A stretch of DNA of 64,000 nt from Microbispora sp. ZYX-F-249. Lineage in GTDB: Bacteria > Actinomycetota > Actinomycetes > Streptosporangiales > Streptosporangiaceae. Shown piece after piece: positions 1 to 64,000 of the stretch (the stretch's first letter is position 1; each line of letters begins with the position of its first letter). The translations under genes and the position numbers were made by a program. The stretch covers positions 1 through 64,000 of the forward strand of contig NZ_JBDJAW010000025.1 in assembly GCF_039649665.1 (NCBI RefSeq). Direction: 5' to 3'. Under the pieces are notes generated by a model. It searched no databases. It saw only the letters and a program-made list of their open reading frames with translations, and had not been told where the DNA came from.

Positions 1-2360
1 AGGCCTTCGATAGTGCGTTCAAGTTGACCGATGTCGGGATCCCAGATGCGTATCGTTTGATCAGTACTGGCGGTTGCAAGCATGGTATGACCGTCAGAGG
101 TAAATGCGCATACCGCCTCCACGCTATTGGTGTGCCCTTCCAAGACCAATCGCTCAACTCGTGGAGGGACTTGCGCCCATTCAGCGCGGTATGGCATCTC
201 CAGGCTCATGCTGCGGAAATCGTCGCCTAGATTCTCCAACGCTTCGGTAATTGTCAGCATGGCGGCTCGGGTGGCAGGAGGGAGTGCCACGAGCTGTGGA
301 GTTAGCCGGAGCAGACGTGCCTTGGCCAGTGCCTCCGGAGATACGGCCATGTCGACAAAGGGAAGCAGGCGCTTCAAGTCGGCGTGGAGGAGGAACTCGT
401 TCTCGTTCAGTACGCTGTCGATGTTCCCGCTGCGGGCGGCGTGCACGGGCAAAGAACGCAGCAGATATGCTGACGCGTTTTGCCATCCGACCCTTCTCCC
501 TACCTCCAAAAAGGCCTGCGTCAGTCGGCCCTCGTCCTGGGAACGCGCCACGGTCTTCTCGCGATCCTCGAGCAAGGTGTCATTCAACGCCTGGTGGAAC
601 AATCGGAAGAGTGCAGTCGGCTCCTGCGAATTTGCATCGATCAGGAAACGGGCGGCCTCGGAGCGCGCGAATTGCACCAGGGCAGCCGCAGGGACTTTCC
701 TTCCGCCGAGGGCGGCAATGGCTGTGCTCCATAAGTCAGCGCTCAGGCCGGGCGCCTCTGCAAATGCCAATGCTGTAAGCACCGTTGCAGCAGGGACGCC
801 AGCCACGGGTACTAGCCGCGCCACGTAGGCACGAAGCACGCTGCCGATCGTGGTTGAGAATGACAATGTCTCGGGAGTGGCGGCAACTGGGTCATGCAGA
901 CTATGATCACGGGCCACCAAGCCCGCGATCAGGAAATTATCACCGGCCGCCCGGGCGATTTGTTCGGCTACTGGGCGAGCCACCTTTGCATCGAGGTAAG
1001 GACTATCCGGTCGCTGTTGCAACACCTCAGTCGCATATGACGTGAGATCGTCCAGAGTCGAGACGTCGTTGAGGTCGACGATCTCACACTGGCCTGCGAA
1101 TTCTGTGAGAAGCTCCCCGCCTTCGTCGCGCCGTCGAGTTCCGACCACTACTCGTGCACCGATATCTGCGCAGGTTTCCATCAGTGGCAATGCGACGCCG
1201 GACACTATTGCTCGCGCCTCTATGGGAGTTGTTGCTTCATCCAGCGCGTCGATAATGACGTTGAAGTTTGGTGCGTCTCGCTCCTCTAACACATGACGTA
1301 TAGCTGGGGCGAGGTCAGTGATTTCCTGTGGAAGAGGTGCGGATGCGGTACGGGCAATCTCGCTGGCCACTTCCAAGGCCGTCTTACCTCTGGCGTGTAC
1401 GGCGCAGGCTACCGACCCCAAAGGTGCAAATATACCCTTGTACTCCTGCGGTAGCTGGGCGCGAGCGCTGGGGTCGGCCGTCGTCACGATTTGGCCAAGC
1501 AATGCCGACTTGCCTACGCCGGGGTCGCCGGTGACTACGAGCACCCGGCGCTCAGCCGTGTTCTTACGCAGCCATTCAACAATTATTCTGAGTTCCCTTT
1601 CGCGGCCACGAAAATGATGGCCTGGTTCGCCGTTCTGCGTGACTCCGCGGGCTCGGGGACGCCAGTGACGGTCTGCTTCCGGATCTTTGCTGAGTTCCCA
1701 TCCCCAAGCAGCTAGTGCTACATTGTCTGATTGCTCGACTGTCCAATTTGTGAGAGCGGTGATTTCTTCGTCGGGAAGCCAACGATCTATCTGATAGAGC
1801 GTAATGCCTCGGCCGTCGCCTCGATAGTCTGCTTGGCTCACCATGCCGATCACAGCTTGATAATCGGGAGACCACACTCCTGCGCCACTGAACCCGTCCT
1901 CAACGTGATGGCGCGACTCCGAGTCCAGACGAATATACCCATAAGCGGAAAGATCGCCGATGTTGCCCTGTGTAGAGTTGCCATGAGGATCGGATCCTGC
2001 GAATCCGTAGGCCCACCAGGGTATTCCGGGGCAATCCACTCCTCGCGGACGGCGAAGGGGCGCGGGAACGACTCCGGCGGGTATTTCCTCCTCAAGGTAC
2101 AAAACCGCCACATCGGCGATCTCAAGCTGCATAGCTTCGGGGACCTTGATCGATGTCACCCTGCGTCGTTCGAGGAAGTCACCATCGGACAGGGGAAAAG
2201 AAACCCACAAGGCGTCGGCTGGCAACGCTACATGTGCGCAGGTGAGAATGCGGTGCCGGTCAAGGACCACCCCGGATCCTATGGGTGTGTAGTCGTCAGC
2301 GGTACGATGTAACGCGGCTATCCAAGCCCTGTTCGGCGGGCCTGTACTGATTCCCGTCAT
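1..2360 (-). CDS. Trypsin-like protease / P-loop NTPase / WD40 protein (3' end outside window)
   Basis: One uninterrupted frame of at least 786 codons starting at ATG 2360; the C-terminus lies beyond base 1. Residues about 15-200 are a trypsin-like domain with a plausible triad: His43 (LTCAHVA), Asp83 (IADVAVLY) and Ser158 (DGFSGAGVW). A linker is followed by a P-loop NTPase with Walker A GDPGVGKS (278-285) and Walker B VIIDALDEA (368-376), then a helical region, and a WD40 repeat starts near residue 738 (HTNSVEAV ... TIRIWDPD) at the window edge. The start codon overlaps the stop of the upstream Trypco1 gene (ATGA), implying translational coupling. Base composition is clearly lower in GC than neighbours, with ATA and TTG codons, suggesting transfer. 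Known: such proteins are predicted NTP-dependent conflict or signalling systems of multicellular bacteria. Function here is inferred. Confidence 0.85.
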   Translation of the reverse strand, partial: MTGISTGPPNRAWIAALHRTADDYTPIGSGVVLDRHRILTCAHVALPADALWVSFPLSDGDFLERRRVTSIKVPEAMQLEIADVAVLYLEEEIPAGVVPAPLRRPRGVDCPGIPWWAYGFAGSDPHGNSTQGNIGDLSAYGYIRLDSESRHHVEDGFSGAGVWSPDYQAVIGMVSQADYRGDGRGITLYQIDRWLPDEEITALTNWTVEQSDNVALAAWGWELSKDPEADRHWRPRARGVTQNGEPGHHFRGRERELRIIVEWLRKNTAERRVLVVTGDPGVGKSALLGQIVTTADPSARAQLPQEYKGIFAPLGSVACAVHARGKTALEVASEIARTASAPLPQEITDLAPAIRHVLEERDAPNFNVIIDALDEATTPIEARAIVSGVALPLMETCADIGARVVVGTRRRDEGGELLTEFAGQCEIVDLNDVSTLDDLTSYATEVLQQRPDSPYLDAKVARPVAEQIARAAGDNFLIAGLVARDHSLHDPVAATPETLSFSTTIGSVLRAYVARLVPVAGVPAATVLTALAFAEAPGLSADLWSTAIAALGGRKVPAAALVQFARSEAARFLIDANSQEPTALFRLFHQALNDTLLEDREKTVARSQDEGRLTQAFLEVGRRVGWQNASAYLLRSLPVHAARSGNIDSVLNENEFLLHADLKRLLPFVDMAVSPEALAKARLLRLTPQLVALPPATRAAMLTITEALENLGDDFRSMSLEMPYRAEWAQVPPRVERLVLEGHTNSVEAVCAFTSDGHTMLATASTDQTIRIWDPDIGQLERTIEG

Positions 2361-2695
2361 AACCGGGCACTAGCGCTCGCCTCTCCAGGGTGACTGGCCT
2401 TGGTGCCAGGCTCCCAAGTGAGAGTCACCTCAAAGTTACCTTCAGTAGCGGCCTTGGCCACGAGCCAGTTTGCAGTGCCAGAGACCTTGATCCCGAACTT
2501 GACCTCGATCGCCTTTGGTCCCATGTGTCGGACCTTGTCTAACACCGTCTGGGCCGCCCGGACGGCAGGTTCTACGGCAGCGCTTACCTGCCCTGCAGTT
2601 TGATCTGAGCCCGCAGGATGATAACCGGGAGGAGGCTCCGTCTCGAACTGGACGGTTGTCCCGTCATCTAGCTGGTATTTCACAATGCGCGGCAA
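2357..2695 (-). CDS. Trypsin-co-occurring protein (Trypco1 / CU044_2847-like)
   Basis: Small protein of about 112 residues with the family pattern: an N-terminal strand pair (VKYQLDDGTTVQFE), a helix (AVRAAQTVLDKVRHMG), then a beta-rich C-terminus (AIEVKFGIKVSG ... FEVTLTWEP). It matches my memory of the Trypco1 family that accompanies trypsin-NTPase-WD40 proteins. I prefer the TTG at 2695 because GGGAGG stands 6-7 bases before it and the protein then begins like other members (MPRIVKYQL); an ATG at 2719 would add eight residues. Its stop overlaps the protease start by four bases, so the two are made together. It probably acts as a partner or client of the protease; this is inference from co-occurrence. 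Confidence 0.75.
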   Translation of the reverse strand: MPRIVKYQLDDGTTVQFETEPPPGYHPAGSDQTAGQVSAAVEPAVRAAQTVLDKVRHMGPKAIEVKFGIKVSGTANWLVAKAATEGNFEVTLTWEPGTKASHPGEASASARL

Positions 2696-2835
2696 TGTCG
2701 GCCTCCCTCTGACTACCATGAGTGTATGGTGCGCAGAGTTGCCAAGCGCGCCTTTCGGGCGAAGCTACTGAAACCGCTAGGCCAGGTGGCCAGTCTCGTG
2801 GGCTCCAATCCCATGCTCTCCGCTCAACCAGCCCA

Positions 2836-2877
2836 AACGGCGTCTGACCGGCGGATTCGCTCCGTTCAGACGCCGTT
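2836..2877. terminator. 12-bp perfect hairpin upstream of the Trypco1 gene
   Basis: Arms AACGGCGTCTGA (2836-2847) and TCAGACGCCGTT (2866-2877) are perfectly complementary, with a nested 4-bp stem (2852-2855/2861-2864). No U-run follows on either strand. It could be a bidirectional terminator isolating the accessory locus or a relic of an element end. Confidence 0.5.
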
Positions 2878-2888
2878 GATCGTTCCGG

Positions 2889-3020
2889 TCATGTGCAGCC
2901 CTCGGTCGCTGTCCGCGGGATATATGCCACAACAGACAGGGAACTCCTGTGTACAACGGGCGTGGTTTTGTCGTCTAGGAAAATGACGGCCGCGATCGAG
3001 CCGGTGTCGACTACGATCAC
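2889..3020 (-). pseudogene. PIN-domain toxin remnant
   Basis: A GTG at 3020 opens a 43-codon frame beginning VIVVDTGSIAAVI, the typical first strand of PIN-domain (VapC-type) toxins with the first catalytic aspartate. The frame soon loses family resemblance and stops, far short of the usual 125-140 residues. Just upstream, a short frame (3064-3017) ends with a 4-base GTGA overlap with this start, as antitoxin/toxin pairs do. I read it as the decayed start of a toxin gene. Identification rests on one short motif. Confidence 0.35.
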
Positions 3021-3286
3021 GCCTCGTGCCCGGAGCCCTCGGCGAGAATCTCTGTCCCGGACATCAAGCGGATGGAGACGCGAGGCCGGCTGACCCGAGA
3101 GACGCAGGCCGGCACGGCGGCCTGCGTCGTTCGTTACCTGCTCCACCTGTCCACCTAGGGCAGGCAGGAACTGCCGCACAACCTTGGCCAGTCTGGAGAA
3201 CCGCGGGCCTTAGCGATCACCAACTGCGGGCCTCTCTACAGGCTCGTGCTGCCTGCGGGAACCACGAGCAACTGGTATCGGCGGGG

Positions 3287-3582
3287 CTAATTGAGCGAGT
3301 GGCGCACCCAGACGTTGGTTCGACGTACACCGTGTGGCCGTGGTGGGCGTTGCAGTGGACGGGCACCAGCACCCCCGGAAGCTCTACGACGTGTCTCCTG
3401 TTGGGACGCACGGGGGCGAGTAGTTCGCTGAAGCCGAGCCGGGCGGCTTGGGTGCGCAGGGCGTCGAGCGTGACGGCGGAAAGGCCCTTACCCTGCAGGT
3501 CGGGCCTGATCGTGATCTCCAGTGCCGAGACCATGTCGGGAGAGCTGCGGCATCGCCGTGCTGCGGCGGCGCGCCAGAGCAC
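3287..3582 (-). pseudogene. GNAT acetyltransferase remnant (deleted and frameshifted)
   Basis: The segment ALEITIRPDLQGKGLS is the acetyl-CoA binding signature of GNAT enzymes, followed by a normal helix (VTLDALRTQAARLGF) and LLAPVRPNRRH. The sequence then jumps to ELPGVLVPVHCNAHHG ... VYVEP, which in intact homologues lies about 50 residues further on, so an internal deletion is likely. After VYVEP the frame is wrong; shifting by one base restores NVWVRHSLN and a stop at 3287-3289. The N-terminal third is also missing. Neighbouring IS630 and nitroreductase relics show the stretch is decaying. Confidence 0.7.
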
Positions 3583-3598
3583 GCCTTCCCATAAAGGT

Positions 3599-3700
3599 CC
3601 GGCGGACCCGGATCGAGCCGTGCTTGCCCCGCCGTACCAGGCGCTGCAGGCTCTGCCCCTCGTGGTCGGTTAATCGCCGCGCTCGTACGGGCTCGGCCAT
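3599..3700 (-). pseudogene. IS630-family transposase N-terminal fragment
   Basis: ATG 3700 is preceded by AGGAGGAGCGC, a good ribosome site, and encodes about 34 residues (MAEPVRARRLTDHEGQSLQR onward) that match the start of the helix-turn-helix domain of IS630-type transposases in actinomycetes. Homology ends at about 3599, where the decayed GNAT sequence follows. No terminal inverted repeats or DDE domain are visible. This insertion probably removed the start of the nitroreductase gene on the other strand. Confidence 0.5.
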
Positions 3701-3724
3701 GCGCTCCTCCTGCTGTCGGTACCG

Positions 3725-4383
3725 ATCGCTGCAGAGCGGCTCATCCGGGGTCGGCGCGCGACCAGGGCGTTCCTGCCCGACCTTGTCCCGGACGCAACGC
3801 TTCGGGCCATCTTCGACCTGGCCGGTGCCGCGCCGTCGAACTCCAACGCCCAGCCTGGCGCGTCGAGGTGGTCAGCGGGGTCGCACGGGACAAGCTCGCC
3901 GAGGCGCTCGTGTCCGCCAACCGAGCCGGTCGGCGGACAGTCGACTTCCCTTGCAGCGAGGACATCTACACATCGGTGCACCAACGACGACGTGCGGCGT
4001 TCGGTGCCGCCATCTACGCCGCGCTCGGTATCGGCCGCGACGCCTACGATCTGCGTGCCGCCTACGACGCCAAGAGTCTCCGCTTCTACGACGCACCCCA
4101 CGTCGCGCTCCTGTACGCGCCCGAATCCGGGGACCCGCGACTGACCGCCGATGTCGGCATGTACGCGCAGACCCGGCTGCTTGCCATGGCCGCTCACGGG
4201 GCGGCCAGCTGTCCGCAGGCGCTGCTGAGCTTCTATGCCGACACAGGGCGCGAGACGCTCGGCGTCACCGGCGGGAAGCTGTTGTTCGGCATCTCGTTCG
4301 GCTATGCGGACCCAGCGGCCGCGATCAATGCGGTCACCGTCGGCCGCGCGCCTCTACAGGAAACGACGCGCTACCATCGCTGA
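3725..4383 (+). pseudogene. Nitroreductase-family protein, 5'-truncated with a frameshift
   Basis: The first frame reads AAERLIRGRRATRAFLPDLV ... AAPSNSNAQP, a standard nitroreductase N-terminus with FMN-binding residues. At about 3855 one base is missing (CAGCCTGG where CAGCCCTGG is expected) and the protein continues in another frame as WRVEVVSG through to LLFGISFGYADP and a stop at 4383. No start codon lies between the upstream in-frame stop (3671-3673) and the first conserved residues. FMN-dependent reductase activity is therefore presumably lost. A shorter product starting at 3868 would lack the FMN-binding N-terminus. Confidence 0.75.
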
Positions 4384-4819
4384 CCGAATGCCCTCCGGCA
4401 CCTGCTTGCGATCTTTCGCAGCGGTTCGCCAATCTGCCCTTGTCCTCCGCGCGAGCGGCAGAATGAACTCGGCCCCGGCGATTCGAGCTGCTCGCGGGGT
4501 ATGCGCGAAGGTCGTGGTCGCATTGCCGCAGGTAGTGCGTGTTAGCTGGGAGCGGCGAAAAAGCGCGTTACGGCCTGTGGAGAAGGCGCGGATACCCGGG
4601 AGGGAAGTCCGGGACCTCCGTGGGCGCAGCCCGAGTCCGGCGTCCGCCGCCGATGAAAACCGGGTGACATTTCGCGTCGCTCGCCGCGATCCTAGGTGCG
4701 GGCGATGAGTTTTGTCGGTGGCGGCTGCCAGGCTTGCCATGACCACGAACTCCTGTGGGGCCCGGGCTGGGACACCAGCCATGACCAGGTCATTTCCTGA
4801 CAACCCTGATCGAGGTGCC
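4384..4819. other. Intergenic stretch without a convincing gene
   Basis: About 435 bases between the nitroreductase relic and the MFS gene. Frames on both strands lack conserved motifs and normal codon bias. The last 100 bases presumably carry the transporter promoter, but no clear -35/-10 pair stands out. Confidence 0.5.
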
Positions 4820-6277
4820 GTGTCCATCGCACAGCTTGATTCGCCTGCCGATTCCGCGACCCCCGTGTCAGGTCGCACACCGCCCGTGATCCGGTTGCTG
4901 GTGCTCGCCACGTTCGTGGTCATCCTCAACGAGACGATCATGATCAATGCGATCCCGCGGCTGATGAACGCGCTGCACATCACCGAGCAGACCGCGCAGT
5001 GGCTCTCGACCGCGTTCATGCTGACCATGGCCGCTGTCATCCCGATCACCGGATGGTTCCTGCAGCGGGTGTCCACCCGTAGCGCGTACGCCACCGCCAT
5101 GGGGTTGTTCCTGTTCGGCACGGCGTTGGCCGCCGTCGCGCCGTCGTTCGAGGTGCTGCTGGGCGCGCGCGTCGTCCAGGCGTCCGGAACGGCCGTGATG
5201 ATGCCCCTGCTGATGACGACGTTGATGCAGGTGGTGCCGGAGGCAGAGCGTGGCCGTGTGATGGGCAACGTCTCCCTGGCCATCTCGGTCGCGCCCGCGA
5301 TGGGCCCGACGGTCTCGGGTGTGATCCTCCAGTTCGGGTCCTGGCGGCTGCTGTTCGCCGTGGTGCTTCCCATCGCCGCGCTGATCACCTGGCGAGGGCT
5401 GAAGCAGCTCAAGAACGTCGGAGAGACCCAGGCCGGTGCGATCGACTGGCTGAGCGTGGTGACGGCCGCCGCCGGGTTCGGCGGCCTCGTCTACGGGCTC
5501 AGCCGGTTCGAGGGCGGGGACAGCCGCGTGGCCGTCGCGATCGTGGGTGTGGGCCTGGTCGCCATCGCCGTCTTCGTCGTCCGCCAGCTGTCGCTGCAGA
5601 AGCGCGGCGCGCCGCTGATGGACCTGCGTACCCTGCGCCACCGCACCTACACGATCGCGCTGGTCCTGATGTCGGTGGCCTTCATGGCGATGCTCGGTTC
5701 GATGATCCTGCTGCCGCTGTATCTGCAGAACATCCGCGAGCTCAGCCCTCTGGAGACCGGGCTCCTCGTGATGCCGGGCGGCCTCGCGATGGGGCTGCTC
5801 GGGCCGACCGTCGGCCGACTGTTCGACCGCTTCGGTGGCCGGGTTCTGGTCGTTCCCGGCGCGATCGGAATCGCGCTCGCACTCGCCGGCCTCACCCAGG
5901 TCACCATGACCATGCCGTACTGGCAGCTCCTGGGGTTGCACGCGCTGCTGATGGTGAGTCTGGCCGCGACCTTCACCCCGGTGTTCACCCTCGGGCTCGG
6001 CGCGGTTCCCCCGCAGCTCTACTCCCACGGCAGCTCGATCTTGAGCACTCTGCAACAGGTCGCCGCGGCCTTCGGTACCGCGCTCGTGATCACCGTGATG
6101 AGCGCGCGGGCCGACGCCCTGAAAGCCGCGGGAGCATCAGAGGTGCTGGCCAACCTCGACGGCATGCGGCTGGCCTTCGTCATCGGCGCGGTGCTGTCCG
6201 TTGCCGTGGTCGTCAGCGCCTTGCTCCTGCCGGCCCGGGCGGACCGCGTCGTCGAGCTCGAGGCATCCGCCCATTGA
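4820..6277 (+). CDS. DHA2-family MFS multidrug transporter
   Basis: Membrane protein of about 485 residues with around 14 hydrophobic segments. Segment 1 (VIRLLVLATFVVILNETIM) and segment 2-3 features (STAFMLTMAAVIPITGWF; conserved motif C region SGVILQFGSWRLLF) match the EmrB/QacA drug:proton antiporters. The GTG at 4820 is preferred: a short GAGG precedes it and the protein starts close to membrane segment 1. Upstream ATGs at 4739 and 4781 would add 13-27 residues without a ribosome site. Substrate is unknown. It stands alone, between the pseudogene patch and the HEAT operon. Confidence 0.85.
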   Translation: MSIAQLDSPADSATPVSGRTPPVIRLLVLATFVVILNETIMINAIPRLMNALHITEQTAQWLSTAFMLTMAAVIPITGWFLQRVSTRSAYATAMGLFLFGTALAAVAPSFEVLLGARVVQASGTAVMMPLLMTTLMQVVPEAERGRVMGNVSLAISVAPAMGPTVSGVILQFGSWRLLFAVVLPIAALITWRGLKQLKNVGETQAGAIDWLSVVTAAAGFGGLVYGLSRFEGGDSRVAVAIVGVGLVAIAVFVVRQLSLQKRGAPLMDLRTLRHRTYTIALVLMSVAFMAMLGSMILLPLYLQNIRELSPLETGLLVMPGGLAMGLLGPTVGRLFDRFGGRVLVVPGAIGIALALAGLTQVTMTMPYWQLLGLHALLMVSLAATFTPVFTLGLGAVPPQLYSHGSSILSTLQQVAAAFGTALVITVMSARADALKAAGASEVLANLDGMRLAFVIGAVLSVAVVVSALLLPARADRVVELEASAH

Positions 6278-6332
6278 TGCGTGCCGGTGGAGCGGCAGGC
6301 TCTGTCGGCGCCGCCTCACGCTGTGGCTCCGC

Positions 6333-6363
6333 TTGACCTTGACACAGTGACAAGGTCTTCACT
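6333..6363 (+). promoter_or_regulatory. MerR-type promoter with 23-bp palindromic operator
   Basis: TTGACC (6333-6338, -35) and TTCACT (6358-6363, weak -10) are 19 bases apart, the overlong spacer typical of MerR-activated promoters. The spacer contains a near-perfect palindrome (6335-6357; arms GACCTTGACAC and GTGACAAGGTC, one mismatch). The MerR-HEAT regulator encoded two genes downstream is the obvious candidate to bind it. Confidence 0.75.
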
Positions 6364-6384
6364 GTGGCCAAGGAGGTGGTCCCG

Positions 6385-7053
6385 ATGGCCATGCCGAAAG
6401 AGGACACGAACACGACGCGGGCGCTCCGGGGGCTGGAGAACGGCAGCGCCTCGGTGCGGCTGCAGGCGGTGCTGGCGGCCGGGACGGCCCCGGACCCGCG
6501 GTTCGTCGACAAGCTCGTCGAACGGTGCGCGGTGGAGCCCGATTTCTACGTGCGCGACATGCTCACGTGGGCGCTCACCCGCCACGCGCCATCGCTGACG
6601 GTGCCCAAACTCATCGGCGAGCTCCGTTCGGAGCGTGCGCAGGCACGGAGCCAGGCGTTGCACACGCTGTCCAAGATCGGCGATCGGCGGGCGTGGCCGG
6701 CGATCACGCGGGCGCTGCTGACCGACGCCGACGACGAGGTGGCGCGGACCGCCTGGCGGGCAGCGGTCGTACTCGTGCCCGAGGGCGAGGAGTCCGAGTT
6801 GGCCGCAGCGCTGGCGACGCAGCTCGGGCGCGGCGAGCGTGAGACGCAGCTGAGCCTCAGCCGGGCGCTGATCGCGCTCGGCGCGGTGGTCACGCCGATC
6901 CTGCGCGCCGCGATGGCGGATCCCGACCCTGGCGTGCGCCGGCACGCGATCGCCACGGAACGGCTGTCGCGCAACCCGGACGCCGGATTCGAGTTCGCGA
7001 TCGAGGAGGCGAAGCGCATCGTGGCCCTCGGTACGACCGGCCGGGAGGAGTGA
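6385..7053 (+). CDS. HEAT-repeat protein
   Basis: 222-residue, all-helical protein of repeating helix pairs with the HEAT/PBS-lyase pattern (for example RLQAVLAAG ... PRFVDKLVERC; ARSQALHTLSKIGDRRAWPAITRALL; DPDPGVRRHAIATERL). No catalytic domain is visible, so a protein-binding scaffold is likely. AAGGAGGT lies 7 bases before ATG 6385, which decides the start over an in-frame GTG at 6364. It is followed after 6 bases by a MerR regulator that carries the same kind of repeats, and both are controlled by the palindromic promoter at 6333-6363. The ligand or partner is unknown. Confidence 0.75.
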   Translation: MAMPKEDTNTTRALRGLENGSASVRLQAVLAAGTAPDPRFVDKLVERCAVEPDFYVRDMLTWALTRHAPSLTVPKLIGELRSERAQARSQALHTLSKIGDRRAWPAITRALLTDADDEVARTAWRAAVVLVPEGEESELAAALATQLGRGERETQLSLSRALIALGAVVTPILRAAMADPDPGVRRHAIATERLSRNPDAGFEFAIEEAKRIVALGTTGREE

Positions 7054-7059
7054 CAGGCG

Positions 7060-8061
7060 GTGTTGATCGGGGATGTGGCACGGCGGTCCGGGGTCAGCGC
7101 CCGCATGCTCAGGCACTATGAATCGCTCGGCCTGGTGCGGCCGACGGGTCGTAGCGGGGCCGGCTATCGGGAGTACTCCAGCGAGGACATCCGGCGGATC
7201 TTCCACATCGAGATCCTGCGGTCATTGGGACTGTCGCTGCGTGAGGTCGGGCGCGCGCTGGACGACCCCGGCTTCGCACCCGCGGGGCTCGTCGAGGACC
7301 TCATCCGCCAGACACGAGAACGCATCGCGCGTGAGACGGAGCTCCTCACACGGCTGGGCCGGATCGGCGCCGCCGAACCGGCCGACTGGGAGGACGTCCT
7401 CCGGATCGTCGCGCTCCTTCATGCCCTGGGGTCGGAGAACGCCGGGAAGCGCCAGCGCGCGGCCCTGTCCCCGGCCGCGGAGGTGCCGGTGGACGCTCTG
7501 GTAGAGGCGGCGTTGAGCGAGACGGATCCGCACGTCGCGGGAGCCCTTCGATGGGCTCTGGCGCGATCGGGCGACGACGCGTTGGCGCTGCTGGCGGAGG
7601 GCCTCGGCTCACCGGTGGCCGAGGTGCGCGAGCGGGCAGTCCAGTCCATCGCCGAGATTCCGGACGACGCGGCGACCGCACTGCTGCGGGAGGCCCTCAC
7701 GAACTCCGACCTCGCGGTCCGCAGGCGTGCGGCTCTGGCGCTCGGGGCGCGTGGCGTGACCGACGCGGTCCCGACGCTCATCGACATGATCGTCGAAGGG
7801 GCGAACGACACCGATGCGGCCGATGCGCTGAGCGTGCTGGCGAGAGACGAGGCGCCGGCGGATCGGATCGCCGCCGGGCTCGTCGACCGCCTCGCCAACA
7901 ACGCCGTGGGATCGTCCGCGCGGCTACGGCTGACGCAGGCGCTGGCGGACATCCCGGGGCTCACGGCGTCGCGCGCGCTCGCGGAGTTGTCACAGGACGA
8001 CGACCGTGCCGTCGCGTTCACCGCGAGGTACATCCGCAAGCTCCGCGACGACGCGCGCTGA
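7060..8061 (+). CDS. MerR-family regulator fused to HEAT repeats
   Basis: Residues 1-70 form a MerR winged helix (LIGDVARRSGVSARMLRHYE ... GYREYSSEDIRRI), followed by the dimerisation helix (EDLIRQTRERIARETELLTR). Instead of the usual small metal or drug-binding tail, residues about 140-330 are HEAT repeats (VAEVRERAVQSIAEIPDDAA; DLAVRRRAALALGARGV). GGGAGGAG at the end of the preceding gene serves GTG 7060. It probably autoregulates through the 23-bp palindrome before the operon and senses or binds a protein through its repeats, perhaps together with the upstream HEAT protein. That signal is unknown. Confidence 0.85.
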   Translation: MLIGDVARRSGVSARMLRHYESLGLVRPTGRSGAGYREYSSEDIRRIFHIEILRSLGLSLREVGRALDDPGFAPAGLVEDLIRQTRERIARETELLTRLGRIGAAEPADWEDVLRIVALLHALGSENAGKRQRAALSPAAEVPVDALVEAALSETDPHVAGALRWALARSGDDALALLAEGLGSPVAEVRERAVQSIAEIPDDAATALLREALTNSDLAVRRRAALALGARGVTDAVPTLIDMIVEGANDTDAADALSVLARDEAPADRIAAGLVDRLANNAVGSSARLRLTQALADIPGLTASRALAELSQDDDRAVAFTARYIRKLRDDAR

Positions 8062-8156
8062 CGGAAGACGACGCGCGCTGACGAGCCTCCCCCTGCGGAC
8101 GTGCGATGACGAGCCTTTCCCCGCGATGACGAGCCTTCCCGTGCGGCGGAACACGG

Positions 8157-8301
8157 CGCACGGGGCCGCCCTGTGGGGTGGGGTGCGGCCCCGTGCGTGT
8201 CGGTCCGGGGCCGCCCTGCGACCCCGTGTCCGTGTCGGGAACGGAGCCGTCCTGGGACTCCGTTCCCGGGTCGGGCACGGGGCCGTCTTGCGGCCCCGTG
8301 C
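8157..8301. terminator. Array of hairpins between convergent genes
   Basis: Three strong perfect stems: 8157-8169/8185-8197 (13 bp), 8236-8246/8258-8268 (11 bp) and 8275-8285/8291-8301 (11 bp, 5-base loop), with a weaker 5-bp one at 8206-8226 between. The first and last share a GCACGGGGCCG arm, so the array looks duplicated. It sits between the 3' ends of the MerR and xylanase genes and probably terminates both. Confidence 0.65.
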
Positions 8302-8315
8302 GTGCCGGGTACGGG

Positions 8316-9485
8316 TCAGGGGCGGCCCGGGCCGCCGTCGGTGCGACGCGGAGCGCCCGCGGCCAGGGCGAGGTCCTGCTGGATCACGTAGTACTGCGAC
8401 TTGGGCTTCAGGTCCGCGTCATACAGCAGGGCGGCGCCCTCCTGCGGGTCGTCGAACCAGCCGGGGATCCAGGAGTAGGTGTCGCCGAAGCCCCACGGGG
8501 TGAACGAGATGCACTCGCGCACCGCGAGGCAGGCCTTCAGCGCCCGGGACCAGTAGCTCTCCTGGGCGTACACGGCCAGCGGGTTGGTCGGGGTGTTCAC
8601 GTTCGGCGCGGCCTCGGTGAACGTGCGGACGTCCACCTCGGTCTCGGCCACCTTCAGGCCGAGGTCCGCGAAGCGCTGCAGGTTGGCCTGCAGGTCCGGG
8701 AAGCCGTACTGCGTGTCCAGGTGGCCCTGGAAGCCGACGCCGTCGATGGGCACACGCTGGGCCTTGAGGGTCTTGACGAAGTCGTACACCGCGTTGCTCT
8801 TCGGCCCGGTGAACTCGAGGTTGTAGTCGTTGTAGAACAGCAGGGCCTTGGGGTCGGCCTGGCGCGCCCAGCGGAAGGCGTCGGCGATGTAGCCCAGGCC
8901 GCCCCACGCCTTGTACCAGATGGTCTCGCGGGGCTTGCCGTCGTCGTCGAACGCCTCGTTGACGACGTCCCACTGCCAGATGTCGCCCTTGAAGTGCTTC
9001 ACCTGGTCCTGAATGTGCTTCTTGAGCAGGGCCTTCAGCTCGTCGTTGGACAGCGTGGTGGTGTAGCCGTCGGAGGAGAGCCAGGTGGGCAGCTGGCTGT
9101 GCCACACCAGCGTGTGGCCGCGGACCAGCTGCTTGTTCTTCTTCGCGAAGTCGACCAGCCGGTCGGCCGCCGCCCAGTCGTACGTGCCGCGCTCGGGCTC
9201 CACGAGCTGCCACTTCATCACGTTCTCGGCGGTGACGCTGGAGAACTGCTCGGCCGTGATCCGGGTGTACTCGGCGTTGCTGCCGAGCTCGTCCATGTTC
9301 ACGGCGGTGCCCACGCGCAGGCCGACCCGGTCGCCGAGGGCGCGCAGCGAGTCCGCCGGGTAGCGGGTGGGCTGGGCGTGGGCAGGGGCGGCGCCGGGTT
9401 CGGCCGAGGCCGAACCGGTGAGAGCCGCCCCGCCCAGCAGGACCGTGGCGCTCACGAGGCCGATGGACAGTGCGGAACGAAGCAC
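8316..9485 (-). CDS. Secreted GH10 endo-1,4-beta-xylanase
   Basis: 389-residue glycoside hydrolase family 10 enzyme that cleaves xylan outside the cell. A signal peptide covers residues 1-28 (LLGGAALTGSASA). Family landmarks in order: VTAENVMKW, GHTLVWHSQLPTW, acid/base Glu177 in WDVVNEAF, and nucleophile Glu283 in AETEVDV, then FTPWGFGDTYSW. No carbohydrate-binding module is attached; a short tail follows the catalytic domain. It lies 47 bases downstream of a CE4 deacetylase on the same strand, so xylan backbone and acetyl groups would be attacked together. The palindromes upstream of the CE4 gene suggest LacI-type control. Confidence 0.95.
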   Translation of the reverse strand: MLRSALSIGLVSATVLLGGAALTGSASAEPGAAPAHAQPTRYPADSLRALGDRVGLRVGTAVNMDELGSNAEYTRITAEQFSSVTAENVMKWQLVEPERGTYDWAAADRLVDFAKKNKQLVRGHTLVWHSQLPTWLSSDGYTTTLSNDELKALLKKHIQDQVKHFKGDIWQWDVVNEAFDDDGKPRETIWYKAWGGLGYIADAFRWARQADPKALLFYNDYNLEFTGPKSNAVYDFVKTLKAQRVPIDGVGFQGHLDTQYGFPDLQANLQRFADLGLKVAETEVDVRTFTEAAPNVNTPTNPLAVYAQESYWSRALKACLAVRECISFTPWGFGDTYSWIPGWFDDPQEGAALLYDADLKPKSQYYVIQQDLALAAGAPRRTDGGPGRP

Positions 9486-9532
9486 ACGAACTCCTCGGTG
9501 GAAATGGGGGGTTGATGGGTACTGCGGTCAGG

Positions 9533-10240
9533 TCAGCCCCGCCGGGCGGGCAGTGACAGGTGCCATCCCTCCGAACGGAGCGCGGGGATGACGGCGGCGA
9601 CCGCGTCGACGGTCTGACTCCGGTCCCCGCCGCCGTCGTGCAGGAGGACCACCGCGCCCGGCGTGATGCCCTCTCGCAGGCGGCGGATCAGTTCTGCGGT
9701 GCCCGGCGGATCCCAGTCCCCGACGGCGAGACGCCAGCCCAGCGCCTGCATGCCGAGATCGGCCGCGACGGTCGGCGTCTGCCCCCAACTGCCGTACGGG
9801 GCCCGGAAGTACGGGATGTGCGCTCCCGGCACGGCCGCGCGGATGGCGGCGCTCGTCTCGAGCAGGTCGGCGCGGATCTTCTGCGCCGGCCAGGCCGCCA
9901 TGTCGTCGTGGTGCATGCCGTGGTTGCAGAGCGTGTGCCCGTCGGCGACGATCCGCCGGACGACCTCCGGGTGCTGCCGGACGTGATCACCCCAGAGGCA
10001 GAAGACCGCCTTCACGTGGTGCTCACGCAGCACGCCGAGCAGGCGCAGCGTGTCGGGAGGGTTCGGGCCGTCGTCGAAGGTGAGGCCGACCGACATCCCG
10101 CCGCCGCGGGTGGAGTCGACGACCGTGGAAGTCGGGTTGTCCGCCAGGGCCGGATGCGTCATGCCCAGCACCAGACCTATCGCGGCCAGCGGGATCGCGA
10201 GAAGACGTGCCCGGCGTGGGCGCCGGCTCCGGTTGACCAC
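9533..10240 (-). CDS. Secreted CE4 polysaccharide deacetylase (probable acetylxylan esterase)
   Basis: 235-residue NodB-type metal-dependent deacetylase. An N-terminal signal peptide ends near ALA (residues 31-33). NodB motifs: TFDDGP (54-59), the metal-binding His107/His111 pair in CNHGMHHD, RAPYGSW (146-152) and LLHDGGGD near the end. Family members remove N-acetyl groups from chitin or peptidoglycan or O-acetyl groups from xylan. Its place 47 bases upstream of a GH10 xylanase, in the same direction, favours xylan as substrate (inference). A CGAAAGTTTCG palindrome lies about 30 bases before the start codon. Confidence 0.9.
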   Translation of the reverse strand: MVNRSRRPRRARLLAIPLAAIGLVLGMTHPALADNPTSTVVDSTRGGGMSVGLTFDDGPNPPDTLRLLGVLREHHVKAVFCLWGDHVRQHPEVVRRIVADGHTLCNHGMHHDDMAAWPAQKIRADLLETSAAIRAAVPGAHIPYFRAPYGSWGQTPTVAADLGMQALGWRLAVGDWDPPGTAELIRRLREGITPGAVVLLHDGGGDRSQTVDAVAAVIPALRSEGWHLSLPARRG

Positions 10241-10594
10241 GGTGACTCCATCTTCGAACGACGGGGACGCCCGAAAGTTTCGGTGGTGTTACGAAAGTAA
10301 TGCAGACCATAGGAAGATGGGTGATGTACGTCAAGAGCCACAACCACCAGTCCATTCGCGGGAGCCGTGGTCTGCAGGGCGCCGGACGGGAGAGTCACGC
10401 CCCCTTCTGCCTCGACGTGCCCGGCAGATTCGCCGAAAAGTTTTCGGCTCCCGGGGTGCGGGGCTCGATGAACGTTTCGTCCGGCTGGAGCCGTCACCAC
10501 CCCGCACGCGAACCCGGCACTGTGGTTTTCCGCACCCGTGAACGGCCACGCGCCTCATGGTGATCGTAAGCTGGCCGTTTCTAGGCTTCCGGAC
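10241..10594. promoter_or_regulatory. Divergent regulatory region with two GAAA-TTTC palindromes
   Basis: About 350 bases separate the CE4-GH10 operon from dedA. Perfect palindromes lie at 10272-10282 (CGAAAGTTTCG) and 10432-10448 (GCCGAAAAGTTTTCGGC). The first resembles the CGAAA-TTTCG element known upstream of Streptomyces xylanase genes and fits a LacI-family repressor operator. No coding frame is convincing in between. Confidence 0.6.
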
Positions 10595-11212
10595 ATGACG
10601 GAATGGCTGATCGACCTCATGGAGACCCTCGGCGCGCCGGGCGCCGCGATCGCGATCGCGCTGGAGAACCTCTTCCCGCCCCTCCCCAGCGAGGTGATCC
10701 TGCCGCTGGCCGGTTTCACCGCCTCCCGAGGAGAGATGAACCTGGTCGCCGTCCTGCTGTGGACCACGGCCGGGTCGGTGGCGGGGGCGCTGGCGCTGTA
10801 CTGGGTGGGCGCGCTGCTCGGCCGTGAGCGCACGCTGGCCCTGGCCGCGCGGATCCCGCTGCTCAAGGTCTCCGACGTCACCAAGACCGAGGCCTGGTTT
10901 CTCAGGCACGGGCGCAGGACGGTGTTCTTCGGCCGGATGATCCCGATCTTCCGCAGCCTGATCTCCGTTCCCGCCGGGGTGGAGCGCATGCCGCTGGGCG
11001 TCTTCACGCTCCTGACCACGGCAGGCAGCCTGCTCTGGAACACGGTCTTCGTGCTGGCCGGCTGGACACTGGGGGAGAACTGGTCGCTGGTGGAGACCTA
11101 CGTCGGCATGGGCACCAACGTGGTCGTCGCCGTGGTGGTGCTCGCCGTGCTGGTCTTCGTGGGCGTACGGCTGAGCGAGCGGCGCAAGGGGCGGCATGCG
11201 CTGGACGGTTAG
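10595..11212 (+). CDS. DedA-family membrane protein
   Basis: 205 residues, about five hydrophobic segments, with the DedA/SNARE-associated signature: LENLFPPLPSEVILPLAGF near the N-terminus and GRMIPIFRSLISVPAG in the middle. Family members are lipid-transport or flippase-like proteins of the inner membrane. Start ATG 10595 gives the standard MTEW-LID N-terminus; no ribosome site precedes it, so the message may be leaderless. The histidine kinase gene begins 17 bases before its stop, placing DedA in one operon with the two-component system. Confidence 0.9.
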   Translation: MTEWLIDLMETLGAPGAAIAIALENLFPPLPSEVILPLAGFTASRGEMNLVAVLLWTTAGSVAGALALYWVGALLGRERTLALAARIPLLKVSDVTKTEAWFLRHGRRTVFFGRMIPIFRSLISVPAGVERMPLGVFTLLTTAGSLLWNTVFVLAGWTLGENWSLVETYVGMGTNVVVAVVVLAVLVFVGVRLSERRKGRHALDG

Positions 11213-12281
11213 GGGGCTCCGGCTCGTCGGGGCGGTGACCGCCGGTGCGGTCACCGCCCTGCTGGGGGTGGTCTTCGTCCTGGCGGCGGCGCCGTTCGCC
11301 GACCGGCCCGCCGTACGCGCCGCGGCCGCGCGGATGACCGGGCTGGAACTGCGGCGGCTGCGCCTGGACCTGCCGGGCCGCGACGCCGACGGCGAGCTTC
11401 GCTACCTGGCCGCCCGGGTGCCCGTCGGCCTCCTGGGCGGCCTGGTGGTGCTGCTCCTGGTGATCGGCGCTTCCGTCGCGGTCAGGCTGCTGTGGTCGTG
11501 GAGCCGGGGGGAGGCGCTGGACGGCATGCTGCCCACCCCGCCGCTGCTGGCCTACGCCTTCCTCTCCGGCGTCGTCCTGCTCTTCCTGAACCTGTCCGGC
11601 CTGGTGGGGGTGGACGTGCTGGAGCGGCGGCTGGCCGTACGGCTGCTCGTTCCCGACCCGACCGAGGCGCTCCGGCGGCGGATCGCCGAACTGACCGAGA
11701 GCCGCGCCGGGGTCGTGGCGGTGGTGGACGCCGAACGGCGGCGCATCGAGCGTGACCTCCACGACGGGGTGCAGCAGCGGCTGGTGGCGCTGTCCATGCT
11801 GGCGGGACGCGCCCGCCGCGGCCGCCCCGAGCTGCTGGAACAGCTGCACGAGCAGGCCCGGCAGGCGCTGGTGGAGCTGCGTGAGGTGGCCTGGCGGGTC
11901 TACCCGTCGGGACTGGACGCGCACGGGCTGGCGGAGGCGCTGGCCGGGGTGGCCGAGCGGGCCGCGGTCACGGTCAGGGTGACCTGCGAGCTGCCGGTGC
12001 GGCCACCGGTGCCGGTGGAGACGGCCGCCTACTTCGTGGCCAGCGAGGCCGTGACGAACGCCGCCAAGCACTCCCGGGCCACCCTGGTCGCCATCGAGGT
12101 ACGCCAGGAGGGCACCATGGTCGTCGTGCGAGTGCGGGACGACGGCATCGGCGGAGCCGACGCCACCGGCGGCGGGCTGACCGGGCTGGCTCGGCGGGTG
12201 GCGGCGCTCGACGGACGGTTCACCGTGACCAGTCCGCCCGGCGGGCCGACCGTTGTCGAAGCGGAGCTGCCGTGCGCGTGA
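11196..12281 (+). CDS. NarL-type sensor histidine kinase
   Basis: 361-residue membrane kinase. Hydrophobic segments near residues 10-32, 76-100 and 115-138 enclose a short loop. The HisKA_3 dimerisation motif is ERRRIERDLHDGVQQRL with phospho-acceptor His189. The ATPase domain has an N box (ASEAVTNAAKHSRA) and a G box (VRDDGIGGAD). It overlaps dedA by 17 bases and the response regulator by 10 bases, so the three are cotranscribed. The stimulus is unknown, but the DedA partner and the membrane-embedded sensor suggest envelope sensing (inference). Confidence 0.92.
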   Translation: MRWTVRGLRLVGAVTAGAVTALLGVVFVLAAAPFADRPAVRAAAARMTGLELRRLRLDLPGRDADGELRYLAARVPVGLLGGLVVLLLVIGASVAVRLLWSWSRGEALDGMLPTPPLLAYAFLSGVVLLFLNLSGLVGVDVLERRLAVRLLVPDPTEALRRRIAELTESRAGVVAVVDAERRRIERDLHDGVQQRLVALSMLAGRARRGRPELLEQLHEQARQALVELREVAWRVYPSGLDAHGLAEALAGVAERAAVTVRVTCELPVRPPVPVETAAYFVASEAVTNAAKHSRATLVAIEVRQEGTMVVVRVRDDGIGGADATGGGLTGLARRVAALDGRFTVTSPPGGPTVVEAELPCA

Positions 12282-12916
12282 TGCTGGCCGAGGATTCCGC
12301 CCTGCTGCGCGAGGGCCTGGTGCGGCTGCTGCAGGAGGAAGGTCACGACGTCCTGGCCGCGGTGGGCGACGCCGGCGCGCTTCTGGAGGCGGTGGCAGGC
12401 GAGCGTCCCGAAGCCGTCGTGGTCGACGTACGGATGCCGCCCACCCACACCGACGAGGGCCTGCGCGCCGCCCTGGAGATCCGGCGGCGCTGGCCGGAGG
12501 TCAAGGTGCTGGTGCTGTCGCAGTACGTCGAGAAGAAGTACGCCACCGAGCTGATGGGCGGCAGCATCGACGGCGTCGGCTACCTGCTCAAGGACCGGGT
12601 GGCCGAGGTCGGCGACTTCCTGGACGCGCTGGACCGGGTGGGCGCGGGCGGGACGGCCTTCGACCCGGAGGTGGTGCGTCAGCTGCTCGCGCGGACCAGC
12701 CACGCCGACCCGCTGGCGCGGCTCACCGCCCGCGAGCGCGAGGTGCTGGAGCTCATGGCCCAGGGCCTGACCAACGCCTCGATCGCCCAAGCCCTGCACG
12801 TGTCGCAGAGTGCGGTGGAAAAGCACGTCAACGCCCTGTTCGACAAGCTCGCGCTGTCGCACATCACCGGATACAGCCGCCGGGTCCTGGCGGTGCTGCG
12901 CTACCTCGGCTCCTGA
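12272..12916 (+). CDS. NarL/LuxR-type response regulator
   Basis: 214 residues: a receiver domain (LAEDSALLREGL; phospho-acceptor Asp52 in VVVDVRMP; Lys in LLKDRV) and a C-terminal LuxR helix-turn-helix (LTAREREVLELMAQGLTNAS ... VSQSAVEKHVNALFDKL). Start GTG 12272 overlaps the kinase stop, showing translational coupling. It is the cognate partner of the kinase. A 6-bp hairpin (12921-12926/12931-12936) follows the stop codon by 4 bases and may end the operon. Confidence 0.93.
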   Translation: MRVMLAEDSALLREGLVRLLQEEGHDVLAAVGDAGALLEAVAGERPEAVVVDVRMPPTHTDEGLRAALEIRRRWPEVKVLVLSQYVEKKYATELMGGSIDGVGYLLKDRVAEVGDFLDALDRVGAGGTAFDPEVVRQLLARTSHADPLARLTAREREVLELMAQGLTNASIAQALHVSQSAVEKHVNALFDKLALSHITGYSRRVLAVLRYLGS

Positions 12917-12920
12917 CCCG

Positions 12921-12936
12921 CTGTGGTTTTCCACAG
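12921..12936 (+). terminator. Short hairpin after the response regulator
   Basis: CTGTGG and CCACAG flank a TTTT loop just after the stop codon at 12916. The stem is only 6 bp, so it is a weak or partial terminator. Confidence 0.4.
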
Positions 12937-12994
12937 GTGAAGCAGGCGGCGCACCGCATTCTGCCGCCGAACCGATCTCCATAGCGTTGATCAC

Positions 12995-14059
12995 ATGATG
13001 CAGACGATGACGAACGTGCTGGTGGCGGCGGTTGTCGCGGCGGGCGCACCGGCCGTGGACGTACGCCCCGACCTGGAGAAGATCGTGACCGGCGGCGGGG
13101 CGACGGCCGCCCTGGCGCGGATCTCCGGCGGCGGCCGCACCTGGTCGGGCGCCGTGGGGGTACGCGACGTCGAGCGCGGGGGACGGCCGTCGCCGAACGG
13201 CCACTTCCGGATCGGCAGCGTCACCAAGACCTTCGTCGCGACCGTGGTGCTCCAGCTCGTGGACGAGGGCGAGCTGCGGCTCGACGACCCCATCGACAGG
13301 CACCTGCCCGGCCTGGTGCCGGGCGGTGAGCGGATCACGGTGCGCGCGCTCCTCAACCACACCAGCCACCTGTACGACTACATGAGCGAGCCCGGATACT
13401 CGACCAACCGCTGGCGCGGCGACGCCCGGTTCCGCTCCTACCGGCCGCGCGAGCTGCTCAAGGTGGCCTTCGCCGAAAAACTCCCCGACGACGGGAAGTG
13501 GCACTACTCCAACACCAACTACGTGGTGCTCGGGCTGCTGGTGGAGAAGCTGACCGGCAAGCCGTACGGCGAGGAGGTGCGGCGCCGAATCCTGCGCCCG
13601 CTGGGGCTGCGCCACACCGTGGTGCCGGGCGACCGGGCGGGGCTGCCGTCGCCGCACGCCAAGGGGTACGAGCCGCTGCCCGGGCTGGTGGACGCGACGC
13701 GGATGAATCCCTCGCTCGACTGGGCCGCGGGGGAGATGATCTCGACCACGGCCGACCTGGAGCGGTTCATGTCGGCGCTGCTGGGCGGCAAGCTGATCAG
13801 CGAGGCGTCCCTGCGGGCGATGCGGACCACGGTGGAGACGGGGGCCGGGTTCGGCTACGGGCTCGGGTTGCAGGCCTACGCGCTGCCGTGCGGCACCGTG
13901 TGGGGACACAGCGGGGAGCTGATCGGGTACCTGACGTTCGCGTTCCGCTCCGACTCGGGCAGGTCGTTGACGTTGTCGATCAACCCCTCGACCCGCAACC
14001 CGTCCACCGCGGAGGTCATGGGGATCGCCGTCAAGGTCTTCTGCGCGCCGGCCGGCTAG
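12995..14059 (+). CDS. Serine hydrolase, beta-lactamase / D-Ala-D-Ala carboxypeptidase family
   Basis: 354-residue class C beta-lactamase-like hydrolase. Catalytic motifs: Ser75-Val-Thr-Lys78 (SxxK), Tyr171-Ser-Asn173 (YxN) and His305-Ser-Gly307 (HSG, replacing KTG). A hydrophobic N-terminus (NVLVAAVVAAGAPA) suggests export, though the usual positive charges are lacking. Such proteins are D-alanyl-D-alanine carboxypeptidases, esterases or D-aminopeptidases; the sequence alone does not choose. It follows the DedA two-component operon by about 80 bases and might belong to its regulon. Confidence 0.9.
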   Translation: MMQTMTNVLVAAVVAAGAPAVDVRPDLEKIVTGGGATAALARISGGGRTWSGAVGVRDVERGGRPSPNGHFRIGSVTKTFVATVVLQLVDEGELRLDDPIDRHLPGLVPGGERITVRALLNHTSHLYDYMSEPGYSTNRWRGDARFRSYRPRELLKVAFAEKLPDDGKWHYSNTNYVVLGLLVEKLTGKPYGEEVRRRILRPLGLRHTVVPGDRAGLPSPHAKGYEPLPGLVDATRMNPSLDWAAGEMISTTADLERFMSALLGGKLISEASLRAMRTTVETGAGFGYGLGLQAYALPCGTVWGHSGELIGYLTFAFRSDSGRSLTLSINPSTRNPSTAEVMGIAVKVFCAPAG

Positions 14060-14360
14060 GACTCCGGTGACTCGTTGAGATCACGTGACCTGAGGGCGGG
14101 CGTCGCACCCCACGCGTGCCGCTCCGCCGCCGGCCGGGCTCGGCGGCCGGTCTCCGGGGACTCGGCGGTACACCGCGGGCCCTGTGCGGTGACGACCCCA
14201 CGCCGCCGATGACGACCGGGTCGATGCGATCAGACTCCGGGATCACCGTCGGCACGACGATGCGACTGCGGTCGCACGGAAGCGGGGACTCCAGGAGGAC
14301 GCGCGAGCGGCCTGCGTGATCAACGATGGTCGCGTGATCGAGACCATCGCGGGGATCGGC
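14060..14360. other. Intergenic stretch, no clear gene
   Basis: Three hundred bases between the serine hydrolase and the next hydrolase. Frames here lack motifs. The last 45 bases could be an N-terminal extension of the following gene from GTG 14316. Confidence 0.4.
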
Positions 14361-15782
14361 ATGTCACCCGTGGAGATCCTGCTTCTGCTGGGCGTCGCCG
14401 GCCTGCTGTCGTCGCGGTGGTGCCCGCCCCGGGCCCGCCGGCCGGTCGCGGTCGCCGCGGCGGCGGTCGTCGCCCTGTCCGGGAGCGTTCTGGCCGTGCG
14501 CGGGCTGCGCTGGCAGATGGCGCCCGCGCTCGGCGGCGTCCTGGTCGCGCTCGCGTTCGCCGTGCCAGCGCTCGCGGGACGCCCGACGCGGAGGGTGCCA
14601 CGGTGGCTCGCCCTGCCGGGAGTCGTGGTCTGCCTCGGCCTGGTCTGTGCGAGCGCGGCCGCCGCCTGGGCGGTGCCCGTGCCGGTGTTCCCCGAGCCGT
14701 CCGGTCCGTACGCGGTGGGCACCGCGGTGACGCAGTGGACCGACACCTCGCGCCCGGAGCCCGCGACCGCCGAGCCCGGCGACCACCGCACCGTCGTGGT
14801 CCAGGTGTGGTACCCCGCACCCAGGGGCACGACCGGCCCCCGCGCTCGCTATCTCGGCCGTACGGAGCGGGAGGCGCGTACGGTCGCCCGCGGTCTGACC
14901 GGCTACATCGGCGTGCCCGCCTTCCTGCTCGACGACGCGGCACGTGCCCGCACCGCCGCCGTCTACGACGCGCCCGTGGCGGCCGGACGGTTCCCGATCG
15001 TGCTGTTCTCCCCCGGGCTGGGCGGCGTGCGCACCCAGAACACGGCCTGGGCGGAGGAACTGGCCGCCCGGGGTTACGTCGTCGCGGCCCTCGACCATCC
15101 GTACGACTCCGCCGCCGTCGTGCTCGACGATGGACGGACGATCCACACACGGGTAGTGGCCACCGGCGACGACGAGGAGGACAGAAGGCTCGCGATCGGC
15201 TGGACGGCGGTCAGGGCCGCCGATCTCAGTTTCGTCCTCACCCAGCTCGGCCGCGTGGACCGGGGCGAGATCCGCGGCCCGCTGACCGGGCGGCTCGACA
15301 CCGCGCGGGCCGCGGCGGCCGGGCACTCGATCGGAGGAGGCGCGGCCTTGCAGGCCGCTCACCAGGACTCCCGTTTCGCGGCGGTGATCAACCTGGACGG
15401 ATATCCGCACGACCCCGCGCCCCGGCCCTACCACCAGCCGGTGCTCGCGCTCACCCATCCCGTCGATCCGGCCGACAACCCGTCGTACATCCCCCGTCTC
15501 ACGCGTGTCCTCTCGCTCAGCACCTCGGAGAGCTACCAGATCACCGTCCCCGGCACGGCACATCTCACGTTCGCCGACGCGCCGCTCTACCTGCCGCCGG
15601 TGCCGTTCGTCGTCGGTTCCCTGGGCCGCACCGGGGGGCTTTCCGTCACCACGGCGGCCACCGCCGCCTTCCTCGACGCCACCCTGCGTGACGAACCGGG
15701 CGACCTGGCCACGATCCTGCGCCCGTACGGCGAGCTCACCGTCCACCGGCCCGCGCCCGCCAGGGTGCCGAGGACGCGGTGA
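14361..15782 (+). CDS. Membrane-anchored alpha/beta hydrolase (PAF-acetylhydrolase-like)
   Basis: 473 residues. The N-terminal 110 residues hold about four membrane segments (EILLLLGVAGLL; AVAAAAVVALSGSVLAV; LGGVLVALAFAVPALAG; LALPGVVVCLGLVCASA). The rest is an alpha/beta hydrolase with VVVQVWYPA, VLFSPGLGG, nucleophile elbow AAGHSIGGG and a C-terminal histidine (GTAHLTF), like bacterial platelet-activating-factor acetylhydrolase homologues. ATG 14361 is chosen because it begins directly before the first membrane segment; GTG 14316 and 14334 are alternatives. The catalytic domain would face outside, acting on a lipid or ester substrate that cannot be predicted. Confidence 0.8.
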   Translation: MSPVEILLLLGVAGLLSSRWCPPRARRPVAVAAAAVVALSGSVLAVRGLRWQMAPALGGVLVALAFAVPALAGRPTRRVPRWLALPGVVVCLGLVCASAAAAWAVPVPVFPEPSGPYAVGTAVTQWTDTSRPEPATAEPGDHRTVVVQVWYPAPRGTTGPRARYLGRTEREARTVARGLTGYIGVPAFLLDDAARARTAAVYDAPVAAGRFPIVLFSPGLGGVRTQNTAWAEELAARGYVVAALDHPYDSAAVVLDDGRTIHTRVVATGDDEEDRRLAIGWTAVRAADLSFVLTQLGRVDRGEIRGPLTGRLDTARAAAAGHSIGGGAALQAAHQDSRFAAVINLDGYPHDPAPRPYHQPVLALTHPVDPADNPSYIPRLTRVLSLSTSESYQITVPGTAHLTFADAPLYLPPVPFVVGSLGRTGGLSVTTAATAAFLDATLRDEPGDLATILRPYGELTVHRPAPARVPRTR

Positions 15783-15902
15783 CCGGTCGTACGGTCTCTC
15801 GTCGAGCAGGCGCGTCACCGTGCGGCGGTGGGCGGAGGAGTGCGGCGGCGCCGTGACCAGTGGCTCGGCGCTCCTCGCGCGGGCGTGACTAGACTCGGTG
15901 GG

Positions 15903-16637
15903 GTGACGATCGATCTGCACGGCCGGACGCGGCGGCTGGAGCTGACCGACCAGGACCTGCGGTCCTTCGAGGCGGTCGTGCTGGAGGCCACGCCGGACGG
16001 AATCGTCCTGGACCGCTCGGCCTTCTACCCGGGTGGCGGCGGACAGCCGCCGGACCAGGGCGTGCTGCTGTGGCAGGGCGTCGAGACCCGCATCGAAGGC
16101 GTGCGCAAGGGCGACGACCTCTACCTCGTCCCGGCGCCGGACGACCCGATCCCGCCCGCCGGCACGGTCGTACGGGCGGCGGTCGCCGACGAGCGGCGCA
16201 CGGCTCTGATGCGCACGCACTCCGGGCTGCACGTGCTGTGCGGTGTCGTGTTCCGCGACTACGGGGCCCTGGTCACGGGCGGGAACATGGAGCCGATGAC
16301 GGCGCGGATGGACTTCAACCTCCCCGAGGTGCCGCCCGGCTTCAAGGAGGCGGTCGAGGAGGCCTGCAACGCCGAGATCGCCGCCGACCGCCGGATCGAC
16401 GTACGGGTGCTGCCCCGGGCGGAGGCCTTCGCGATCCCGGACATCATCCGCACCGCGACGAACCTCGTGCCGGAGCACATCCCCGAGGTGCGGATCGTGG
16501 ACATCGCCGGGCTGGACACCCAGGCCGACGGAGGCACGCACGTCGCCTCGACCAGGCAGATCGGCAGGATCAAGGTCGCCAAGATCGAGAGCAAGGGGCG
16601 CGGCTTCCGCCGCCTCCGCATCGCGATCTCCGACTGA
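15903..16637 (+). CDS. AlaX-type alanyl-tRNA editing protein
   Basis: 244-residue free-standing editing domain related to the AlaRS C-terminal region; it would hydrolyse mischarged Ser-tRNA(Ala). Visible motifs: FYPGGGGQPPDQG (residues 41-53), zinc site THSGLH (His106, His110) and DTQADGGTHVAST (His213). The cysteine found at the equivalent of residue 209 in many relatives is aspartate here. The GTG 15903 start has TAGACT (15890-15895) 7 bases upstream and no ribosome site, so the transcript is probably leaderless. Neighbours are unrelated. Confidence 0.9.
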   Translation: MTIDLHGRTRRLELTDQDLRSFEAVVLEATPDGIVLDRSAFYPGGGGQPPDQGVLLWQGVETRIEGVRKGDDLYLVPAPDDPIPPAGTVVRAAVADERRTALMRTHSGLHVLCGVVFRDYGALVTGGNMEPMTARMDFNLPEVPPGFKEAVEEACNAEIAADRRIDVRVLPRAEAFAIPDIIRTATNLVPEHIPEVRIVDIAGLDTQADGGTHVASTRQIGRIKVAKIESKGRGFRRLRIAISD

Positions 16638-16658
16638 CCGCCCGGACCGATCCGCCGC

Positions 16659-17273
16659 TCAGAAGTCGATCCGCACGACGGCTCGCCTGAGCGTCGGCCT
16701 GCTGACCTCGGTGAACCCCGCGTCCAGGAAGACGTCACGGCTGCCGACGTGCAGCTCGCCCCAGGTGATCTCGGCGCCCGGCCGGGTGATCATCGGGTAC
16801 GCCTCCAGAGCCCGGGCGCCCCGGTCCCGGGCGAAGTCGATCGTGGCGCGGGCGAGCGCGTACGTCACCCCGCGCCGGCGGAAGCCCTTACGGGTGACGA
16901 AGCAGGTCACGGCCCAGACGCTGTCGTCGGTCTCGTCCTCCTGCCGTCCGGTCCACGGCACGCGGGTGCGGGTCAGCTGGGGATAGGCCGTCCGGGGCTC
17001 GACCGCGCACCCCCCCACCGGCTCGTCGCCGAGGTAGGCCACGAGACCGCTGGTCGAGCGGGCCGCGGGCGTTCCGCACCCGGTCTGCTCGCGCAGGCGC
17101 GCGGCGCGTTCCGCGGCGGAGACCGAGCCCCACTGGTAGGTGAAGATCTTGTAGCGCTGGCAGTGGCAGTCGATCGTGCCGAGGATCGCCCGCAGGTCGT
17201 CCCACGACGCCCGGTTGGCGGGGACGACGACGAGCCGGTCGACGGGGATCGGTTCCGTGCTGTCCTGCCTCAT
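16659..17273 (-). CDS. GNAT-family N-acetyltransferase
   Basis: 204 residues with the acetyl-CoA site FVTRKGFRRRGVTYALARATID (residues about 125-146) after the strand WAVTCF, and a C-terminal GFTEVSRP strand. The N-terminal part (DCHCQRYKIF) resembles a subgroup of actinobacterial GNAT proteins of unknown substrate. It starts 4 bases inside the preceding DinB gene, so the two are coupled. Confidence 0.88.
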   Translation of the reverse strand: MRQDSTEPIPVDRLVVVPANRASWDDLRAILGTIDCHCQRYKIFTYQWGSVSAAERAARLREQTGCGTPAARSTSGLVAYLGDEPVGGCAVEPRTAYPQLTRTRVPWTGRQEDETDDSVWAVTCFVTRKGFRRRGVTYALARATIDFARDRGARALEAYPMITRPGAEITWGELHVGSRDVFLDAGFTEVSRPTLRRAVVRIDF

Positions 17274-17815
17274 TCCGCCGGCTGGTCCTCTCCGACCAGG
17301 CCGTCGACGGACTCGCGGATGAGGTCGGCGTGCCCGAGGTGGCGGGCGTACTCCTCGATCGTGTCGATCAGCAGGCGGCGGAGGCTGGGCGACTCACCGC
17401 GTGAGCCGGTGTACGCCGCGAGCCGTCCGAGGCCGCCCTCGGCCAGTGCCTGCCGCACGCCGGCCCGGGAGCGGGCCACCGCGTCCTGCCACAACGCCGT
17501 CAACTGCTCGGGCGTGTCGCCGGCGGCCGTACGCCACTCCCAGTCGGGGTCGGCGCCGAAGTCCACCGTGTCCCACGGCGGCGACGGCGGCCGCCCGAAC
17601 AGCTTCCGGGAGAACATGTCGTCCTCCACGAGCGCCAGGTGCTTGAGCAGCCCTCCCAGGGGCATGGACGACGCGGCGGCGGTCGCCCGCAGGCCCGCCG
17701 CGTCGAGCCCGCCGCACTTCCACGCGAACAGCCGGCGCTGGCGTTCCAGCGACCCGATGAGCGTGTCGATCTCGTCGCCCGCGACCGGCGGCTCACGGAG
17801 GATGTCTTCGGTCAT
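17270..17815 (-). CDS. DinB-family protein (mycothiol transferase-like)
   Basis: 181-residue four-helix protein of the DinB/DUF664 type: LIGSLERQRRLFAWKC, then SMPLGGLLKHLALVEDDMF with a conserved metal-binding histidine, and YARHLGHADLIRE with two further histidines near the C-terminus. The three histidines fit the metal site of thiol S-transferases that use mycothiol in actinobacteria. Coupled by a 4-base overlap to the GNAT gene and divergent from a WYL regulator 59 bases away, which may control the pair. Confidence 0.85.
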   Translation of the reverse strand: MTEDILREPPVAGDEIDTLIGSLERQRRLFAWKCGGLDAAGLRATAAASSMPLGGLLKHLALVEDDMFSRKLFGRPPSPPWDTVDFGADPDWEWRTAAGDTPEQLTALWQDAVARSRAGVRQALAEGGLGRLAAYTGSRGESPSLRRLLIDTIEEYARHLGHADLIRESVDGLVGEDQPAE

Positions 17816-17874
17816 GGCGGACAGGCTACGGTCGGTTCCGGACGATCCCCTTCCGGAATCCGACGGGTTGCCGA

Positions 17875-18828
17875 ATGAAACGAGACGAGAGCCCCACCGC
17901 CCGGGCCCTCCTGCTCCTCGAACTGATCCAGAACAGTCCCGGCATCACCGCGGAACGGCTGGCCGGCCGGCTCGGTGTCTCCGAGCGGGCGGCCCGGCGT
18001 TATGTCGGCATCCTGCGCGAGGCCGGCATCCCGATCGAGTCCGAGCGAGGCCCGTACGGGGGATACCGCGTCGGCCGGGGGGTCCGGCTGCCTCCTCTGA
18101 TGTTCACGCAGGCCGAGGCGCTCGGGCTGGTGATGGCCGTGCTGGACGGCCACCACGACGCGGCGGATCCGGCCGACCCCGTGGGCGTCGCGCTCGGCAA
18201 GATCCTGCGGGTGCTTCCCGAGGCGGTCGGGGAGCCGGCCGCGGCGGTGCGGAGCCTGAGCGCGAGACATTTCGAACCCGGGGTCAGGACGCCCGGCCCC
18301 GAGACGACCGCCGCCCTCGTCCGGGCCTGCGCCGCGCGGCACCGGCTGAGGCTCGGATATCGCATCCGCCCCGGAGAGGAGCGGCTCATGGAGGTCGACC
18401 CGTGGGCCGTCGTCGTACGGCGCGGCCGGTGGTATCTCCTGTGCTGGTCGCACACGAAGAACGCCCGCCGGGTGCTGCGGGTGGACAAGGTGGCGGACGT
18501 CGAGGTGCTCGACGTCCCGGCCGTCCCGCCGCCCGATCTCGATCCGGCGGAGATGCTGGAAGACCACCTGTCGGCGGGCTGGCGGCACGAGGTGGAGGTC
18601 GTCGTCGACGCACCCGCCGAGGCCGTGGCCGAGTGGATCCCGCGCAGCCTGGGCCGCCGCGAACCGATCGACGCGACCACCACGCGCCTGGTCGGCAGCA
18701 CGGACGAGCCGGACTGGTACGTCCGGCAGCTCACCGCGATCCGGGCGCCTTTCCGCATCGTCGGGTCACGCGAACTGCGGGAGGCCGCCGAAGCTCTGGG
18801 ACGGCGCCTCCTCCAGGCCGGCGCCTGA
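17875..18828 (+). CDS. WYL-domain transcriptional regulator
   Basis: 317 residues: an N-terminal DeoR-like winged helix (ARALLLLELIQNSPGITAER ... VSERAARRYVGILREAGIPI ... GGYRVGRGVRL), a WYL domain (LMEVDPWAVVVRRGRWYLLC with the R-x-W-Y-L core) and the C-terminal WCX extension. WYL proteins sense nucleic acids or nucleotide-like ligands. Divergent from the DinB-GNAT pair, its likely target. Its stop codon lies in the first unit of a 15-bp tandem repeat. Confidence 0.92.
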   Translation: MKRDESPTARALLLLELIQNSPGITAERLAGRLGVSERAARRYVGILREAGIPIESERGPYGGYRVGRGVRLPPLMFTQAEALGLVMAVLDGHHDAADPADPVGVALGKILRVLPEAVGEPAAAVRSLSARHFEPGVRTPGPETTAALVRACAARHRLRLGYRIRPGEERLMEVDPWAVVVRRGRWYLLCWSHTKNARRVLRVDKVADVEVLDVPAVPPPDLDPAEMLEDHLSAGWRHEVEVVVDAPAEAVAEWIPRSLGRREPIDATTTRLVGSTDEPDWYVRQLTAIRAPFRIVGSRELREAAEALGRRLLQAGA

Positions 18829-18884
18829 AACGCCGGGTCCTGAAACGCCGGGTCCTGAAACGCCGGGTCCTGGAAAGCGGGCCC
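18826..18884. repeat. 15-bp tandem repeat beginning at a stop codon
   Basis: Three perfect units (18826-18840, 18841-18855, 18856-18870; TGAAACGCCGGGTCC) and a degenerate fourth to 18884. The first three bases are the TGA stop of the WYL gene. Slippage expansion of the gene end is the simplest origin. Confidence 0.9.
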
Positions 18885-18890
18885 TGGTGG

Positions 18891-19490
18891 CTACGCGGAG
18901 CATGTGGCCCAGAGCTCGGCCCAGCCCTCGTGCGTGAAGTCGTCGTTCTGGTACCAGACCGCCTGCGAGTGTTCGTCGGACTGGACCGACGTGATGCTGA
19001 CGTTGGCGGGGCGCCGCCCGTCGGCACCGCTGAGGTGCGGGTGGCTCGGCGGGCAGGCCACCATGAGCAGAGCGTCGCCGCCCGGCGGGATCCTCGTGGT
19101 CTGCATGAACTCGAAGCCGGTCATGGGCTCGTGCTGCACGTTGGAGCAGAGCACTTCGATCTTCACCAGGATGGCGGACGCGTACTTGTCCGTCTTCGAC
19201 TGGGAGTTGCCGAACGTCACCTTCACCTCGCGCCCGTTCACGGTGATGCCCTTGTAAACCAGCTCGCCCCCGTTCCAGGTGTCCTGGGCGACGGACGAGG
19301 TCCGGGTCGTCACCGGATACGGCTTCGTCGAGGGACAGGTCCTCGACACGTAGACCGTCATGCCCGGCTGGACGGAGGTCGAGTTCGTCATGACCACGGT
19401 CTCCTCGGCGAACGCCGGGGCGACGGGGACCGTGAGTGCGGCGGCGGCGGCGATCGCCGCGACCGCGCCCGTTCGGGTGAGCCTGCGCAT
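18891..19490 (-). CDS. Secreted protein of unknown function
   Basis: 199 residues. A clear signal peptide (MRRLTRTGAVAAIAAAAALT ... APAFA, cleavage near residue 28) is followed by a beta-rich, Thr/Ser/Val-rich mature protein with four cysteines (RTCPSTK; VLCSNVQ; VACPPSH; ATCSA) that could form two disulfides. No known domain recognised. It is convergent with the WYL gene and has its own short upstream gap. A surface or extracellular role is inferred only from secretion. Confidence 0.75.
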   Translation of the reverse strand: MRRLTRTGAVAAIAAAAALTVPVAPAFAEETVVMTNSTSVQPGMTVYVSRTCPSTKPYPVTTRTSSVAQDTWNGGELVYKGITVNGREVKVTFGNSQSKTDKYASAILVKIEVLCSNVQHEPMTGFEFMQTTRIPPGGDALLMVACPPSHPHLSGADGRRPANVSITSVQSDEHSQAVWYQNDDFTHEGWAELWATCSA

Positions 19491-19608
19491 GTGGTGTCTC
19501 TCCTCGTTCGTCAGGCGTGTCCTTGCGCCGACGACGCTAGAGAGACCGTCTTGATGTGGTCTCCACCGTGTCGTGTGGAGTGCTTGACGGGCACTTGCGA
19601 CCGGTGTT

Positions 19609-20130
19609 TCAGCCCGGCATGACGATGGTGGACAGGAGGCGCCGGGTGCGGCCCGGTGCGGGCTGGTTGGCGAGTCTCGCCAGGAGCACTTGTCGCAGGT
19701 CCCGCAGGAACTCCTGGAACTCCTCGTCGCTGAGGTACATGGCCGCCTGCCGGAATCCCACGCCGTCGCGGCCGAGGTCGATCTCGTCCCGGTCGAGGTA
19801 ACGGTCGAAGTCGGCCAGCAGGAGCGCGACGAACGTCAGGAACGCCTGGCGGTGCTCCTCCGCGCCCAGCCCGGCCGCCTCCTCGGCCCCGACGCTCGCG
19901 TTGGCCGCGCGCAGCCGGTAGGTCCGTTCGAAGGTGCCCCGGACCTTGCGCTCGGCCGCGACCTCCAGGACCTCGCCTTCGACCAGTGCCGCGACCTGCC
20001 GGTAGAGGGTCGCCGGCGGCACGTCGGGGAGCTCCGCGCGAAGGTCCGCCGTCGTCAGCGTCCGCTCGCCCAGGAGCGCCTGGACGATGCGCAGCCGGAT
20101 GGGGTGCAGCAGCAACTCGGCCGTCGTCAT
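19609..20130 (-). CDS. ArsR-like helix-turn-helix regulator
   Basis: 173 residues. An N-terminal winged helix (LLLHPIRLRIVQALLGERTL ... DVPPATLYRQVAALVEGEVL) of the ArsR/HTH_20 type is followed by a helical ligand or dimerisation domain rich in Asp/Glu (LLLADFDRYLDRDEIDLGRD). It is transcribed away from a PH-like gene and hydrolase gene across an 81-base gap holding TTCTCAC repeats, which it probably binds. Confidence 0.85.
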   Translation of the reverse strand: MTTAELLLHPIRLRIVQALLGERTLTTADLRAELPDVPPATLYRQVAALVEGEVLEVAAERKVRGTFERTYRLRAANASVGAEEAAGLGAEEHRQAFLTFVALLLADFDRYLDRDEIDLGRDGVGFRQAAMYLSDEEFQEFLRDLRQVLLARLANQPAPGRTRRLLSTIVMPG

Positions 20131-20139
20131 GATCCTACG

Positions 20140-20177
20140 TTCTCACATTTGACATCATTCTCACAATCGAGAACAAT
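20140..20177. promoter_or_regulatory. Divergent promoter with TTCTCAC operator repeats
   Basis: TTCTCAC occurs twice in the same orientation (20140-20146, 20158-20164), the second forming an inverted repeat TTCTC-N6-GAGAA (20158-20173). TTGACA (20149-20154) and AACAAT (20172-20177) are 17 bases apart and could drive the rightward genes, with the inverted repeat overlapping the promoter. The ArsR-like protein is the likely repressor. Confidence 0.6.
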
Positions 20178-20211
20178 CATACTCACCACAGCACGACCTG
20201 CGAGGAACGCC

Positions 20212-20553
20212 ATGAGCACCGTGACCATCACCCCCGACGCCATCGAAGTCCGCCTCACCGCGGTCGAGAAGGCCGCCGCCCTGCGTACCGACCTGCGTGT
20301 CCCGCGGTCGGCGGTGCGGTCCGCCGAAATCGTGGACGACGCACTCGGCGCGGCCCGGGGCGTGCGCACCGGCCTCGGCGTGCCCGGGCACCGCAAGCTC
20401 GGCACCTGGCACAGCCGCGCGGGCAGGGAGTTCGTCGACGTGCGCAACGGTCAGCCGGCGGTGCGGATCCACCTCGACGGGCACGGCTACGCCTCGCTGC
20501 TGCTGGGCGTGGACGACCCCCGTGCCATGGTCGCCGCACTCACCGGCGCCTGA
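20212..20553 (+). CDS. Small PH-like protein of unknown function
   Basis: 113-residue soluble protein with alternating strands (TITPDAIEVRLT; DLRVPRSAVRSAEIV; REFVDVRNGQPAVRIHLDG; YASLLLGVDDPRAMVAAL) in the pattern of bacterial PH-like domains. GAGGA lies before ATG 20212. It is the first gene rightward of the TTCTCAC operator and is followed after 14 bases by an alpha/beta hydrolase, so all three genes probably form one regulatory unit. Role unknown. Confidence 0.7.
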   Translation: MSTVTITPDAIEVRLTAVEKAAALRTDLRVPRSAVRSAEIVDDALGAARGVRTGLGVPGHRKLGTWHSRAGREFVDVRNGQPAVRIHLDGHGYASLLLGVDDPRAMVAALTGA

Positions 20554-20567
20554 GACGGACCGGCACG

Positions 20568-21503
20568 ATGCGCGACATCGACCTCACCTTCACCTCGGCC
20601 GGCGAGCGGCTCGCCGGCACGCTGACCCTGCCCGGCGGCGACGGGCCCTTCCCGGCGGCGCTGCTGATCCCCGGATCGGGGCCGGTGAACCGTGACTCCG
20701 ACCATCGGCGGCTCCCTCTCGGGGTGACCCGTCAGCTGGCGGAGGCGCTGGCCGCCGCGGGGATCGCGTCACTCCGCTACGACAAACGCGGAGTGGGGGC
20801 CAGCACCGGTGACTTCCTGGCGTCCGGGTTCCGCGACAACATGGACGACGCCGCGGCCGCGCTGGCCGCGCTGCGCGGGCGCGCGGAGATCGATCCCGGC
20901 CGCGTGGCGGTGGCGGGGCACAGCGAGGGCGCGCTGATCGCCACCGACCTCGCCGCCCACGACCCCGCGGTGGCGGCGGTCGTGCTGCTGTCCGGCGCCG
21001 CCAAGATCGGCGCCGAGACGCTGCGCTGGCAGGCCGCGCGTCTCGCGCCGGTCTTGCCGGCGCTCGTCCGCGCGGTGCTGCGCCTCACCCGCACCGACCT
21101 GGTCACCAAGGTGACCAAGAACCACGAGCGCATCCGCCGTACGACGACCGACGTCGCCCGGATCGGCGGAGTCCGGGTGAACGCCCGCTGGACCCGCGAG
21201 TTCCTCGACTACGACCCGGCGGCCGACCTCGCCATGATCAAGGCGCCGGTGCTGGCCGTCACGGGAGACAAGGACCTCCAGGTCGACCCCGGGGACCTCA
21301 CCCGCATGGCGGAGCTGGTGCCGGGGCCGATCGAGACCCACCTGATCCCCGACCTCAGCCACATCCTGCGCAGGCAGCCGGGCACGCCGTCGCTGCGCGC
21401 GTACAAGCGTGAGGCGCGCGAGCCGATCGACGCGCAGGTGCGAGAGCTCGTCGCCGGCTGGCTCGCGCGCACGCTCGCGGCGCCGGCGCGGGACGGAGCC
21501 TGA
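20568..21503 (+). CDS. Alpha/beta hydrolase
   Basis: 311 residues. The N-terminus LAGTLTLPGGDGPFPAALLI and GSGPVNRDSD motif mark the acyl-peptidase/dienelactone-type subgroup. Nucleophile elbow VAGHSEGAL, acid in GDKDLQVDP and C-terminal histidine in PDLSHILRR complete the triad. Cytosolic, no signal peptide. Second gene of the operon with the PH-like protein; ester substrate unknown. Confidence 0.88.
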   Translation: MRDIDLTFTSAGERLAGTLTLPGGDGPFPAALLIPGSGPVNRDSDHRRLPLGVTRQLAEALAAAGIASLRYDKRGVGASTGDFLASGFRDNMDDAAAALAALRGRAEIDPGRVAVAGHSEGALIATDLAAHDPAVAAVVLLSGAAKIGAETLRWQAARLAPVLPALVRAVLRLTRTDLVTKVTKNHERIRRTTTDVARIGGVRVNARWTREFLDYDPAADLAMIKAPVLAVTGDKDLQVDPGDLTRMAELVPGPIETHLIPDLSHILRRQPGTPSLRAYKREAREPIDAQVRELVAGWLARTLAAPARDGA

Positions 21504-21574
21504 CCGTTCGGCGCGTCCGTTTTGCGGGGAGGACGACATCAGGGCACTGGTGGGCGACTCGCGAGGAGACCGCC

Positions 21575-22999
21575 GTGGACACGTATCACAATGTGATCGA
21601 CGGGGAGCGCCGTGACCCGGCCTCCGGTGAGTGGATGGACCTCGTCGACCCCTGCACCGAGCAGGTGTACGCCAGGGCGGCCCGGTCGGGCGGCCGGGAC
21701 GCGGCGAGCGCGGTGGAGGCGGCCACCCGGGCCGCGCGGGCCTGGCGGCGGACCACCCCGGCCGAGCGTCAGCGGCTGCTCGTCGAGCTGGCCGATCTGA
21801 TGGCGGACAACCGGGAGGCGCTGGGCGAGGCCGAGGTGCGGGCGACCGGCAAGCCGCGCGGCACCGCCCTGCGGGTCGACGTGGACGGCTCGATCGACGT
21901 CATCCGCTACTTCGCCGGGGCCGCGCGAGTGCTGGAGGGACTCGGCGCGGCCGAGTACGCCGAGGGGCACACCTCATTCGTACGGCGCGAGCCGATCGGC
22001 GTCGTCGCCCAGGTGACGCCGTGGAACTACCCGCTGATGATGGCGGCCTGGAAGATCGGCCCGGCTCTGGCGGCGGGCAACACCGTGGTGCTGAAGCCGT
22101 CCGACACCACGCCGGGCTCGGCCGTGCTGCTCGGCGAGCTGTGCGCGAGGGTGCTGCCGCCGGGCGTGGTCAACGTCGTGTGCGGCGACCGGGACACCGG
22201 CCGCGCGCTGGTGGCGCATCCCGGTGCGGAGATGGTGGCGATCACCGGCTCGACGCGGGCCGGGGCCGAGGTGATGGCGGCGGCCGCCGCCGACCTCAAG
22301 GACGTCCATCTGGAGCTGGGCGGCAAGGCTCCCGCGGTGGTGTTCGCCGACGCGGACCTGAAGGCGACCGCCCGCGGCGTCGCCGAGGCGGCGTTCTTCA
22401 ACGCCGGGCAGGACTGCACGGCCGTCACCCGGGTGCTCGTCGAGGAACGGGCGCACGACGACTTCGTCGCGGCGCTCGCCGAGGCGGCGCGGACGCTGAC
22501 CGTCGGCGACCCGGACGAGGAGGGCGTGTTCCTCGGCCCGTCCAACAACGCGGCCCAGGCCGAGCGGGTCGCGGGCTTCCTCGACCGGCTGCCCGCGCAC
22601 GCCCACGTGGTCACCGGCGGCGCCCGCCTCGACCGCCCCGGCTACTTCTTCCCGCCGACCGTCGTCGCCGGCGTCCGGAAGGACGACGAGATCGTGCAGC
22701 AGGAGGTCTTCGGCCCGGTCGTCACCGTGCAGCCGTTCGCGGACGAGGGCGAGGCCGTGGCCCTGGCCAACGGGGTCGAGTACGCGCTCGCCTCGAGCGT
22801 GTGGACGAGGGACGTCGGCCGGGCGATGCGGCTGTCGGCCGAGCTCGACTTCGGCGCGGTGTGGGTCAACTGCCACCAGGTGATCATTCCGGAGATGCCG
22901 CACGGCGGCTTCAAGCACTCGGGCAGCGGCAAGGACCTGTCCCGGTACGGCCTGGACGCCTACACCCGCGTCAAGCACGTGATGATCAGCCATTCCTGA
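21575..22999 (+). CDS. NAD(P)-dependent aldehyde dehydrogenase (aminobutyraldehyde dehydrogenase-like)
   Basis: 474 residues, full family length. Cofactor site and catalysis: VTPWNYPLMMAAWK, ITGSTRAG, LELGGKAP (general-base Glu) and FNAGQDCTA (catalytic Cys), ending with GGFKHSGSGKDLSRYGLD. This combination resembles gamma-aminobutyraldehyde dehydrogenases of putrescine degradation, but amine pathway genes are not adjacent, so substrate is tentative. Start GTG 21575 has GCGAGGAG just upstream. Confidence 0.88.
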   Translation: MDTYHNVIDGERRDPASGEWMDLVDPCTEQVYARAARSGGRDAASAVEAATRAARAWRRTTPAERQRLLVELADLMADNREALGEAEVRATGKPRGTALRVDVDGSIDVIRYFAGAARVLEGLGAAEYAEGHTSFVRREPIGVVAQVTPWNYPLMMAAWKIGPALAAGNTVVLKPSDTTPGSAVLLGELCARVLPPGVVNVVCGDRDTGRALVAHPGAEMVAITGSTRAGAEVMAAAAADLKDVHLELGGKAPAVVFADADLKATARGVAEAAFFNAGQDCTAVTRVLVEERAHDDFVAALAEAARTLTVGDPDEEGVFLGPSNNAAQAERVAGFLDRLPAHAHVVTGGARLDRPGYFFPPTVVAGVRKDDEIVQQEVFGPVVTVQPFADEGEAVALANGVEYALASSVWTRDVGRAMRLSAELDFGAVWVNCHQVIIPEMPHGGFKHSGSGKDLSRYGLDAYTRVKHVMISHS

Positions 23000-23062
23000 C
23001 CGTCCCGCTCGCCGGCGGGCCGGCACATCGATGCATTGTGACGCGGATCACCCTGTTCTGCC

Positions 23063-23090
23063 GTGAACCTCGGCGTCCGGAACAGTACCC
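23063..23090 (+). promoter_or_regulatory. ECF-type promoter of the sigma/anti-sigma operon
   Basis: GTGAACC (23063-23069) and GTACCC (23085-23090) are 15 bases apart, with the ATG start only 6 bases beyond, so the message would be leaderless. An identical arrangement lies at 24585-24612 before the ABC transporter genes. AAC-containing -35 elements are typical of ECF sigma promoters. Confidence 0.75.
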
Positions 23091-23096
23091 ATCACG

Positions 23097-23651
23097 ATGG
23101 ACTCGACGGATCTGGAGCTGTTGCGGCAGGTCACCAGGGGTGACGAGCACGCCTTCGAGCAGTTGTACGCCCGCCACGCCCGGGCGCTCCTGGCGTACGC
23201 GGAAGGGCTCCTGGGCGAGCGCGGGCCGGCCGAGGAGACGCTCCAGGAGACGTTCATCGCGGTGTGGCGCGGGGCGGGCGCGTTCGAGGAGCGGTCACAG
23301 GTACGCACCTGGCTGTTCGGCATCTGCCGCCGCCAGGCGCTCAAGCGGATGCGCGGCCACCTGCCGGCGTCGCGGCCGCTCGACGACGCGCTCGACGTGG
23401 CGTCGCCGGAGCCGGGGCCGCAGGCGGTGGCGCTGGCGCGGGCGGACGCGGCCGCGGTCGCCGCGGCGCTGCGGACACTGGCCCCGCTCCACCGCGAGGT
23501 CCTCGACCTCGCGTTCGCCGCGGAGATGTCCCACGCGGAGATCGCCGAGGTGCTGGGGGTCCCTGCCGGGACGGTGAAGAGCCGCCTGTTCAACGCCCGG
23601 GCCGCGCTGGCCCGCGCCCTGCCCGTCGAGGTCGAGGAGGCCGGCCGATGA
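23097..23651 (+). CDS. ECF RNA polymerase sigma factor
   Basis: 184 residues with sigma region 2 (DEHAFEQLYARHARALLAYA ... TLQETFIAVWRGAGAFEERS, VRTWLFGICRRQALKRMR) and region 4 (LRTLAPLHREVLDLAFAAEM ... EIAEVLGVPAGTVKSRLFNA). Its stop overlaps the anti-sigma start (ATGA). The promoter in front of it recurs before the next operon, so it probably drives itself and the adjacent transporter. Confidence 0.93.
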   Translation: MDSTDLELLRQVTRGDEHAFEQLYARHARALLAYAEGLLGERGPAEETLQETFIAVWRGAGAFEERSQVRTWLFGICRRQALKRMRGHLPASRPLDDALDVASPEPGPQAVALARADAAAVAAALRTLAPLHREVLDLAFAAEMSHAEIAEVLGVPAGTVKSRLFNARAALARALPVEVEEAGR

Positions 23652-24568
23652 ACCATCCCACCGAGCTGCTGCCCGACTACGCCGCCGGCGTCCTCGCGAA
23701 CCCGGCGGCCGTGGAAGCCCATGTGCGGACGTGCGCCGAGTGCGCCGCCGAGGCCGAGTCGTGGGGGAAGGTCCGCTCGGCCGTCGCCGGACGGGCGGCC
23801 GCGGTGGCCGCACCCACGCCGTCGGTCTTCGCCGCGATCCGGGAGCGCATCGGTGCGGCCGGGCCGTCGGCGACGCCTCGGCCGCACCCCGTCCCCGAAT
23901 ACGCGGTCCCCCGGTACGCGGGCGAGGTGGGGCGGCGGCCGTGGCGAAGGGCGCTCGGCCTGCTGACCCGTCAGTGGACCCTGGTCAGGTGGCCGGTCTG
24001 GGTGGTGTCCGTGGCCGCGCTCGTGATCGGCGGCGTGGTCGCCGCCCGGGTCTCGCCGGCGGGGCTGGCGCCGCAGGTGCTCGCCGCCGTGATCCCGCTG
24101 GCCGCGGCGCTCGCGGTGGCGGGGGCGTGCGGATCGGACCGGGAGCCGGTCGGCGAGCTGGTCGCCGCGACTCCCACGTCGCCCAGGGTGGTGCTGCTCG
24201 CCCGGCTCACGCTGGTGCTCGGTGTGATCGGCGCGGGGAGCCTGCTCGTCACGCTCGCGCTCGCGCCGCTGGAGCCGGTCGCCGGTCTTCTCGGCCTCAC
24301 GGCGGCGTGGTTCGGCCCGCTGGTGCCGTTGTCCGCGCTCAGCTTCACGCTGTCGGTGCTGTGGCGGCCGTCCGTCGGCGTGGGGGCGGCCACGGCGCTG
24401 TGGCTGCTCCGGCTCCTCGCCATGACGGGCGCGCTCGACCGGGCGGTGGCGGCGGCGGTCGAGCGGCTGTGCACCCCCGGTGCCGGCGTCCTCACGGGCG
24501 CGGCCGCGCTCGTCGCGGTGGCGGTGCTGCTGTCGCCGCGCCTGCCGCATCGGCGGGCGAGTTTCTGA
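23648..24568 (+). CDS. Membrane anti-sigma factor (zinc-finger type)
   Basis: 306 residues. The N-terminus carries the anti-sigma zinc motif HVRTCAEC (His-x3-Cys-x2-Cys, residues about 25-32) in the context LPDYAAGVL ... VEAHVRTCAECAAE. The rest contains about six hydrophobic segments between residues 115 and 300. This is longer and more membrane-embedded than usual single-span anti-sigmas, so it may sense the membrane directly. It overlaps the sigma gene by four bases and would hold the sigma factor inactive until signalled. Confidence 0.88.
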   Translation: MNHPTELLPDYAAGVLANPAAVEAHVRTCAECAAEAESWGKVRSAVAGRAAAVAAPTPSVFAAIRERIGAAGPSATPRPHPVPEYAVPRYAGEVGRRPWRRALGLLTRQWTLVRWPVWVVSVAALVIGGVVAARVSPAGLAPQVLAAVIPLAAALAVAGACGSDREPVGELVAATPTSPRVVLLARLTLVLGVIGAGSLLVTLALAPLEPVAGLLGLTAAWFGPLVPLSALSFTLSVLWRPSVGVGAATALWLLRLLAMTGALDRAVAAAVERLCTPGAGVLTGAAALVAVAVLLSPRLPHRRASF

Positions 24569-24584
24569 GCGGAACAAAATTCCG

Positions 24585-24612
24585 GTGAACCGTCCCGGCC
24601 CGCGCGGTACCC
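24585..24612 (+). promoter_or_regulatory. Second copy of the ECF promoter, before the ABC transporter
   Basis: GTGAACC (24585-24591), 15-base spacer, GTACCC (24607-24612), then a GTG start 6 bases on: the same geometry as the promoter at 23063-23090. The next bases (ACTCAC against ATCAC) are also alike. Confidence 0.75.
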
Positions 24613-24618
24613 ACTCAC

Positions 24619-25311
24619 GTGAAATCAACGTCCTTGTGGCGATACGAGGCCCGGCGCGCGGGATGGCCGGCCTGCCTGGCCGCTCCCGCGTCGCTGCTGG
24701 TGACCGTCGCCCTCGCGGTGGCGAGCGCCGGCTTCGGTGCGCCCCCGCCGTCCGTGCACGGAGTGCTCCTGTCGGGTGTCGAGGCGCTCGTCCCCCTGGC
24801 CGCGGCGATGGCGGCGGTCACGGTGGTCAGCGTGGACCGCTGCCGTGAGCTGCAGCTCGCGCTCCCGGCCGCCTATCCGGGCACGCTCGGCCGCAGGCTC
24901 GGCGTGGTCGCGGGAATCGGCGCGGCGCTGTCGGTGCTCTTCTCGACCGTGCTGCGGCTCGCCGGCGCGTGGACCGGGCCGCAGTCGTCCCTCGCGTCGG
25001 TCCTGGTCTGGGCGTCGCCGCTGCTGGGGCTCACCGGCCTGGCCCTGCTCGTCGCCGTCCTGGGCCGCAGCGTCGTGCTCGCGACCACGACGGTCGCCGT
25101 GGTGTGGCTGTGCCAGCAGCTCTTCGCCGCGGCACTGGCCGCCGGCGCCTGGTCGCGCCCGTTCTTCCTGTTCATGACCAGCCGGGCGGGGGTCGCCGAC
25201 GGCTGGGGGACGAACCGCGCGGTGCTCGCCGCCTGCGGCGTCCTGTTCATCACGACCGCGCTCCTGCTGCTGCGCCGGCCGGAGCGTCTCCTGACGGAGG
25301 AAGAGGTATGA
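24619..25311 (+). CDS. Integral membrane protein, probable ABC transporter subunit
   Basis: 230 residues with five to six hydrophobic segments (ASLLVTVALAVASAGFGA; VEALVPLAAAMAAVTVVSV; LGVVAGIGAALSVLFSTVL; PLLGLTGLALLVAVLG; VLAACGVLFITTALLLL). The basic N-terminus SLWRYEARRAGWPA resembles the start of ABC-2 type permeases. The start GTG 24619 is leaderless from the ECF promoter. It overlaps the next permease gene by four bases, so it is likely one of two membrane subunits of the exporter. Confidence 0.75.
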   Translation: MKSTSLWRYEARRAGWPACLAAPASLLVTVALAVASAGFGAPPPSVHGVLLSGVEALVPLAAAMAAVTVVSVDRCRELQLALPAAYPGTLGRRLGVVAGIGAALSVLFSTVLRLAGAWTGPQSSLASVLVWASPLLGLTGLALLVAVLGRSVVLATTTVAVVWLCQQLFAAALAAGAWSRPFFLFMTSRAGVADGWGTNRAVLAACGVLFITTALLLLRRPERLLTEEEV

Positions 25312-26099
25312 GGTCGCGCTTGTCCGCGGTGTGCCGGTACGAGTTCCGCATGCAGATCCGCAAGCAGTCCCTGTGGGTGAGCACGGCCGGCCTGGCCGTG
25401 CTGATCGCCGTCGCGCAGGGCGACCGGGGGCCGCGCCACCTGCCGATCGGCGCGGGCGCCGCCGAGGTCATGGCCTCGTGGGCGCTGCTGTTCTCCATGC
25501 TGCTGCCGATCGGGTTCGGCATGGTGCTGGCCGACCGGCTGGTCCGCGACCAGCGGATCGGCGCCGCGTCGCTGCTCGCCAGCCTGCCTGCCCGCACGGG
25601 CGCGCTGGTCGCAGGGAAGTACGCCGGGTCCGTCGCCGCGACCGCGGTCCCCGGCCTGCTGGTGCTCCTCGTCGCCGCCGCCGGAGAGTTCGCGCACCGG
25701 GGCGATCCCGCGCTGTTCGGCTGGGCGGCCGGGGCGTTCGCCGTGGTGCTGCTGCCGGGCCTGGCGTTCGTGGCCGCCTTCGCGCTCGTCTGCCCGCTGG
25801 TGATGTCGGCGCCGCTGTTCCGGGTGCTGTTCGCGGGCTACTGGTTCTGGGGCAACATGCTCGGCCCCAACTACCTGCCGTCCTTGACGGGGACGCTGCT
25901 GACGCCGATCGGCGACTATCCGGCGAGCTGGCTCATCGGCGGCAAGGCCCTCTACGCGGGCGACTCCGGCTGGCTCTCGTTCCTGCGGCCCGAGCCGGGC
26001 GGCGGCGCGGCGCTGCTCAGCGTCGTCCTGCTGATCGTGCTCGCGTCCCTGCCCCTCGCGTTCGCGGGCCCCCTCATGACCCGCCGTACGTCGTCCTGA
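25308..26099 (+). CDS. ABC-2 type transporter permease
   Basis: 263 residues. Basic N-terminus (VCRYEFRMQIRKQSLWVSTA) followed by about six membrane segments (EVMASWALLFSMLLPIGFGM; VAATAVPGLLVLLVAA; AGAFAVVLLPGLAFVAAFAL; LSVVLLIVLASLPLAFAG). ATG 25308 overlaps the previous stop (ATGA) with GGAGGAAGAGG upstream. Followed 15 bases later by the ATPase. Probably an exporter controlled by the linked ECF sigma factor; the substrate is unknown. Confidence 0.82.
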   Translation: MRSRLSAVCRYEFRMQIRKQSLWVSTAGLAVLIAVAQGDRGPRHLPIGAGAAEVMASWALLFSMLLPIGFGMVLADRLVRDQRIGAASLLASLPARTGALVAGKYAGSVAATAVPGLLVLLVAAAGEFAHRGDPALFGWAAGAFAVVLLPGLAFVAAFALVCPLVMSAPLFRVLFAGYWFWGNMLGPNYLPSLTGTLLTPIGDYPASWLIGGKALYAGDSGWLSFLRPEPGGGAALLSVVLLIVLASLPLAFAGPLMTRRTSS

Positions 26100-26114
26100 A
26101 AGAGAAAGACAACC

Positions 26115-26984
26115 ATGGACATCATGATCAACGGGCTGCGCAGGCGGTTCGGACGGGTCGAGGCGCTGCGCGGCGTCGATCTCGAGGTCCCCGGCGGGAT
26201 GTTCGGCCTGCTGGGCACGAACGGCGCGGGCAAGACCACCCTGATGCGCATCCTGGCCGGGGTGCTGTCCCCGACCGGCGGGCGGGTGCTGGTCGGCGGC
26301 CACGACCTCACCACCCGGGCGGGGCGGCTGGCCGTGCAGCGGCGGCTGGGCTACCTGCCGCAGGACCTCGGCCTCTATCCCGACCTCACGACCCAGGAGT
26401 TCCTGGACTACATCGGGCTGCTCAAGGGTCTGGACGACGACACGGCCCGGCGCCGCCAGATCGGCGAGCTGCTCGACATGGTGGGGCTGGCCGACGTCGC
26501 CGGCCGACGGCTCAAGGGTTTCTCCGGCGGCATGCGGCGGCGCGTCGGCATCGCCCAGGCCCTGCTCGGCGACCCCGCGCTGGTCGTCGTGGACGAGCCG
26601 ACGGCCGGGCTCGACCCGGAGGAGCGCATCCGCTTCCGTACGCTCCTCGCCCGGATCGCGGGGCACCGCACCGTGCTGCTGAGCACCCACATCGTGGAGG
26701 ACGTGGCGCAGACCTGCCAGGAGGCCGCCGTCATGGCGGCGGGCCGGGTGGTGTTCACCGGCCCGGTGACCGGCATCGTCGACCGTGCCCGGGGCGCGAC
26801 GTGGGAGGTCGTCACCCGTGGGGCGCCCCCGGCCGCCGGCGTGGTCGTGTCGGCGGTCGGCGGGCCCGACGGCACGCGCTACCGCGTGGTCAGCCAGGCC
26901 AGGCCGGACCCGGCGGCGGTCCCGGTCCGGCCGTCGCTGGAGGAGGGCTACGTCGCACTCATGCGCGAGGCCGTCCCGAGCTGA
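26115..26984 (+). CDS. ABC transporter ATP-binding protein
   Basis: 289 residues. Walker A LLGTNGAGKTTL, Q-loop YLPQDLGLYPDLT, signature FSGGMRRR, Walker B LVVVDEPTAGLD and H-loop STHIVED are intact, with the GLDPEER motif common in exporters. The C-terminal extension after residue 225 is typical of drug or lantibiotic-type exporter ATPases. It energises the two membrane proteins encoded upstream. Convergent with the PIG-L gene, only 4 bases away. Confidence 0.95.
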   Translation: MDIMINGLRRRFGRVEALRGVDLEVPGGMFGLLGTNGAGKTTLMRILAGVLSPTGGRVLVGGHDLTTRAGRLAVQRRLGYLPQDLGLYPDLTTQEFLDYIGLLKGLDDDTARRRQIGELLDMVGLADVAGRRLKGFSGGMRRRVGIAQALLGDPALVVVDEPTAGLDPEERIRFRTLLARIAGHRTVLLSTHIVEDVAQTCQEAAVMAAGRVVFTGPVTGIVDRARGATWEVVTRGAPPAAGVVVSAVGGPDGTRYRVVSQARPDPAAVPVRPSLEEGYVALMREAVPS

Positions 26985-26988
26985 GCGC

Positions 26989-27807
26989 TCAGCCGCGCAG
27001 GCCCGCGAACAGGTCGTCCTCGTGGGCCGGCGCGTCCACCCGGCAGGTCTTCCGGATGAAGTACTCGCGCGAGAACGCCTGGTGCTGGGCCTCCGGCGGC
27101 ATCCTCAGGAAGGGGATGTTCTCGCCCTGGCTCGCGTGCGCCTGCAGGGCCTTCAGCTTGTTCTCCACGTACGGCGCGACGTCCACGACGCTGGTGATGA
27201 GCTCCTCGGGCGTGCCGAAGTCGTCGGGAAGCTCGAAGTCGTCCGGCGCCATGCCGTTGGCCCGCATGAACTCGAACATCTGCCGGATGCCCTCGCGCGG
27301 CACCGCGGTGTAGTAGAGCTTGTCCGGGATGCCGGTCGTCTCGGCCGCCGCGACCGCGATGCGGTGGGCCTGGATGTGGTCGGGGTGCCCGTAGTTGCCG
27401 TTCTCGTCGTAGGTGACGATCACCTGCGGGCGGTAGCGCTCCATCAGCTCGGCGAGCCGGGCGGCGGCCGTCTCGACCGGGACGTTGGCGAACGCGCCGG
27501 AGTGACCGTTGCCCTCCCAGCCGACCATGCCGGAGTCGCGGTAGCCGAGCAGCTCCAGATGGAAGATGCCGAGGTGGGCGACCGACTCGCTCAGCTCGGC
27601 CAGCCGCCGCTCGGCGACGGCGGCGTCGTCGTGGCCGGGCTCGCCCGGCTTCACCCCGCCGGGGCCGTCCCCCTGCTCGCCGTTCGTGCAGGTCACCAGG
27701 ACCGTACGGACGCCCTCGGCGGTGTATCTCGCGAGGATGCCGCCGGTGCCGATCACCTCGTCGTCGGGGTGGGCGTGCACCGCCATCAGGGTGAGCTCTC
27801 GGTCCAT
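26989..27807 (-). CDS. PIG-L family deacetylase (MshB/Mca-like)
   Basis: 272 residues of the GlcNAc-PI/LmbE zinc deacetylase family: AVHAHPDDEVIGTGG supplies the first metal ligands and NYGHPDHIQAH the third histidine. Actinobacterial members include MshB and Mca of mycothiol metabolism; exact substrate is uncertain. ATG 27807 (MDRELTLMAVHAHPDDE) follows GGGGGAA, better than an ATG ten codons upstream. Confidence 0.88.
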   Translation of the reverse strand: MDRELTLMAVHAHPDDEVIGTGGILARYTAEGVRTVLVTCTNGEQGDGPGGVKPGEPGHDDAAVAERRLAELSESVAHLGIFHLELLGYRDSGMVGWEGNGHSGAFANVPVETAAARLAELMERYRPQVIVTYDENGNYGHPDHIQAHRIAVAAAETTGIPDKLYYTAVPREGIRQMFEFMRANGMAPDDFELPDDFGTPEELITSVVDVAPYVENKLKALQAHASQGENIPFLRMPPEAQHQAFSREYFIRKTCRVDAPAHEDDLFAGLRG

Positions 27808-27847
27808 TCGATTCCCCCGGGTGTCGTTTACCGTCACCCCGACGACC

Positions 27848-29083
27848 CTATATCGCCCCTTGATCCCGCGAGGGGACGCCGCTGCCGACCGCCGGCGCGG
27901 GGGCCGGGGTCATGCGGGTGGACACCAGCCACCAGATGACCAGTTGCAGCAGGGCCAGCGCCAGGGCGAAGGGCGGCAGCGTCCAGGCGCCGACTCCCTG
28001 GGCGATCGCCCCGGCGAGCCAGGGGAACACCGCGCCGCCGACCACCGACACCCCGTTGATCAGTCCGATGGCGGTGGGCACCAGCCGGGCCACGGTGAGC
28101 CGCGGCGCCACGGCCATCGTGGTGGGGAAGACCGGCCCGAGCCAGAAGCCGAGCAGCACGAAGCTGACGCTGGCCATCGCGGCGCCCGGGACGAGCCAGG
28201 CCAGCGTCGTGCTGATCGTGACCCCGGCCAGGCAGACGAAGGTCATCCCGGTCGCGCTCAGGCCGAGTCTGGTGGCGATCGGGCTGATCAGGAAACGGCC
28301 CAGGGTGAGCCCGAGCCAGTAGCCGGAGACGGTGTAGCCGGCCAGCAGGTCGCTCTGCCCGTGCTCGTCGACCAGGAAGCTGAACCCCCAGTTGCCCACG
28401 CTGATCTCGAGGCCGACGTACACGGCGAGGAACACCGCGCCCAGCACGACGGCGGGCTGCCGCGAGGCGGTGGCCAGCAGGCCGGGACGCTCCGCCTGCT
28501 CCTCGGCCGACGCGGGAGGCGGGGCCTCGCGGGCGGGCAGGGTCAGGTAGAAGCCGACCAGCAGCGGCAGGCAGACCAGGGCCAGGACCAGCCACACGGC
28601 CGTCCAGGGCAGGAAGGCCAGGATCCCGGTGGCCAGCAGCGGCCCGAGCAGCGCGCCGACGCCGAAGAACGCGTGCAGGCGGTTGAGCAGCGTCGTCGCC
28701 CCGGGCAGGTCGGTGAGGTAGGCGTTCAGCACCGATTCGAAGATGCCCGTGCCGTACCCGGCCACGATCTGGGCCACCAGGAAGGCCAGGAACGGCGGGC
28801 GCACGGCGGTGAAGAGACCGGCCAGCGCGAACGTGCCGCCGCCGAGGATGAGCGAGGCCCGGATCCCGAGGCGGTGGATCAACGGGCCCGCGGTCGAGCC
28901 GGACAGCATGAACCCGGCGGAGAAGGCGAAGAACTGGGTGCCGATCGTGGCCTTGTCGAGGCCGTAGTCGTCCATCTGCGCCGGCAGCAGCACCCCGCCC
29001 ACGCCGGAGCTGAGACCGACCAGGATGAAGGTGACATAGGAGAGCGCGACCGGCGCCCACAGATCGCGCCGCAGTGCGGACAC
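27848..29083 (-). CDS. MFS transporter
   Basis: 411 residues, 12 predicted membrane segments, starting VALSYVTFILVGLSSGVGGV and PAQMDDYGLDKATIGTQFFA. The central loop (residues about 195-215) is charged. Resembles sugar or fucose-type permeases more than drug pumps, but substrate is not predictable. GTG 29083 has GGGAGG 4 bases upstream. Located 40 bases upstream of the PIG-L deacetylase on the same strand, possibly one transcript. Confidence 0.85.
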   Translation of the reverse strand: MSALRRDLWAPVALSYVTFILVGLSSGVGGVLLPAQMDDYGLDKATIGTQFFAFSAGFMLSGSTAGPLIHRLGIRASLILGGGTFALAGLFTAVRPPFLAFLVAQIVAGYGTGIFESVLNAYLTDLPGATTLLNRLHAFFGVGALLGPLLATGILAFLPWTAVWLVLALVCLPLLVGFYLTLPAREAPPPASAEEQAERPGLLATASRQPAVVLGAVFLAVYVGLEISVGNWGFSFLVDEHGQSDLLAGYTVSGYWLGLTLGRFLISPIATRLGLSATGMTFVCLAGVTISTTLAWLVPGAAMASVSFVLLGFWLGPVFPTTMAVAPRLTVARLVPTAIGLINGVSVVGGAVFPWLAGAIAQGVGAWTLPPFALALALLQLVIWWLVSTRMTPAPAPAVGSGVPSRDQGAI

Positions 29084-29229
29084 CTGACCTCCCGCGTACG
29101 AGCAGCCTTCCGGCCACCCGGCATGCGGGATCGGCCGTATCCGTGATCAACGGTGATCCCGTTTTCGGCGTCATGCTACTTCGAGCGCCTAATGCTCCAA
29201 TAGGGGTTTTCGGTGGCTATCGTGACGAT

Positions 29230-29910
29230 GTGACGGATCACGCGATGGTCCAGGCGAACGGCATTCGCATCGCGTACCGGACGTACGGGCCGGGCGGCGG
29301 CGTGCCGCTGGTTCTGCTGCACGGGCTGGGCGAGGGCATGGCCGGCTGGGCGGACGTCGCGCCGGCCCTGGCCGCCCACCGGCACGTGTACGCCCTCGAC
29401 CTGCGCGGCCACGGCGCCAGCGACCGGCCGGGCACCTACGGCCTGGAACTCATGCGCGACGACGTCCTCGCCTTCCTCGACTCGCTGTCGCTCGGCACGG
29501 TGGACGTGATCGGGCACTCGATGGGCGGTGTCGTGGCCTACCTGCTCGCCGCCGAGCGGCCGGGCCGGGTGCGGACGCTGATCCTGGAGGACGTCCCGCT
29601 CCCCGTGCCGCGTGAGCCGCCCCCGCTCGTACGCCCGGAGGGGCCCCTGCCGTTCGACTGGGCGATGGTGGCGGCGGTCAGGCCCGAGATCGACCGGCCC
29701 GACCCGGCGTGGCTGGAGCGGCTGGGCCGGATCACCGCGCGCACGCTTGTGATCGGCGGCGGGCCGGACAGCCACATCCCCCAGGACCGCATCGCCGAGC
29801 TGGCCCGCCGCGTCCCCGGCGCCGCGCACGTCACGATCCCGGCCGGGCACCTGGTGCACGAGAACGCCCCCGGCGCCTTCGTCCGCGAGGTGCTGGCCTT
29901 CCTCGGTTAG
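29230..29910 (+). CDS. Alpha/beta hydrolase
   Basis: 226 residues: oxyanion region LVLLHGLGEG, nucleophile elbow VIGHSMGGV, acid near GGGPDSHIP and catalytic histidine in IPAGHLVHE. Classic single-domain alpha/beta hydrolase with a small cap. GTG 29230 is preferred (MTDHAMVQANGIRIAYRTYG), probably leaderless. Substrate unknown; neighbours give no hint. Confidence 0.88.
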   Translation: MTDHAMVQANGIRIAYRTYGPGGGVPLVLLHGLGEGMAGWADVAPALAAHRHVYALDLRGHGASDRPGTYGLELMRDDVLAFLDSLSLGTVDVIGHSMGGVVAYLLAAERPGRVRTLILEDVPLPVPREPPPLVRPEGPLPFDWAMVAAVRPEIDRPDPAWLERLGRITARTLVIGGGPDSHIPQDRIAELARRVPGAAHVTIPAGHLVHENAPGAFVREVLAFLG

Positions 29911-30004
29911 AGCGTGGCCGGGAGCCCGAAGACGGTGAACAGGCCGGGACTCCCGAACACGACGTTGCGTGCGACTCCGTCCACGCCGATCGTGAGGACC
30001 TGGA

Positions 30005-30685
30005 GTGGTCGACGGCAGGGTCAGGGCCACGGCGCTCAGCGCGTACGCCGTGGTGCTGTCGGCCGGTTCGGTCGCCGGGCTGGTGCTGGGCGGGGTGCTG
30101 GTGAGCGCCGACCTGGCCGGCGCCGGATGGCGGCCGGTGTTCCTCGTGAACGTCCCGGTGGGCGTCCTGCTGACGGTCGCGGTGCCCCGGCTGGTGCCCT
30201 CGGACGTGCGGCCGGACGCGCCGTCGAGCCGGTCGCCCGGGTGGCGCCGCCTCGACCTGCGGGGCCTCGCGCTCGTGCTGCCCGCCATGCTCCTGGTCGT
30301 CCTGCCGCTCGTGCTGGGCCGGGAGGCCGGCTGGCCGTGGTGGACGTACGCGTCGATCGCCGCGGGGATCGCGCTCGCCGTCGTGTTCGTCGTGGCGCAG
30401 CGCCGTACGGCGGCCCGGGGCGGCGACCCGCTGCTGAACCTGGACGTGCTGCGCGCGGCCGGCATGCCCTCGGGCCTGACGACGCTGGTCGCGGCGATGG
30501 TCGCCTCCGGCGGGTTCCTGTTCGCCTTCGCCCTGCACCTGCAGGGCGGCCTCGGGGAGAGCCCGCTGCGGGCCGGGCTCACGTTCCTGCCCATGGCGGT
30601 GGCGTTCGGGCTGGGCAGCTTCTACTGGCGCAGGCTGCCGGGGCGGGGCGCGGTCGCCCTGGCCCGCGCCGTGCGGCCCGCGTGA
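30005..30685 (+). pseudogene. DHA2 MFS transporter fragment, both ends missing
   Basis: 226 codons match the middle of a DHA2 drug transporter: ALSAYAVVLSAGSVAGLVLG ... GWRPVFLVNVPVGVLL (segments 5-6 with motif C) to LTFLPMAVAFGLGSFYWRRL. The first 130 residues (segments 1-4) have no counterpart upstream, and the last four segments are missing after GRGAVALARAVRPA. A full-length relative lies at 4820-6277. This is most likely a degenerate deletion product. Confidence 0.7.
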
Positions 30686-30786
30686 CCGGGCGGCTGGGTT
30701 CATGCATCCGGCCGTGTTGCGTCTCCTGCGGACGGCCTTTGCCATGGCGACGCTACCGTGGGGGTACGCCCTGGGGGGTGATCCGC

Positions 30787-31212
30787 ATGCCCGACGGCCG
30801 GCAGCTCGCGGACCGCGTGCTGAACGCGGTGAACGGTCATGACCTGGAACGACTGTCGGCGTGCTACGACGACGACGCCGTCCTGTCCACCCCGATGGGG
30901 GACTGCGTGGGGCGCGAGCAGATCGCCCGGCACTGGGAGAGCCTGTTCAAGGGCTTCACCGACATGGCCATGACGGTCTGGAACAGGGTGGAGTGCGCCG
31001 ATCCGGGCTTCACCGAGTGGACGATGACGGGCACGCACACCGGGCCGTTCCCGCTGGCCGGCGGCGGTGTCGCGAGCGCGAGCGGCCGGCGGATCACGGT
31101 CCGCGGCTGTGGGGCGTGCCATGCGAAGGACGGTCTCGTCGTCGCCCACCGGGACTATTTCGACCTGCTGGAGCTGTACTCCCAGCTCGGGTTCTCGCTC
31201 GTTTGTGGGTAA
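30787..31212 (+). CDS. SnoaL-like / NTF2-fold protein
   Basis: 141 residues with the cone-shaped NTF2 fold pattern: LADRVLNAVNGHDLERLSAC, YDDDAVLSTPMGDCVGREQI, FTEWTMTGTHTGPF, GLVVAHRDYFDLLELYSQLG. Family members are cyclases, isomerases or simple ligand-binding proteins. GGGGGGTGA precedes ATG 30787. A hairpin begins at its stop codon. No pathway context. Confidence 0.82.
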   Translation: MPDGRQLADRVLNAVNGHDLERLSACYDDDAVLSTPMGDCVGREQIARHWESLFKGFTDMAMTVWNRVECADPGFTEWTMTGTHTGPFPLAGGGVASASGRRITVRGCGACHAKDGLVVAHRDYFDLLELYSQLGFSLVCG

Positions 31213-31235
31213 TCACCCCCCGCTTTCGGGTGATT
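31211..31235 (+). terminator. Hairpin at the end of the SnoaL-like gene
   Basis: AATCACCC (31211-31218) pairs perfectly with GGGTGATT (31228-31235) and begins inside the stop codon. A T-rich tract follows shortly. Confidence 0.55.
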
Positions 31236-31279
31236 TGTGGTGGTTTACGTAGCCTGAAAGCTGGGAGAGGGGAGGCGTC

Positions 31280-32125
31280 ATGCCCGATCCAGCGGACGCG
31301 ACCGTGTTCTTCGTGGGAAACGCCACCATGATCATCCGTTCTCACGGGTTCACCCTGCTGACGGATCCGAACTTCCTGCACCAGGGACAGCGAGCTCATC
31401 TCGGCTGGGGGCTGAGCACCCGCCGCCGCACCGAGCCCGCGATGAAGGTCACGGAGCTTCCGCCACTGGACCTGGTCGTGCTGTCGCACATGCACGGCGA
31501 CCACTGGGACAGGATCGCCAGGAACGGGCTCGACAAGGACCTGCCGATCGTCACCACCCGCCACGCGGCGGCCCGGCTCCGCCGCCAGGGGTTCTACCAC
31601 GCCGTCGGCCTGGAGCCGTGGGAGTACCACCACGAGCGCCACGGGGACGGCACGCTCACGGTGACGGCCACGCCCGCCCGGCACGCGCCGGGCTCGGCGA
31701 ACTCGCTGATGCCGCCGGTGATGGGGAGCGTGCTCGACTTCGCCCACGCCGGCGAGGTGGACCTGCGCCTCCACATCAGCGGTGACACGATCATGGACGA
31801 CTGCCTGTCGGAGATTCCGCGCCGCTTCCCGGACATCGACGTCGGCATCGTCCATCTCGGCGGCACGCGGATCCTCGGCCTCACGGTGACCATGGACGGC
31901 GCGCAGGGGGTGGAGTGGCTCAGGCTGATCCAGCCGGAGTCGGCCCTGCCCGTCCACTACGACGACTACGCGGCGTTCGCCTCCCCGCTGAGGGACTTCC
32001 AGCAGCACGTCCGGGGCGCCGGGCTGTCGCACCTGGTCCACTACCTCATGCGCGGCGAGACCTACCGCCTTCCGGTGCGGCAGTCCGGCGTACGCCCGCA
32101 CCGGCACGTCCCCGGGATGGGCTGA
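31280..32125 (+). CDS. MBL-fold metallo-hydrolase
   Basis: 281 residues. The metal-binding motif LSHMHGDHWD (HxHxDH) is intact, with later ligands in PARHAPGS, HISGDTIMDD and PVHYDD. The N-terminus TVFFVGNATMIIRSHGFTLL resembles the UlaG/YcjY-type lactonase-like subgroup. GAGAGGGGAGG precedes ATG 31280. Cytosolic hydrolase of unknown substrate. Confidence 0.88.
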   Translation: MPDPADATVFFVGNATMIIRSHGFTLLTDPNFLHQGQRAHLGWGLSTRRRTEPAMKVTELPPLDLVVLSHMHGDHWDRIARNGLDKDLPIVTTRHAAARLRRQGFYHAVGLEPWEYHHERHGDGTLTVTATPARHAPGSANSLMPPVMGSVLDFAHAGEVDLRLHISGDTIMDDCLSEIPRRFPDIDVGIVHLGGTRILGLTVTMDGAQGVEWLRLIQPESALPVHYDDYAAFASPLRDFQQHVRGAGLSHLVHYLMRGETYRLPVRQSGVRPHRHVPGMG

Positions 32126-32153
32126 CACGACTAGTCAAAAAGAAACCGTCCTA

Positions 32154-32206
32154 TTGACACCCTGTGCGGCAAGGGTGTTGCATCTTAATTCAAGCTTCAA
32201 AGCTTG
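32154..32206 (+). promoter_or_regulatory. Control region of the GH16 gene with two inverted repeats
   Basis: TTGACA (32154-32159) overlaps an inverted repeat ACACCCT-N8-AGGGTGT (32157-32178). Downstream lies CAAGCTT-CA-AAGCTTG (32191-32206). Both are candidate operators for a sugar-responsive repressor. The -10 is not clear. Confidence 0.5.
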
Positions 32207-32299
32207 CGTGAAGCGCTGGACACCGGCGCGCGCACCCGGAGAGACGGGCGGCGCGGGCCGGAGATCCTGCTGGCATCCCCCCACCAACCGGAGATCTCC

Positions 32300-33535
32300 A
32301 TGCGCAAACCCCGGCTCCTCATCATGGCCGCGGCCATGGTCGTCGGCCTGGCCGGCGGCCTGGTCGCCGCCCCGGGCGCCGACCGGGCCGAGGCCGCCAT
32401 CGGCCCGGTCACTTGGTCGGACGAGTTCAACGCCGCGGCGGGAACGCCGATCGACGGCGCCAAGTGGAAGTTCGACGTGGGCGGCAGCGGCTGGGGCAAC
32501 AACGAGTTGCAGTACTACACGAACTCCACCCGCAACGTGTACCACGACGGGCAGGGACACCTGGCCATCACCGCCCGGCGGGAGAACCCGTCCAACTTCC
32601 AGTGCCACTACGGCACCTGCCAGTACACCTCGGGCCGCATCCTGACCGCCGACAAGTTCAGTCAGGCGTACGGCCGTTTCGAGGCGAGCATCAAGATTCC
32701 CAAGGGGCAGGGCATCTGGCCGGCGTTCTGGATGCTCGGCGGCGGCAACTGGCCGAACACCGGCGAGATCGACATCATGGAGAACGTCGGCAAGGCGCCG
32801 AACACCGTCTACGGCACCGTGCACGGCCCCGGCTACTCCGGGGGCGGCGGCGTGGGCGGCAACCGGACGATCGGCGCACCGCTCGGCGACGCCTTCCACA
32901 CCTACCGGGTCGACTGGTCGCCGAACCTCATCGTCTGGTACCTGGACGGCTCGGAGTACTTCCGCGTCACGCCGGCCGACATCCGCGGCAACCAGTGGGT
33001 GTTCGACCACCCGTTCTTCATGATCCTGAACGTCGCGGTCGGCGGCAACTGGCCGGGCAACCCCGACTCCACCACGTCGTTCCCGCAGACCATGCTGGTC
33101 GACTGGGTCCGCGTCTCCGGCTGGACCAGCGACGGGGGAGGCGGAACCGGGACCGGCGGCGCGCTGAAGTCCAGCCTGAACGGCCGTTGCGTCGACATCC
33201 CGGGCGCCAATCCCGTGGACGGCGCCCGGCTGCAGATGTACGACTGCAACGGCACCGCCGCCCAGCAGTGGACGATCGACAGCGACGGCACGGTCCGCGC
33301 GATGGGCAAGTGCATGGACGCCGCGGCGGCCGGCACCGCCAACGGCACGCCGATCCAGCTCTACACGTGCAACGGCACCGGCGCGCAGCGCTTCACGCTC
33401 AGCCCGGCCGGCGACCTCGTCAACATCCCCGCGAACCGATGCGTGGACATCGTGGACGTCAACCCGGCCAGCGGCGCACGCCTCCAACTGTGGGACTGCA
33501 CCGGCGGGGCCAACCAGAAGTGGACCCGCGGCTGA
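32300..33535 (+). CDS. Secreted GH16 beta-glucanase with CBM13 (ricin-B) domain
   Basis: 411 residues. Signal peptide to about residue 32 (GADRAEA). Catalytic GH16 domain with GEIDIMENVG: nucleophile Glu156, Asp158, acid/base Glu161, plus WPAFWMLG upstream, as in laminarinases (endo-1,3-beta-glucanases). A Gly-rich linker near 285-297 leads to a C-terminal beta-trefoil CBM13 with three repeats (CVDIPGANPVDGARLQMYDC ... QQWTI; CMDAAAAG ... QRFTL; CVDIVDVNPAS ... QKWTR). ATG 32300 begins the signal peptide. Acts on fungal or plant glucans outside the cell. Confidence 0.93.
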   Translation: MRKPRLLIMAAAMVVGLAGGLVAAPGADRAEAAIGPVTWSDEFNAAAGTPIDGAKWKFDVGGSGWGNNELQYYTNSTRNVYHDGQGHLAITARRENPSNFQCHYGTCQYTSGRILTADKFSQAYGRFEASIKIPKGQGIWPAFWMLGGGNWPNTGEIDIMENVGKAPNTVYGTVHGPGYSGGGGVGGNRTIGAPLGDAFHTYRVDWSPNLIVWYLDGSEYFRVTPADIRGNQWVFDHPFFMILNVAVGGNWPGNPDSTTSFPQTMLVDWVRVSGWTSDGGGGTGTGGALKSSLNGRCVDIPGANPVDGARLQMYDCNGTAAQQWTIDSDGTVRAMGKCMDAAAAGTANGTPIQLYTCNGTGAQRFTLSPAGDLVNIPANRCVDIVDVNPASGARLQLWDCTGGANQKWTRG

Positions 33536-33542
33536 CGACCGT

Positions 33543-33582
33543 GTGACCGGTGTGAGGGGTTGCGGCCTCTCACGCCGGTCAC
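33543..33582. terminator. Bidirectional hairpin between GH16 and MFS genes
   Basis: Arms 33543-33559 and 33566-33582 pair over 17 positions with only wobble pairs as defects and a 6-base loop. It lies exactly between convergent stops at 33535 and 33579. Confidence 0.75.
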
Positions 33583-34658
33583 GGCCGTTTCCGGCGTACG
33601 GCCAGGGCGATCACCAGGTACGGCGCCGCCGCGACGGCGAACAGCGGTCCGGGGCCGGTCCACACCGACCCGGCCGCGTAACCGCCGTAGACCGTCAGGG
33701 CGACGATCTCGGTGCCGACCCCGGCCATCGATGTGACCGTGGCCCGCGCGCCGTCCGAGATCCCCTCCTGCAGCCTCGCCTCCAGCGCCGCCGTCGCCCA
33801 CTGGAACAGGCCGAAGGCCACGGCTACCAGCGTGAGCGCCTCCGGCCGGCCCGCGGAGGCTGCGACGGCGCCGGCCGCCATGCAGCAGGCGGCCGTCACC
33901 AGGGCCGGCGCGAGGGCGCCCCGCCCCCGCCCGGCGAACCACCCGCCGACCATGCCGCCCGCGCTCACCAGCAGGACGAGCAGGGGAACCCGCCCGATGG
34001 ACACCCCGGTCGCCTCCGCGAGCAGGGGGACGTACTCGTCCATCGCCCCCGCGACCGACGTCGCCGACAGGACCACGATCGCGCGGCGGACCGCGGGGCC
34101 CTCGCGCACCTGGGCCAGGCCGTCCCGCAGGACGGCGACGTATCCGCCGGCGACGCCCGGCCGGTCGCGGTCCCCGCGCGACTCGGGGAACGACAGCCCC
34201 ACGGCGGCTCCGAGCAGTGTCACGAGCACGCTGGCCAGGCCCGCCGCGCGCATGCCGCCCACGGCGAGCACGGGCCCCGCCAGCGCGGTCGCGGCCATCA
34301 CCGCCGTCGTGCCGAGGGCGGCCGCCCGCCCGGCGAGCGCCGGGAAGCGGGCGGTCGCGCCCCACCGGCCGAGTTCCTCGTACACCAGGGCCTGGAGCGT
34401 GCCCGAACGCAGGGAGCCGCCGGCGCCCCACAGCACGAAGCCCAGCGCGAACGACCAGTAGGAGGGGGCGAACGTCCACAGGGCGTACCCCGTGCCCGTC
34501 AGGAGGGGTGCGACGGCGAGCAGCGACCTCCGCGAGACGAGGTCGGCCCACACGCCGGACGGGACCTCCAGCACGAAGCCGGTGACGGACCAGATCACGA
34601 ACAGCGAGGAGATCTGGGCGGGGGAGAGCCCGTTCTCGGCGAACAGCAGGGCGTACAC
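33579..34658 (-). CDS. MFS transporter with uncertain start
   Basis: About 12 membrane segments of the tetracycline-efflux-like MFS type (SLFVIWSVTGFVLEVPSGVW ADLVSRR motif A; FALGFVLWGAGGSLRSGTL). The first canonical start is GTG 34658, but family-like sequence continues upstream in the same frame (ARLYAYAFLEDFVVLYPV), back to an in-frame stop just beyond. No ATG, GTG or TTG lies in that stretch, so initiation at CTG, a lost start or a small frameshift is possible. Without the upstream part, the first membrane segment is truncated. Function as a drug or metabolite exporter is tentative. Confidence 0.75.
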   Translation of the reverse strand: MYALLFAENGLSPAQISSLFVIWSVTGFVLEVPSGVWADLVSRRSLLAVAPLLTGTGYALWTFAPSYWSFALGFVLWGAGGSLRSGTLQALVYEELGRWGATARFPALAGRAAALGTTAVMAATALAGPVLAVGGMRAAGLASVLVTLLGAAVGLSFPESRGDRDRPGVAGGYVAVLRDGLAQVREGPAVRRAIVVLSATSVAGAMDEYVPLLAEATGVSIGRVPLLVLLVSAGGMVGGWFAGRGRGALAPALVTAACCMAAGAVAASAGRPEALTLVAVAFGLFQWATAALEARLQEGISDGARATVTSMAGVGTEIVALTVYGGYAAGSVWTGPGPLFAVAAAPYLVIALAVRRKRP

Positions 34659-34805
34659 CGGATAGAGGACGACGAAGTCCTCCAGGAACGCGTACGCGTA
34701 CAGGCGGGCCGCGAGGGCACCTTCAGGTGAGCGTCAATGTCGCCGGTTCACCCTTTGCACCCTACGCGCCCGCCGATCTTCGCGCACCGGGCTTTTCGTG
34801 GGCTT

Positions 34806-34858
34806 GGGGCTCAGGGCACCCGGGGCTCAGGGGGTCCGGGGCTCAGGGGGCCCGGGGC
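34806..34858. repeat. 16-bp tandem repeat
   Basis: Units at 34806-34821, 34822-34837 and 34838-34853 share GGGGCTCAGGG with small differences at the 3' end; a partial fourth begins at 34854. It separates the MFS start from the ChaA stop and is probably slippage-prone. Confidence 0.85.
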
Positions 34859-34875
34859 TCACATGCTCACGTTGC

Positions 34876-35970
34876 TCATGGGCTCACGGCGAGGAGCAGG
34901 AAGGCGGCGAGCAGCGTGAGGTGCACGCCCGCCTGCAGGACGGTGGCCCGGCCGGGCACCACGGTCAGCGTCGCCACGACGATCGTCAGCCCGAGCAGCA
35001 CGATGTGCGTCGCGTCGAGTCCGAGCAGCAGCGGCCCTTCCACCCACAGGGACGCCGCCGCGATCGTCGGGATGGTGAGCCCGATGCTGGCCATCGCCGA
35101 GCCGAAGGCGAGGTTCAGGCTGACCTGGACCCGCGCGCGCCGGGCCGCGCGTACGGCGGCGAGCGTCTCCGGCAGCAGCACCAGCAGCGCGATCACGACG
35201 CCCACCACCGCCTGCGGCAGGCTCGCGGCGCGTACGGCCGACTCGATGGCGGGCGACTCCACCTTCGCCAGACCGACCACCGCGACGAGCGCGGTCAGCA
35301 GCAACGCCAGGCTGGCCGTGGCCGCGCGCGTGGTCGGCGGGCCGGCGTGCCCGTCCGCGGCATGGCCGCCGGGCTCCACCGGCAGGAAGTACTCGCGGTG
35401 CCGTACGGCCTGGGTGAGCACGAACAGGCCGTACACCGCGAGCGAGGCGACCGCGGCGAACGCGAGCTGGGGCGCGGAGAAGGCGGGCCCGGGCTTGCTG
35501 GTGGTGAAGGCCGGCAGGACGAGGCTCAGCGTCGACAGGGTGGCGACGGTGGCGAGCGCGCCTCCCGTTCCCTCCGCGTTGAACACCGCCACCCGCCGCC
35601 GCAGCGCCGCGACCAGCAGCGACAGGCCGGCGATCCCGTTGCACGTGATCATCACGGCGGCGAACACCGTGTCGCGGGCGAGCGACGCCGCGGCCGGCCC
35701 GCCCGACACGGTGAGGCTGAGGATCAGCGCCACCTCGATCACCGTGACCGCCACGGCGAGCACGAGCGAGCCGAACGGCTCGCCCACGCGATGGGCGATG
35801 ACTTCCGCGTGGTGGACGGCCGCGAGCACCGAACTCGCGAGGAAGAGCGCGGCGATCACCACGACGACGGGTGGGATGCTCCGTCCCCACGCCAGCGCGA
35901 GCACCGCCACGGCGAGGATCGGAACGGTCACGGTCCAGGTGGCGGCCAGTCGGCGGTAGCGCAGGCTCAC
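34876..35970 (-). CDS. Calcium/proton antiporter (ChaA-type, CaCA family)
   Basis: 364 residues, about 11 membrane segments, with the two antiparallel alpha-repeat motifs: HRVGEPFGSLVLAVAVTVIE in the first half and ALLVLLPETLAAVRAARRAR ... NLAFGSAMASIGLTIP in the second, each holding the ion-binding glutamate. It would exchange Ca2+ or Na+ for protons in the membrane. GTG 35970 is chosen because AGGAAG lies 6 bases before it; a TTG six codons upstream has no ribosome site. Confidence 0.9.
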   Translation of the reverse strand: MSLRYRRLAATWTVTVPILAVAVLALAWGRSIPPVVVVIAALFLASSVLAAVHHAEVIAHRVGEPFGSLVLAVAVTVIEVALILSLTVSGGPAAASLARDTVFAAVMITCNGIAGLSLLVAALRRRVAVFNAEGTGGALATVATLSTLSLVLPAFTTSKPGPAFSAPQLAFAAVASLAVYGLFVLTQAVRHREYFLPVEPGGHAADGHAGPPTTRAATASLALLLTALVAVVGLAKVESPAIESAVRAASLPQAVVGVVIALLVLLPETLAAVRAARRARVQVSLNLAFGSAMASIGLTIPTIAAASLWVEGPLLLGLDATHIVLLGLTIVVATLTVVPGRATVLQAGVHLTLLAAFLLLAVSP

Positions 35971-36012
35971 ATGGTTCTTCCTGCCCAAATGGGACGAAAG
36001 GTATAAAGGACC

Positions 36013-36897
36013 CTAGAGCTGCTTGAGCAGCCAGCGCGGGCCGGTGACCAGGGCGCCGAGGGCCGTCACCCGCTCGCGCAGTCCCCGGTCGGCGGTGACG
36101 ACGAGGGCGGTCTCCCACGAGCGCACGCCACGCACGGCGTCCACGATCGCGTCGTCCCCGCTGCCACGGGCCACCACGACGGTCAGGTCCCCGGTCACCG
36201 GCCCCGGGTCGGCGGCGCCGGCCGCCGCTCCTTCGAGCACCGCGACCATGCGCGGGAACCACCGGGACAGTGCGGGAACGCCTTCCGGCATCTCGCCGAG
36301 GCCCTGCCCGGAGAGCGGGATCAGCTCGTTGAGCAGGCGGTTCGCGGCACCGGCACGGTCGTTCCACCATCCGTGCTCGGCGCGCGCGCCGATGATGTTC
36401 GCCATGTCGAGGACGACGACCACCGGGCTCAGCGCGGGCCTGATCCTCGGCCACGAGTCGGCGAAGCCCGGATGCAACTCTTTCGACGGGACCTCGTCGG
36501 CCGCCACCCAGCGCATGTCGGCGCTCTCGCCGTTGGCGGGCGCGGCGTCGAGCAGCCCCCCGGCCTCCGCGATCACCGTCTGGAACGACCAGCCGCCGTG
36601 GTCGTCGACGTAGAGCCCGCGCACCCGGATCAGATCGGCGTCCAGCGCCGCCTCCTCCTGTGCCTCGCGCAGGGCGCCGGTGATGGGGTCCTCATGGCTG
36701 TCGCACGCGCCTCCCGGCAGCCCCCACGTCCCGCCGTGATGGCTCCACCAGGCCCGCTTCTGCATCAGCACGTACGGCATGCCGTCGAGGGTGTGGTGCA
36801 CGGTGAGCAGGCCGGCGGCGCCGTACAGCCCCCAGTGCTGGTGCCCCAGCTCGCACAGGGCCCAGCCGTCGCCGTCCTTCGCCGCCATGCACCCCAT
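36013..36897 (-). CDS. NUDIX hydrolase fused to a NYN/PIN-like domain
   Basis: 294 residues. Residues 20-145 form a NUDIX domain; the Nudix box runs from Gly62 (GGACDSHEDPITGALREAQE) with Glu81 and Glu82. From about residue 157 a second Rossmann-like domain begins VVVVLDMANIIGAR (Asp164), followed by VVVARGSGDDAIVDAV and LVVTADRGLRERV, the acidic pattern of NYN/PIN nucleases. A nucleotide pyrophosphohydrolase joined to a possible RNase suggests a role in RNA or nucleotide turnover (inference). GTG/ATG choice at the N-terminus hardly matters. Confidence 0.82.
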   Translation of the reverse strand: MGCMAAKDGDGWALCELGHQHWGLYGAAGLLTVHHTLDGMPYVLMQKRAWWSHHGGTWGLPGGACDSHEDPITGALREAQEEAALDADLIRVRGLYVDDHGGWSFQTVIAEAGGLLDAAPANGESADMRWVAADEVPSKELHPGFADSWPRIRPALSPVVVVLDMANIIGARAEHGWWNDRAGAANRLLNELIPLSGQGLGEMPEGVPALSRWFPRMVAVLEGAAAGAADPGPVTGDLTVVVARGSGDDAIVDAVRGVRSWETALVVTADRGLRERVTALGALVTGPRWLLKQL

Positions 36898-37264
36898 CTT
36901 GCCGTAGCGGGCTGAGCGAGGTCCGCCGCCCCGTTGCTCTGATGGTCGCCGGGTGGACCGGTGGTACGTGACGGGGTCGTAGGCCGATCGTTATTAACCG
37001 GTAAGCGATCCTTCCGAGAGCCGAGTCCGAAGCCCGTTAGCGTGTGAGCCCTCACTCGTGATTCCCCCTTATCCGGAGAATCAGGAGATGTCATATCTGG
37101 AGAGACGCCCGCTTCCTGCGGCCGGAGGAGCGGGCGTTGTCCTCCCTCTGTCGTTTCGATGTCGGCCCACCGGCCGTCCCGCTCGGCTCCTCTGGGGTGC
37201 CAGGCGGTGGATTTCCTCACGATCTCTCCACAGGCGCCGCACAAGTGCCTGGTTGACTGCTGTC
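36898..37264. other. Intergenic stretch with a hairpin
   Basis: Holds ACGCCCGCT/AGCGGGCGT (37105-37113/37129-37137), a 9-bp stem, and an AT-rich patch around 36990-37005 that may be the promoter of the NUDIX gene or of the small membrane gene. No coding frame is convincing. Confidence 0.5.
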
Positions 37265-37600
37265 GTGATTCGGGAACCGGTGGGCCGGCATCGTGAACGC
37301 GTCCCGGTCAGGGCGATCACGTCGAGAGAGAACATCGCCGCATGTCTCGTGCCGGTGGCCGGCGTGGCACTGGTCGCACTCGGGATTCTGGATTGGCTCG
37401 CGGCGATGTCGCTCATCCGGGGAGTTCAGTGCGGCCTGTACGAGCAGGGGGGCGTACTCGACTGTGGCGGATCATCCACGTTGGATGAAGCTGTCCTTCT
37501 CGGACCGCTGCTCGCGCTGCCGATGTTCGTCGCGGAGACCTGGCTGATCGCCCGGGGGATTCGGCGGATCGCTGCCGGGCGGGAACACAACCGGGCCTGA
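37265..37600 (+). CDS. Small membrane protein of unknown function
   Basis: 111 residues from GTG 37265. Two hydrophobic segments (IAACLVPVAGVALVALGILD; AVLLGPLLALPMFVAETWLIA) flank an external loop with two cysteines (VQCGLYEQGGVLDCGG) that could form a disulfide. The basic C-terminus (RGIRRIAAGREH) would be cytoplasmic. No family recognised. A longer in-frame version from 37058 is unlikely because that part lacks codon bias. Confidence 0.5.
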   Translation: MIREPVGRHRERVPVRAITSRENIAACLVPVAGVALVALGILDWLAAMSLIRGVQCGLYEQGGVLDCGGSSTLDEAVLLGPLLALPMFVAETWLIARGIRRIAAGREHNRA

Positions 37601-37649
37601 CCCCGCCGATCGAGTCCGCGGTTCCTGGTTGCCCGCCCTTTTCGTAGAC

Positions 37650-37702
37650 AGCACGACGGTCTGTCCGCGGAGAGCACGACGGCGTCGTATAGAGCACGAC
37701 GG
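37650..37702. repeat. Three direct repeats upstream of the epoxide-hydrolase-like gene
   Basis: AGCACGACGG occurs at 37650-37659, 37673-37682 and 37693-37702, spaced 23 and 20 bases (about two helical turns). Such spacing suits a protein binding along one face of the DNA, perhaps an activator for the gene at 37878. Confidence 0.6.
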
Positions 37703-37877
37703 GAGAAGCCCGCGCGACTTCAGGTCGTGCAGGCTGCAATCGATCGACTGACGCCGGCGGAGCCCGCGGCCCGCGGCGCTCATCATGGCCGTGCTCGTCG
37801 GTGAGCGGCCGATTCGCGAACGGCGGGCCGCATCGGCCGGACGCCCCGCGATCGGGTGCTCGGGAAAGGGAACGCAG

Positions 37878-38918
37878 ATGCCACTGGAGGAAGCAGCCGG
37901 GCGAATGCCGGGCGCGGGATCGCGTGCCAGGAGACTGCGGCGGGCCGTCTTCGGCGCGTTCGTCGCCCTGGTCGCCGTGTTCGGCATGACCGCCGGTGCG
38001 GGCGCGAGCGCGACGGCCAAGGAGCCCGCGGAGGGCCCGGCGCGCTTCGCCCCCGGGTTCAGGCACGGCAAGGTCGTCGTGGAAGGCGGCGCCGTCCACT
38101 ACGTGATCGGCGGATCCGGACCGGCCGTCGTGCTCCTGCACGGCTGGCCGCAGACGTGGCTGATGTGGCGCCCGCTGATGCCCGAGCTCGCCCGCGACCA
38201 CACCGTGATCGCCGTGGACCTGCCGGGGCTGGGCGACTCGGCCGTGCCGGCCGGGGGCTATGACAAGGTCACCACCGCGCGGCGGGTGCGCGAGGCCGTG
38301 CGCCGGCTGGGATTCGACCGGGTGGCGATCGTCGGTCACGATCTCGGCGTCCTGGTCGCCTACCCCTGGGCCCGCGACTTCCCCGGCGAGGTGACCCGGC
38401 TCGCCATGATCGAGACGCCGCTGTCCGGCTTTGGTCTCGAGGAGCTCTACGGGGTGAGCTGGCACTTCCGGTTCAACATGTCCCCCGCGCCGATCCCCGA
38501 GCGGATCATGGACAACGACGACGTCAGCACGTACCTCGGCATGATCTTCGACTTCAGCTACCGCAAGGATGCGGTGGATCGCGAGTCGTACTACCGGGCC
38601 TACGCGGATCCGGCCAGGCGGAGCGCGGGGTACGAGTACTACCGGGCGTTCGCCGCGGACGCGGAGAACAACAAGGCCAACGCGGCGAAGCGGCTGCCCA
38701 TGCCGGTGCTGGGGATCGGCGGCCAGTACTCCTTCGGGCCGGGGGTCGCGGACTCGTTCCGCCAGGTCGCCGACGACGTGCGCACGGTGGTGGCACCCGA
38801 CTCCGGGCACTTCGTCCCCGAGGAGAACCCGCGCTTCATGGCCGACTGCGCGAGCCTCTTCCTGGGCGCCCGGACCGGCACGCCCCCGCGTCCCGAGCTC
38901 GCCTCCTGCGCCCCGTGA
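37878..38918 (+). CDS. Exported alpha/beta hydrolase, epoxide hydrolase-like
   Basis: 346 residues. A twin-arginine-like or Sec signal (RARRLRRAVFGAFVALVAVFGMT) ends near GAGASA. The hydrolase domain has LLHGWPQTW, VDLPGLGDS, and GHDLGV where aspartate is the nucleophile as in epoxide hydrolases and haloalkane dehalogenases, plus SGHFVPEE with the histidine. A Tyr-rich cap (SYYRAYADPARR ... YEYYRAF) could supply the epoxide-activating tyrosines. ATG 37878 follows AAAGGGAACG. Export of an epoxide hydrolase is uncommon and suggests an extracellular substrate. Confidence 0.85.
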   Translation: MPLEEAAGRMPGAGSRARRLRRAVFGAFVALVAVFGMTAGAGASATAKEPAEGPARFAPGFRHGKVVVEGGAVHYVIGGSGPAVVLLHGWPQTWLMWRPLMPELARDHTVIAVDLPGLGDSAVPAGGYDKVTTARRVREAVRRLGFDRVAIVGHDLGVLVAYPWARDFPGEVTRLAMIETPLSGFGLEELYGVSWHFRFNMSPAPIPERIMDNDDVSTYLGMIFDFSYRKDAVDRESYYRAYADPARRSAGYEYYRAFAADAENNKANAAKRLPMPVLGIGGQYSFGPGVADSFRQVADDVRTVVAPDSGHFVPEENPRFMADCASLFLGARTGTPPRPELASCAP

Positions 38919-39406
38919 ACCCGGGCATGTGATCGACTGTCTCTCCTTCTCACGCCGTCGCCGGTGCGGGTGGTGGTGGCTGCTACCCGATCACCGTCGT
39001 CTACGGGCTCGGCTCGCCTCCTGCCGGTACATCGGTACCGGCAGGGGGTCGCCGCCGTCAGGGGTGTGCGGTGTGGCGACGGCAGGCCGGCCGGGCGGTG
39101 ACCTCTCCGGCAGCGGACCGATGAACGCCGGGTTCACCGGTGATCGCCTTCTTGATTTCCGGATTCTCGCCTGAACGTTTCAGCCGGTCCCGGAGTCCCG
39201 TTCCTGTCTTCGGCGATTTCTGCGCAAGTGAGGGCTGCCCTGGGCGGAAAGCCGCCGCGGCGCGCGTTGACCGGCGATCGACGGGATCGTAGCTTGATGC
39301 GCGGTGTTCCTGTGGGTGAATTCAGTTCAGGTGCACGAAAAACCCTTGTGGGGTCGGGAGTCATTCCTCGGTCAGGGGCCCTGCGCGACCTGCAAGGAGT
39401 TCGGTT
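38919..39406. other. Intergenic stretch before the pectate lyase
   Basis: About 490 bases. It holds the hairpin at 39020-39045 and a ribosome site AAGGAG just before the lyase start. No gene is supported; a promoter must lie in the last 250 bases but no clear pair was recognised. Confidence 0.5.
39020..39045 (+). terminator. 11-bp hairpin after the epoxide-hydrolase-like gene
   Basis: CCTGCCGGTAC (39020-39030) and GTACCGGCAGG (39035-39045) pair perfectly with a 4-base loop. Confidence 0.6.
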
Positions 39407-41029
39407 TTGAGAAGCAGAACCACAACGGGTGCCGGGGTGATCAGCGCCCTCGCCGGAGTCGTCGCCTTGGCCGGCGTGGCCACCGTCGGAACGGCGCAGG
39501 CCGCCACCGGGTGCGCCGTGACCTACACGACCAACGACTGGCCGGGTGGGTTCACCGCCGCCATCACCATCCAGAACCTGGGCAGCGCGATCGACGGCTG
39601 GACCCTCGGGTTCGCCTTCCCCGACAGCGGTCAGAAGGTGGGCACGGGCTGGTCGGCCACCTACAGTCAGAGCGGGCAGAACGTCACGGCCACGAACGTG
39701 GACTACAACGGCGCCATCGCGACCGGCGCGTCGTTGTCCATCGGGTTCAACGGCAGTTGGTCGGGGTCCAACCCCAAGCCCACCTCGTTCACCTTGAACG
39801 GCGTCACCTGCACCGGCTCTGCCACCACCTCATCACCGACCCCGTCGCCCACCCCGACACGCTCGCCCTCGCCCTCAGCCACCCCCACGCGCTCACCCTC
39901 CCCCTCCCCCTCACCCTCAGCCTCGCCCTCGACGACGCCGTCGAGTGGTGCGGTGTACGTGTCGCCGAACGGCAGGGACGGTGCCGCGGGGACCCAGTCC
40001 GACCCGACGACCCTCACTTCGGCGCTCACACGCGTCGCCCCCGGCGGGACGATCTACCTGCGCGGCGGGCGGTACGCCTTCACGCAGACGATCACCATCG
40101 CACCGGGCAACAACGGCACGTCGAACGCCCGCAAGACCCTGTCCGCCTACCCCGGTGAGACCCCGGTGCTGAACTTCTCGGCCCAGAGCGAGTCCTCGTC
40201 GAACCGCGGACTCGTCGTGAACGGCTCGTACTGGCATGTGTACGGCATCGTCGTCGAGCGGGCCGGCGACAACGGGATCTACGTCGGCGGCAGCAACAAC
40301 GTCATCGAACGCACGGTGACCCGGTTCAATCGCGACACCGGGCTGCAGCTCGGGCGGATCGCCTCCGACACCCCCCGCGACCAGTGGCCGTCCAACAACC
40401 TCATCCTCAGCGCGGAGTCGCACGACAACGCCGACTCCGACGGTGAGGACGCCGACGGCTTCGCCGCGAAGCTCACCACCGGCACCGGCAACGTCTTCCG
40501 CTACGCCGTGTCCCACAACAACATCGACGACGGCTGGGACCTCTACACCAAGACGGACACCGGAGCCATCGGGCCGGTGACCATCGAGGACTCCCTGTCC
40601 TACAACAACGGCACCCTCACCGACGGCAGCCAGGCCGGCGCCGGCGACCGCAACGGCTACAAGCTCGGCGGCGACAAGATCTCCGTCAGCCACATCGTCC
40701 GGCGAAGCATCGCCTACCGCAACGGCCACCACGGGTTCACCTACAACAGCAACCCGGGCACGATGTCGATCTCGAACAACGTCGGCATCGACAACGCCGA
40801 GCGCAACTTCTCCTTCGACGCCGGCACCTCGGTGTTCCGCAACAACACCTCGTGCCGCAGCGGCAGCGGGTCCAACGACAAGACCGTCGGTGACGTCGAC
40901 AGCTCCAACCAGTTCTGGTCCGGCTCGAACGGGTCCCGGTGCTCCTCCTACACCGGAGCCATGGGCTGGTCCTTCGCCTCGGACGGCCGCCTCGTCGTGA
41001 CCTTCGGCGGCAGGCCGGTCACGCCGTAA
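39407..41029 (+). CDS. Secreted CBM2-PL9 pectate lyase
   Basis: 540 residues. TTG 39407 with AAGGAG 7 bases upstream. Signal peptide to about residue 32 (GTAQA). Residues 33-137: CBM2 cellulose-binding module (CAVTYTTNDWPGGFTAAITI ... IGFNGSWSGSNPKPTSFTLN). Residues 140-180: Ser/Pro/Thr linker. The rest is a right-handed beta-helix lyase of the PL9/Pel9A type (YVSPNGRDGAAGTQSDPTTL; GGTIYLRGGRY; NNVIERTVTRFNRDTGLQLG; SHNNIDDGWDLYTK). It cleaves pectate by beta-elimination while bound to plant wall cellulose. Confidence 0.93.
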   Translation: MRSRTTTGAGVISALAGVVALAGVATVGTAQAATGCAVTYTTNDWPGGFTAAITIQNLGSAIDGWTLGFAFPDSGQKVGTGWSATYSQSGQNVTATNVDYNGAIATGASLSIGFNGSWSGSNPKPTSFTLNGVTCTGSATTSSPTPSPTPTRSPSPSATPTRSPSPSPSPSASPSTTPSSGAVYVSPNGRDGAAGTQSDPTTLTSALTRVAPGGTIYLRGGRYAFTQTITIAPGNNGTSNARKTLSAYPGETPVLNFSAQSESSSNRGLVVNGSYWHVYGIVVERAGDNGIYVGGSNNVIERTVTRFNRDTGLQLGRIASDTPRDQWPSNNLILSAESHDNADSDGEDADGFAAKLTTGTGNVFRYAVSHNNIDDGWDLYTKTDTGAIGPVTIEDSLSYNNGTLTDGSQAGAGDRNGYKLGGDKISVSHIVRRSIAYRNGHHGFTYNSNPGTMSISNNVGIDNAERNFSFDAGTSVFRNNTSCRSGSGSNDKTVGDVDSSNQFWSGSNGSRCSSYTGAMGWSFASDGRLVVTFGGRPVTP

Positions 41030-41104
41030 CCGGTCGTCTCGTCAACGGCATGGACTCCCCGGCGGACTACGGCTCAGCCCTGCCTGCCTCTGCCAGGGTC
41101 ACCG

Positions 41105-41147
41105 GCGGGGCCCGCCCACCGCGCCGTACGCGATGGGCGGGGCCCGC
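41105..41147. terminator. Hairpin between convergent PL9 and M15 genes
   Basis: Arms 41105-41118 and 41134-41147 pair at 13 of 14 positions around a 15-base loop. Confidence 0.6.
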
Positions 41148-41171
41148 AGGGCGGCTTGCGCCGCGCCGGTC

Positions 41172-42002
41172 TCAGCGGCCGTTGACGGAGAAGTGCTGGT
41201 AGTCCTTGGCACCCGACCACGAGCCGCCCCAGCCCCAGCCGATCCGCTCGAAGGCCCGCACCACGCGGTCTCCGCTGTTGATCACGCCGGGCTTCTTGAG
41301 CGGCCGGTCCACGAACGCGTCCGCGTTGCGGTGGGCGTTGGAGCCGTTCGCGTAGACGTACGGGTTCTCCCGGGGGTTGAGGTCCACGGCGAGGCCGTAC
41401 GCGTGGTTGGACCAGCTGCCGGAGCCGGTGGCGTTGCGGCAGTTGAAGGCCGAGGTGTTGTCGGCGTCGATGGAGTCGTAGTCGCTGCCCTTGTAGACGT
41501 CGACGGGCTCCATCCGGCGGATGGGGTAGCGCATCTCGTAGAGCTTGCCGAAGACGGAGGCGATGTCCTCGGCCACCTTCTTGTTGACCACCAGCGTGCC
41601 GGTGTGCGCCTGGTCGTCGAAGCCCCAATAGGTCATGGTGATCTTGCGTAGCCCACTCGGCGGAACCGGGCAGCCCGGACGCCACGAGTGCCGGAGCTCG
41701 TCACGGGACACCGTCTCAATCTTCGCGGAGAAGGGCGGCGGCCCGCTCGGGCTCGGTGTGGGCCCGGTCTCGGGCGTGGGCGATACCGGCACGGCCGTGG
41801 GCGTGACGGACGCGGACGGAGCGGGCGCGGCCGAGGAGGCGGTGGGCATGGGCGAGTCCGACGCCGGGGCCGCCGGGGCGGGCGCGGACACCCGGGTCCG
41901 GGCGGTGGCGGACGCTCCCGCGTCGCCGACCCCGCCACAGCCGGTCATCCCGACGAGAGCCGCCATCACTACCACTGACCTGCGGTTCCACAAGGAGGTC
42001 AT
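41172..42002 (-). CDS. Lipoprotein M15-family peptidase (D-Ala-D-Ala carboxypeptidase-like)
   Basis: 276 residues. A lipobox ALVGMTGC places the lipidated Cys at 22. A Pro/Ser/Thr/Ala-rich spacer (residues 30-90) reaches through the wall to an M15 zinc peptidase with WSNHAYGLAVDLNP (His and Asp ligands) and DYQHFSVN (third histidine) close to the C-terminus. Members cleave peptidoglycan stem peptides. Divergent from an operon whose first gene resembles Lgt, the enzyme that lipidates such cysteines. Confidence 0.88.
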   Translation of the reverse strand: MTSLWNRRSVVVMAALVGMTGCGGVGDAGASATARTRVSAPAPAAPASDSPMPTASSAAPAPSASVTPTAVPVSPTPETGPTPSPSGPPPFSAKIETVSRDELRHSWRPGCPVPPSGLRKITMTYWGFDDQAHTGTLVVNKKVAEDIASVFGKLYEMRYPIRRMEPVDVYKGSDYDSIDADNTSAFNCRNATGSGSWSNHAYGLAVDLNPRENPYVYANGSNAHRNADAFVDRPLKKPGVINSGDRVVRAFERIGWGWGGSWSGAKDYQHFSVNGR

Positions 42003-42054
42003 AGGCGCAGGCTACCCGTGAACGAGACATGTGCCGGCGGTCGCGCGACACTCC

Positions 42055-42081
42055 TGTGGACAACGGGATTCCTGTGGATAA
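42055..42081. promoter_or_regulatory. Two DnaA-box-like sites
   Basis: TGTGGACAA (42055-42063) and TGTGGATAA (42073-42081) are perfect 9-mers of the DnaA box type on the same strand, 18 bases apart, in the divergent region between the M15 and Lgt-like genes. Confidence 0.5.
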
Positions 42082-42192
42082 AACCTCGGCGGTTGACGAC
42101 TCGCCGTATAGAACGGAATCGACATATGGAAGGGGCGCAAGCCGTACGAAATGACGATCGGAATCGTCATGTGCCGCCGCTAGGGTGGCGTC

Positions 42193-43026
42193 GTGCTTGA
42201 GGAACTGCGTTTCGGCGGGGTGACCGTGCCGACCCACGCGTTTTTCGTGGGCCTCGGCGTGGTCCTCGCGAGCGTGGTGTTCGTCCTGGAAGCACGGCGC
42301 CGGGGAGCCCTGCGGGAGGAGTCCCTCGTCGCCGTCACCGGCGCGCTGGTCGGCGGGGCGATAGGCATGCGGCTGTCCGGGTGGGCCGAGCATCTCGACT
42401 TCGCGCTCAACCCCGGCCTCGTCGAGGCGTGGATGTTCGGCGCCCGGAGCATCCTCGGCGGCCTGACCGGCGCATATGTCGGAGTGCTGGTCGCGAAACG
42501 GCTGATCGGCTATCGGGAGCGCACCGGCGACCTGTTCGCGCCCGCGGTCGCGCTCGGCATGGCCGTCGGCCGCGTCGGCTGCTTCCTCACGGAGGCCCCG
42601 GGCCGTCCCACGAGCCTTCCTTGGGGCGTCCACGCACCCGCCACCGTGCCGGAATGCCCCGGTTGCGTGACCGGACAGGCGATGCACCCGTCCTACCTGT
42701 ACGAGACCGTCTTCCAGCTCGCCGCCTTCGGCGCGCTGCTGTGGGCCCGGAGCCGGGTTGACCGGCCGGGCGAGCTGTTCACCCTTTATCTGGGCGCGTA
42801 CGCCGCCTTCCGGTTCCTCGTCGAGTTCACCAGGGCGAACGAGACGGTCTGGCTCGACCTGACCCGCCCGCAGTGGTTCCTCGTCCCGGGCCTCGCGCTT
42901 CTCGCCGTCCGCCTCGGGATCGGATATCGCAAGGGCTTCTACGATCGGCTGCTCCCCCGCCGGGGCGAGCGGCGACCGCTGTCACTGGGCGCCCGGCTGT
43001 CGCCTGCGGGCGAGGAGGAGAGATGA
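42193..43026 (+). CDS. Lgt-like membrane protein lacking key Lgt residues
   Basis: 277 residues, about seven membrane segments, clearly related to prolipoprotein diacylglyceryl transferase: FFVGLGVVLASVVFVLE, GRVGCFLTEAPGRPTSLPWG (126-145), MHPSYLYE (164-171) and RFLVEFTR (207-214). However, the HGG motif with catalytic histidine is SILGG (86-90), and the signature GR-x-GN-x-x-NGE has become GRVGCFLTEA, losing the asparagines. It is therefore probably not a housekeeping Lgt but an enzyme acting on a related phospholipid or acceptor (inference). First of four genes joined by 4-base overlaps. Confidence 0.85.
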   Translation: MLEELRFGGVTVPTHAFFVGLGVVLASVVFVLEARRRGALREESLVAVTGALVGGAIGMRLSGWAEHLDFALNPGLVEAWMFGARSILGGLTGAYVGVLVAKRLIGYRERTGDLFAPAVALGMAVGRVGCFLTEAPGRPTSLPWGVHAPATVPECPGCVTGQAMHPSYLYETVFQLAAFGALLWARSRVDRPGELFTLYLGAYAAFRFLVEFTRANETVWLDLTRPQWFLVPGLALLAVRLGIGYRKGFYDRLLPRRGERRPLSLGARLSPAGEEER

Positions 43027-43757
43027 GCACACCCCCCGAGCCCTCCGAGCGGCCGGACGACCCGCAGCAGGGCGTTCCCGCCGGGACGCCGGACGATCAG
43101 CCGCACGGCGATCCCTCCGGGCTGCCGGACGACCCGCGGCACGGCGATCCGCGGCAGGGCGAACCGTCCGGGCGTCCGCCGGTACCGCCGCCCTCCGGCA
43201 CGCCGCACGGTCCGGCCGGCCCGCCACCGCCCCAGGGCCCGGCCGGCCCGCCACCGCCCCAGGGCCCGGCCGGCCCGCCGCCGTCGTACGGCCCGGCCGG
43301 CCCACCGCCTCAAGGTCCCGGCGGTCCGCCGCATCAGGGCCCGGGTGGCCTGCCGCATCAGGGCCCGGGCGTCCCGCCGCCGTGGGGTGCGCCGCCGCCC
43401 TATGGCCCCGCCGGGCCGTACGGACCGCCTGCGCCGCAGAGCTCGACCGCCGTGGTCGTCGCGATGACGATCGTGGGGATCGTGGCCTACGTGGTCATCA
43501 ATTTCGTGCTCTTCCTCGCGACCCTCGCGGCGGCGGACGGAGTCGCGAGCGACAACAAGAACATCGCGCTCATCGGCGGATCCGTGATCCTCGCCGCGAT
43601 CGCGTTCGGCGGCGGAACGCTGCTGCTGCTCCTGCGCAGGCCCTGGTCGCGGGGGCTCGGGATGGGCCTGATGATCGGCTGGGCGCTCATGACGATCTTC
43701 ACCGCCGGCTTCTGCACCGGCGTCAACCCCTCGCTGTACACGGACGGAGCCCTGTGA
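43023..43757 (+). CDS. Proline-rich membrane protein
   Basis: 244 residues. Residues 1-140 are Pro/Gly/Asp-rich with tandem GPAGPPPPQ and PDDP-type repeats; the remainder has three hydrophobic segments (VVVAMTIVGIVAYVVINFVL; IALIGGSVILAAIAFGGGTL; GMGLMIGWALMTIFTAGF). The repeat tail would be cytoplasmic and could bind partners. No enzymatic motif. ATG 43023 overlaps the Lgt-like stop (ATGA) and its own stop overlaps the radical SAM start (GTGA), so it is part of the same machinery. Confidence 0.75.
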   Translation: MSTPPEPSERPDDPQQGVPAGTPDDQPHGDPSGLPDDPRHGDPRQGEPSGRPPVPPPSGTPHGPAGPPPPQGPAGPPPPQGPAGPPPSYGPAGPPPQGPGGPPHQGPGGLPHQGPGVPPPWGAPPPYGPAGPYGPPAPQSSTAVVVAMTIVGIVAYVVINFVLFLATLAAADGVASDNKNIALIGGSVILAAIAFGGGTLLLLLRRPWSRGLGMGLMIGWALMTIFTAGFCTGVNPSLYTDGAL

Positions 43758-45322
43758 GCACGGGAATGCCCCTGCGGGGCGACCGCATCCTCCGTTACGT
43801 CAACGCGTTCTGCCCCCGCTGCCACGACGAGCGGCCGGACCGCCCGCTGGCGGAGGTGCCCCGCCTGTCCGGCTGGCTCGCGGCCCGCGACGGGCGGGTC
43901 TACCTGGAGCGCGGCTGCCGGAGCCACGGCATGGTCAGGACCCTCTACGACGAGGACCCGGAGATCCTCGCCTACCTGGAGGAGTGGACCGCCCCCACCA
44001 AGGCGCATCTGCCCGACGTCGCCGGGAACTTCGACCCGGTCCCGGAGGCGTACCTGCGGGGGCTGCCGGAGATGCAGACCCAGCACACCTGCATCCTCCT
44101 GGAGGACGTGGCGGAGGCGTGCAACCTTCGCTGCCCGACCTGCTTCACCGAGTCCTCGCCCGACCTGCGGGGGATCGTGCCGGTCCGGGAGGTGCTCGCC
44201 AACGTGGACCAGCGGCTGGCCCGCGAGAACGGCCGTCTCGACGTGCTCATGCTCAGCGGCGGCGAGCCGACCCTCCACCCCGACCTGCCCGAGCTGCTGG
44301 CCGAGCTGACGGCCCGGCCCGTCACCCGCATCCTGATCAACACCAACGGGCTCCTGGTGGCCCGCGACGACGCCCTGCTCGACCTGCTCACCGAGCACCG
44401 AGAGCGCGTCGAGATCTACCTGCAGTACGACGGCGTGTCGGCCGCGGCGTCCCGCCACCACCGGGGCGGCGACCTGCGGCGGCAGAAGGCGGAGGCGCTG
44501 CGGCGCCTGTCGGAGCGGGAGATCTTCACCACGCTCGTCATGACGGCCGCCCTCGGGGTGAACGACGGCGAGATCGGTGACGTGGTCCGCCTCGCCCTCG
44601 ACACGCCGTACGTCGGCGGCGTCTCCATCCAGCCGCAGTTCGGCTCGGGGCGGTCCGGCGTGATCGACCCGATGGACCGGCTCACCCACACCGGTGTGCT
44701 CAAGCGCCTCGGCCCGCAGACCGGCGGCCTGGTCAGCTGGCGCGACCTGACCGCCCTGCCCTGCTCGCATCCGCACTGCTGCTCGGTCGGCTACATGATC
44801 AAAGATGACGCCGACCGGTGGCGCTCGCTGACGGCGTTGATCGGGCACGACCGCCTCAAGGAGAACCTCGGGCTCGTCTCCAACCGCATCGCCGACTCGG
44901 AGATCCCCCGCCAGCTCCGCATGGCCGTGCAGGAGTCGCTGCTCGGCCTGCTGTCGGAGCAGTCGTCGCTGTCGCATCCCGAGATGGGCAAGGTCTGGCG
45001 CGACATCTGCGAGAACTGCGACCTCGGGCTGACCACCCTGCTGACGCTCGCGTCCTCGGCCCTCCCCGGGCGCAGGAAGCGGCTGCGCCGGCTGCTGGGC
45101 GAACGGATCGTGCGCATCACGATCAAGCCCTTCATGGACATGTCCACGATGCTGGAGGAGCGGCTGGTCCAGTGCTGTGTCCACGTCGGCACCCGCTCCG
45201 ACCAGGACCAGTGCGCGCCGTTCTGCGCGGTCCAGGCCTGGCCGGCGCTCGCGCGCCAGCGTCTGTCCGCCGTCGCCGCGGCCGACCCCGGCGTACGGCT
45301 CCCGCTGCTGGAGATCACATGA
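43754..45322 (+). CDS. Radical SAM enzyme resembling tetraether lipid synthase (Tes)
   Basis: 522 residues. Radical SAM cluster motif C123-x3-C127-x2-C130 in ACNLRCPTCF, with SGGEPTLHPD (168-177) binding AdoMet. An N-terminal metal site precedes it (FCPRCHDE, Cys20/Cys23; GCRSHGM, Cys55), and extra cysteine groups follow (LPCSHPHCCSVGYM; DICENCDLGL; VQCCVHVG ... QCAPFC) for auxiliary clusters. This layout resembles archaeal Tes and bacterial homologues that join lipid chains through C-C bonds. The substrate here is unproven; the Lgt-like partner and membrane proteins in the operon favour lipid chemistry. Confidence 0.82.
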   Translation: MSTGMPLRGDRILRYVNAFCPRCHDERPDRPLAEVPRLSGWLAARDGRVYLERGCRSHGMVRTLYDEDPEILAYLEEWTAPTKAHLPDVAGNFDPVPEAYLRGLPEMQTQHTCILLEDVAEACNLRCPTCFTESSPDLRGIVPVREVLANVDQRLARENGRLDVLMLSGGEPTLHPDLPELLAELTARPVTRILINTNGLLVARDDALLDLLTEHRERVEIYLQYDGVSAAASRHHRGGDLRRQKAEALRRLSEREIFTTLVMTAALGVNDGEIGDVVRLALDTPYVGGVSIQPQFGSGRSGVIDPMDRLTHTGVLKRLGPQTGGLVSWRDLTALPCSHPHCCSVGYMIKDDADRWRSLTALIGHDRLKENLGLVSNRIADSEIPRQLRMAVQESLLGLLSEQSSLSHPEMGKVWRDICENCDLGLTTLLTLASSALPGRRKRLRRLLGERIVRITIKPFMDMSTMLEERLVQCCVHVGTRSDQDQCAPFCAVQAWPALARQRLSAVAAADPGVRLPLLEIT

Positions 45323-45663
45323 GCCCCCCGCACGGGGAGCCCGGCGACGGGGAGACGGGCCCGACGGGGGTCGTGTACGAGCAGGCTCTGGCGGCGCAGG
45401 CGTCCGGGGGCGGGCAGGCCAACCCGTACGATCCGCTGAAGCTGTGCGTCTACGCGACTGTGGCCCTGCTGGCCTGGCTGTTCGGAGCCTGGGCCGTGCT
45501 CGGCTTCGCGGCCCTGGGGTTCGCGGGTTACTGGCGGGCCCGCCGCGCCGGGCTCACCAGGAGCAAGTGCTACCTCAGGGACACCCGGCTCGTCCTCGCC
45601 TACCTGGGACTGATCGCCCTGGTCGCCGCGGCGGCCCTCGTGCTCCCGCACGTGTCCCGCTAG
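45319..45663 (+). CDS. Small membrane protein at the end of the radical SAM operon
   Basis: 114 residues with two hydrophobic segments (LCVYATVALLAWLFGAWAVL extending to about residue 72; LVLAYLGLIALVAAAALVLP) joined by a basic loop (RARRAGLTRSKCYLRDTR). ATG 45319 overlaps the radical SAM stop. No family recognised; probably a membrane adaptor for the enzyme complex. Convergent with the VOC gene, 12 bases away. Confidence 0.75.
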   Translation: MSPPHGEPGDGETGPTGVVYEQALAAQASGGGQANPYDPLKLCVYATVALLAWLFGAWAVLGFAALGFAGYWRARRAGLTRSKCYLRDTRLVLAYLGLIALVAAAALVLPHVSR

Positions 45664-45675
45664 GGTGCTGCGGCT

Positions 45676-46086
45676 TCAGTCACGCTTGGGCCAGATCGGG
45701 CCCCGGTCGGTCCAGATGACGCCCTTGTTGCGGCACAGGCAGAAGGGGTGGCCGACCGGGTCGGTGTAGACCCGCCAGCCGTAGCCTTCGGGGCCGATGA
45801 AGTCCTGCTGCAGCGTCGCGCCGAGGTCGAGGACGCGGCGCTGCTCGGACTCGATGTCGTCCACCTCGAAGTCGAGGTGGAACTGCTTGGGGTGCTCGCT
45901 GTCGGGCCACTGCGGAGCGCGGTAGTCGTCCACCCGGATGAAAGCCAGCTCGACCTCGCCGAACGTGATGCCGGCCCAGTTGTCGTCGCTGCCTTCCTTG
46001 ATCGGGCGGCCCGTCACCGCGGAGTAGAAGGCCGCCAGCTTCATCGTGTCCGGGCAGTCGATGATGAAATCGGTGAGTCGCAGCAT
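45676..46086 (-). CDS. VOC (glyoxalase/bleomycin resistance) family protein
   Basis: 136 residues with two beta-alpha-beta-beta-beta halves: LTDFIIDCPDTMKLAAFYSA and QFHLDFEVDDIESEQRRVLD, ending in YTDPVGHPFCLCR. The H/E metal ligands of the fold appear to be present (FHLDFEV; GHPFCL). Could be a dioxygenase-like, glyoxalase-like or binding protein. Alone. Confidence 0.88.
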   Translation of the reverse strand: MLRLTDFIIDCPDTMKLAAFYSAVTGRPIKEGSDDNWAGITFGEVELAFIRVDDYRAPQWPDSEHPKQFHLDFEVDDIESEQRRVLDLGATLQQDFIGPEGYGWRVYTDPVGHPFCLCRNKGVIWTDRGPIWPKRD

Positions 46087-46211
46087 TCCGCGATCGTGTC
46101 ACACGATCAAGGGGAGCCCGGCAAGGCCTGGTCCTCGCGAGACCCGCTCCGTCACGGAATTTGTCGGTGGGCTTCGCCATGATCTGCGTACCTACTCACC
46201 GAGGGAGCATC

Positions 46212-47180
46212 ATGGCTGTCGCCCGGGAAGCGGACTGGTCCGGCATCGGCTGGGACGCCTGGAAGAGCCTGCGGGTGATCCGCGCCCGGCTCGACGCGGG
46301 TGCCGATCCCAATTCGAGCGGCCCCTACTATGAGCCGCCCTTGCACAGAGCCGCCGAATGCGGCTCTCCCGAAGTGGTGAGGGAGCTCGCCGCCCGCGTC
46401 GACGATGTGGACGCCGAGTACGAGGGCCGTACGGCGCTGTGGACGGCCGTCTTCGCCAACCGCCGGGACAACGCCCGGATCCTGGCCGAGGCCGGTGCCG
46501 ATCCGTGGCGGCCGATGATGAACGGCTGGTCGCCCGGACGGCTGAGCCTGGCCACGCCGACCCCCGCCCTGTTCGGTGATCCCGTGGGCCGGCCCGGGCT
46601 GTCCGAGGCCGAACTGGAGGCGGTGGCGGAGGCGAGGCGTCTCATCGATGCGTTGGGCGACTTCTACTACGACGGGGTGGCCGTGGCCTGCGTGGCCGGC
46701 GTCACCGCGGCCGAGGCGGCACGCCGTCTGGAAGCCGCCTCTGTCGACGCCGCCGAAGTCGACGCGCTTCTCGAGGACGACATCTTCGAGGACTTCGACG
46801 AGAACCTCGCCATCATCGGGGTCACGGACGTGCCCGGCGGCTGCGTCGTCAGCCAGCCGTGGGGATACATGCCGTACGCGACCGGTGTCACGGAGCGCCT
46901 GTCGGCGGGGACGGTCTGCTATGCGATGTACGCCAATCCCAAAAGTGGCAACCAGGGGAGTGTGACCCGGGACGGCGCAATCGTGGAATGGGACACCCAT
47001 CCCGGTGGCGGCGACCCCTCGTCCGACGCCTCGGCCGAGGAGATCCTCCGCAGCTACCTGTTCCATGGACGAGCGTTGGCGTACTGCTGCGCGGGCGCGG
47101 GCCTGCGGCTGGACGATGCCGCTGCCATCGAATCGCCCAGCGCGTGGGTGAGACTCCCCGAACGGGACCACTGGCGCTGA
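46212..47180 (+). CDS. Ankyrin-repeat protein with DUF6461-like C-terminus
   Basis: 322 residues. Residues 15-110 contain ankyrin repeats (IRARLDAGADPNSSGPYYEP PLHRAAECGSPEVVRELA; GRTALWTAVFANRRDNARIL). From about 150 the protein follows the pattern of actinobacterial DUF6461 proteins (GVAVACVAGVTAAEAARRLE ... DFDENLAIIGVTDVPGG ... VCYAMYANPKSGNQ). GAGGGAGC precedes ATG 46212. Ankyrin proteins bind other proteins; no enzymatic role is visible. Confidence 0.75.
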   Translation: MAVAREADWSGIGWDAWKSLRVIRARLDAGADPNSSGPYYEPPLHRAAECGSPEVVRELAARVDDVDAEYEGRTALWTAVFANRRDNARILAEAGADPWRPMMNGWSPGRLSLATPTPALFGDPVGRPGLSEAELEAVAEARRLIDALGDFYYDGVAVACVAGVTAAEAARRLEAASVDAAEVDALLEDDIFEDFDENLAIIGVTDVPGGCVVSQPWGYMPYATGVTERLSAGTVCYAMYANPKSGNQGSVTRDGAIVEWDTHPGGGDPSSDASAEEILRSYLFHGRALAYCCAGAGLRLDDAAAIESPSAWVRLPERDHWR

Positions 47181-47566
47181 CCGCCCACCCCGCGACGAGG
47201 CAGGCGCACGACCGTGCGAAGGACCGGTCTCGTGGCGCCTCGCCGGGGCAACGGACGGCGAGGGTGGTGGAGCCGCTGAACGACGGTGTTTGACGGAGCT
47301 TTCGGGGAAAGCTCGCGCAGGTGTTCGATGACGCGCTACAGTCATGCCCATCGGATCGAACACGGGTTCGGTCGAGTCCTGCCAGGTAAGGGGTGTGTGA
47401 TGACTGTGCCCACGGTGTCCGCCGCCCCGGTTCCGGCAGCCGCCGTTCCCGTGACCGACGATCCGGTCGTGCCCTCCCCGGCTCCGCCCGTTGTCGTCCC
47501 GGTCGTCCCGGCCCAGGCTCCGCCCGCCGCCGCGCGGTGCGTGCCGCGGCCGCGCCGGGCGACACG

Positions 47567-47607
47567 CCGTAGCACTCTCTACGGAAATCTACGACGGCCG
47601 CTATATC
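47567..47607 (+). promoter_or_regulatory. Palindrome and TATATC element before the AAA ATPase
   Basis: CCGTAG-N6-CTACGG (47567-47584) is followed by an AATCTACG word that recurs in the hairpin downstream of the gene, and by TATATC (47602-47607), a plausible -10 located 20 bases before GTG 47628. GC content drops sharply here, unlike coding sequence. Confidence 0.45.
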
Positions 47608-47627
47608 CCGTCATAAAGTCCGAGAGC

Positions 47628-48809
47628 GTGGACCCCGTGCGCAATCCCTACGCCCCCGGCGCCGGCCAGCGCCCCCCGGAACTCGCCGGACGCGACCGCG
47701 AACTGCAGCAGTTCGAGATCGTGCTGGAGCGGGTGGCCCGGGGCCGCCCCGAGCGGAGCATGGTCCTCACCGGCCTGCGCGGCGTGGGCAAGACCGTCCT
47801 GCTCAACACGTTCAAGTCCATGGCCATGCAGCGGCTGTGGGGCACCGGCAAGATCGAGGCCAGGCCCGACCAGTCGATCCGCCGCCCGGTGGCGGCCGCG
47901 CTGCACATGGCCATCAGGGAGCTCGCCCCCCGCCACCGCGCCCCGGAGCGCATCGAGGAGTTCCTCGGCGTGCTCAAGGCGTTCGCGATGCGCGATCCCG
48001 CCGCGGCGAAGGGCACCTCGCACTGGTCGCCCGGCATCGACGTGCCCGCCGCGCGTGGCCGGGCCGACTCGGGTGACCTGGAGATCGACCTGACCGAGCT
48101 GTTCGTCGACGCCGCCGGCGTCGCGACGGACCTCGGCGTCGGCATCGCGCTGTTCATCGACGAGATGCAGGACGTGCAGGCGCCGGACGTCTCGGCCCTG
48201 TGCGCGGCCTGCCACGAGCTGTCGCAGAACGGCGGCCCGCTGATCGTCGTCGGCGCCGGCCTGCCCCACCTGCCGAGCGTGCTGTCGGCGAGCAAGAGCT
48301 ACTCCGAACGGCTGTTCCGGTACGCGCGCATCGACCGGCTGGACCGCGACGCCGCCGACCTGGCGCTCATCGCCCCTGCCGCCCGTGAGGACGTCGAGTT
48401 CACGCCCGACGCGCTCGACGCGTTGTACGAGGCGGCCGACGGCTACCCCTACTTCGTCCAGGCGTACGGGAAGGTCGCCTGGGATCTCGCTCCGCGCAGC
48501 CCGATCACGGCCGAGGACATCAAGGTGTCCGCCCCGGAGGCCGAGGAGGAGCTGGCGGTGGGCTTCTTCGGCAGCCGCTACGAGCGGGCCACGCCCGCCG
48601 AGCGGGACTACATGCACGCCATGGCCCAGCTCGGCGACGACCCGGTGCCGACCGCCGAGGTGGCCGAGACGCTGGGCCGCAAGCCGTCGAGTCTGTCACC
48701 GGCCCGCGACAGCCTGATCAAGAAGGGCCTGATCTACAGCGCGGAGCGCGGCGTGATCGGGTTCACCGTTCCGCATTTCGGGAGGTTCCTCCGTGCGCAG
48801 CCGCTCTGA
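47628..48809 (+). CDS. AAA ATPase of the ORC/CDC6-like type
   Basis: 393 residues from GTG 47628 (VDPVRNPYAPGAGQRPPELA). Walker A LTGLRGVGKTVLL, Walker B LFIDEMQDV with sensor-like VVGAGLPHLP, arginine-containing RLFRYARIDRL, and a C-terminal winged-helix region (VPTAEVAETLGRKPSSLSPA ... LIKKGLIYSAERGVIGFTVP). An in-frame ATG at 47400 would add a Pro/Val-rich stretch, but the AT-rich break at 47567-47620 and family length favour the later start. Related proteins are widespread in actinobacteria with no assigned role; an NTP-driven DNA-binding switch is plausible. Confidence 0.8.
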   Translation: MDPVRNPYAPGAGQRPPELAGRDRELQQFEIVLERVARGRPERSMVLTGLRGVGKTVLLNTFKSMAMQRLWGTGKIEARPDQSIRRPVAAALHMAIRELAPRHRAPERIEEFLGVLKAFAMRDPAAAKGTSHWSPGIDVPAARGRADSGDLEIDLTELFVDAAGVATDLGVGIALFIDEMQDVQAPDVSALCAACHELSQNGGPLIVVGAGLPHLPSVLSASKSYSERLFRYARIDRLDRDAADLALIAPAAREDVEFTPDALDALYEAADGYPYFVQAYGKVAWDLAPRSPITAEDIKVSAPEAEEELAVGFFGSRYERATPAERDYMHAMAQLGDDPVPTAEVAETLGRKPSSLSPARDSLIKKGLIYSAERGVIGFTVPHFGRFLRAQPL

Positions 48810-48826
48810 GCGGCGCGCCCATCGAC

Positions 48827-48870
48827 CTCTCTACGGCTTTCTAGAGGGGAAGCTAGAGAGCCGTAGAGAG
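48827..48870. terminator. 16-bp hairpin after the AAA ATPase
   Basis: Arms 48827-48842 (CTCTCTACGGCTTTCT) and 48855-48870 pair fully with one G-U wobble around a 12-base loop. Convergent genes flank it. Confidence 0.75.
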
Positions 48871-48890
48871 CTGAAGTGAAAGACCTCGAT

Positions 48891-48942
48891 GCGGGAATCT
48901 ACGCATGTATAGCGTCAGGCCGATACAGGCGTAGATTCCCGC
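48891..48942. other. Large perfect palindrome at the end of the MauE gene
   Basis: GCGGGAATCTACGC (48891-48904) and its exact complement (48929-48942) flank an inner TGTAT/ATACA stem (48906-48910/48923-48927). The right arm overlaps the last codons of the MauE-family gene. It could be a second terminator or a protein-binding site. Confidence 0.7.
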
Positions 48943-49745
48943 AGAGAGGCATCCCTGCGCGCGTCGGCCGAGGTCACGTGGCCGTCGGCGCCGACCACGG
49001 CGGCGCGTACGGCGGGACGCCGGCCGCTGAGCTGCACGGCGAAAACGACCTCCGTGTCGCCCTGGGCGGGGAAGACGAAGAAGCGCCAGCACAGTTCACG
49101 CCACATGTCGGACGGCTCGTCCGCCAGCAGCGACCCGGCGTGGGCCCGCCACTCCTCGCTGGCCCGCAGGCGCGACAGCGCACGTCCGGGCGGCATCGGC
49201 CGCTGCTCACACGGCGCACGGTGACGCAGGCGCGAGACGATCTCGTTGATCTCGGGTGAGAGGGCGAGCAGCAGGACGACGCCTCCGCCCGTCCAGGCGG
49301 CCGTCTCGCCGGTGAGGGCGGGCAGCCCCGTGGCGTTCTGGACCGCGACGAGGGCCGCCATGGCGGTCAGCGCCGCCGCCCGGCCCGTCGACCGCAGCCC
49401 GACCGGGGCGGCGCTCACCTCGCCGAAGCAGCCGCACCCCGCGTCCGGCCGCCGCCTGCGCAGGTCCCACAGGACGTACGTCGCCACGGCGAAGAACGCG
49501 GCAGGCAGCCACCGGGCGGCCGGGTGATCCACGACCAGCAGGCCGGTCGCCAGCGCGAGCTCGACCAGGGCGCAAACGTACAGCGCGGGCCTGGCGAAGC
49601 GCTCGGGCATGAGCACCGCCGGGCCGAGCCGGGCCAGCACGCCGGGCGACGCCTCGCGCCCGGCCGTGGCCAGTTTGGTGACGCCGCCCAGCGCCAGTGT
49701 CACCACGAGGATGGGCAGTGCGGCAGCCGCGATGGTCGAAAGCAC
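48915..49745 (-). CDS. MauE/DoxX-family membrane protein
   Basis: 276 residues. Four membrane segments (AAAALPILVVTLALGGVTKL; LYVCALVELALATGLLVVD; WLPAAFFAVATYVLWDL; GGGVVLLLAL) with the MauE landmark AGCGCFGE after segment 3, carrying a redox-type cysteine pair. A cytoplasmic C-terminal domain of about 110 residues is extra. MauE proteins assist disulfide formation or redox maturation. Three bases after a Cys-rich gene whose product could be its client. Confidence 0.82.
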   Translation of the reverse strand: MLSTIAAAALPILVVTLALGGVTKLATAGREASPGVLARLGPAVLMPERFARPALYVCALVELALATGLLVVDHPAARWLPAAFFAVATYVLWDLRRRRPDAGCGCFGEVSAAPVGLRSTGRAAALTAMAALVAVQNATGLPALTGETAAWTGGGVVLLLALSPEINEIVSRLRHRAPCEQRPMPPGRALSRLRASEEWRAHAGSLLADEPSDMWRELCWRFFVFPAQGDTEVVFAVQLSGRRPAVRAAVVGADGHVTSADARRDASLRESTPVSA

Positions 49746-49748
49746 CGG

Positions 49749-50708
49749 TCACCCCAATCCGACGCGGGCATTGAAGCAGCCCTTGGTCAAGTCTCCCCCA
49801 AGCGCGACATAGGAGGACGCGGCCAGTTCCACGACCCGGCCGCGGGGGGACGTGCCGCATTCCAGGCACCGGTCGCAGAACCGCCCCGTGAGGCACCCGC
49901 ACGCGACGATCGGCAGCACGTCCGTCCGGCCGTCGCACACGTTGCGTACGCGCAGCAGCGAGCCCATCGCGAGGTACGGCAGGCCGGCGCAGGAGAGACC
50001 GGCGTCGTCGCAGCCGCTGTCCTCGCGTTCGAGCATGGGGTAGGCGACACCCTTGGCGACGCCCTCCTCCGCGACGTCCGGGAGATCCGCCCACACCGCC
50101 GTGCCCGAGATGCCCGCCTGGCCTCCTCCGTACGCCGGCGGAGACGGGGGCGTGGCCGTGGCCCGGTACGGCGGCTGCGAGGTCGCCGGGAGGTGCGCGA
50201 ACGTCCCGCCCTGGTCGGACAGCCCGATGGCGTCGAACAGGTAACCCGGCTCCAGCTTGGGGTGCCGCACCCGGATCCGTCCGGAGGAACGGTAGGGAAC
50301 CACGATGGAGCGTTCCCGGCGGTGTGGACCGCAGTCGAGCTCGACGGTGAGATCACGGCGGCCGTGGACCTCCCGGATCACGCCGGTGATCCGGGTGATG
50401 TCGGCCCAGATGCGCTCGGCCACCGTGCCGCCGCGCAGCGCCCGGACGACGACCCTCGCCCCGGCGGGCAGATCGGCGGGCGCCACCGCGCCCCCGCGCC
50501 AGGCGGTCGCCCACGGCGCGATGACCAGGCGCCGTTGCTCGCCGCCGGCGGTCTCCAGGATGATCAGGTGCGGGCTCACGTCGAGCAGGTCGCCGCTGAC
50601 CACGTCGAACGGCGTCGTCTCCTCCGGTGACCGCGGCGCGGGCCCGGGGTCGCGGCCGAGCACCGCCGCCGCCAGCTTCCGCCGTCGCTCTCCGGCCCGG
50701 TACGACAT
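49749..50708 (-). CDS. Cys-rich protein of unknown function, partner of MauE
   Basis: 319 residues from ATG 50708 with GGAAGGGGCG upstream. The N-terminal half is beta-rich (VVSGDLLDVSPHLIILETAG; ARVVVRALRGGTVAERIWAD). Two Cys clusters lie in the C-terminal half: GCDDAGLSCAGLPYL and ACGCLTGRFCDRCLECG. The end (GRVVELAASSYVALGGDLTK GCFNARVGLG) resembles the closing strands of double-psi beta-barrels such as RlpA/expansin. About nine cysteines next to a MauE-type redox membrane protein suggest disulfide-dependent maturation (inference). No signal peptide is obvious. Confidence 0.65.
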   Translation of the reverse strand: MSYRAGERRRKLAAAVLGRDPGPAPRSPEETTPFDVVSGDLLDVSPHLIILETAGGEQRRLVIAPWATAWRGGAVAPADLPAGARVVVRALRGGTVAERIWADITRITGVIREVHGRRDLTVELDCGPHRRERSIVVPYRSSGRIRVRHPKLEPGYLFDAIGLSDQGGTFAHLPATSQPPYRATATPPSPPAYGGGQAGISGTAVWADLPDVAEEGVAKGVAYPMLEREDSGCDDAGLSCAGLPYLAMGSLLRVRNVCDGRTDVLPIVACGCLTGRFCDRCLECGTSPRGRVVELAASSYVALGGDLTKGCFNARVGLG

Positions 50709-51001
50709 CGCCCCTTCCACGTCCTCCAGCCTCACATGCCGGACGGGGATGGAGAGGTGGTTTTCCGGGCGATGGTGGCGTCCGGGTTCAATATTCCTCC
50801 TCCCGGTGCAAGGCGTTGCCACCCGCATCGGGCAAACCACTGCCCGGCGGGACGTGTGGCACGGGCGAGCGGGCCGCCACCGGCTTGCCCGGTCTTTGCT
50901 CACGCGGGTGCGAAACCTGGATTTCGGTTCAGCCGGATCCGGGAGCGCGGCTGCGATTCTGGCACGAGATGCCTCTCTGGCCGGGTTGGTGATCCCTGAT
51001 C

Positions 51002-51496
51002 GTGAACCATGAGGAGTTCCGCACGTACGTCCAGTGTCGCGGGGCGGCCCTGCTCCGTGTGGCGAACCAGTTGACCGGGAACCCCAGCGACGCCGAGGAC
51101 CTCCTGCAGACCGCCCTCGCCCGTACGTACCTCGCGTGGGACCGCATCCGCGACCGGTCGTCGCTCGACGGCTACGTGCGGCGGGCGATGGTGAACATCA
51201 ACATCTCCTGGTGGCGGCGGCGCAAGCTGGAGGAATACCCCTCCGACGAGTTGCCCGACGTACCGGTGCAGCAGGACGCGCGGCACCGGTACGACGAGCT
51301 GGAGCAGGCGCTCGACCGCCTCCCCGCGCGGCAGCGTACGGCGATCGTGCTGCGCTACTACGAGGACATGACCGAGCCCGAGATCGCCAGGACCCTCGGC
51401 ATCAGCGTGGGCACGGTCAAGAGCTCGGTCTCGCGGGGCATGGCCAAGCTGCGCGGCGACCTGGTCGTGCCCGACGCGAGCAAGAGCGTGAACTGA
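51002..51496 (+). CDS. SigE-family ECF sigma factor
   Basis: 164 residues: region 2 (FRTYVQCRGAALLRVANQLT ... DAEDLLQTALARTYLAWDRI) and region 4 (ALDRLPARQRTAIVLRYYED ... EIARTLGISVGTVKSSVSRG). Length and motifs match the actinobacterial SigE-type ECF group. No anti-sigma gene is adjacent, and no ribosome site precedes GTG 51002, suggesting a leaderless message. Targets unknown. Confidence 0.9.
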   Translation: MNHEEFRTYVQCRGAALLRVANQLTGNPSDAEDLLQTALARTYLAWDRIRDRSSLDGYVRRAMVNINISWWRRRKLEEYPSDELPDVPVQQDARHRYDELEQALDRLPARQRTAIVLRYYEDMTEPEIARTLGISVGTVKSSVSRGMAKLRGDLVVPDASKSVN

Positions 51497-51505
51497 CGCG
51501 TTGCG

Positions 51506-52552
<1,047 letters not shown>

Positions 52553-52689
52553 GGGCGCTCCATGGGCTCGGGTACGGGGGACTGCGTCGGCTGTCGTGGA
52601 GCCGTTTCCTGAATTACGGAGTCCACCAGAAATCGATCGTTTACGCCAGTCCGTCCGGTCAGTTCCCCCGAATCCCGATTCCGACGGGC

Positions 52690-53187
52690 TCAGCCCGCCT
52701 TGGTCCGCGCGGCCCTGCTCGTCTCCCGTACGCCGGCGGTCGCGCAGGGCCGTACGACGTCGCGGATCACCCGCAGCGCCTCCAGGAAGTCGGCGAGCTG
52801 GTTTTCGGTCAGCAGCCCGGTGAACCAGGTCTCGATGTCCTCGACGTGCTGGGGGAGCACGGTGCGCAGCCGCTCCGCTCCGGCGGTGCTCAGCACGGCG
52901 TACGAGGCACGGCGGTCACTGGCGCAGGCATGCCGTTCGACGAGCCCGTCACGTTCCAGGCGGTCGACCACGCGGGTGATTCCGCTGGTGGACAGCGACG
53001 TCTGAGCCGCGAGGTCGCTCATCCGCAGCCGTCGCTGCGGCGAACGGGCCAGCCGGATCAAGGTCTCGAAGTCGACTTCGGAAAGTCCTGCGGCGGCCAG
53101 TGTCGGGCTGGTCTTGCTCGACAGCCCGGTGAATACCTCCGCGAACAGGCCCATCGCCGTGAGCCGGGGGTCGTCGAATGGGTCCAT
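52690..53187 (-). CDS. MarR-family transcriptional regulator
   Basis: 165 residues with a winged helix (RLRMSDLAAQTSLSTSGITR VVDRLERDGLVERHA) and wing D(R)RASYAVLSTAG, between dimerisation helices. Divergent from yceI with a 98-base gap; it probably controls that gene. Ligand unknown. Confidence 0.92.
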   Translation of the reverse strand: MDPFDDPRLTAMGLFAEVFTGLSSKTSPTLAAAGLSEVDFETLIRLARSPQRRLRMSDLAAQTSLSTSGITRVVDRLERDGLVERHACASDRRASYAVLSTAGAERLRTVLPQHVEDIETWFTGLLTENQLADFLEALRVIRDVVRPCATAGVRETSRAARTKAG

Positions 53188-53210
53188 GGTCCAAGTCTAC
53201 GGCACGATAG

Positions 53211-53240
53211 TTGACGTGAGGAATATTTTTCCGGTAGACA
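53211..53240 (+). promoter_or_regulatory. Promoter of the YceI gene in the MarR-YceI gap
   Basis: TTGACG (53211-53216) and TAGACA (53235-53240) are 18 bases apart and enclose an AT-rich, partly symmetric GGAATATTTTTCC, a possible MarR operator. Confidence 0.5.
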
Positions 53241-53285
53241 TTTGCTGAGTGAGACATCCGCACAGCAACAATCAGGGGAGCAGTC

Positions 53286-53849
53286 ATGAGCATCCGTGAG
53301 TGGCAGGGTCTGAAGGTCCCGACGGCCGGCGAGTTCGCGCTGGACAAGGCCCACACGCGCGTCGGCTTCGTCGTCAAGCACATGATGGTCAGCAAGGTCC
53401 GCGGTCACTTCGCCGACTACGAGGGCAAGATCGTCATTGCCGAGAACCCGCTGGAGTCGAGCGTCGACGTCGTCATCAAGGCGGGCACGATCGAGACCGG
53501 TGCGGCCGACCGTGACGGCCACCTGCGGAGCGACGACTTCCTCGCCGCCGACAAGTTCCCCGAGCTCACCTTCCGCGGCAAGCGGGTCGCCGGCCTGTCG
53601 GGCAACGAGTTCACGCTCGTCGGCGACCTCACGATCCGTGACGTGACCAAGGAGGTCGAGCTCAAGGTCGAGTTCAACGGCGCCGCCATCAACCCGTGGG
53701 GCCAGGAGATCTTCGGGTTCGGCGCGGAGACCGAGGTCGACCGCGAGGAGTTCGGCCTGACCTGGAACCAGGCCCTGGAGGCCGGGGGCGTCCTCGTCGG
53801 CAAGAAGGTCAAGATTGAGATTGAGGGCGAGGCCATCCGCCAGGCGTAG
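53286..53849 (+). CDS. YceI-family lipocalin-like protein
   Basis: 187 residues, full YceI domain: FALDKAHTRVGFVVKHMMVS KVRG at the start, AADRDGHLRSDDFLAADKFP in the centre and LTIRDVTKEVELKVEF. No signal peptide, so a cytosolic isoprenoid-binding protein. GGGGAGC precedes ATG 53286. Divergent from a MarR regulator. Confidence 0.94.
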   Translation: MSIREWQGLKVPTAGEFALDKAHTRVGFVVKHMMVSKVRGHFADYEGKIVIAENPLESSVDVVIKAGTIETGAADRDGHLRSDDFLAADKFPELTFRGKRVAGLSGNEFTLVGDLTIRDVTKEVELKVEFNGAAINPWGQEIFGFGAETEVDREEFGLTWNQALEAGGVLVGKKVKIEIEGEAIRQA

Positions 53850-53885
53850 CCTGTGTGGGGCTGTGGCGCGATATCCACACCCTGT

Positions 53886-53924
53886 GCACAGTCCTTGTCC
53901 ACACCCTGTGGACAAGGACTGTGC
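53886..53924. terminator. 18-bp perfect hairpin containing DnaA-box words
   Basis: Arms 53886-53903 and 53907-53924 are perfectly complementary with a 3-base loop. Each arm contains TTGTCCACA, the actinobacterial DnaA box, and a related TATCCACA lies just upstream (about 53870). No U-run follows. It could terminate yceI or bind DnaA. Confidence 0.7.
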
Positions 53925-54039
53925 ATCGGTCCAATCGCCCCGCCTCATCGGTCCACAGGACTGATCCAACACGGCACCGGCAATCCGCTTTGCCGCCTTG
54001 GGCGATCGCCGGTACGCTGTGCTGAGCAACGCGCTACCA

Positions 54040-54129
54040 GGAGGCTTCGCCTAGTCAGGTCTATGGCGCCGCACTGCTAATGCGGTTTGGGTCTTAAGCC
54101 CATCCGGGGTTCAAATCCCCGAGCCTCCG
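54040..54129 (+). tRNA. tRNA-Ser (anticodon GCT)
   Basis: Acceptor stem GGAGGCT/AGCCTCC (54040-54046/54122-54128), anticodon stem CCGCA/TGCGG with anticodon GCT at 54076-54078, long class II variable arm and T arm CGGGG-TTCAAAT-CCCCG. CCA is not encoded. The integrase gene begins about 110 bases downstream, so this gene is the attachment site of the AICE. Confidence 0.95.
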
Positions 54130-54135
54130 CAGTTC

Positions 54136-54171
54136 AAAGCCCCTCTCGCTGGCTTCAGCGAGAGGGGCTTT
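54136..54171. terminator. Rho-independent terminator after tRNA-Ser
   Basis: A perfect 16-bp stem (54136-54151/54156-54171) with a GCTT loop followed by TT on the plus strand and AA-rich on the other side; works for the tRNA and perhaps for the incoming int transcript. Confidence 0.9.
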
Positions 54172-54241
54172 TTGATCTCCACAGGGCCTCTAGTTGCAGT
54201 TCTAGTTGCAGTTGTTCTCAGGCTTCGGGTTGCGGGCGCTT

Positions 54242-55591
54242 TCAGTCCTCGCCCCACAGGGCCGCCCCCATGCGCTCGCTGGCGTCCTTCACCTGCGGAC
54301 TGGCGACGTGGGTGTAACGCTCCGTGGTCGTTACTCGCGCATGGCCGAGGATCTCTTGCACGACCCGGATGTGGACGCCCTGCTCGACGAGGAGCGTCCC
54401 GGCGGTGTGCCGGGCGTCGTGGAGGCGGGCTTCCCTGACCCCGGCCTGGCGGAGGAGCGCCTTCCACATCTTGTAGTCCTCGCTGCGCTCCAACGGCCGG
54501 CCCCGCCTCGTCGGGAAGAGAAGGTCGTGATCCTCCCAGAGCTCACCGGCCTCCGCCCTTTCGGCGTCCTGGCGCTTCTTGTGCTCACGCAGGATCGGCA
54601 GCAGCTCGGGCGGACACTGGAGGGTCAGCCGACTCCGGCCCTTACGTTGCCGAAAGACGATGCCGCCGCCCGTACGCTTCGGGCACCGGTCCGCGTGGCC
54701 GGTGCAGTCCTTCGCGCATGTGCGTGTCGGACAGACGTGGCCGCGCTTCCTGCAGTCCTGTGGACAGCCGGGGTCGTGGTTGTGGACCTTGCACCGCGGC
54801 TTGCACGGCCAGCGGTGCCACTCCTTGCCGCACGCGTGCGGGTCGTCGCAGCCGTGCTTCCACGGTGACCGCTGCGCCTGGTACCAGGCTTTGATCACGC
54901 CGGTTTCGAGGTCGACGAAGGACCACCGGAGGCCGAGCGCTTCGCCCTGGCGGATGCCGAGGGCCAGAGCCACCGACCAGCGGGCCGCGTTTCGGCGCGA
55001 CTTGGCCGCCTCCAGGATCTTGCGCGCCTCGTTCCGCGTCAGCGGCTCAAGGTCGGGGTCGGCCGCAACGGGTGCATCCACGAGCGTGGCGACGTTCCTC
55101 GTCACCTTGTTCCGGCGTACGGCGATCTTCAGGGCGCGCGACAGGATGCGATGCACCTTGAGGACCGTGCTGGACGAGCGGCCCTGTTCCAGCATCGCCG
55201 CGTACGCCTTGTCGAGGTGCTCAGGGGCGAGCCGGTCGAGCCGGTGGCGGCCGAGGAGCGGAATGATCCAGTGGCGAGTCTTGGATCGGTAGTCGTCGAG
55301 GGTCCGAGGCGCCATCTTGCCCGACGCCACGAGCCGGTCACAGATGACGTCGAGGTATTCGGTCATCCACTCGGCGACAGTCGGGACCTTGCCCGGCTTG
55401 GCGACGTGCCCGGTCTCGCGCTTGCCCTCCAGCTCGCGGACCTTGCGCGTGACCTCTGCCTCCGTCTTCCCCATCCGGTGACGGCGATCAGGGGACCCGT
55501 CCGGCTTGATGCCGATGGTGACCCAGCCGTGCCAGTAGCCGTCCTGGCCGAGGTAGATGGACGAGCGCCCGTTCGGTTTGCGGTCGGCCAT
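54242..55591 (-). CDS. int: Tyrosine-type site-specific integrase
   Basis: 449 residues. SAM-like core-binding domain (VAEWMTEYLDVICDRLV ... RILSRALKIAVRRNKV) and catalytic domain with the first Arg in LGIRQGEALGLRW, LHDARHTAGTLLVEQG (His-x2-Arg) and the nucleophile in TTTERYTHV. A Cys/His-rich insert of about 60 residues (GCDDPHACGKEWHRWPCKPR onward, 12 cysteines) lies between them and probably binds zinc. ATG 55591 overlaps the xis stop by one base. It recombines the element with the tRNA-Ser gene. Confidence 0.93.
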   Translation of the reverse strand: MADRKPNGRSSIYLGQDGYWHGWVTIGIKPDGSPDRRHRMGKTEAEVTRKVRELEGKRETGHVAKPGKVPTVAEWMTEYLDVICDRLVASGKMAPRTLDDYRSKTRHWIIPLLGRHRLDRLAPEHLDKAYAAMLEQGRSSSTVLKVHRILSRALKIAVRRNKVTRNVATLVDAPVAADPDLEPLTRNEARKILEAAKSRRNAARWSVALALGIRQGEALGLRWSFVDLETGVIKAWYQAQRSPWKHGCDDPHACGKEWHRWPCKPRCKVHNHDPGCPQDCRKRGHVCPTRTCAKDCTGHADRCPKRTGGGIVFRQRKGRSRLTLQCPPELLPILREHKKRQDAERAEAGELWEDHDLLFPTRRGRPLERSEDYKMWKALLRQAGVREARLHDARHTAGTLLVEQGVHIRVVQEILGHARVTTTERYTHVASPQVKDASERMGAALWGED

Positions 55592-55767
55592 CACGCCGCC
55601 TCGCTTAGACGCCGGGCGAACTCCTGAAGGGCGTCAGCCGGGACGAGGCGGTACCCGTCGTACTTGACCGAGCGAAGCTCACCGCTTTTGATCAGCCGGA
55701 AGACCGCCGTACGGCTCATGCCGAGGACGACCGCCGCGTCTTTGGGCCGGTAGAAGAGTCTGTCCAT
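55591..55767 (-). CDS. xis: Excisionase / MerR-like helix-turn-helix protein
   Basis: 58 residues (MDRLFYRPKDAAVVLGMSRT AVFRLIKSGELRSVKYDGYR LVPADALQEFARRLSEAA, split here in blocks). Typical excisionase winged helix; too small for most gene finders. Its start overlaps the rep stop and its stop overlaps the int start, each by one base (TGATG). Bends DNA at the attachment site to favour excision. Confidence 0.9.
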   Translation of the reverse strand: MDRLFYRPKDAAVVLGMSRTAVFRLIKSGELRSVKYDGYRLVPADALQEFARRLSEAA

Positions 55768-57434
55768 CACGCTGCCCTCCCTTCAGTTGCCGAAAAATCT
55801 TGTCCGTTTGCCTCGGCCTGGAGCCGGTCGAGGTGATTGCGCCAGCGCTGGCGTTCGTGGACCGAGCGCAGGAGTCGTACGCCGATCGGGGCCAGGTCCG
55901 GGTCACCGGGCTTGACGGGTCGCCAGATGTAGCGGTGTGGGTCGACCGGCTCGTCTTCGACGCCGAGGGCTTCCAGGACCCAGGTACGGCGGTCCTGCTT
56001 GTGCTCGGTGAGGGTCTTGTTGGACCACTTCCGGGAGACGAGGACGCGGCGGCCCGCATAGCCGAGGTGGTCGGGCTTGTGCGCCTTGCCCTTGCATCGG
56101 CCCGGGGCCATGCCGGGCTTGGCGCCCTTGGGTTGCACGCCGTAGCGCAGCCAGTTCGGGCACGTCGGCGCGCACGGCTCGAACCGCAACGCCTCCAGCA
56201 GCCTCTCCGCGTGAGCCTTCCGGCGAGGGTCGTCGGTGCCGAGGGCGTCGCCGAGGGACTTGGTCAGGTACTTGGACAGGTACTGGATGAGCTGGTCGGC
56301 GTCCGGGGTCCCGGCGAGGACGCTCTGGATGTCGAGCTGGTCGCCGAAGCGGAGCACGTGCAGGGGTTCGGCGTCCTCGTCGGCGTCGAGGGCGTCGAGG
56401 GCCTGTTCCCAGGTCGGCAGCACTTCCCCCGTGGTCGGGTCGAGGTAGCCGGCCCCGTCCTCCCAGACCGGCAGGTGGTCGCCCTCGAACCGCACTTCGT
56501 CGGTCGAGGGCCACCACACTTGGTGGTAGGTCGCGGCGATGATCTGCCGCAGTTCCGCACGGGGTAGGGTGCCGCGGATCGCCATGTGCAGGTGCGGGGC
56601 GAGCCGCTTCTGTGGTTCGACGGTGGCGAAGTACTGCACGTCATATCCGGCGACGCGGCGGAGGTTCTGCACGAACCGGTCGACGAGCTTGGAGAAGTGC
56701 AGCGCGTCGCGGGCCGCCCGCGCGTAGTCGTAGCGGTCGGGGTCGAGGGGCGCTCCCTCCAGCACCCGCCCGTACGACGGGAGCGTGAGGGTGACGAACA
56801 TCGAGGGCCGGTAGGTCTTGTCGTCCGAGCCGGTGAAGGTCCGCCCGAGCGTGGTCTTGGTCATCTGCCGCTTGGGCAGGTCCGGGGCGTCCTGCCGCCG
56901 CTTGGTCGAGCGGGAGCGCTTGCCGGAGGTGCGGCCGAGGACGTTGCCGCGCATCCCGGCCCGGTTGATCTCCTCGTTCAGGTCCTCGATCGCGGCGTCC
57001 AGGTCGGTGGTGTCGCCGCCGGCCTTTTCGACCTCGTCCCGCCATGCCTGGGCGTCGGCTCGCAGCTCGACGAGGTGACGCTGATACTCGTCGGCGTTGT
57101 CCGGGAGGTTCACGGGTTCGTGGTCGAGGTGCCAGCCCTCCCGGCACTGGGCGCGACGGAGTTGCCGGTTGCGCTTGGCACAGGGCGGGCACTTGCTCTC
57201 CAAGGTGGCCCCGCACGGCACGTCGATGACCTCAACCTGACCGGTGAGGATGTCCTGCCGCCGCAGCGGAACCGGCCGGATGCACACCCCGTACTGCTTG
57301 GCGATCTCCTCGACCACGTCCCGCGCGAGCGGTTGAGCCATCCGCACGGCGCGCGGCGTGGACCGGTCGTTTAGCCGAGCGGGGGACATCGGCTGGTCTC
57401 CCCCGCTCTGGTGGGCGTCGGTGAGGTCGATCAA
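55767..57434 (-). CDS. RepSA-type rolling-circle replication initiator
   Basis: About 555 residues. HUH-type motif APHLHMAIRG (His-x-His), strand MFVTLTLPSYG and active-site tyrosines in IQYLSKYLTKSLG identify the AICE RepSA family. An N-terminal Cys cluster (CGATLESKCPPCAKRN ... CREGW) and a second (CAPTCPNWL) probably bind zinc. TTG 57434 overlaps the zinc-ribbon stop (TTGA) with GAGGAGG just before it; ATG 57389 with GGGGGAG is a good alternative. It nicks the element's origin to start replication before transfer. Confidence 0.9.
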   Translation of the reverse strand: MIDLTDAHQSGGDQPMSPARLNDRSTPRAVRMAQPLARDVVEEIAKQYGVCIRPVPLRRQDILTGQVEVIDVPCGATLESKCPPCAKRNRQLRRAQCREGWHLDHEPVNLPDNADEYQRHLVELRADAQAWRDEVEKAGGDTTDLDAAIEDLNEEINRAGMRGNVLGRTSGKRSRSTKRRQDAPDLPKRQMTKTTLGRTFTGSDDKTYRPSMFVTLTLPSYGRVLEGAPLDPDRYDYARAARDALHFSKLVDRFVQNLRRVAGYDVQYFATVEPQKRLAPHLHMAIRGTLPRAELRQIIAATYHQVWWPSTDEVRFEGDHLPVWEDGAGYLDPTTGEVLPTWEQALDALDADEDAEPLHVLRFGDQLDIQSVLAGTPDADQLIQYLSKYLTKSLGDALGTDDPRRKAHAERLLEALRFEPCAPTCPNWLRYGVQPKGAKPGMAPGRCKGKAHKPDHLGYAGRRVLVSRKWSNKTLTEHKQDRRTWVLEALGVEDEPVDPHRYIWRPVKPGDPDLAPIGVRLLRSVHERQRWRNHLDRLQAEANGQDFSATEGRAA

Positions 57435-57586
57435 CTGTCCTCCTCTGCGGTATCGGGGATGGTGAGGGCGGTCTGGCCGCATTCACGGCACTCGACCAGG
57501 CCGCGCAGGGGGTCGAGCCACAGGACGTTGAGCGCGCCGCAGACCGAGCAGCGCAGCCCGTCGAGGAAGTGCGCCAGGCCGTTCAT
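57431..57586 (-). CDS. Small zinc-ribbon protein of the AICE
   Basis: 51 residues with CSVCGALNVLWL and CRECGQTALTI, a two-knuckle zinc ribbon. Start overlaps the traB stop (ATGA) and stop overlaps the rep start (TTGA). It probably assists replication or transfer. Confidence 0.75.
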   Translation of the reverse strand: MNGLAHFLDGLRCSVCGALNVLWLDPLRGLVECRECGQTALTIPDTAEEDS

Positions 57587-59010
57587 GCGGCCTCGCTTCG
57601 ACTGCCGTACTCAGCGACCATCGCCCGGATATCGGCGTCGGAGACGTAGGCCGCCCGAACCCGGACAGGCTCGGGGGAGGTCTCCAGTCGGACGTAGCCG
57701 ATGCCCGCGCCGAGTGCGGGGACGGGTGAGATGTGGTCGGCGAGTGCTCCTCGGTCGCGTGCGCCGTCGCCGAGGACCATGTCCACCTGTTCGCTCTCGT
57801 CGAGCCGGAGGGCGATCTTGTCGGGGAACAGGTTGCGGATGTTCACGACCTCCTTGCGCGGGTCCTGAAGCGCGGCCATGACCCCGATGCCGACCGCCCG
57901 GCCCTGCGTAGTGAGCGTGGCCAGGGCCGCCGTGATCCGCTGACGAAGGCCCTTGTCCGACTGGTAGGCGGTCAGGAACGCCACTTCATCCACGAGCACC
58001 AGGACGAACGGGTCATCGACGGTCGGCGTGTGCGAGCGCTGCAGGCCGGCGAACCGGTCGGCCCGCTCCTGCATCACGCACACGGCCTCGTCGAGCAGGT
58101 CGGCGCACTCCTTCGGATCGGCCGCATACCTCGCACCGAACAGCGCCCGTCCGAAGGACAGTTCCATCCGCTTGGGGTCGAGCGCCCAGACCTGCACCAG
58201 CCCGACCCTCATCGCGGGGAGGAGGCCGCGGATGGTCGACCACAGCCATGAGCCCTTACCGGCCCCGGTCGCGCCCGCGATCAGAACGTGCGTGCCGTGG
58301 ACCTTGAGCCGGTACGGCGTGCCGTCCTCACATTGGCCGACCTCCACCGGCCCGACCGTCGACGACTCCGGAACCGGGACGGCGGGCAGGGGTTCGGCGA
58401 GGGGATCACGCCGGGGGAAGGTGAGGACGAGCCGCCCGGCCTTGGCGACGGCGACGCGGCAGGAGGTGGAGCCGAAGCCATGGGCCAGGTGCTCGGTGCG
58501 GTCGGCCCAGTCCTTGACGGCCTGCCCAGACAGCATGCGCACGGTGACGCGGTCGGCCCAGCCATCGCACTCGACCCGGAGCAGGCGGGGCAGGTAGTCG
58601 CGGCCCTGGAGGTGACGGCCGAGCCCGGACACGATCATCACCGGTTGCCAGTGCCGCCGGTAGATCCAGAACCGGCGCCAGAAGGCCAGCAGCCGCCAGC
58701 CGATCCAGCGGGCGAACGATGCCCGGTCGGCCAGCACCCAGCCGAACAGCAGCGAGCCGGGGATGGTGACGGCGGCGACCGCCGTGGGCCAGCCGTACCG
58801 GACCCAGATCACGCCGGGGACGGCGAGCACCGCCACCGCGACCGGATGGACGAGAAGGGTACGGACGAGCCCGGCGACCAGGCGGCCGAGGAAGACCAGG
58901 ATCGTGAGGATCGCCGGGGTCTGGACGACGGCCGGTTTGAACACGACCGCCGTGTCTGGAGTGGTGGACACGAGGTTACGGACCTCGCCACCGGGAAGGC
59001 GCTTGAGCAT
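57583..59010 (-). CDS. FtsK/SpoIIIE-type DNA translocase (TraB-like)
   Basis: 475 residues. Two to four N-terminal membrane segments (TPAILTILVFLGRLVAGLVR; VAVAVLAVPGVIWV; AVAAVTIPGSLLFGWVLA), then the motor with Walker A IAGATGAGKGSWLW, Walker B VLVLVDEVAFL and GVMAALQDPRK. ATG 59010 has AGAGGAG upstream. In this class a single hexameric translocase moves double-stranded element DNA between mycelia. Confidence 0.9.
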   Translation of the reverse strand: MLKRLPGGEVRNLVSTTPDTAVVFKPAVVQTPAILTILVFLGRLVAGLVRTLLVHPVAVAVLAVPGVIWVRYGWPTAVAAVTIPGSLLFGWVLADRASFARWIGWRLLAFWRRFWIYRRHWQPVMIVSGLGRHLQGRDYLPRLLRVECDGWADRVTVRMLSGQAVKDWADRTEHLAHGFGSTSCRVAVAKAGRLVLTFPRRDPLAEPLPAVPVPESSTVGPVEVGQCEDGTPYRLKVHGTHVLIAGATGAGKGSWLWSTIRGLLPAMRVGLVQVWALDPKRMELSFGRALFGARYAADPKECADLLDEAVCVMQERADRFAGLQRSHTPTVDDPFVLVLVDEVAFLTAYQSDKGLRQRITAALATLTTQGRAVGIGVMAALQDPRKEVVNIRNLFPDKIALRLDESEQVDMVLGDGARDRGALADHISPVPALGAGIGYVRLETSPEPVRVRAAYVSDADIRAMVAEYGSRSEAA

Positions 59011-59096
59011 AAGCTGAACTCCTCTCTTGTGATGCGCAGTCAGGGAGAGACCGAGGGGCCGCCGGAAGTTGCCGCTTCCAGCGGCCCCGCTTCGTG

Positions 59097-59399
59097 TCAG
59101 GCCGCCGACTCCATGGCCTGGGCGTGCTCGGCGTGCAGGCGCTCGCAGTCGGCCAGGTACCGCGCGGCGGCGTTGAAGATCTCCCGCGCCATGTCCAGGT
59201 CTTCGGAAGTAACCGGCCCGGCCCCGGTCGTCGAGACCGTCACGTCCGCCTCGTCGGACTCCAGGACCAGGTACGGCCGCCCGGACTCCAGCACCCGAGC
59301 ACGCGCCCGAGTGATCGAGGCGTAGAACGAGATCCCGATACGGGGACGCTGGCCGGGGTCGATCGACATCGACACGTGGGTGTAGGGACCGTGCGCCAT
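59097..59399 (-). CDS. AICE-associated small protein
   Basis: 100 residues: beta-rich N-terminus (YTHVSMSIDPGQ; RIGISFYA; YLVLESDEADVTVST) and a C-terminal helix (SEDLDMAREIFNAAARYLAD CERLHAEHA). Its start overlaps the previous stop by one base. The composition and the partner protein upstream share a similar helix (VEFARQLAREAASFA), so the two may form a pair. Function unknown. Confidence 0.65.
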   Translation of the reverse strand: MAHGPYTHVSMSIDPGQRPRIGISFYASITRARARVLESGRPYLVLESDEADVTVSTTGAGPVTSEDLDMAREIFNAAARYLADCERLHAEHAQAMESAA

Positions 59400-59668
59400 C
59401 ACGCCACCCCGCGACCGTTGGCCAGGCCGTGAAACCGCCGCTCGACCGACCGGGCGAACGAGGCCGCCTCACGAGCGAGCTGCCGGGCGAACTCGACATC
59501 GGCCGGGCTGACCTGGTCGCTGTCCGAGGTGCTCAGTAGCACCGAGGTCGTACCGAAGTCCAGCGCCAGCACCGGCGTCCGGGCCGGGTACGGCATCGTC
59601 TTGGCCGAGGCCCCGCCCCCGGTGTTGAGGCTGATCACAACCGAGGGCCGCACCGTCCGCCGCCCCAT
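59399..59668 (-). CDS. AICE-associated small protein
   Basis: 89 residues (SVVISLNTGGG; VLALDFGTTSVLLSTSDSD; VSPADVEFARQLAREAASFA). It resembles the next protein in layout (strands, then a helix), suggesting gene duplication. Start and stop both overlap neighbours by one base. Function unknown. Confidence 0.65.
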   Translation of the reverse strand: MGRRTVRPSVVISLNTGGGASAKTMPYPARTPVLALDFGTTSVLLSTSDSDQVSPADVEFARQLAREAASFARSVERRFHGLANGRGVA

Positions 59669-60078
59669 CACGCCGCGTCCTTCGCAGCGTTGCCCGTCTT
59701 GCCGGCCCCGGTGCGTGGAGCCCGCATCACCCGAGCCGATATCGAGTAGGCCAGCCGCCCCGTCGCCTGATGGACGTACGGCTTGACCTCCAGCCCGTCG
59801 AACTCGGCCGGGGCGAGCGGCACACCCGGCAGCGACGGCGGGATGACCGGCTGAACCTCGGCGAGGATCTTCACGGTCACCGTCTTCTGCGCGGCCTTGA
59901 GCGAGGGGTCGGCGTCCATCACCGGGACCTGCCAGACCGGAAGACCAGTCAGCTTGTCCTTGGCCTGGGTGTCCCGCTTGGCGTCGAAGTCCTTCGCCGC
60001 GGTCACCTCGCCCACGACGTAGCAGCCGTGCGGGAACAGCAGCTCGAAGCTGATCGGGATGGGTCCTTGCAGTGCCAT
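59668..60078 (-). CDS. Pra-like replication/integration/excision activator
   Basis: 136 residues: MALQGPIPISFELLFPHGCY, KDKLTGLPVWQVPVMDADPS, TVTVKILAEVQPVIPPSLPG and QATGRLAYSISARVM match the pSAM2 Pra-type proteins found at the head of AICE operons. First gene of the minus-strand operon, just behind the operators at 60095-60198. Activates rep, xis and int (known for Pra). Confidence 0.78.
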   Translation of the reverse strand: MALQGPIPISFELLFPHGCYVVGEVTAAKDFDAKRDTQAKDKLTGLPVWQVPVMDADPSLKAAQKTVTVKILAEVQPVIPPSLPGVPLAPAEFDGLEVKPYVHQATGRLAYSISARVMRAPRTGAGKTGNAAKDAA

Positions 60079-60094
60079 CGTTCACCACCTCCTT

Positions 60095-60198
60095 GTCCAC
60101 CCCCCTAGACGGCGACGGTCGGTCCGCAACGGAAACTGTCTAGGGGGCTATGCGGAAGACAGTAGCCTGCATCTACCCAGCTGTCTAGGGGGGTAGAC
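60095..60198. promoter_or_regulatory. Three 16-bp operators before the AICE operon
   Basis: Consensus GTCTA-N6-TAGAC: sites at 60095-60110 (one mismatch), 60138-60153 (three mismatches) and 60183-60198 (perfect). Centres are about 43 and 45 bases apart. They lie between the pra start and a small divergent-looking gene and match the two sites before the HTH regulator. Confidence 0.75.
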
Positions 60199-60213
60199 GT
60201 AGTACACAAATAT

Positions 60214-60396
60214 TCATGGCAGCGTCCGGTCATCTTCGATCGCTATGCGAGTCGACCGTAAGGCAAGGCTGTCAGACCCACGTGGGCCAACCACGTGCCG
60301 AGCTTCCTTAGCGGCACTCTGTTCACTTGCCGCATGCGTCTCGAGCCGCAGAACGACCACGCCATGGACCGTCAAATCCCGAACAAACTTAGCCAT
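60214..60396 (-). CDS. Small protein of unknown function
   Basis: 60 residues from ATG 60396 (MAKFVRDLTVHGVVVLRLET HAASEQSAAKEARH). The strand-helix pattern looks real, but no ribosome site is evident. It sits between the operators and the DUF262 gene, pointing toward the AICE operon. Could be a regulator or leader-encoded peptide. Confidence 0.45.
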   Translation of the reverse strand: MAKFVRDLTVHGVVVLRLETHAASEQSAAKEARHVVGPRGSDSLALRSTRIAIEDDRTLP

Positions 60397-60448
60397 AGCT
60401 ACTACGCTGGCGTCGCTAGATGCGGCCGGGCCGTAAGGAGTAGCAGGC

Positions 60449-61588
60449 ATGACTGACAACGGGCAAGATCAACTTGACTTTGACGTAGAGTCCGGGGAAC
60501 CCGTCGAGCTTGACCAGGAGGATGTTGAGAGCCTCCAAGAGGCCGATCCGGAACCTGCTCGAGTTTCCTATACCGGCTCTGACTTCGACGCTGAAGGGCT
60601 TGTGAGGCGGCTAAAGAGGGGTGACATCGTTATTCCAACTTTCGGTCACCCTGAGGATCCGCCAATAGAGACAGCGCGCTTCCAAAGAGATTTTGTCTGG
60701 CGCAGGCCTCAGATGGATCGATTTATTGAGTCGCTGCTGCTTGGCTATCCAATTCCCGGAATTTTCTTGGTGCAGCAGGTGGACCGGAGATACCTGGTGC
60801 TGGACGGACAACAGCGACTCCGCACACTCGCTGCCTTCTATGAAGGACTCCACGAGAAGCGCGAGTTTGCTCTTCGTAACGTCGCCACCAAGTTCCAGGG
60901 CCTCACGTACCGCACTCTTACCCCTGAGGTGCGCCGAACACTGGATAATACGTTCATCCAGGCAACCATTGTGCAGACGGATGGCTCAACAGATTCCCTG
61001 GACGCCGTGTATCAGGTGTTCGAACGCCTCAACTCCGGCGGTACACAACTGACGCCACATGAGATCAGGGTCGCCTTGTACGCGGGTGATTTCATCGATC
61101 TTCTCACAGAATTGAATGCCGATCCGAACTGGCGAAACTTGTATGGCAGAAAGTCTCCTCGTTTGAGGGACCAAGAAGTTATCCTGCGAATAATCGCGCT
61201 GTATACCTCGCCAGGAACGTATAAGCGTCCTCTGAAAAAATTCCTCAACGACTTCGTGGGCCAGAACAGGGATCTGGAGTCCCTCTCCGCCGAACTCGTT
61301 GAGACACGTTTCCGGCTGGCGGCTCAGCTCATCAATGAGGGAGCCGGCCCGCGAGCTCTCCGCCGACAGTCGGCTCAGATCAATACCGCACTGACTGAGG
61401 CGATCTTCGTTGGTCTCATTAGGAGACTTGATGCAGACGCATCCGTGACTGCAGCGGACGTTGGGCAAGCCATCGAGCGGCTCCTTGGTAACAAGCGCCT
61501 GGAGCCCGCTATCTCCCGGGCTACGGCGGACGAAGAAAGCGTGCGAACGAGGCTGGCCGTGACTACTCAGGCCTTCGCCGCAATATAG
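60449..61588 (+). CDS. DUF262 (GmrSD-like) protein
   Basis: 379 residues. The DUF262 core has IPTFGHPEDPPIETARFQRD FVW (strand and FQRxxVW motif, residues 62-84) and the ParB-like active motif VLDGQQRLRTL with Asp119-Gly-Gln-Gln-Arg123, then a helical half (VFERLNSGGTQLTPHEIRVA). GmrSD relatives use this site for NTP-driven restriction of modified DNA. AAGGAG stands 7 bases before ATG 60449. It lacks the C-terminal HNH nuclease (DUF1524) of GmrD; the next gene, a HEPN protein, may replace it. GC content is visibly lower than in neighbours. Confidence 0.85.
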   Translation: MTDNGQDQLDFDVESGEPVELDQEDVESLQEADPEPARVSYTGSDFDAEGLVRRLKRGDIVIPTFGHPEDPPIETARFQRDFVWRRPQMDRFIESLLLGYPIPGIFLVQQVDRRYLVLDGQQRLRTLAAFYEGLHEKREFALRNVATKFQGLTYRTLTPEVRRTLDNTFIQATIVQTDGSTDSLDAVYQVFERLNSGGTQLTPHEIRVALYAGDFIDLLTELNADPNWRNLYGRKSPRLRDQEVILRIIALYTSPGTYKRPLKKFLNDFVGQNRDLESLSAELVETRFRLAAQLINEGAGPRALRRQSAQINTALTEAIFVGLIRRLDADASVTAADVGQAIERLLGNKRLEPAISRATADEESVRTRLAVTTQAFAAI

Positions 61589-61601
61589 GAGGCGCCATAT
61601 A

Positions 61602-62102
61602 ATGGCTAATCGGTGGCCTCCATGGGAAGTCACCAGCCTTAAAGTAGGCTTGGAATCCCTTAGTAACTTGGTTGAGAAACCTGCGGATCATAACCTGTCC
61701 GATGAAGTTCATGGCTGGTTATGTCGCCTTCTAGTCGTCCGTTCCTGCGGGTATCTAGAGCAGGCGACTATAGAAGTTTGCCGTAGTTACCTCGATGGTA
61801 AATCCGGTGGCCTAGTCAAGTCGTTCGCGAAATCCTGGCTCGATAAAAGTAGGAACCCTACCCCGGACAACCTCCAGCAGCTAGTTGGGCGTTTTGATAA
61901 TGGCCTCGGTGAAGAGTTCCAAGAGTTCCTCGGCCAAGATGATCAGCGAGTATATCGAGAAATTTTCTTTCTTGTTGATCGTCGCAATAAAATTGCCCAC
62001 GGCCTCAGTGAGAGTGTTGGCCACAAGAAGGCTATCCAGTTGAAATGTGTCGTATATGAGGTTGTTGATTGGTTTGTACTTCGGTTAAATCCCAATAGGT
62101 AA
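61602..62102 (+). CDS. HEPN-domain protein (RiboL-PSP-HEPN / MAE_28990-like)
   Basis: 166 residues, all helical. The RNase motif of HEPN proteins, R-x4-H, is Arg128-Asn129-Lys-Ile-Ala-His133 in LVDRRNKIAHGLS. An N-terminal helix has a hydrophobic core (EVHGWLCRLLVVRSCGYLEQ). AGGAGG precedes ATG 61602, 13 bases after the DUF262 stop, so the two form an operon. HEPN proteins are RNases of toxin-antitoxin and phage defence systems; DUF262 would be the NTP-dependent sensor. GC is low, as for its partner. Confidence 0.8.
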   Translation: MANRWPPWEVTSLKVGLESLSNLVEKPADHNLSDEVHGWLCRLLVVRSCGYLEQATIEVCRSYLDGKSGGLVKSFAKSWLDKSRNPTPDNLQQLVGRFDNGLGEEFQEFLGQDDQRVYREIFFLVDRRNKIAHGLSESVGHKKAIQLKCVVYEVVDWFVLRLNPNR

Positions 62103-62120
62103 CGTGGGCTCTGCCTAATA

Positions 62121-62957
62121 TCAGAGAGCCTCTCTATTGAGGAACGAAATCCAGGATGCGGTGGCATCATCAGCCGGCTTGCTCCGTGGCCAGCGTTCGC
62201 CGTGCGGATCCGTGCGCTCGGCTTCGCGGACCTGGCGGATCAGCTCAGCCGGACCGTCCTGCGTAAGGACCTCGAGGAGCTGTCGCCAGGTCATGAGGCG
62301 GTAGCGGCTGACGGCGTCGGCGGCCCCGTCGGTGAGCAGGGCCGCGGCGTGTACCTGGTCGGTGGGGATGGTGCCGGTGAGGGCTTGGTCGGCGGCGAGG
62401 GGGTCGGTGGAGGCGACCCAGAAGCCGCCGTCGCGGTTGCGGTATTGGCCGAGGGTTTCGACGTACTCGCGGCGGGCTTCGGCGTGTTCGGGTGTGCCGC
62501 CGGTCAGGCTGTCGAGCCGTGCGCGGTGGGGTGCGGCGACCTGTTCGAGCCGGTCGTCGCAGATCACGATCGGGTCAGGTGTGTCGGTGTCGAGGATGAG
62601 GGTGCTGTCGCCGAGGACGAGCCAGTCGAGGTGGTCGGCGGTTTGGCGGAGCATGATGACGGTGGCGGAGGGGGAGCCGCCGTGGGTCAGGTCGCAGGTG
62701 TAGTCGTGCAGTGAGGTGACGTGCTTGATGCCCTGGGCGAGGAGTTCGGGCAGGGGGCCGGTGCTTTGGGTCATCTCGGCGAGCAGGGTGGAGCCGAGGG
62801 TGTGGGAGTACCAGCGCACGCTGTGGGAGCAGGTCGAGGTGATGCCCGGGGGGATGCTGGCGCCGTCGAGGAGGACGACGGCGTCGGCGGTGGCGGCGAT
62901 GAAGTCTTCGTTGGGCCGGTCGGGGTAGGCGGGTTGGCTGGCGAAGGCGACGCGCAT
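62121..62957 (-). CDS. PP2C-like protein phosphatase
   Basis: 278 residues. PP2C metal and phosphate motifs: PNEDFIA (Asp-like Glu/Asp pair), VVLLDGAS (Asp-Gly), ALLTDGAADAV and ADDATASWI. The fold order is complete and the enzyme should be active. ATG 62957 overlaps the stop of the HTH regulator gene by one base (TGATG). Probably controls the regulator or another AICE protein by dephosphorylation; no kinase is seen. Confidence 0.82.
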   Translation of the reverse strand: MRVAFASQPAYPDRPNEDFIAATADAVVLLDGASIPPGITSTCSHSVRWYSHTLGSTLLAEMTQSTGPLPELLAQGIKHVTSLHDYTCDLTHGGSPSATVIMLRQTADHLDWLVLGDSTLILDTDTPDPIVICDDRLEQVAAPHRARLDSLTGGTPEHAEARREYVETLGQYRNRDGGFWVASTDPLAADQALTGTIPTDQVHAAALLTDGAADAVSRYRLMTWRQLLEVLTQDGPAELIRQVREAERTDPHGERWPRSKPADDATASWISFLNREAL

Positions 62958-63799
62958 CAGGTGTCCTCGTGCCGGTAGAGCGGGCTGGCCAGTTCCGCCC
63001 GCACTGGTTCCCCGGTTTGCGGGTCGTATTCGACGCCGACTACGCAGGAGAAGCGGCGGTCGCCGACCTGCCCCCACAAGGTGGCGATCTCGCTGGCGAG
63101 TAGGTGGATGACGCCGAGGGAGCCGTTGGGGTGGATACCGGCGATGGCCAGGAACGAGCCGTTGCCGTCCGGGCGGGGCAGTCGGCCGAGGAAGGCCGAG
63201 TCGGTGGGCTGCTGAGGGTCGAGCTGGGAGCCGGAGCGGTACTCGCGCCCGGTGCGGGTGTCGAGGAGCTTCCAGCCGGTGTCGTCGCGGTCCCAGCGGA
63301 TGACCGGGTCGGCGTCGTACGCCTGGCGCATGGCGTCGGACATGCGGGGGCCGCAGATGACGAGCAGGCCGGGCCGGTTGAGGTCGATCTGCCCGTCGAT
63401 GGTGACGTTGTCGGTTGCGACGGTCAGGCCGAAGGTCCGGGCGAGGTCTTCCAGGCGCTTGCCGGCGCGCATGTCGTCCAGGGCGACCATGGAGCGGCCG
63501 GTCGCTGCGTCGTGCCGTAGCGGGGTCACGACGGTGACGGTTCCGACGCCGAGGAACGCGCCTTCGGGGGCGGGGCCGGTGTGGCGGATCTGGTGGATAC
63601 GCCCGCGGGACAGCCCGGCCTTCTCGGCGATCTGCGCATACGACATGCCCCGGGCGTGAAGTTCCTGGATGATGCGGCGGCGGAGCCGGGCCAGTTCGGT
63701 GACTTCTTGCTGGGCGGCGTTGAGTCGTTCGGTGGCGACCCGGAGCAGCAGGTAGGGATCGTCGATCGCGGCGATTTTGTCCAGGTCGCTCGGTGGCAC
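62957..63799 (-). CDS. HTH regulator with C-terminal Rossmann-like domain
   Basis: 280 residues from GTG 63799 with AGGAGG upstream. Helix-turn-helix at residues 39-66 (ELHARGMSYAQIAEKAGLSR GRIHQIRHTG). After a linker, a nucleotide-binding-like domain (GLLVICGPRMSDAMRQAY ... SFLAIAGIHPNGSLGVIHLL) follows, not assigned to a family. Two GTCTA-N6-TAGAC sites lie 28-67 bases before its start, so it is probably autoregulated and also represses the pra operon. Confidence 0.78.
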   Translation of the reverse strand: MPPSDLDKIAAIDDPYLLLRVATERLNAAQQEVTELARLRRRIIQELHARGMSYAQIAEKAGLSRGRIHQIRHTGPAPEGAFLGVGTVTVVTPLRHDAATGRSMVALDDMRAGKRLEDLARTFGLTVATDNVTIDGQIDLNRPGLLVICGPRMSDAMRQAYDADPVIRWDRDDTGWKLLDTRTGREYRSGSQLDPQQPTDSAFLGRLPRPDGNGSFLAIAGIHPNGSLGVIHLLASEIATLWGQVGDRRFSCVVGVEYDPQTGEPVRAELASPLYRHEDT

Positions 63800-63826
63800 G
63801 GTTCCTCCTCGGTGGTGCGCTCCCGA

Positions 63827-63866
63827 GTCTAGGCCCCTAGACGAAATGCCGTCTATCCCTCTTGAC
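63827..63866. promoter_or_regulatory. Two 16-bp operators before the AICE regulator
   Basis: 63827-63842 is a perfect GTCTA-N6-TAGAC; 63851-63866 has one mismatch (TTGAC) and overlaps the TTGACA word. They are 8 bases apart (centres 24 bases apart). Confidence 0.75.
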
Positions 63867-63945
63867 AGTACGGTTTTGAGGGGTTTGCCGCTCTTTGGGT
63901 CCACGGCCCGGATCGCTGAGCGCCGGTTGGGGACACCGCGCGGGC

Positions 63946-64000
63946 TCACCGCGTCATTCCCGTCAGCAGGGCCGCCCAGACCTCACGCGCGCGGGCGAGG
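63946..64000 (-). CDS. C-terminal tail of an upstream gene (partial)
   Basis: The frame ends LAREVWAALLTGMTR-type residues (17 codons) with a stop whose last bases overlap a GTG (63949-63947). Too short to identify; it shows that the minus-strand operon may continue upstream of the HTH regulator. Confidence 0.3.
   Translation of the reverse strand, partial: LARAREVWAALLTGMTR

Follow-up and report, generated by a model that had tools for sequence, protein, structure and literature searches.

What might a relative of the prolipoprotein diacylglyceryl transferase Lgt and a radical SAM protein accomplish together? The question is raised by a four-gene operon of Microbispora sp. ZYX-F-249, found in the window analyzed here, that is, the whole stretch of 64,000 nucleotides taken from contig NZ_JBDJAW010000025.1. 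The initial annotation had described four genes with successive overlaps of exactly four bases, and the coordinates (42193-45663, a span of 3,471 bases) confirm that the genes are real and so arranged: all are on the forward strand, and each junction is a four-base overlap, ATGA or GTGA. The first gene, denoted here as lgtL (42193-43026, GTG start), encodes a membrane protein of the Lgt family of 277 residues. It is followed by a gene for a Pro-rich membrane protein (43023-43757), by a radical SAM gene of the Tes/TrsS superfamily (43754-45322, 522 residues, GTG start) and by a gene for a small membrane protein of 114 residues (45319-45663), recognized by alignment; the second and the fourth are considered accessory. 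A search for a sigma-70-like promoter within 41900-45800 found none.

A first indication that these genes belong together came from their distribution. Of 121 genomes of the source's order, 22 have LgtL, and it is these 22 that have its radical SAM partner; in a second order, both proteins are likewise confined to the same 9 genomes of 249. In a sample of 248 genomes under the label Mycobacterium (g37, a label whose basis includes close identity to named relatives), LgtL was found in 67 and the radical SAM protein in 64, never the latter alone; this sample shares genomes with that of the second order, so the two are not independent. In a phylum sample of 396 genomes, LgtL was present in all 10 with a close radical SAM relative, in a search where one Lgt query (lgt_L001) was a wrong-frame ORF and the other was correct. 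Among the best 80 of 271 relatives found in genome contigs, which were those used, the module is present in cultured genera. In all 88 loci, the module genes that could be found share one strand; the overlap counts in relatives are approximate, because gene starts there were chosen by a script. In seven comparisons, dN/dS ranged from 0.10 to 0.19 for lgtL and from 0.09 to 0.15 for the radical SAM gene, whose product is the most conserved part of the module (78-96% identity to the window protein in 46 other rows). The two core genes are thus inherited together as neighbors on one strand, purifying selection on both is strong, and LgtL, the radical SAM protein and one or two small membrane proteins make up a conserved module. 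The pairing extends to another phylum: on plasmid pPP1 of Persicobacter (Bacteroidota), the gene for a divergent LgtL (with His26 and Cys146) overlaps the start of a gene of the Tes/TrsS family.

The next piece of information was provided by LgtL itself. It belongs to the Lgt family, since it scores 110.1 bits against PF01790 (cut-off, 24.9), and it falls below the equivalog model TIGR00544 (81.7 bits; cut-off, 118.9); in the tree, LgtL proteins form a group separate from ordinary Lgts (support 97/98). LgtL resembles E. coli Lgt (PDB 5AZB/5AZC) in family and in predicted fold, for which 5azb was the sole PDB match at E ≤ 0.001, and also in the presence of Arg143, Glu151, Gly154, Glu202, Tyr235, Arg239, Glu243 and Arg246 (E. 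coli numbering). Arg143, Glu151 and Arg239 are retained in 90/90 LgtL rows, and Gly154, Tyr235, Glu243 and Arg246 in 16/16; the Arg239 equivalent in the window is Arg207 (codon at 42811-42813). However, LgtL lacks one residue of the signature motif and departs from E. coli Lgt by three substitutions, Tyr26→His, Asn146→Cys and Asn149→Thr. The first substitution corresponds to His15 (codon at 42235-42237), a His in 90/90 LgtL rows and a Tyr in 7/7 ordinary Lgts. The second falls in the stretch from Arg127, equivalent to the conserved Arg143, to Cys130 (42571-42582), and Cys is likewise found at position 146 in 90/90 LgtL rows, as opposed to Asn in 7/7 ordinary Lgts. The initial annotation had emphasized the lack of both the catalytic His and the signature Asn. 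Both residues are indeed changed (Leu at 103, Cys at 146), but the His carries no information: both ordinary Lgts of the same genome have Trp at position 103, in keeping with the W reported there for actinobacterial Lgts in a 2026 paper (PMC13251419), so its loss is not diagnostic and was rejected as a sign of new function. Eight additional matches to the LgtL query in one family (34-38% identity) were considered as possible orphan LgtLs and discarded, since the three of them that were checked all have Tyr26 and Asn146, as does the lone weak LgtL match of the genus sample.

Two changes are fixed in LgtL, Tyr26→His and Asn146→Cys, and the arginines that bind lipid are retained. Arg143 and Glu151 touch phosphatidylglycerol (PG) in the E. 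coli Lgt crystal structure (PMC4728403), and Tyr26 and Asn146 are each required in that enzyme (PMC13251419), although the requirement for Asn146 may concern stability, because the N146A change also reduces the amount of Lgt (PMC13251419). The site of LgtL is fixed and remodeled around the residues that bind PG in E. coli Lgt. The disappearance of two required residues could also be explained if LgtL were no longer catalytic, a remnant serving to sense or flip PG, but this seems very improbable: the replacements are fixed as His and Cys in 90/90 rows and again in another phylum, unlike what decay would produce, and the dN/dS values of lgtL are low.

A different proposal, which we regard as unlikely, is that LgtL is a specialized prolipoprotein diacylglyceryl transferase with a small set of lipoprotein substrates, and that the radical SAM protein modifies these lipoproteins or their lipid anchors. 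The fact that most of the Lgt site is kept would fit, as would the report that Lgt of L. interrogans, also carrying Cys146, restores the morphology of cells with a poor recovery of viability (PMC13251419). The same paper presumes low Lgt activity for M. smegmatis MSMEG_5408, a second Lgt homolog reported to carry Y26H and N146C and hence bearing the LgtL signature (PMC13251419), and this, together with the requirement for Tyr26 and Asn146 in E. coli, argues against the proposal. The genomic surroundings are relevant as well. The initial annotation had pointed to a divergent lipoprotein gene adjoining the operon (41172-42002, reverse strand), and its product does have a lipobox-like cysteine, recognized by eye, and a Peptidase_M15_4 domain; on a M. 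branderi plasmid, a pair of DUF3558 genes is located immediately upstream. However, just 20 of 80 loci (19 by clustering) yielded a relative of the M15 lipoprotein, with at least 2 kb upstream of lgtL available in 73 of the 80, and the gene was rejected as a member of the module. Moreover, among 19 neighbor families present in at least three genera, none apart from the module's own genes clearly spans both orders, the apparent exceptions being two short ORFs inside the module span and a family of 505 residues, whose sole member outside Streptosporangiaceae comes from a short contig (L086).

For the two accessory proteins, searches of Pfam (at the family cut-offs), NCBIfam (E ≤ 1) and PHROG (E ≤ 0.01) gave no match. 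In the Pro-rich protein, Pro makes up 39% of the first 140 residues, and the hydrophobic C-terminal half ends in GLGxGLMIGWA...GFCTGxNP. Many rows of its alignment have a padded N-terminus running into lgtL, and the profile made from these padded rows gave, in the five most divergent loci, weak matches in frames overlapping other module genes in three and none in two; the Pro-rich gene is likely absent from these five loci. The 114-residue protein is characterized by a conserved DPLxLC ... SxCxLRDTRLVLxYL pattern, and its gene was not found in 31 of 88 loci.

The nature of the radical SAM protein was a further matter to be settled. It matches PF04055 (72 bits) and the zinc ribbon PF23545 (37 bits), and its closest solved structure, both by sequence (PDB 7tol, E 9.2e-29) and by predicted fold, is that of Tes. 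Nevertheless, the Tes model NF045702 gave 145 bits versus a cut-off of 450, and the best-scoring NCBIfam model was that of TrsS (NF045646, 188.6 bits versus a cut-off of 490). The family is no more distant from TrsS than from Tes, and in the tree it forms its own group (100/100) on a long stem, a topology that carries a long-branch warning and includes a single, partial Tes row. The protein is accordingly neither Tes nor TrsS, and the Tes-like cysteine layout that had been noticed in the sequence is only partly there. Like Tes/GDGT-MAS (MJ0619; PDB 7TOL, 7TOM), the protein has, besides the fold (in a weak model), a rubredoxin-type site, C20xxC23 ... C55xxH58 (43811-43927, 33/33 family rows), equivalent to the CX2C...CX2H motif of Tes (PMC9433317), and the CX3CX2C radical SAM motif, C123NLRC127PTC130 (44120-44143, 33/33 rows). 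It also has the CC...C C-terminal auxiliary site (44777-45226), where C342, C474, C475 and C491 align with Tes cysteines and are present in 32, 32, 32 and 33 of 33 rows, respectively, alongside a family-specific C487 (32 rows); one row, OUR_L025, is a frame-broken copy with an out-of-frame tail. Three Cys have been lost from this site in the Persicobacter protein, so a shared role for the C-terminal cluster is doubtful.

In contrast, the N-terminal auxiliary [4Fe-4S] cluster, a CX3CX2C motif in Tes (C73, C77 and C80), is missing: in the corresponding region (44003-44089), inside which H111 is kept and after which C113 follows, Cys are absent in 33/33 family rows, whereas at least three are found in 21 of 25 more distant relatives (a set that includes an unrelated protein, L163_3, excluded from the tree). 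Further differences from Tes are the extra C487, H339 and H341, the presence of LgtL as a partner and, on a mapping that uses a 20-residue PDB-chain offset deduced from alignment landmarks, the replacement of Met439 by Lys458 (32/33 rows) and of Tyr459 by Val478 (31/33), two residues conserved across 1,000 archaeal homologs. The Tes tunnel binds lipid (PMC9433317), and the model of our protein (mean pLDDT of 59) is too weak to judge such a tunnel. The protein is a remodeled member of the Tes/TrsS superfamily that keeps three of the four Tes metal sites.

It follows that a true synthase of tetraether or membrane-spanning lipids of the Tes type is a far-fetched explanation, notwithstanding the best PDB match and the common rubredoxin site, radical SAM cluster and C-terminal Cys: the score is far below the cut-off, the clade is separate, the N-terminal cluster, Met439 and Tyr459 are missing, and the genome has no match to DUF2229. 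The latter, the only ether-lipid marker searched, we take to be a marker of the Ger/PlsA ether-lipid enzyme, and ether lipids of that type were rejected on this basis. Tes activity proper is not supported. Other radical SAM enzymes that couple lipid chains have been described, namely Mss, a bacterial membrane-spanning lipid synthase, and Gms, the GMGT synthase, the latter with a SPASM domain (PMC11868695, PMC11186832).

The affinity to TrsS, a radical SAM (seleno)protein, brings up the improbable case that the enzyme acts on a protein or a small molecule, as TrsS may, and that LgtL only anchors or organizes a complex. To our knowledge, no reaction has been assigned to TrsS. Both proteins share a QHxC motif before the radical SAM cluster and Cys at 337 and 342, the TrsS model outscores that of Tes (188.6 versus 145 bits), conservation within the module is highest for the radical SAM protein, and the conserved Cys of the partner membrane proteins could be targets. 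However, unlike TrsS, our protein has no N-terminal auxiliary cluster, and in the four annotated records examined among seven distant plasmid matches, the TrsS-like gene lies directly upstream of a methyltransferase gene, with no LgtL. No methyltransferase gene is among the neighbors of the radical SAM gene in the window, which are lgtL, the two small membrane genes and a glyoxalase-like gene. In addition, no conserved gene resembling a precursor peptide was seen, and LgtL is under strong selection with its PG-contact residues kept. An in-frame TGA in three copies (L022, L023 and L024), considered as a possible selenocysteine codon, comes after the last conserved block and was read as an ordinary stop. 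A role in anti-phage defense was also discarded, as the sole PADLOC match, a viperin-like one, covered the radical SAM core, and a scan of viral contigs for the radical SAM protein confirmed 0 of 36 candidate stretches, with both patterns used suiting the actinobacterial family only.

A lipid role remains the best reading, because the characterized members of both families handle lipids and the genes are co-inherited. The earlier suggestion that the operon makes a new membrane lipid or lipid-linked molecule holds to this extent, its Tes-specific elements being weaker. Whether the operon is indeed a dedicated lipid-modification module, with LgtL and the radical SAM protein as its catalytic core, we consider an evenly balanced matter. 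In such a module, hydrogen abstraction by the radical SAM enzyme at an unactivated lipid-tail carbon would take place on the cytoplasmic side, and the C-terminal cluster of this enzyme might be used to join or functionalize the tail. LgtL would then act at the outer leaflet, where it would bind PG and either present it or transfer its diacylglyceryl group to an acceptor that is not a lipobox cysteine, with the two small membrane proteins probably serving as assembly or docking subunits. The product would be a lipid or lipid conjugate of the envelope, minor in amount and dispensable. The order of these steps is a guess, because the LgtL site is expected to face outwards and the radical SAM protein is cytosolic. 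More tentatively still, and with the chances rather against it, the pair could represent an undescribed lipid machine present in two phyla, in which C-H activation of a lipid tail is combined with a His/Cys-rebuilt Lgt that moves diacylglyceryl from PG to another lipid. Common aerobic soil actinobacteria, and non-tuberculous mycobacteria as well, would then produce an envelope lipid that is cross-linked or of the glyceryl-ether type.

Traces of the module can be found in published work. Three of four near-identical Pseudarthrobacter cells carry a 3.5-kb region with radical SAM and Lgt genes that the fourth lacks (PMC12010503), which suggests that the two genes are gained and lost together. The size of this region (about 3,500 bases, against 3,471 for the module) and its gain or loss as a block lead us to infer that it is the same module, known there from a mention in passing, without sequence; this mention also rules out the notion that the pair had never been named together. 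The matching open-licence literature, to the extent of its accessible text, yielded no further paper linking Lgt and radical SAM genes. The word "radical" is absent from the main text of PMC13251419, and the available text of PMC12010503 and PMC13251419 proposes no function for the Pseudarthrobacter region or for the Y26H/N146C signature. If the lipid reading is true, a "second Lgt" with Y26H and N146C would look inactive because it is part of another pathway, and the family-level label of prolipoprotein transferase, as used on two plasmid records, would mislead. Tes homologs are also present in bacteria for which no synthesis of biphytanyl chains is known, and the Tes study was offered as a roadmap to the reactions of such homologs (PMC9433317). 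The module would provide a tractable handle on these reactions, because the partner gene hints at PG as the lipid donor, and its radical SAM gene is carried by about a quarter of the Mycobacterium genus sample (64/248).

In the Microbispora window, the four genes of the module lie on contig 25 (genome size, 8.8 Mb), and all three of their junctions are 4-base overlaps; the coordinates (42193-45663, + strand) thus bear out the initial annotation, which had described four genes each overlapping by four bases. The first, lgtL (42193-43026, +), encodes a paralog of prolipoprotein diacylglyceryl transferase (Lgt; PF01790, 110 bits), and the third (43754-45322, +) a radical SAM protein (PF04055) whose N-terminal domain is a zinc ribbon (PF23545), nearest to Microbispora relatives (94-98% identity, among the best 80 of 271), which places the genome, probably, among the Streptosporangiaceae. 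The second, pro (43023-43757, +), and the fourth, smp (45319-45663, +), encode small membrane proteins, the former Pro-rich, neither matching any family above threshold.

The layout was followed in the best 80 of 271 relatives in public genomes plus ten further loci (n=90). The pair, lgtL and the radical SAM gene, could be located at 88 of the 90, always on the same strand (88/88) and with centers at most 2.2 kb apart. The order lgtL-pro-rSAM(-smp) was found in 60 of the 88 and pro-lgtL-rSAM-smp in 21, chiefly Nonomuraea; the remaining seven, lgtL-rSAM-smp, comprise two loci truncated by contig ends and the five most divergent ones. Where lgtL immediately precedes the radical SAM gene, the 4-base overlap is present in 24 of 28 loci, and where pro does so, in 49 of 60. 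Since no match to smp was obtained in 31 of the 88 loci, profile search included, the core of the module is formed by lgtL and the radical SAM gene. Comparison of the window with seven relatives gave dN/dS values of 0.10-0.19 for lgtL and 0.09-0.15 for the radical SAM gene, versus 0.26-0.54 for pro and 0.17-0.73 for smp; the constrained part of the module is its two enzymes. The module is also carried by M. avium and M. branderi plasmids, which are among the mycobacterial loci (L160, L161, L085, L088, L090 and L104) where a tandem pair of matches to the Pro-rich gene lies between lgtL and the radical SAM gene.

The two genes are co-inherited. Of 121 genomes surveyed in the order, 22 hold a radical SAM ortholog (identity 75% or higher, against about 30% for the full-length relatives that come next), and exactly these 22 hold LgtL. 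The order to which G158, a comparison genome, belongs was sampled with 249 genomes, and both genes were present in an identical set of nine; three of eight weaker matches to the LgtL query, all in one family, were checked and proved to be ordinary Lgt. In the genus of G158, presumably Mycobacterium, 67 of 248 genomes have LgtL, and 64 of those 67 also have the radical SAM gene, which none of the others has; one further weak LgtL match, in G891, was ordinary Lgt. As for the three LgtL-only genomes, the contig ends less than 0.7 kb beyond lgtL in G756 (a 70%-complete genome) and G872, and lgtL is broken in G828. Across 396 genomes of the phylum, a model of the related radical SAM family TrsS matched 23 (E up to 1e-25); ten of them carry a radical SAM relative sharing roughly 60% identity or better, with LgtL beside it in all ten, and no LgtL was found in the stretches fetched for the other 13, which were short for G290, G435 and G488. 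Block-wise gain or loss is further supported by the consulted section of a report on four near-identical single cells of Pseudarthrobacter, three of which have, and one of which lacks, a region of about 3,500 bases with radical SAM and prolipoprotein diacylglyceryl transferase genes (PMC12010503). Its size fits the 3,471 bases of the window module, and size and gene names, rather than sequence, indicate that it is probably the same module. G828, G813 and G067 each have a copy of lgtL or its partner gene that matches as two fragments or has a stop in it, which suggests that the module is dispensable in places.

The Lgt-like active site has been rebuilt with its phosphatidylglycerol (PG) contacts kept. 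Relative to E. coli Lgt, Arg143, Glu151, Gly154, Glu202, Tyr235, Arg239, Glu243 and Arg246 are retained in 16 of 16 aligned rows, and in all 16 Tyr26 is replaced by His and Asn146 by Cys; the signature motif carries Thr for Asn149 and a one-residue deletion. In the portion consulted of the E. coli structure report, the first PG site holds PG through Glu151, the second is lined by Arg143, and Tyr26 touches the glycerol backbone (PMC4728403). The excerpted text of PMC13251419 includes Tyr26 and Asn146 among six residues required for Lgt function, the N146A protein being also less abundant, and reports both changes (Y26H and N146C) in M. smegmatis MSMEG_5408, whose Lgt activity is presumed low. 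Loss of two required residues could mean a dead enzyme. This is very improbable, given the low dN/dS and the invariance of His15, Arg127, Cys130, Glu134 and Arg207 (window LgtL numbering) over 90 LgtL rows; judged by its sequence, LgtL appears remodeled, not decayed. A specialization in lipoprotein work has somewhat more in its favor, since the partly functional Lgt of L. interrogans also has Cys at 146 (same excerpt) and Cys146 alone does not, therefore, rule out such work; with Tyr26 also replaced, it is nonetheless unlikely. A tree separates LgtL from Lgt at 97/98, and the window genome holds two additional Lgt genes with ordinary active-site residues except Trp at 103.

A version of the pair in a second phylum, Bacteroidota, comes from a single record, the Persicobacter psychrovividus plasmid pPP1 (L166:5265-7392), in which the reading frame of an LgtL runs 11 bases past the start of a radical SAM gene of the Tes/TrsS family. 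This LgtL is 36% identical (103 bits) to that of the window and 26% (32 bits) to one ordinary Lgt of the window genome; it shares His26 and Cys146 with actinobacterial LgtL but has Phe aligned at position 151 and Lys at 246. In a tree it joins LgtL (98/97) on a branch that is long and flagged unsure by the tool. Its radical SAM partner, unlike the actinobacterial family, has the N-terminal auxiliary cluster motif and lacks three C-terminal Cys (342, 474, 491) kept in that family, the reverse pattern of retention and loss.

The radical SAM partner belongs to the Tes/TrsS superfamily and keeps three of the four metal sites described for the archaeal tetraether lipid synthase Tes in the part available of PMC9433317. 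Its nearest PDB entry is Tes both by sequence (7tol, E 9.2e-29) and by predicted fold (7tom, E 1.7e-19, TM 0.58, from a weak model with mean pLDDT 59). However, it scores 188.6 bits with the TrsS model and 145 bits with that of Tes, both far below the cut-offs, so membership in the Tes family did not hold up, nor did membership in TrsS. The Tes-like cysteine layout of the initial annotation stands for the rubredoxin site, the radical SAM cluster and the C-terminal Cys but not for the N-terminal cluster, whose region is Cys-free in 33 of 33 family rows, versus at least three Cys in 21 of 25 distant rows. The alignment, if right, predicts two [4Fe-4S] clusters and a single mononuclear Fe. Moreover, Tes Met439 and Tyr459 are Lys and Val in the LgtL-linked family, and C487 is particular to it (32/33 rows versus 0/25 distant rows). 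True Tes activity is, accordingly, scarcely credible. A 58-row tree sets the family apart across a long-stemmed branch (100/100); its only Tes row is partial and falls among the other rows, and the tool warns that long branches meet there. The protein of L154 (G282) carries a long in-frame insertion of repeated Gly/Arg-rich units, C-terminal to the CSHPHCCSVGY motif. On an M. vanbaalenii plasmid (L163:3296-8336), a TrsS-like radical SAM gene has a methyltransferase directly downstream, in a neighborhood that also holds CcdA, a disulfide oxidoreductase and another radical SAM gene; three haloarchaeal plasmids likewise pair a radical SAM gene with a methyltransferase.

Belief is evenly balanced on whether LgtL and its partner are a lipid-modifying pair in the broad sense; any particular product structure is much less likely. 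In such a pair, the cytosolic radical SAM enzyme would perform radical chemistry on a lipid tail, and LgtL, at the outer leaflet, would carry out PG-dependent transfer or presentation. That the radical chemistry is non-lipid, with LgtL as a scaffold, seems improbable; the higher score of the partner with the TrsS model than with that of Tes counts in its favor, the retained PG contacts against it. The parts of the module are known superfamilies. In the portions consulted, the gene neighborhood is already in print once, in passing (PMC12010503), as are the two residue changes of LgtL (PMC13251419); a limited literature search for both genes together found no published proposal of their joint function.

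Around the module, the window encodes a secreted-looking protein (39407-41029) carrying a cellulose-binding domain (CBM_2) at its N-terminus, together with a beta-helix region resembling pectate lyase, the match to which falls slightly below its Pfam cut-off. Downstream lie an ankyrin-repeat protein (46161-47180) and an AAA_16 ATPase (47286-48809). Of the best 80 loci among the 271, 39 have a relative of this ATPase close to the module, in eight genera taken as Streptosporangiaceae, a linkage read as plain chromosomal synteny.
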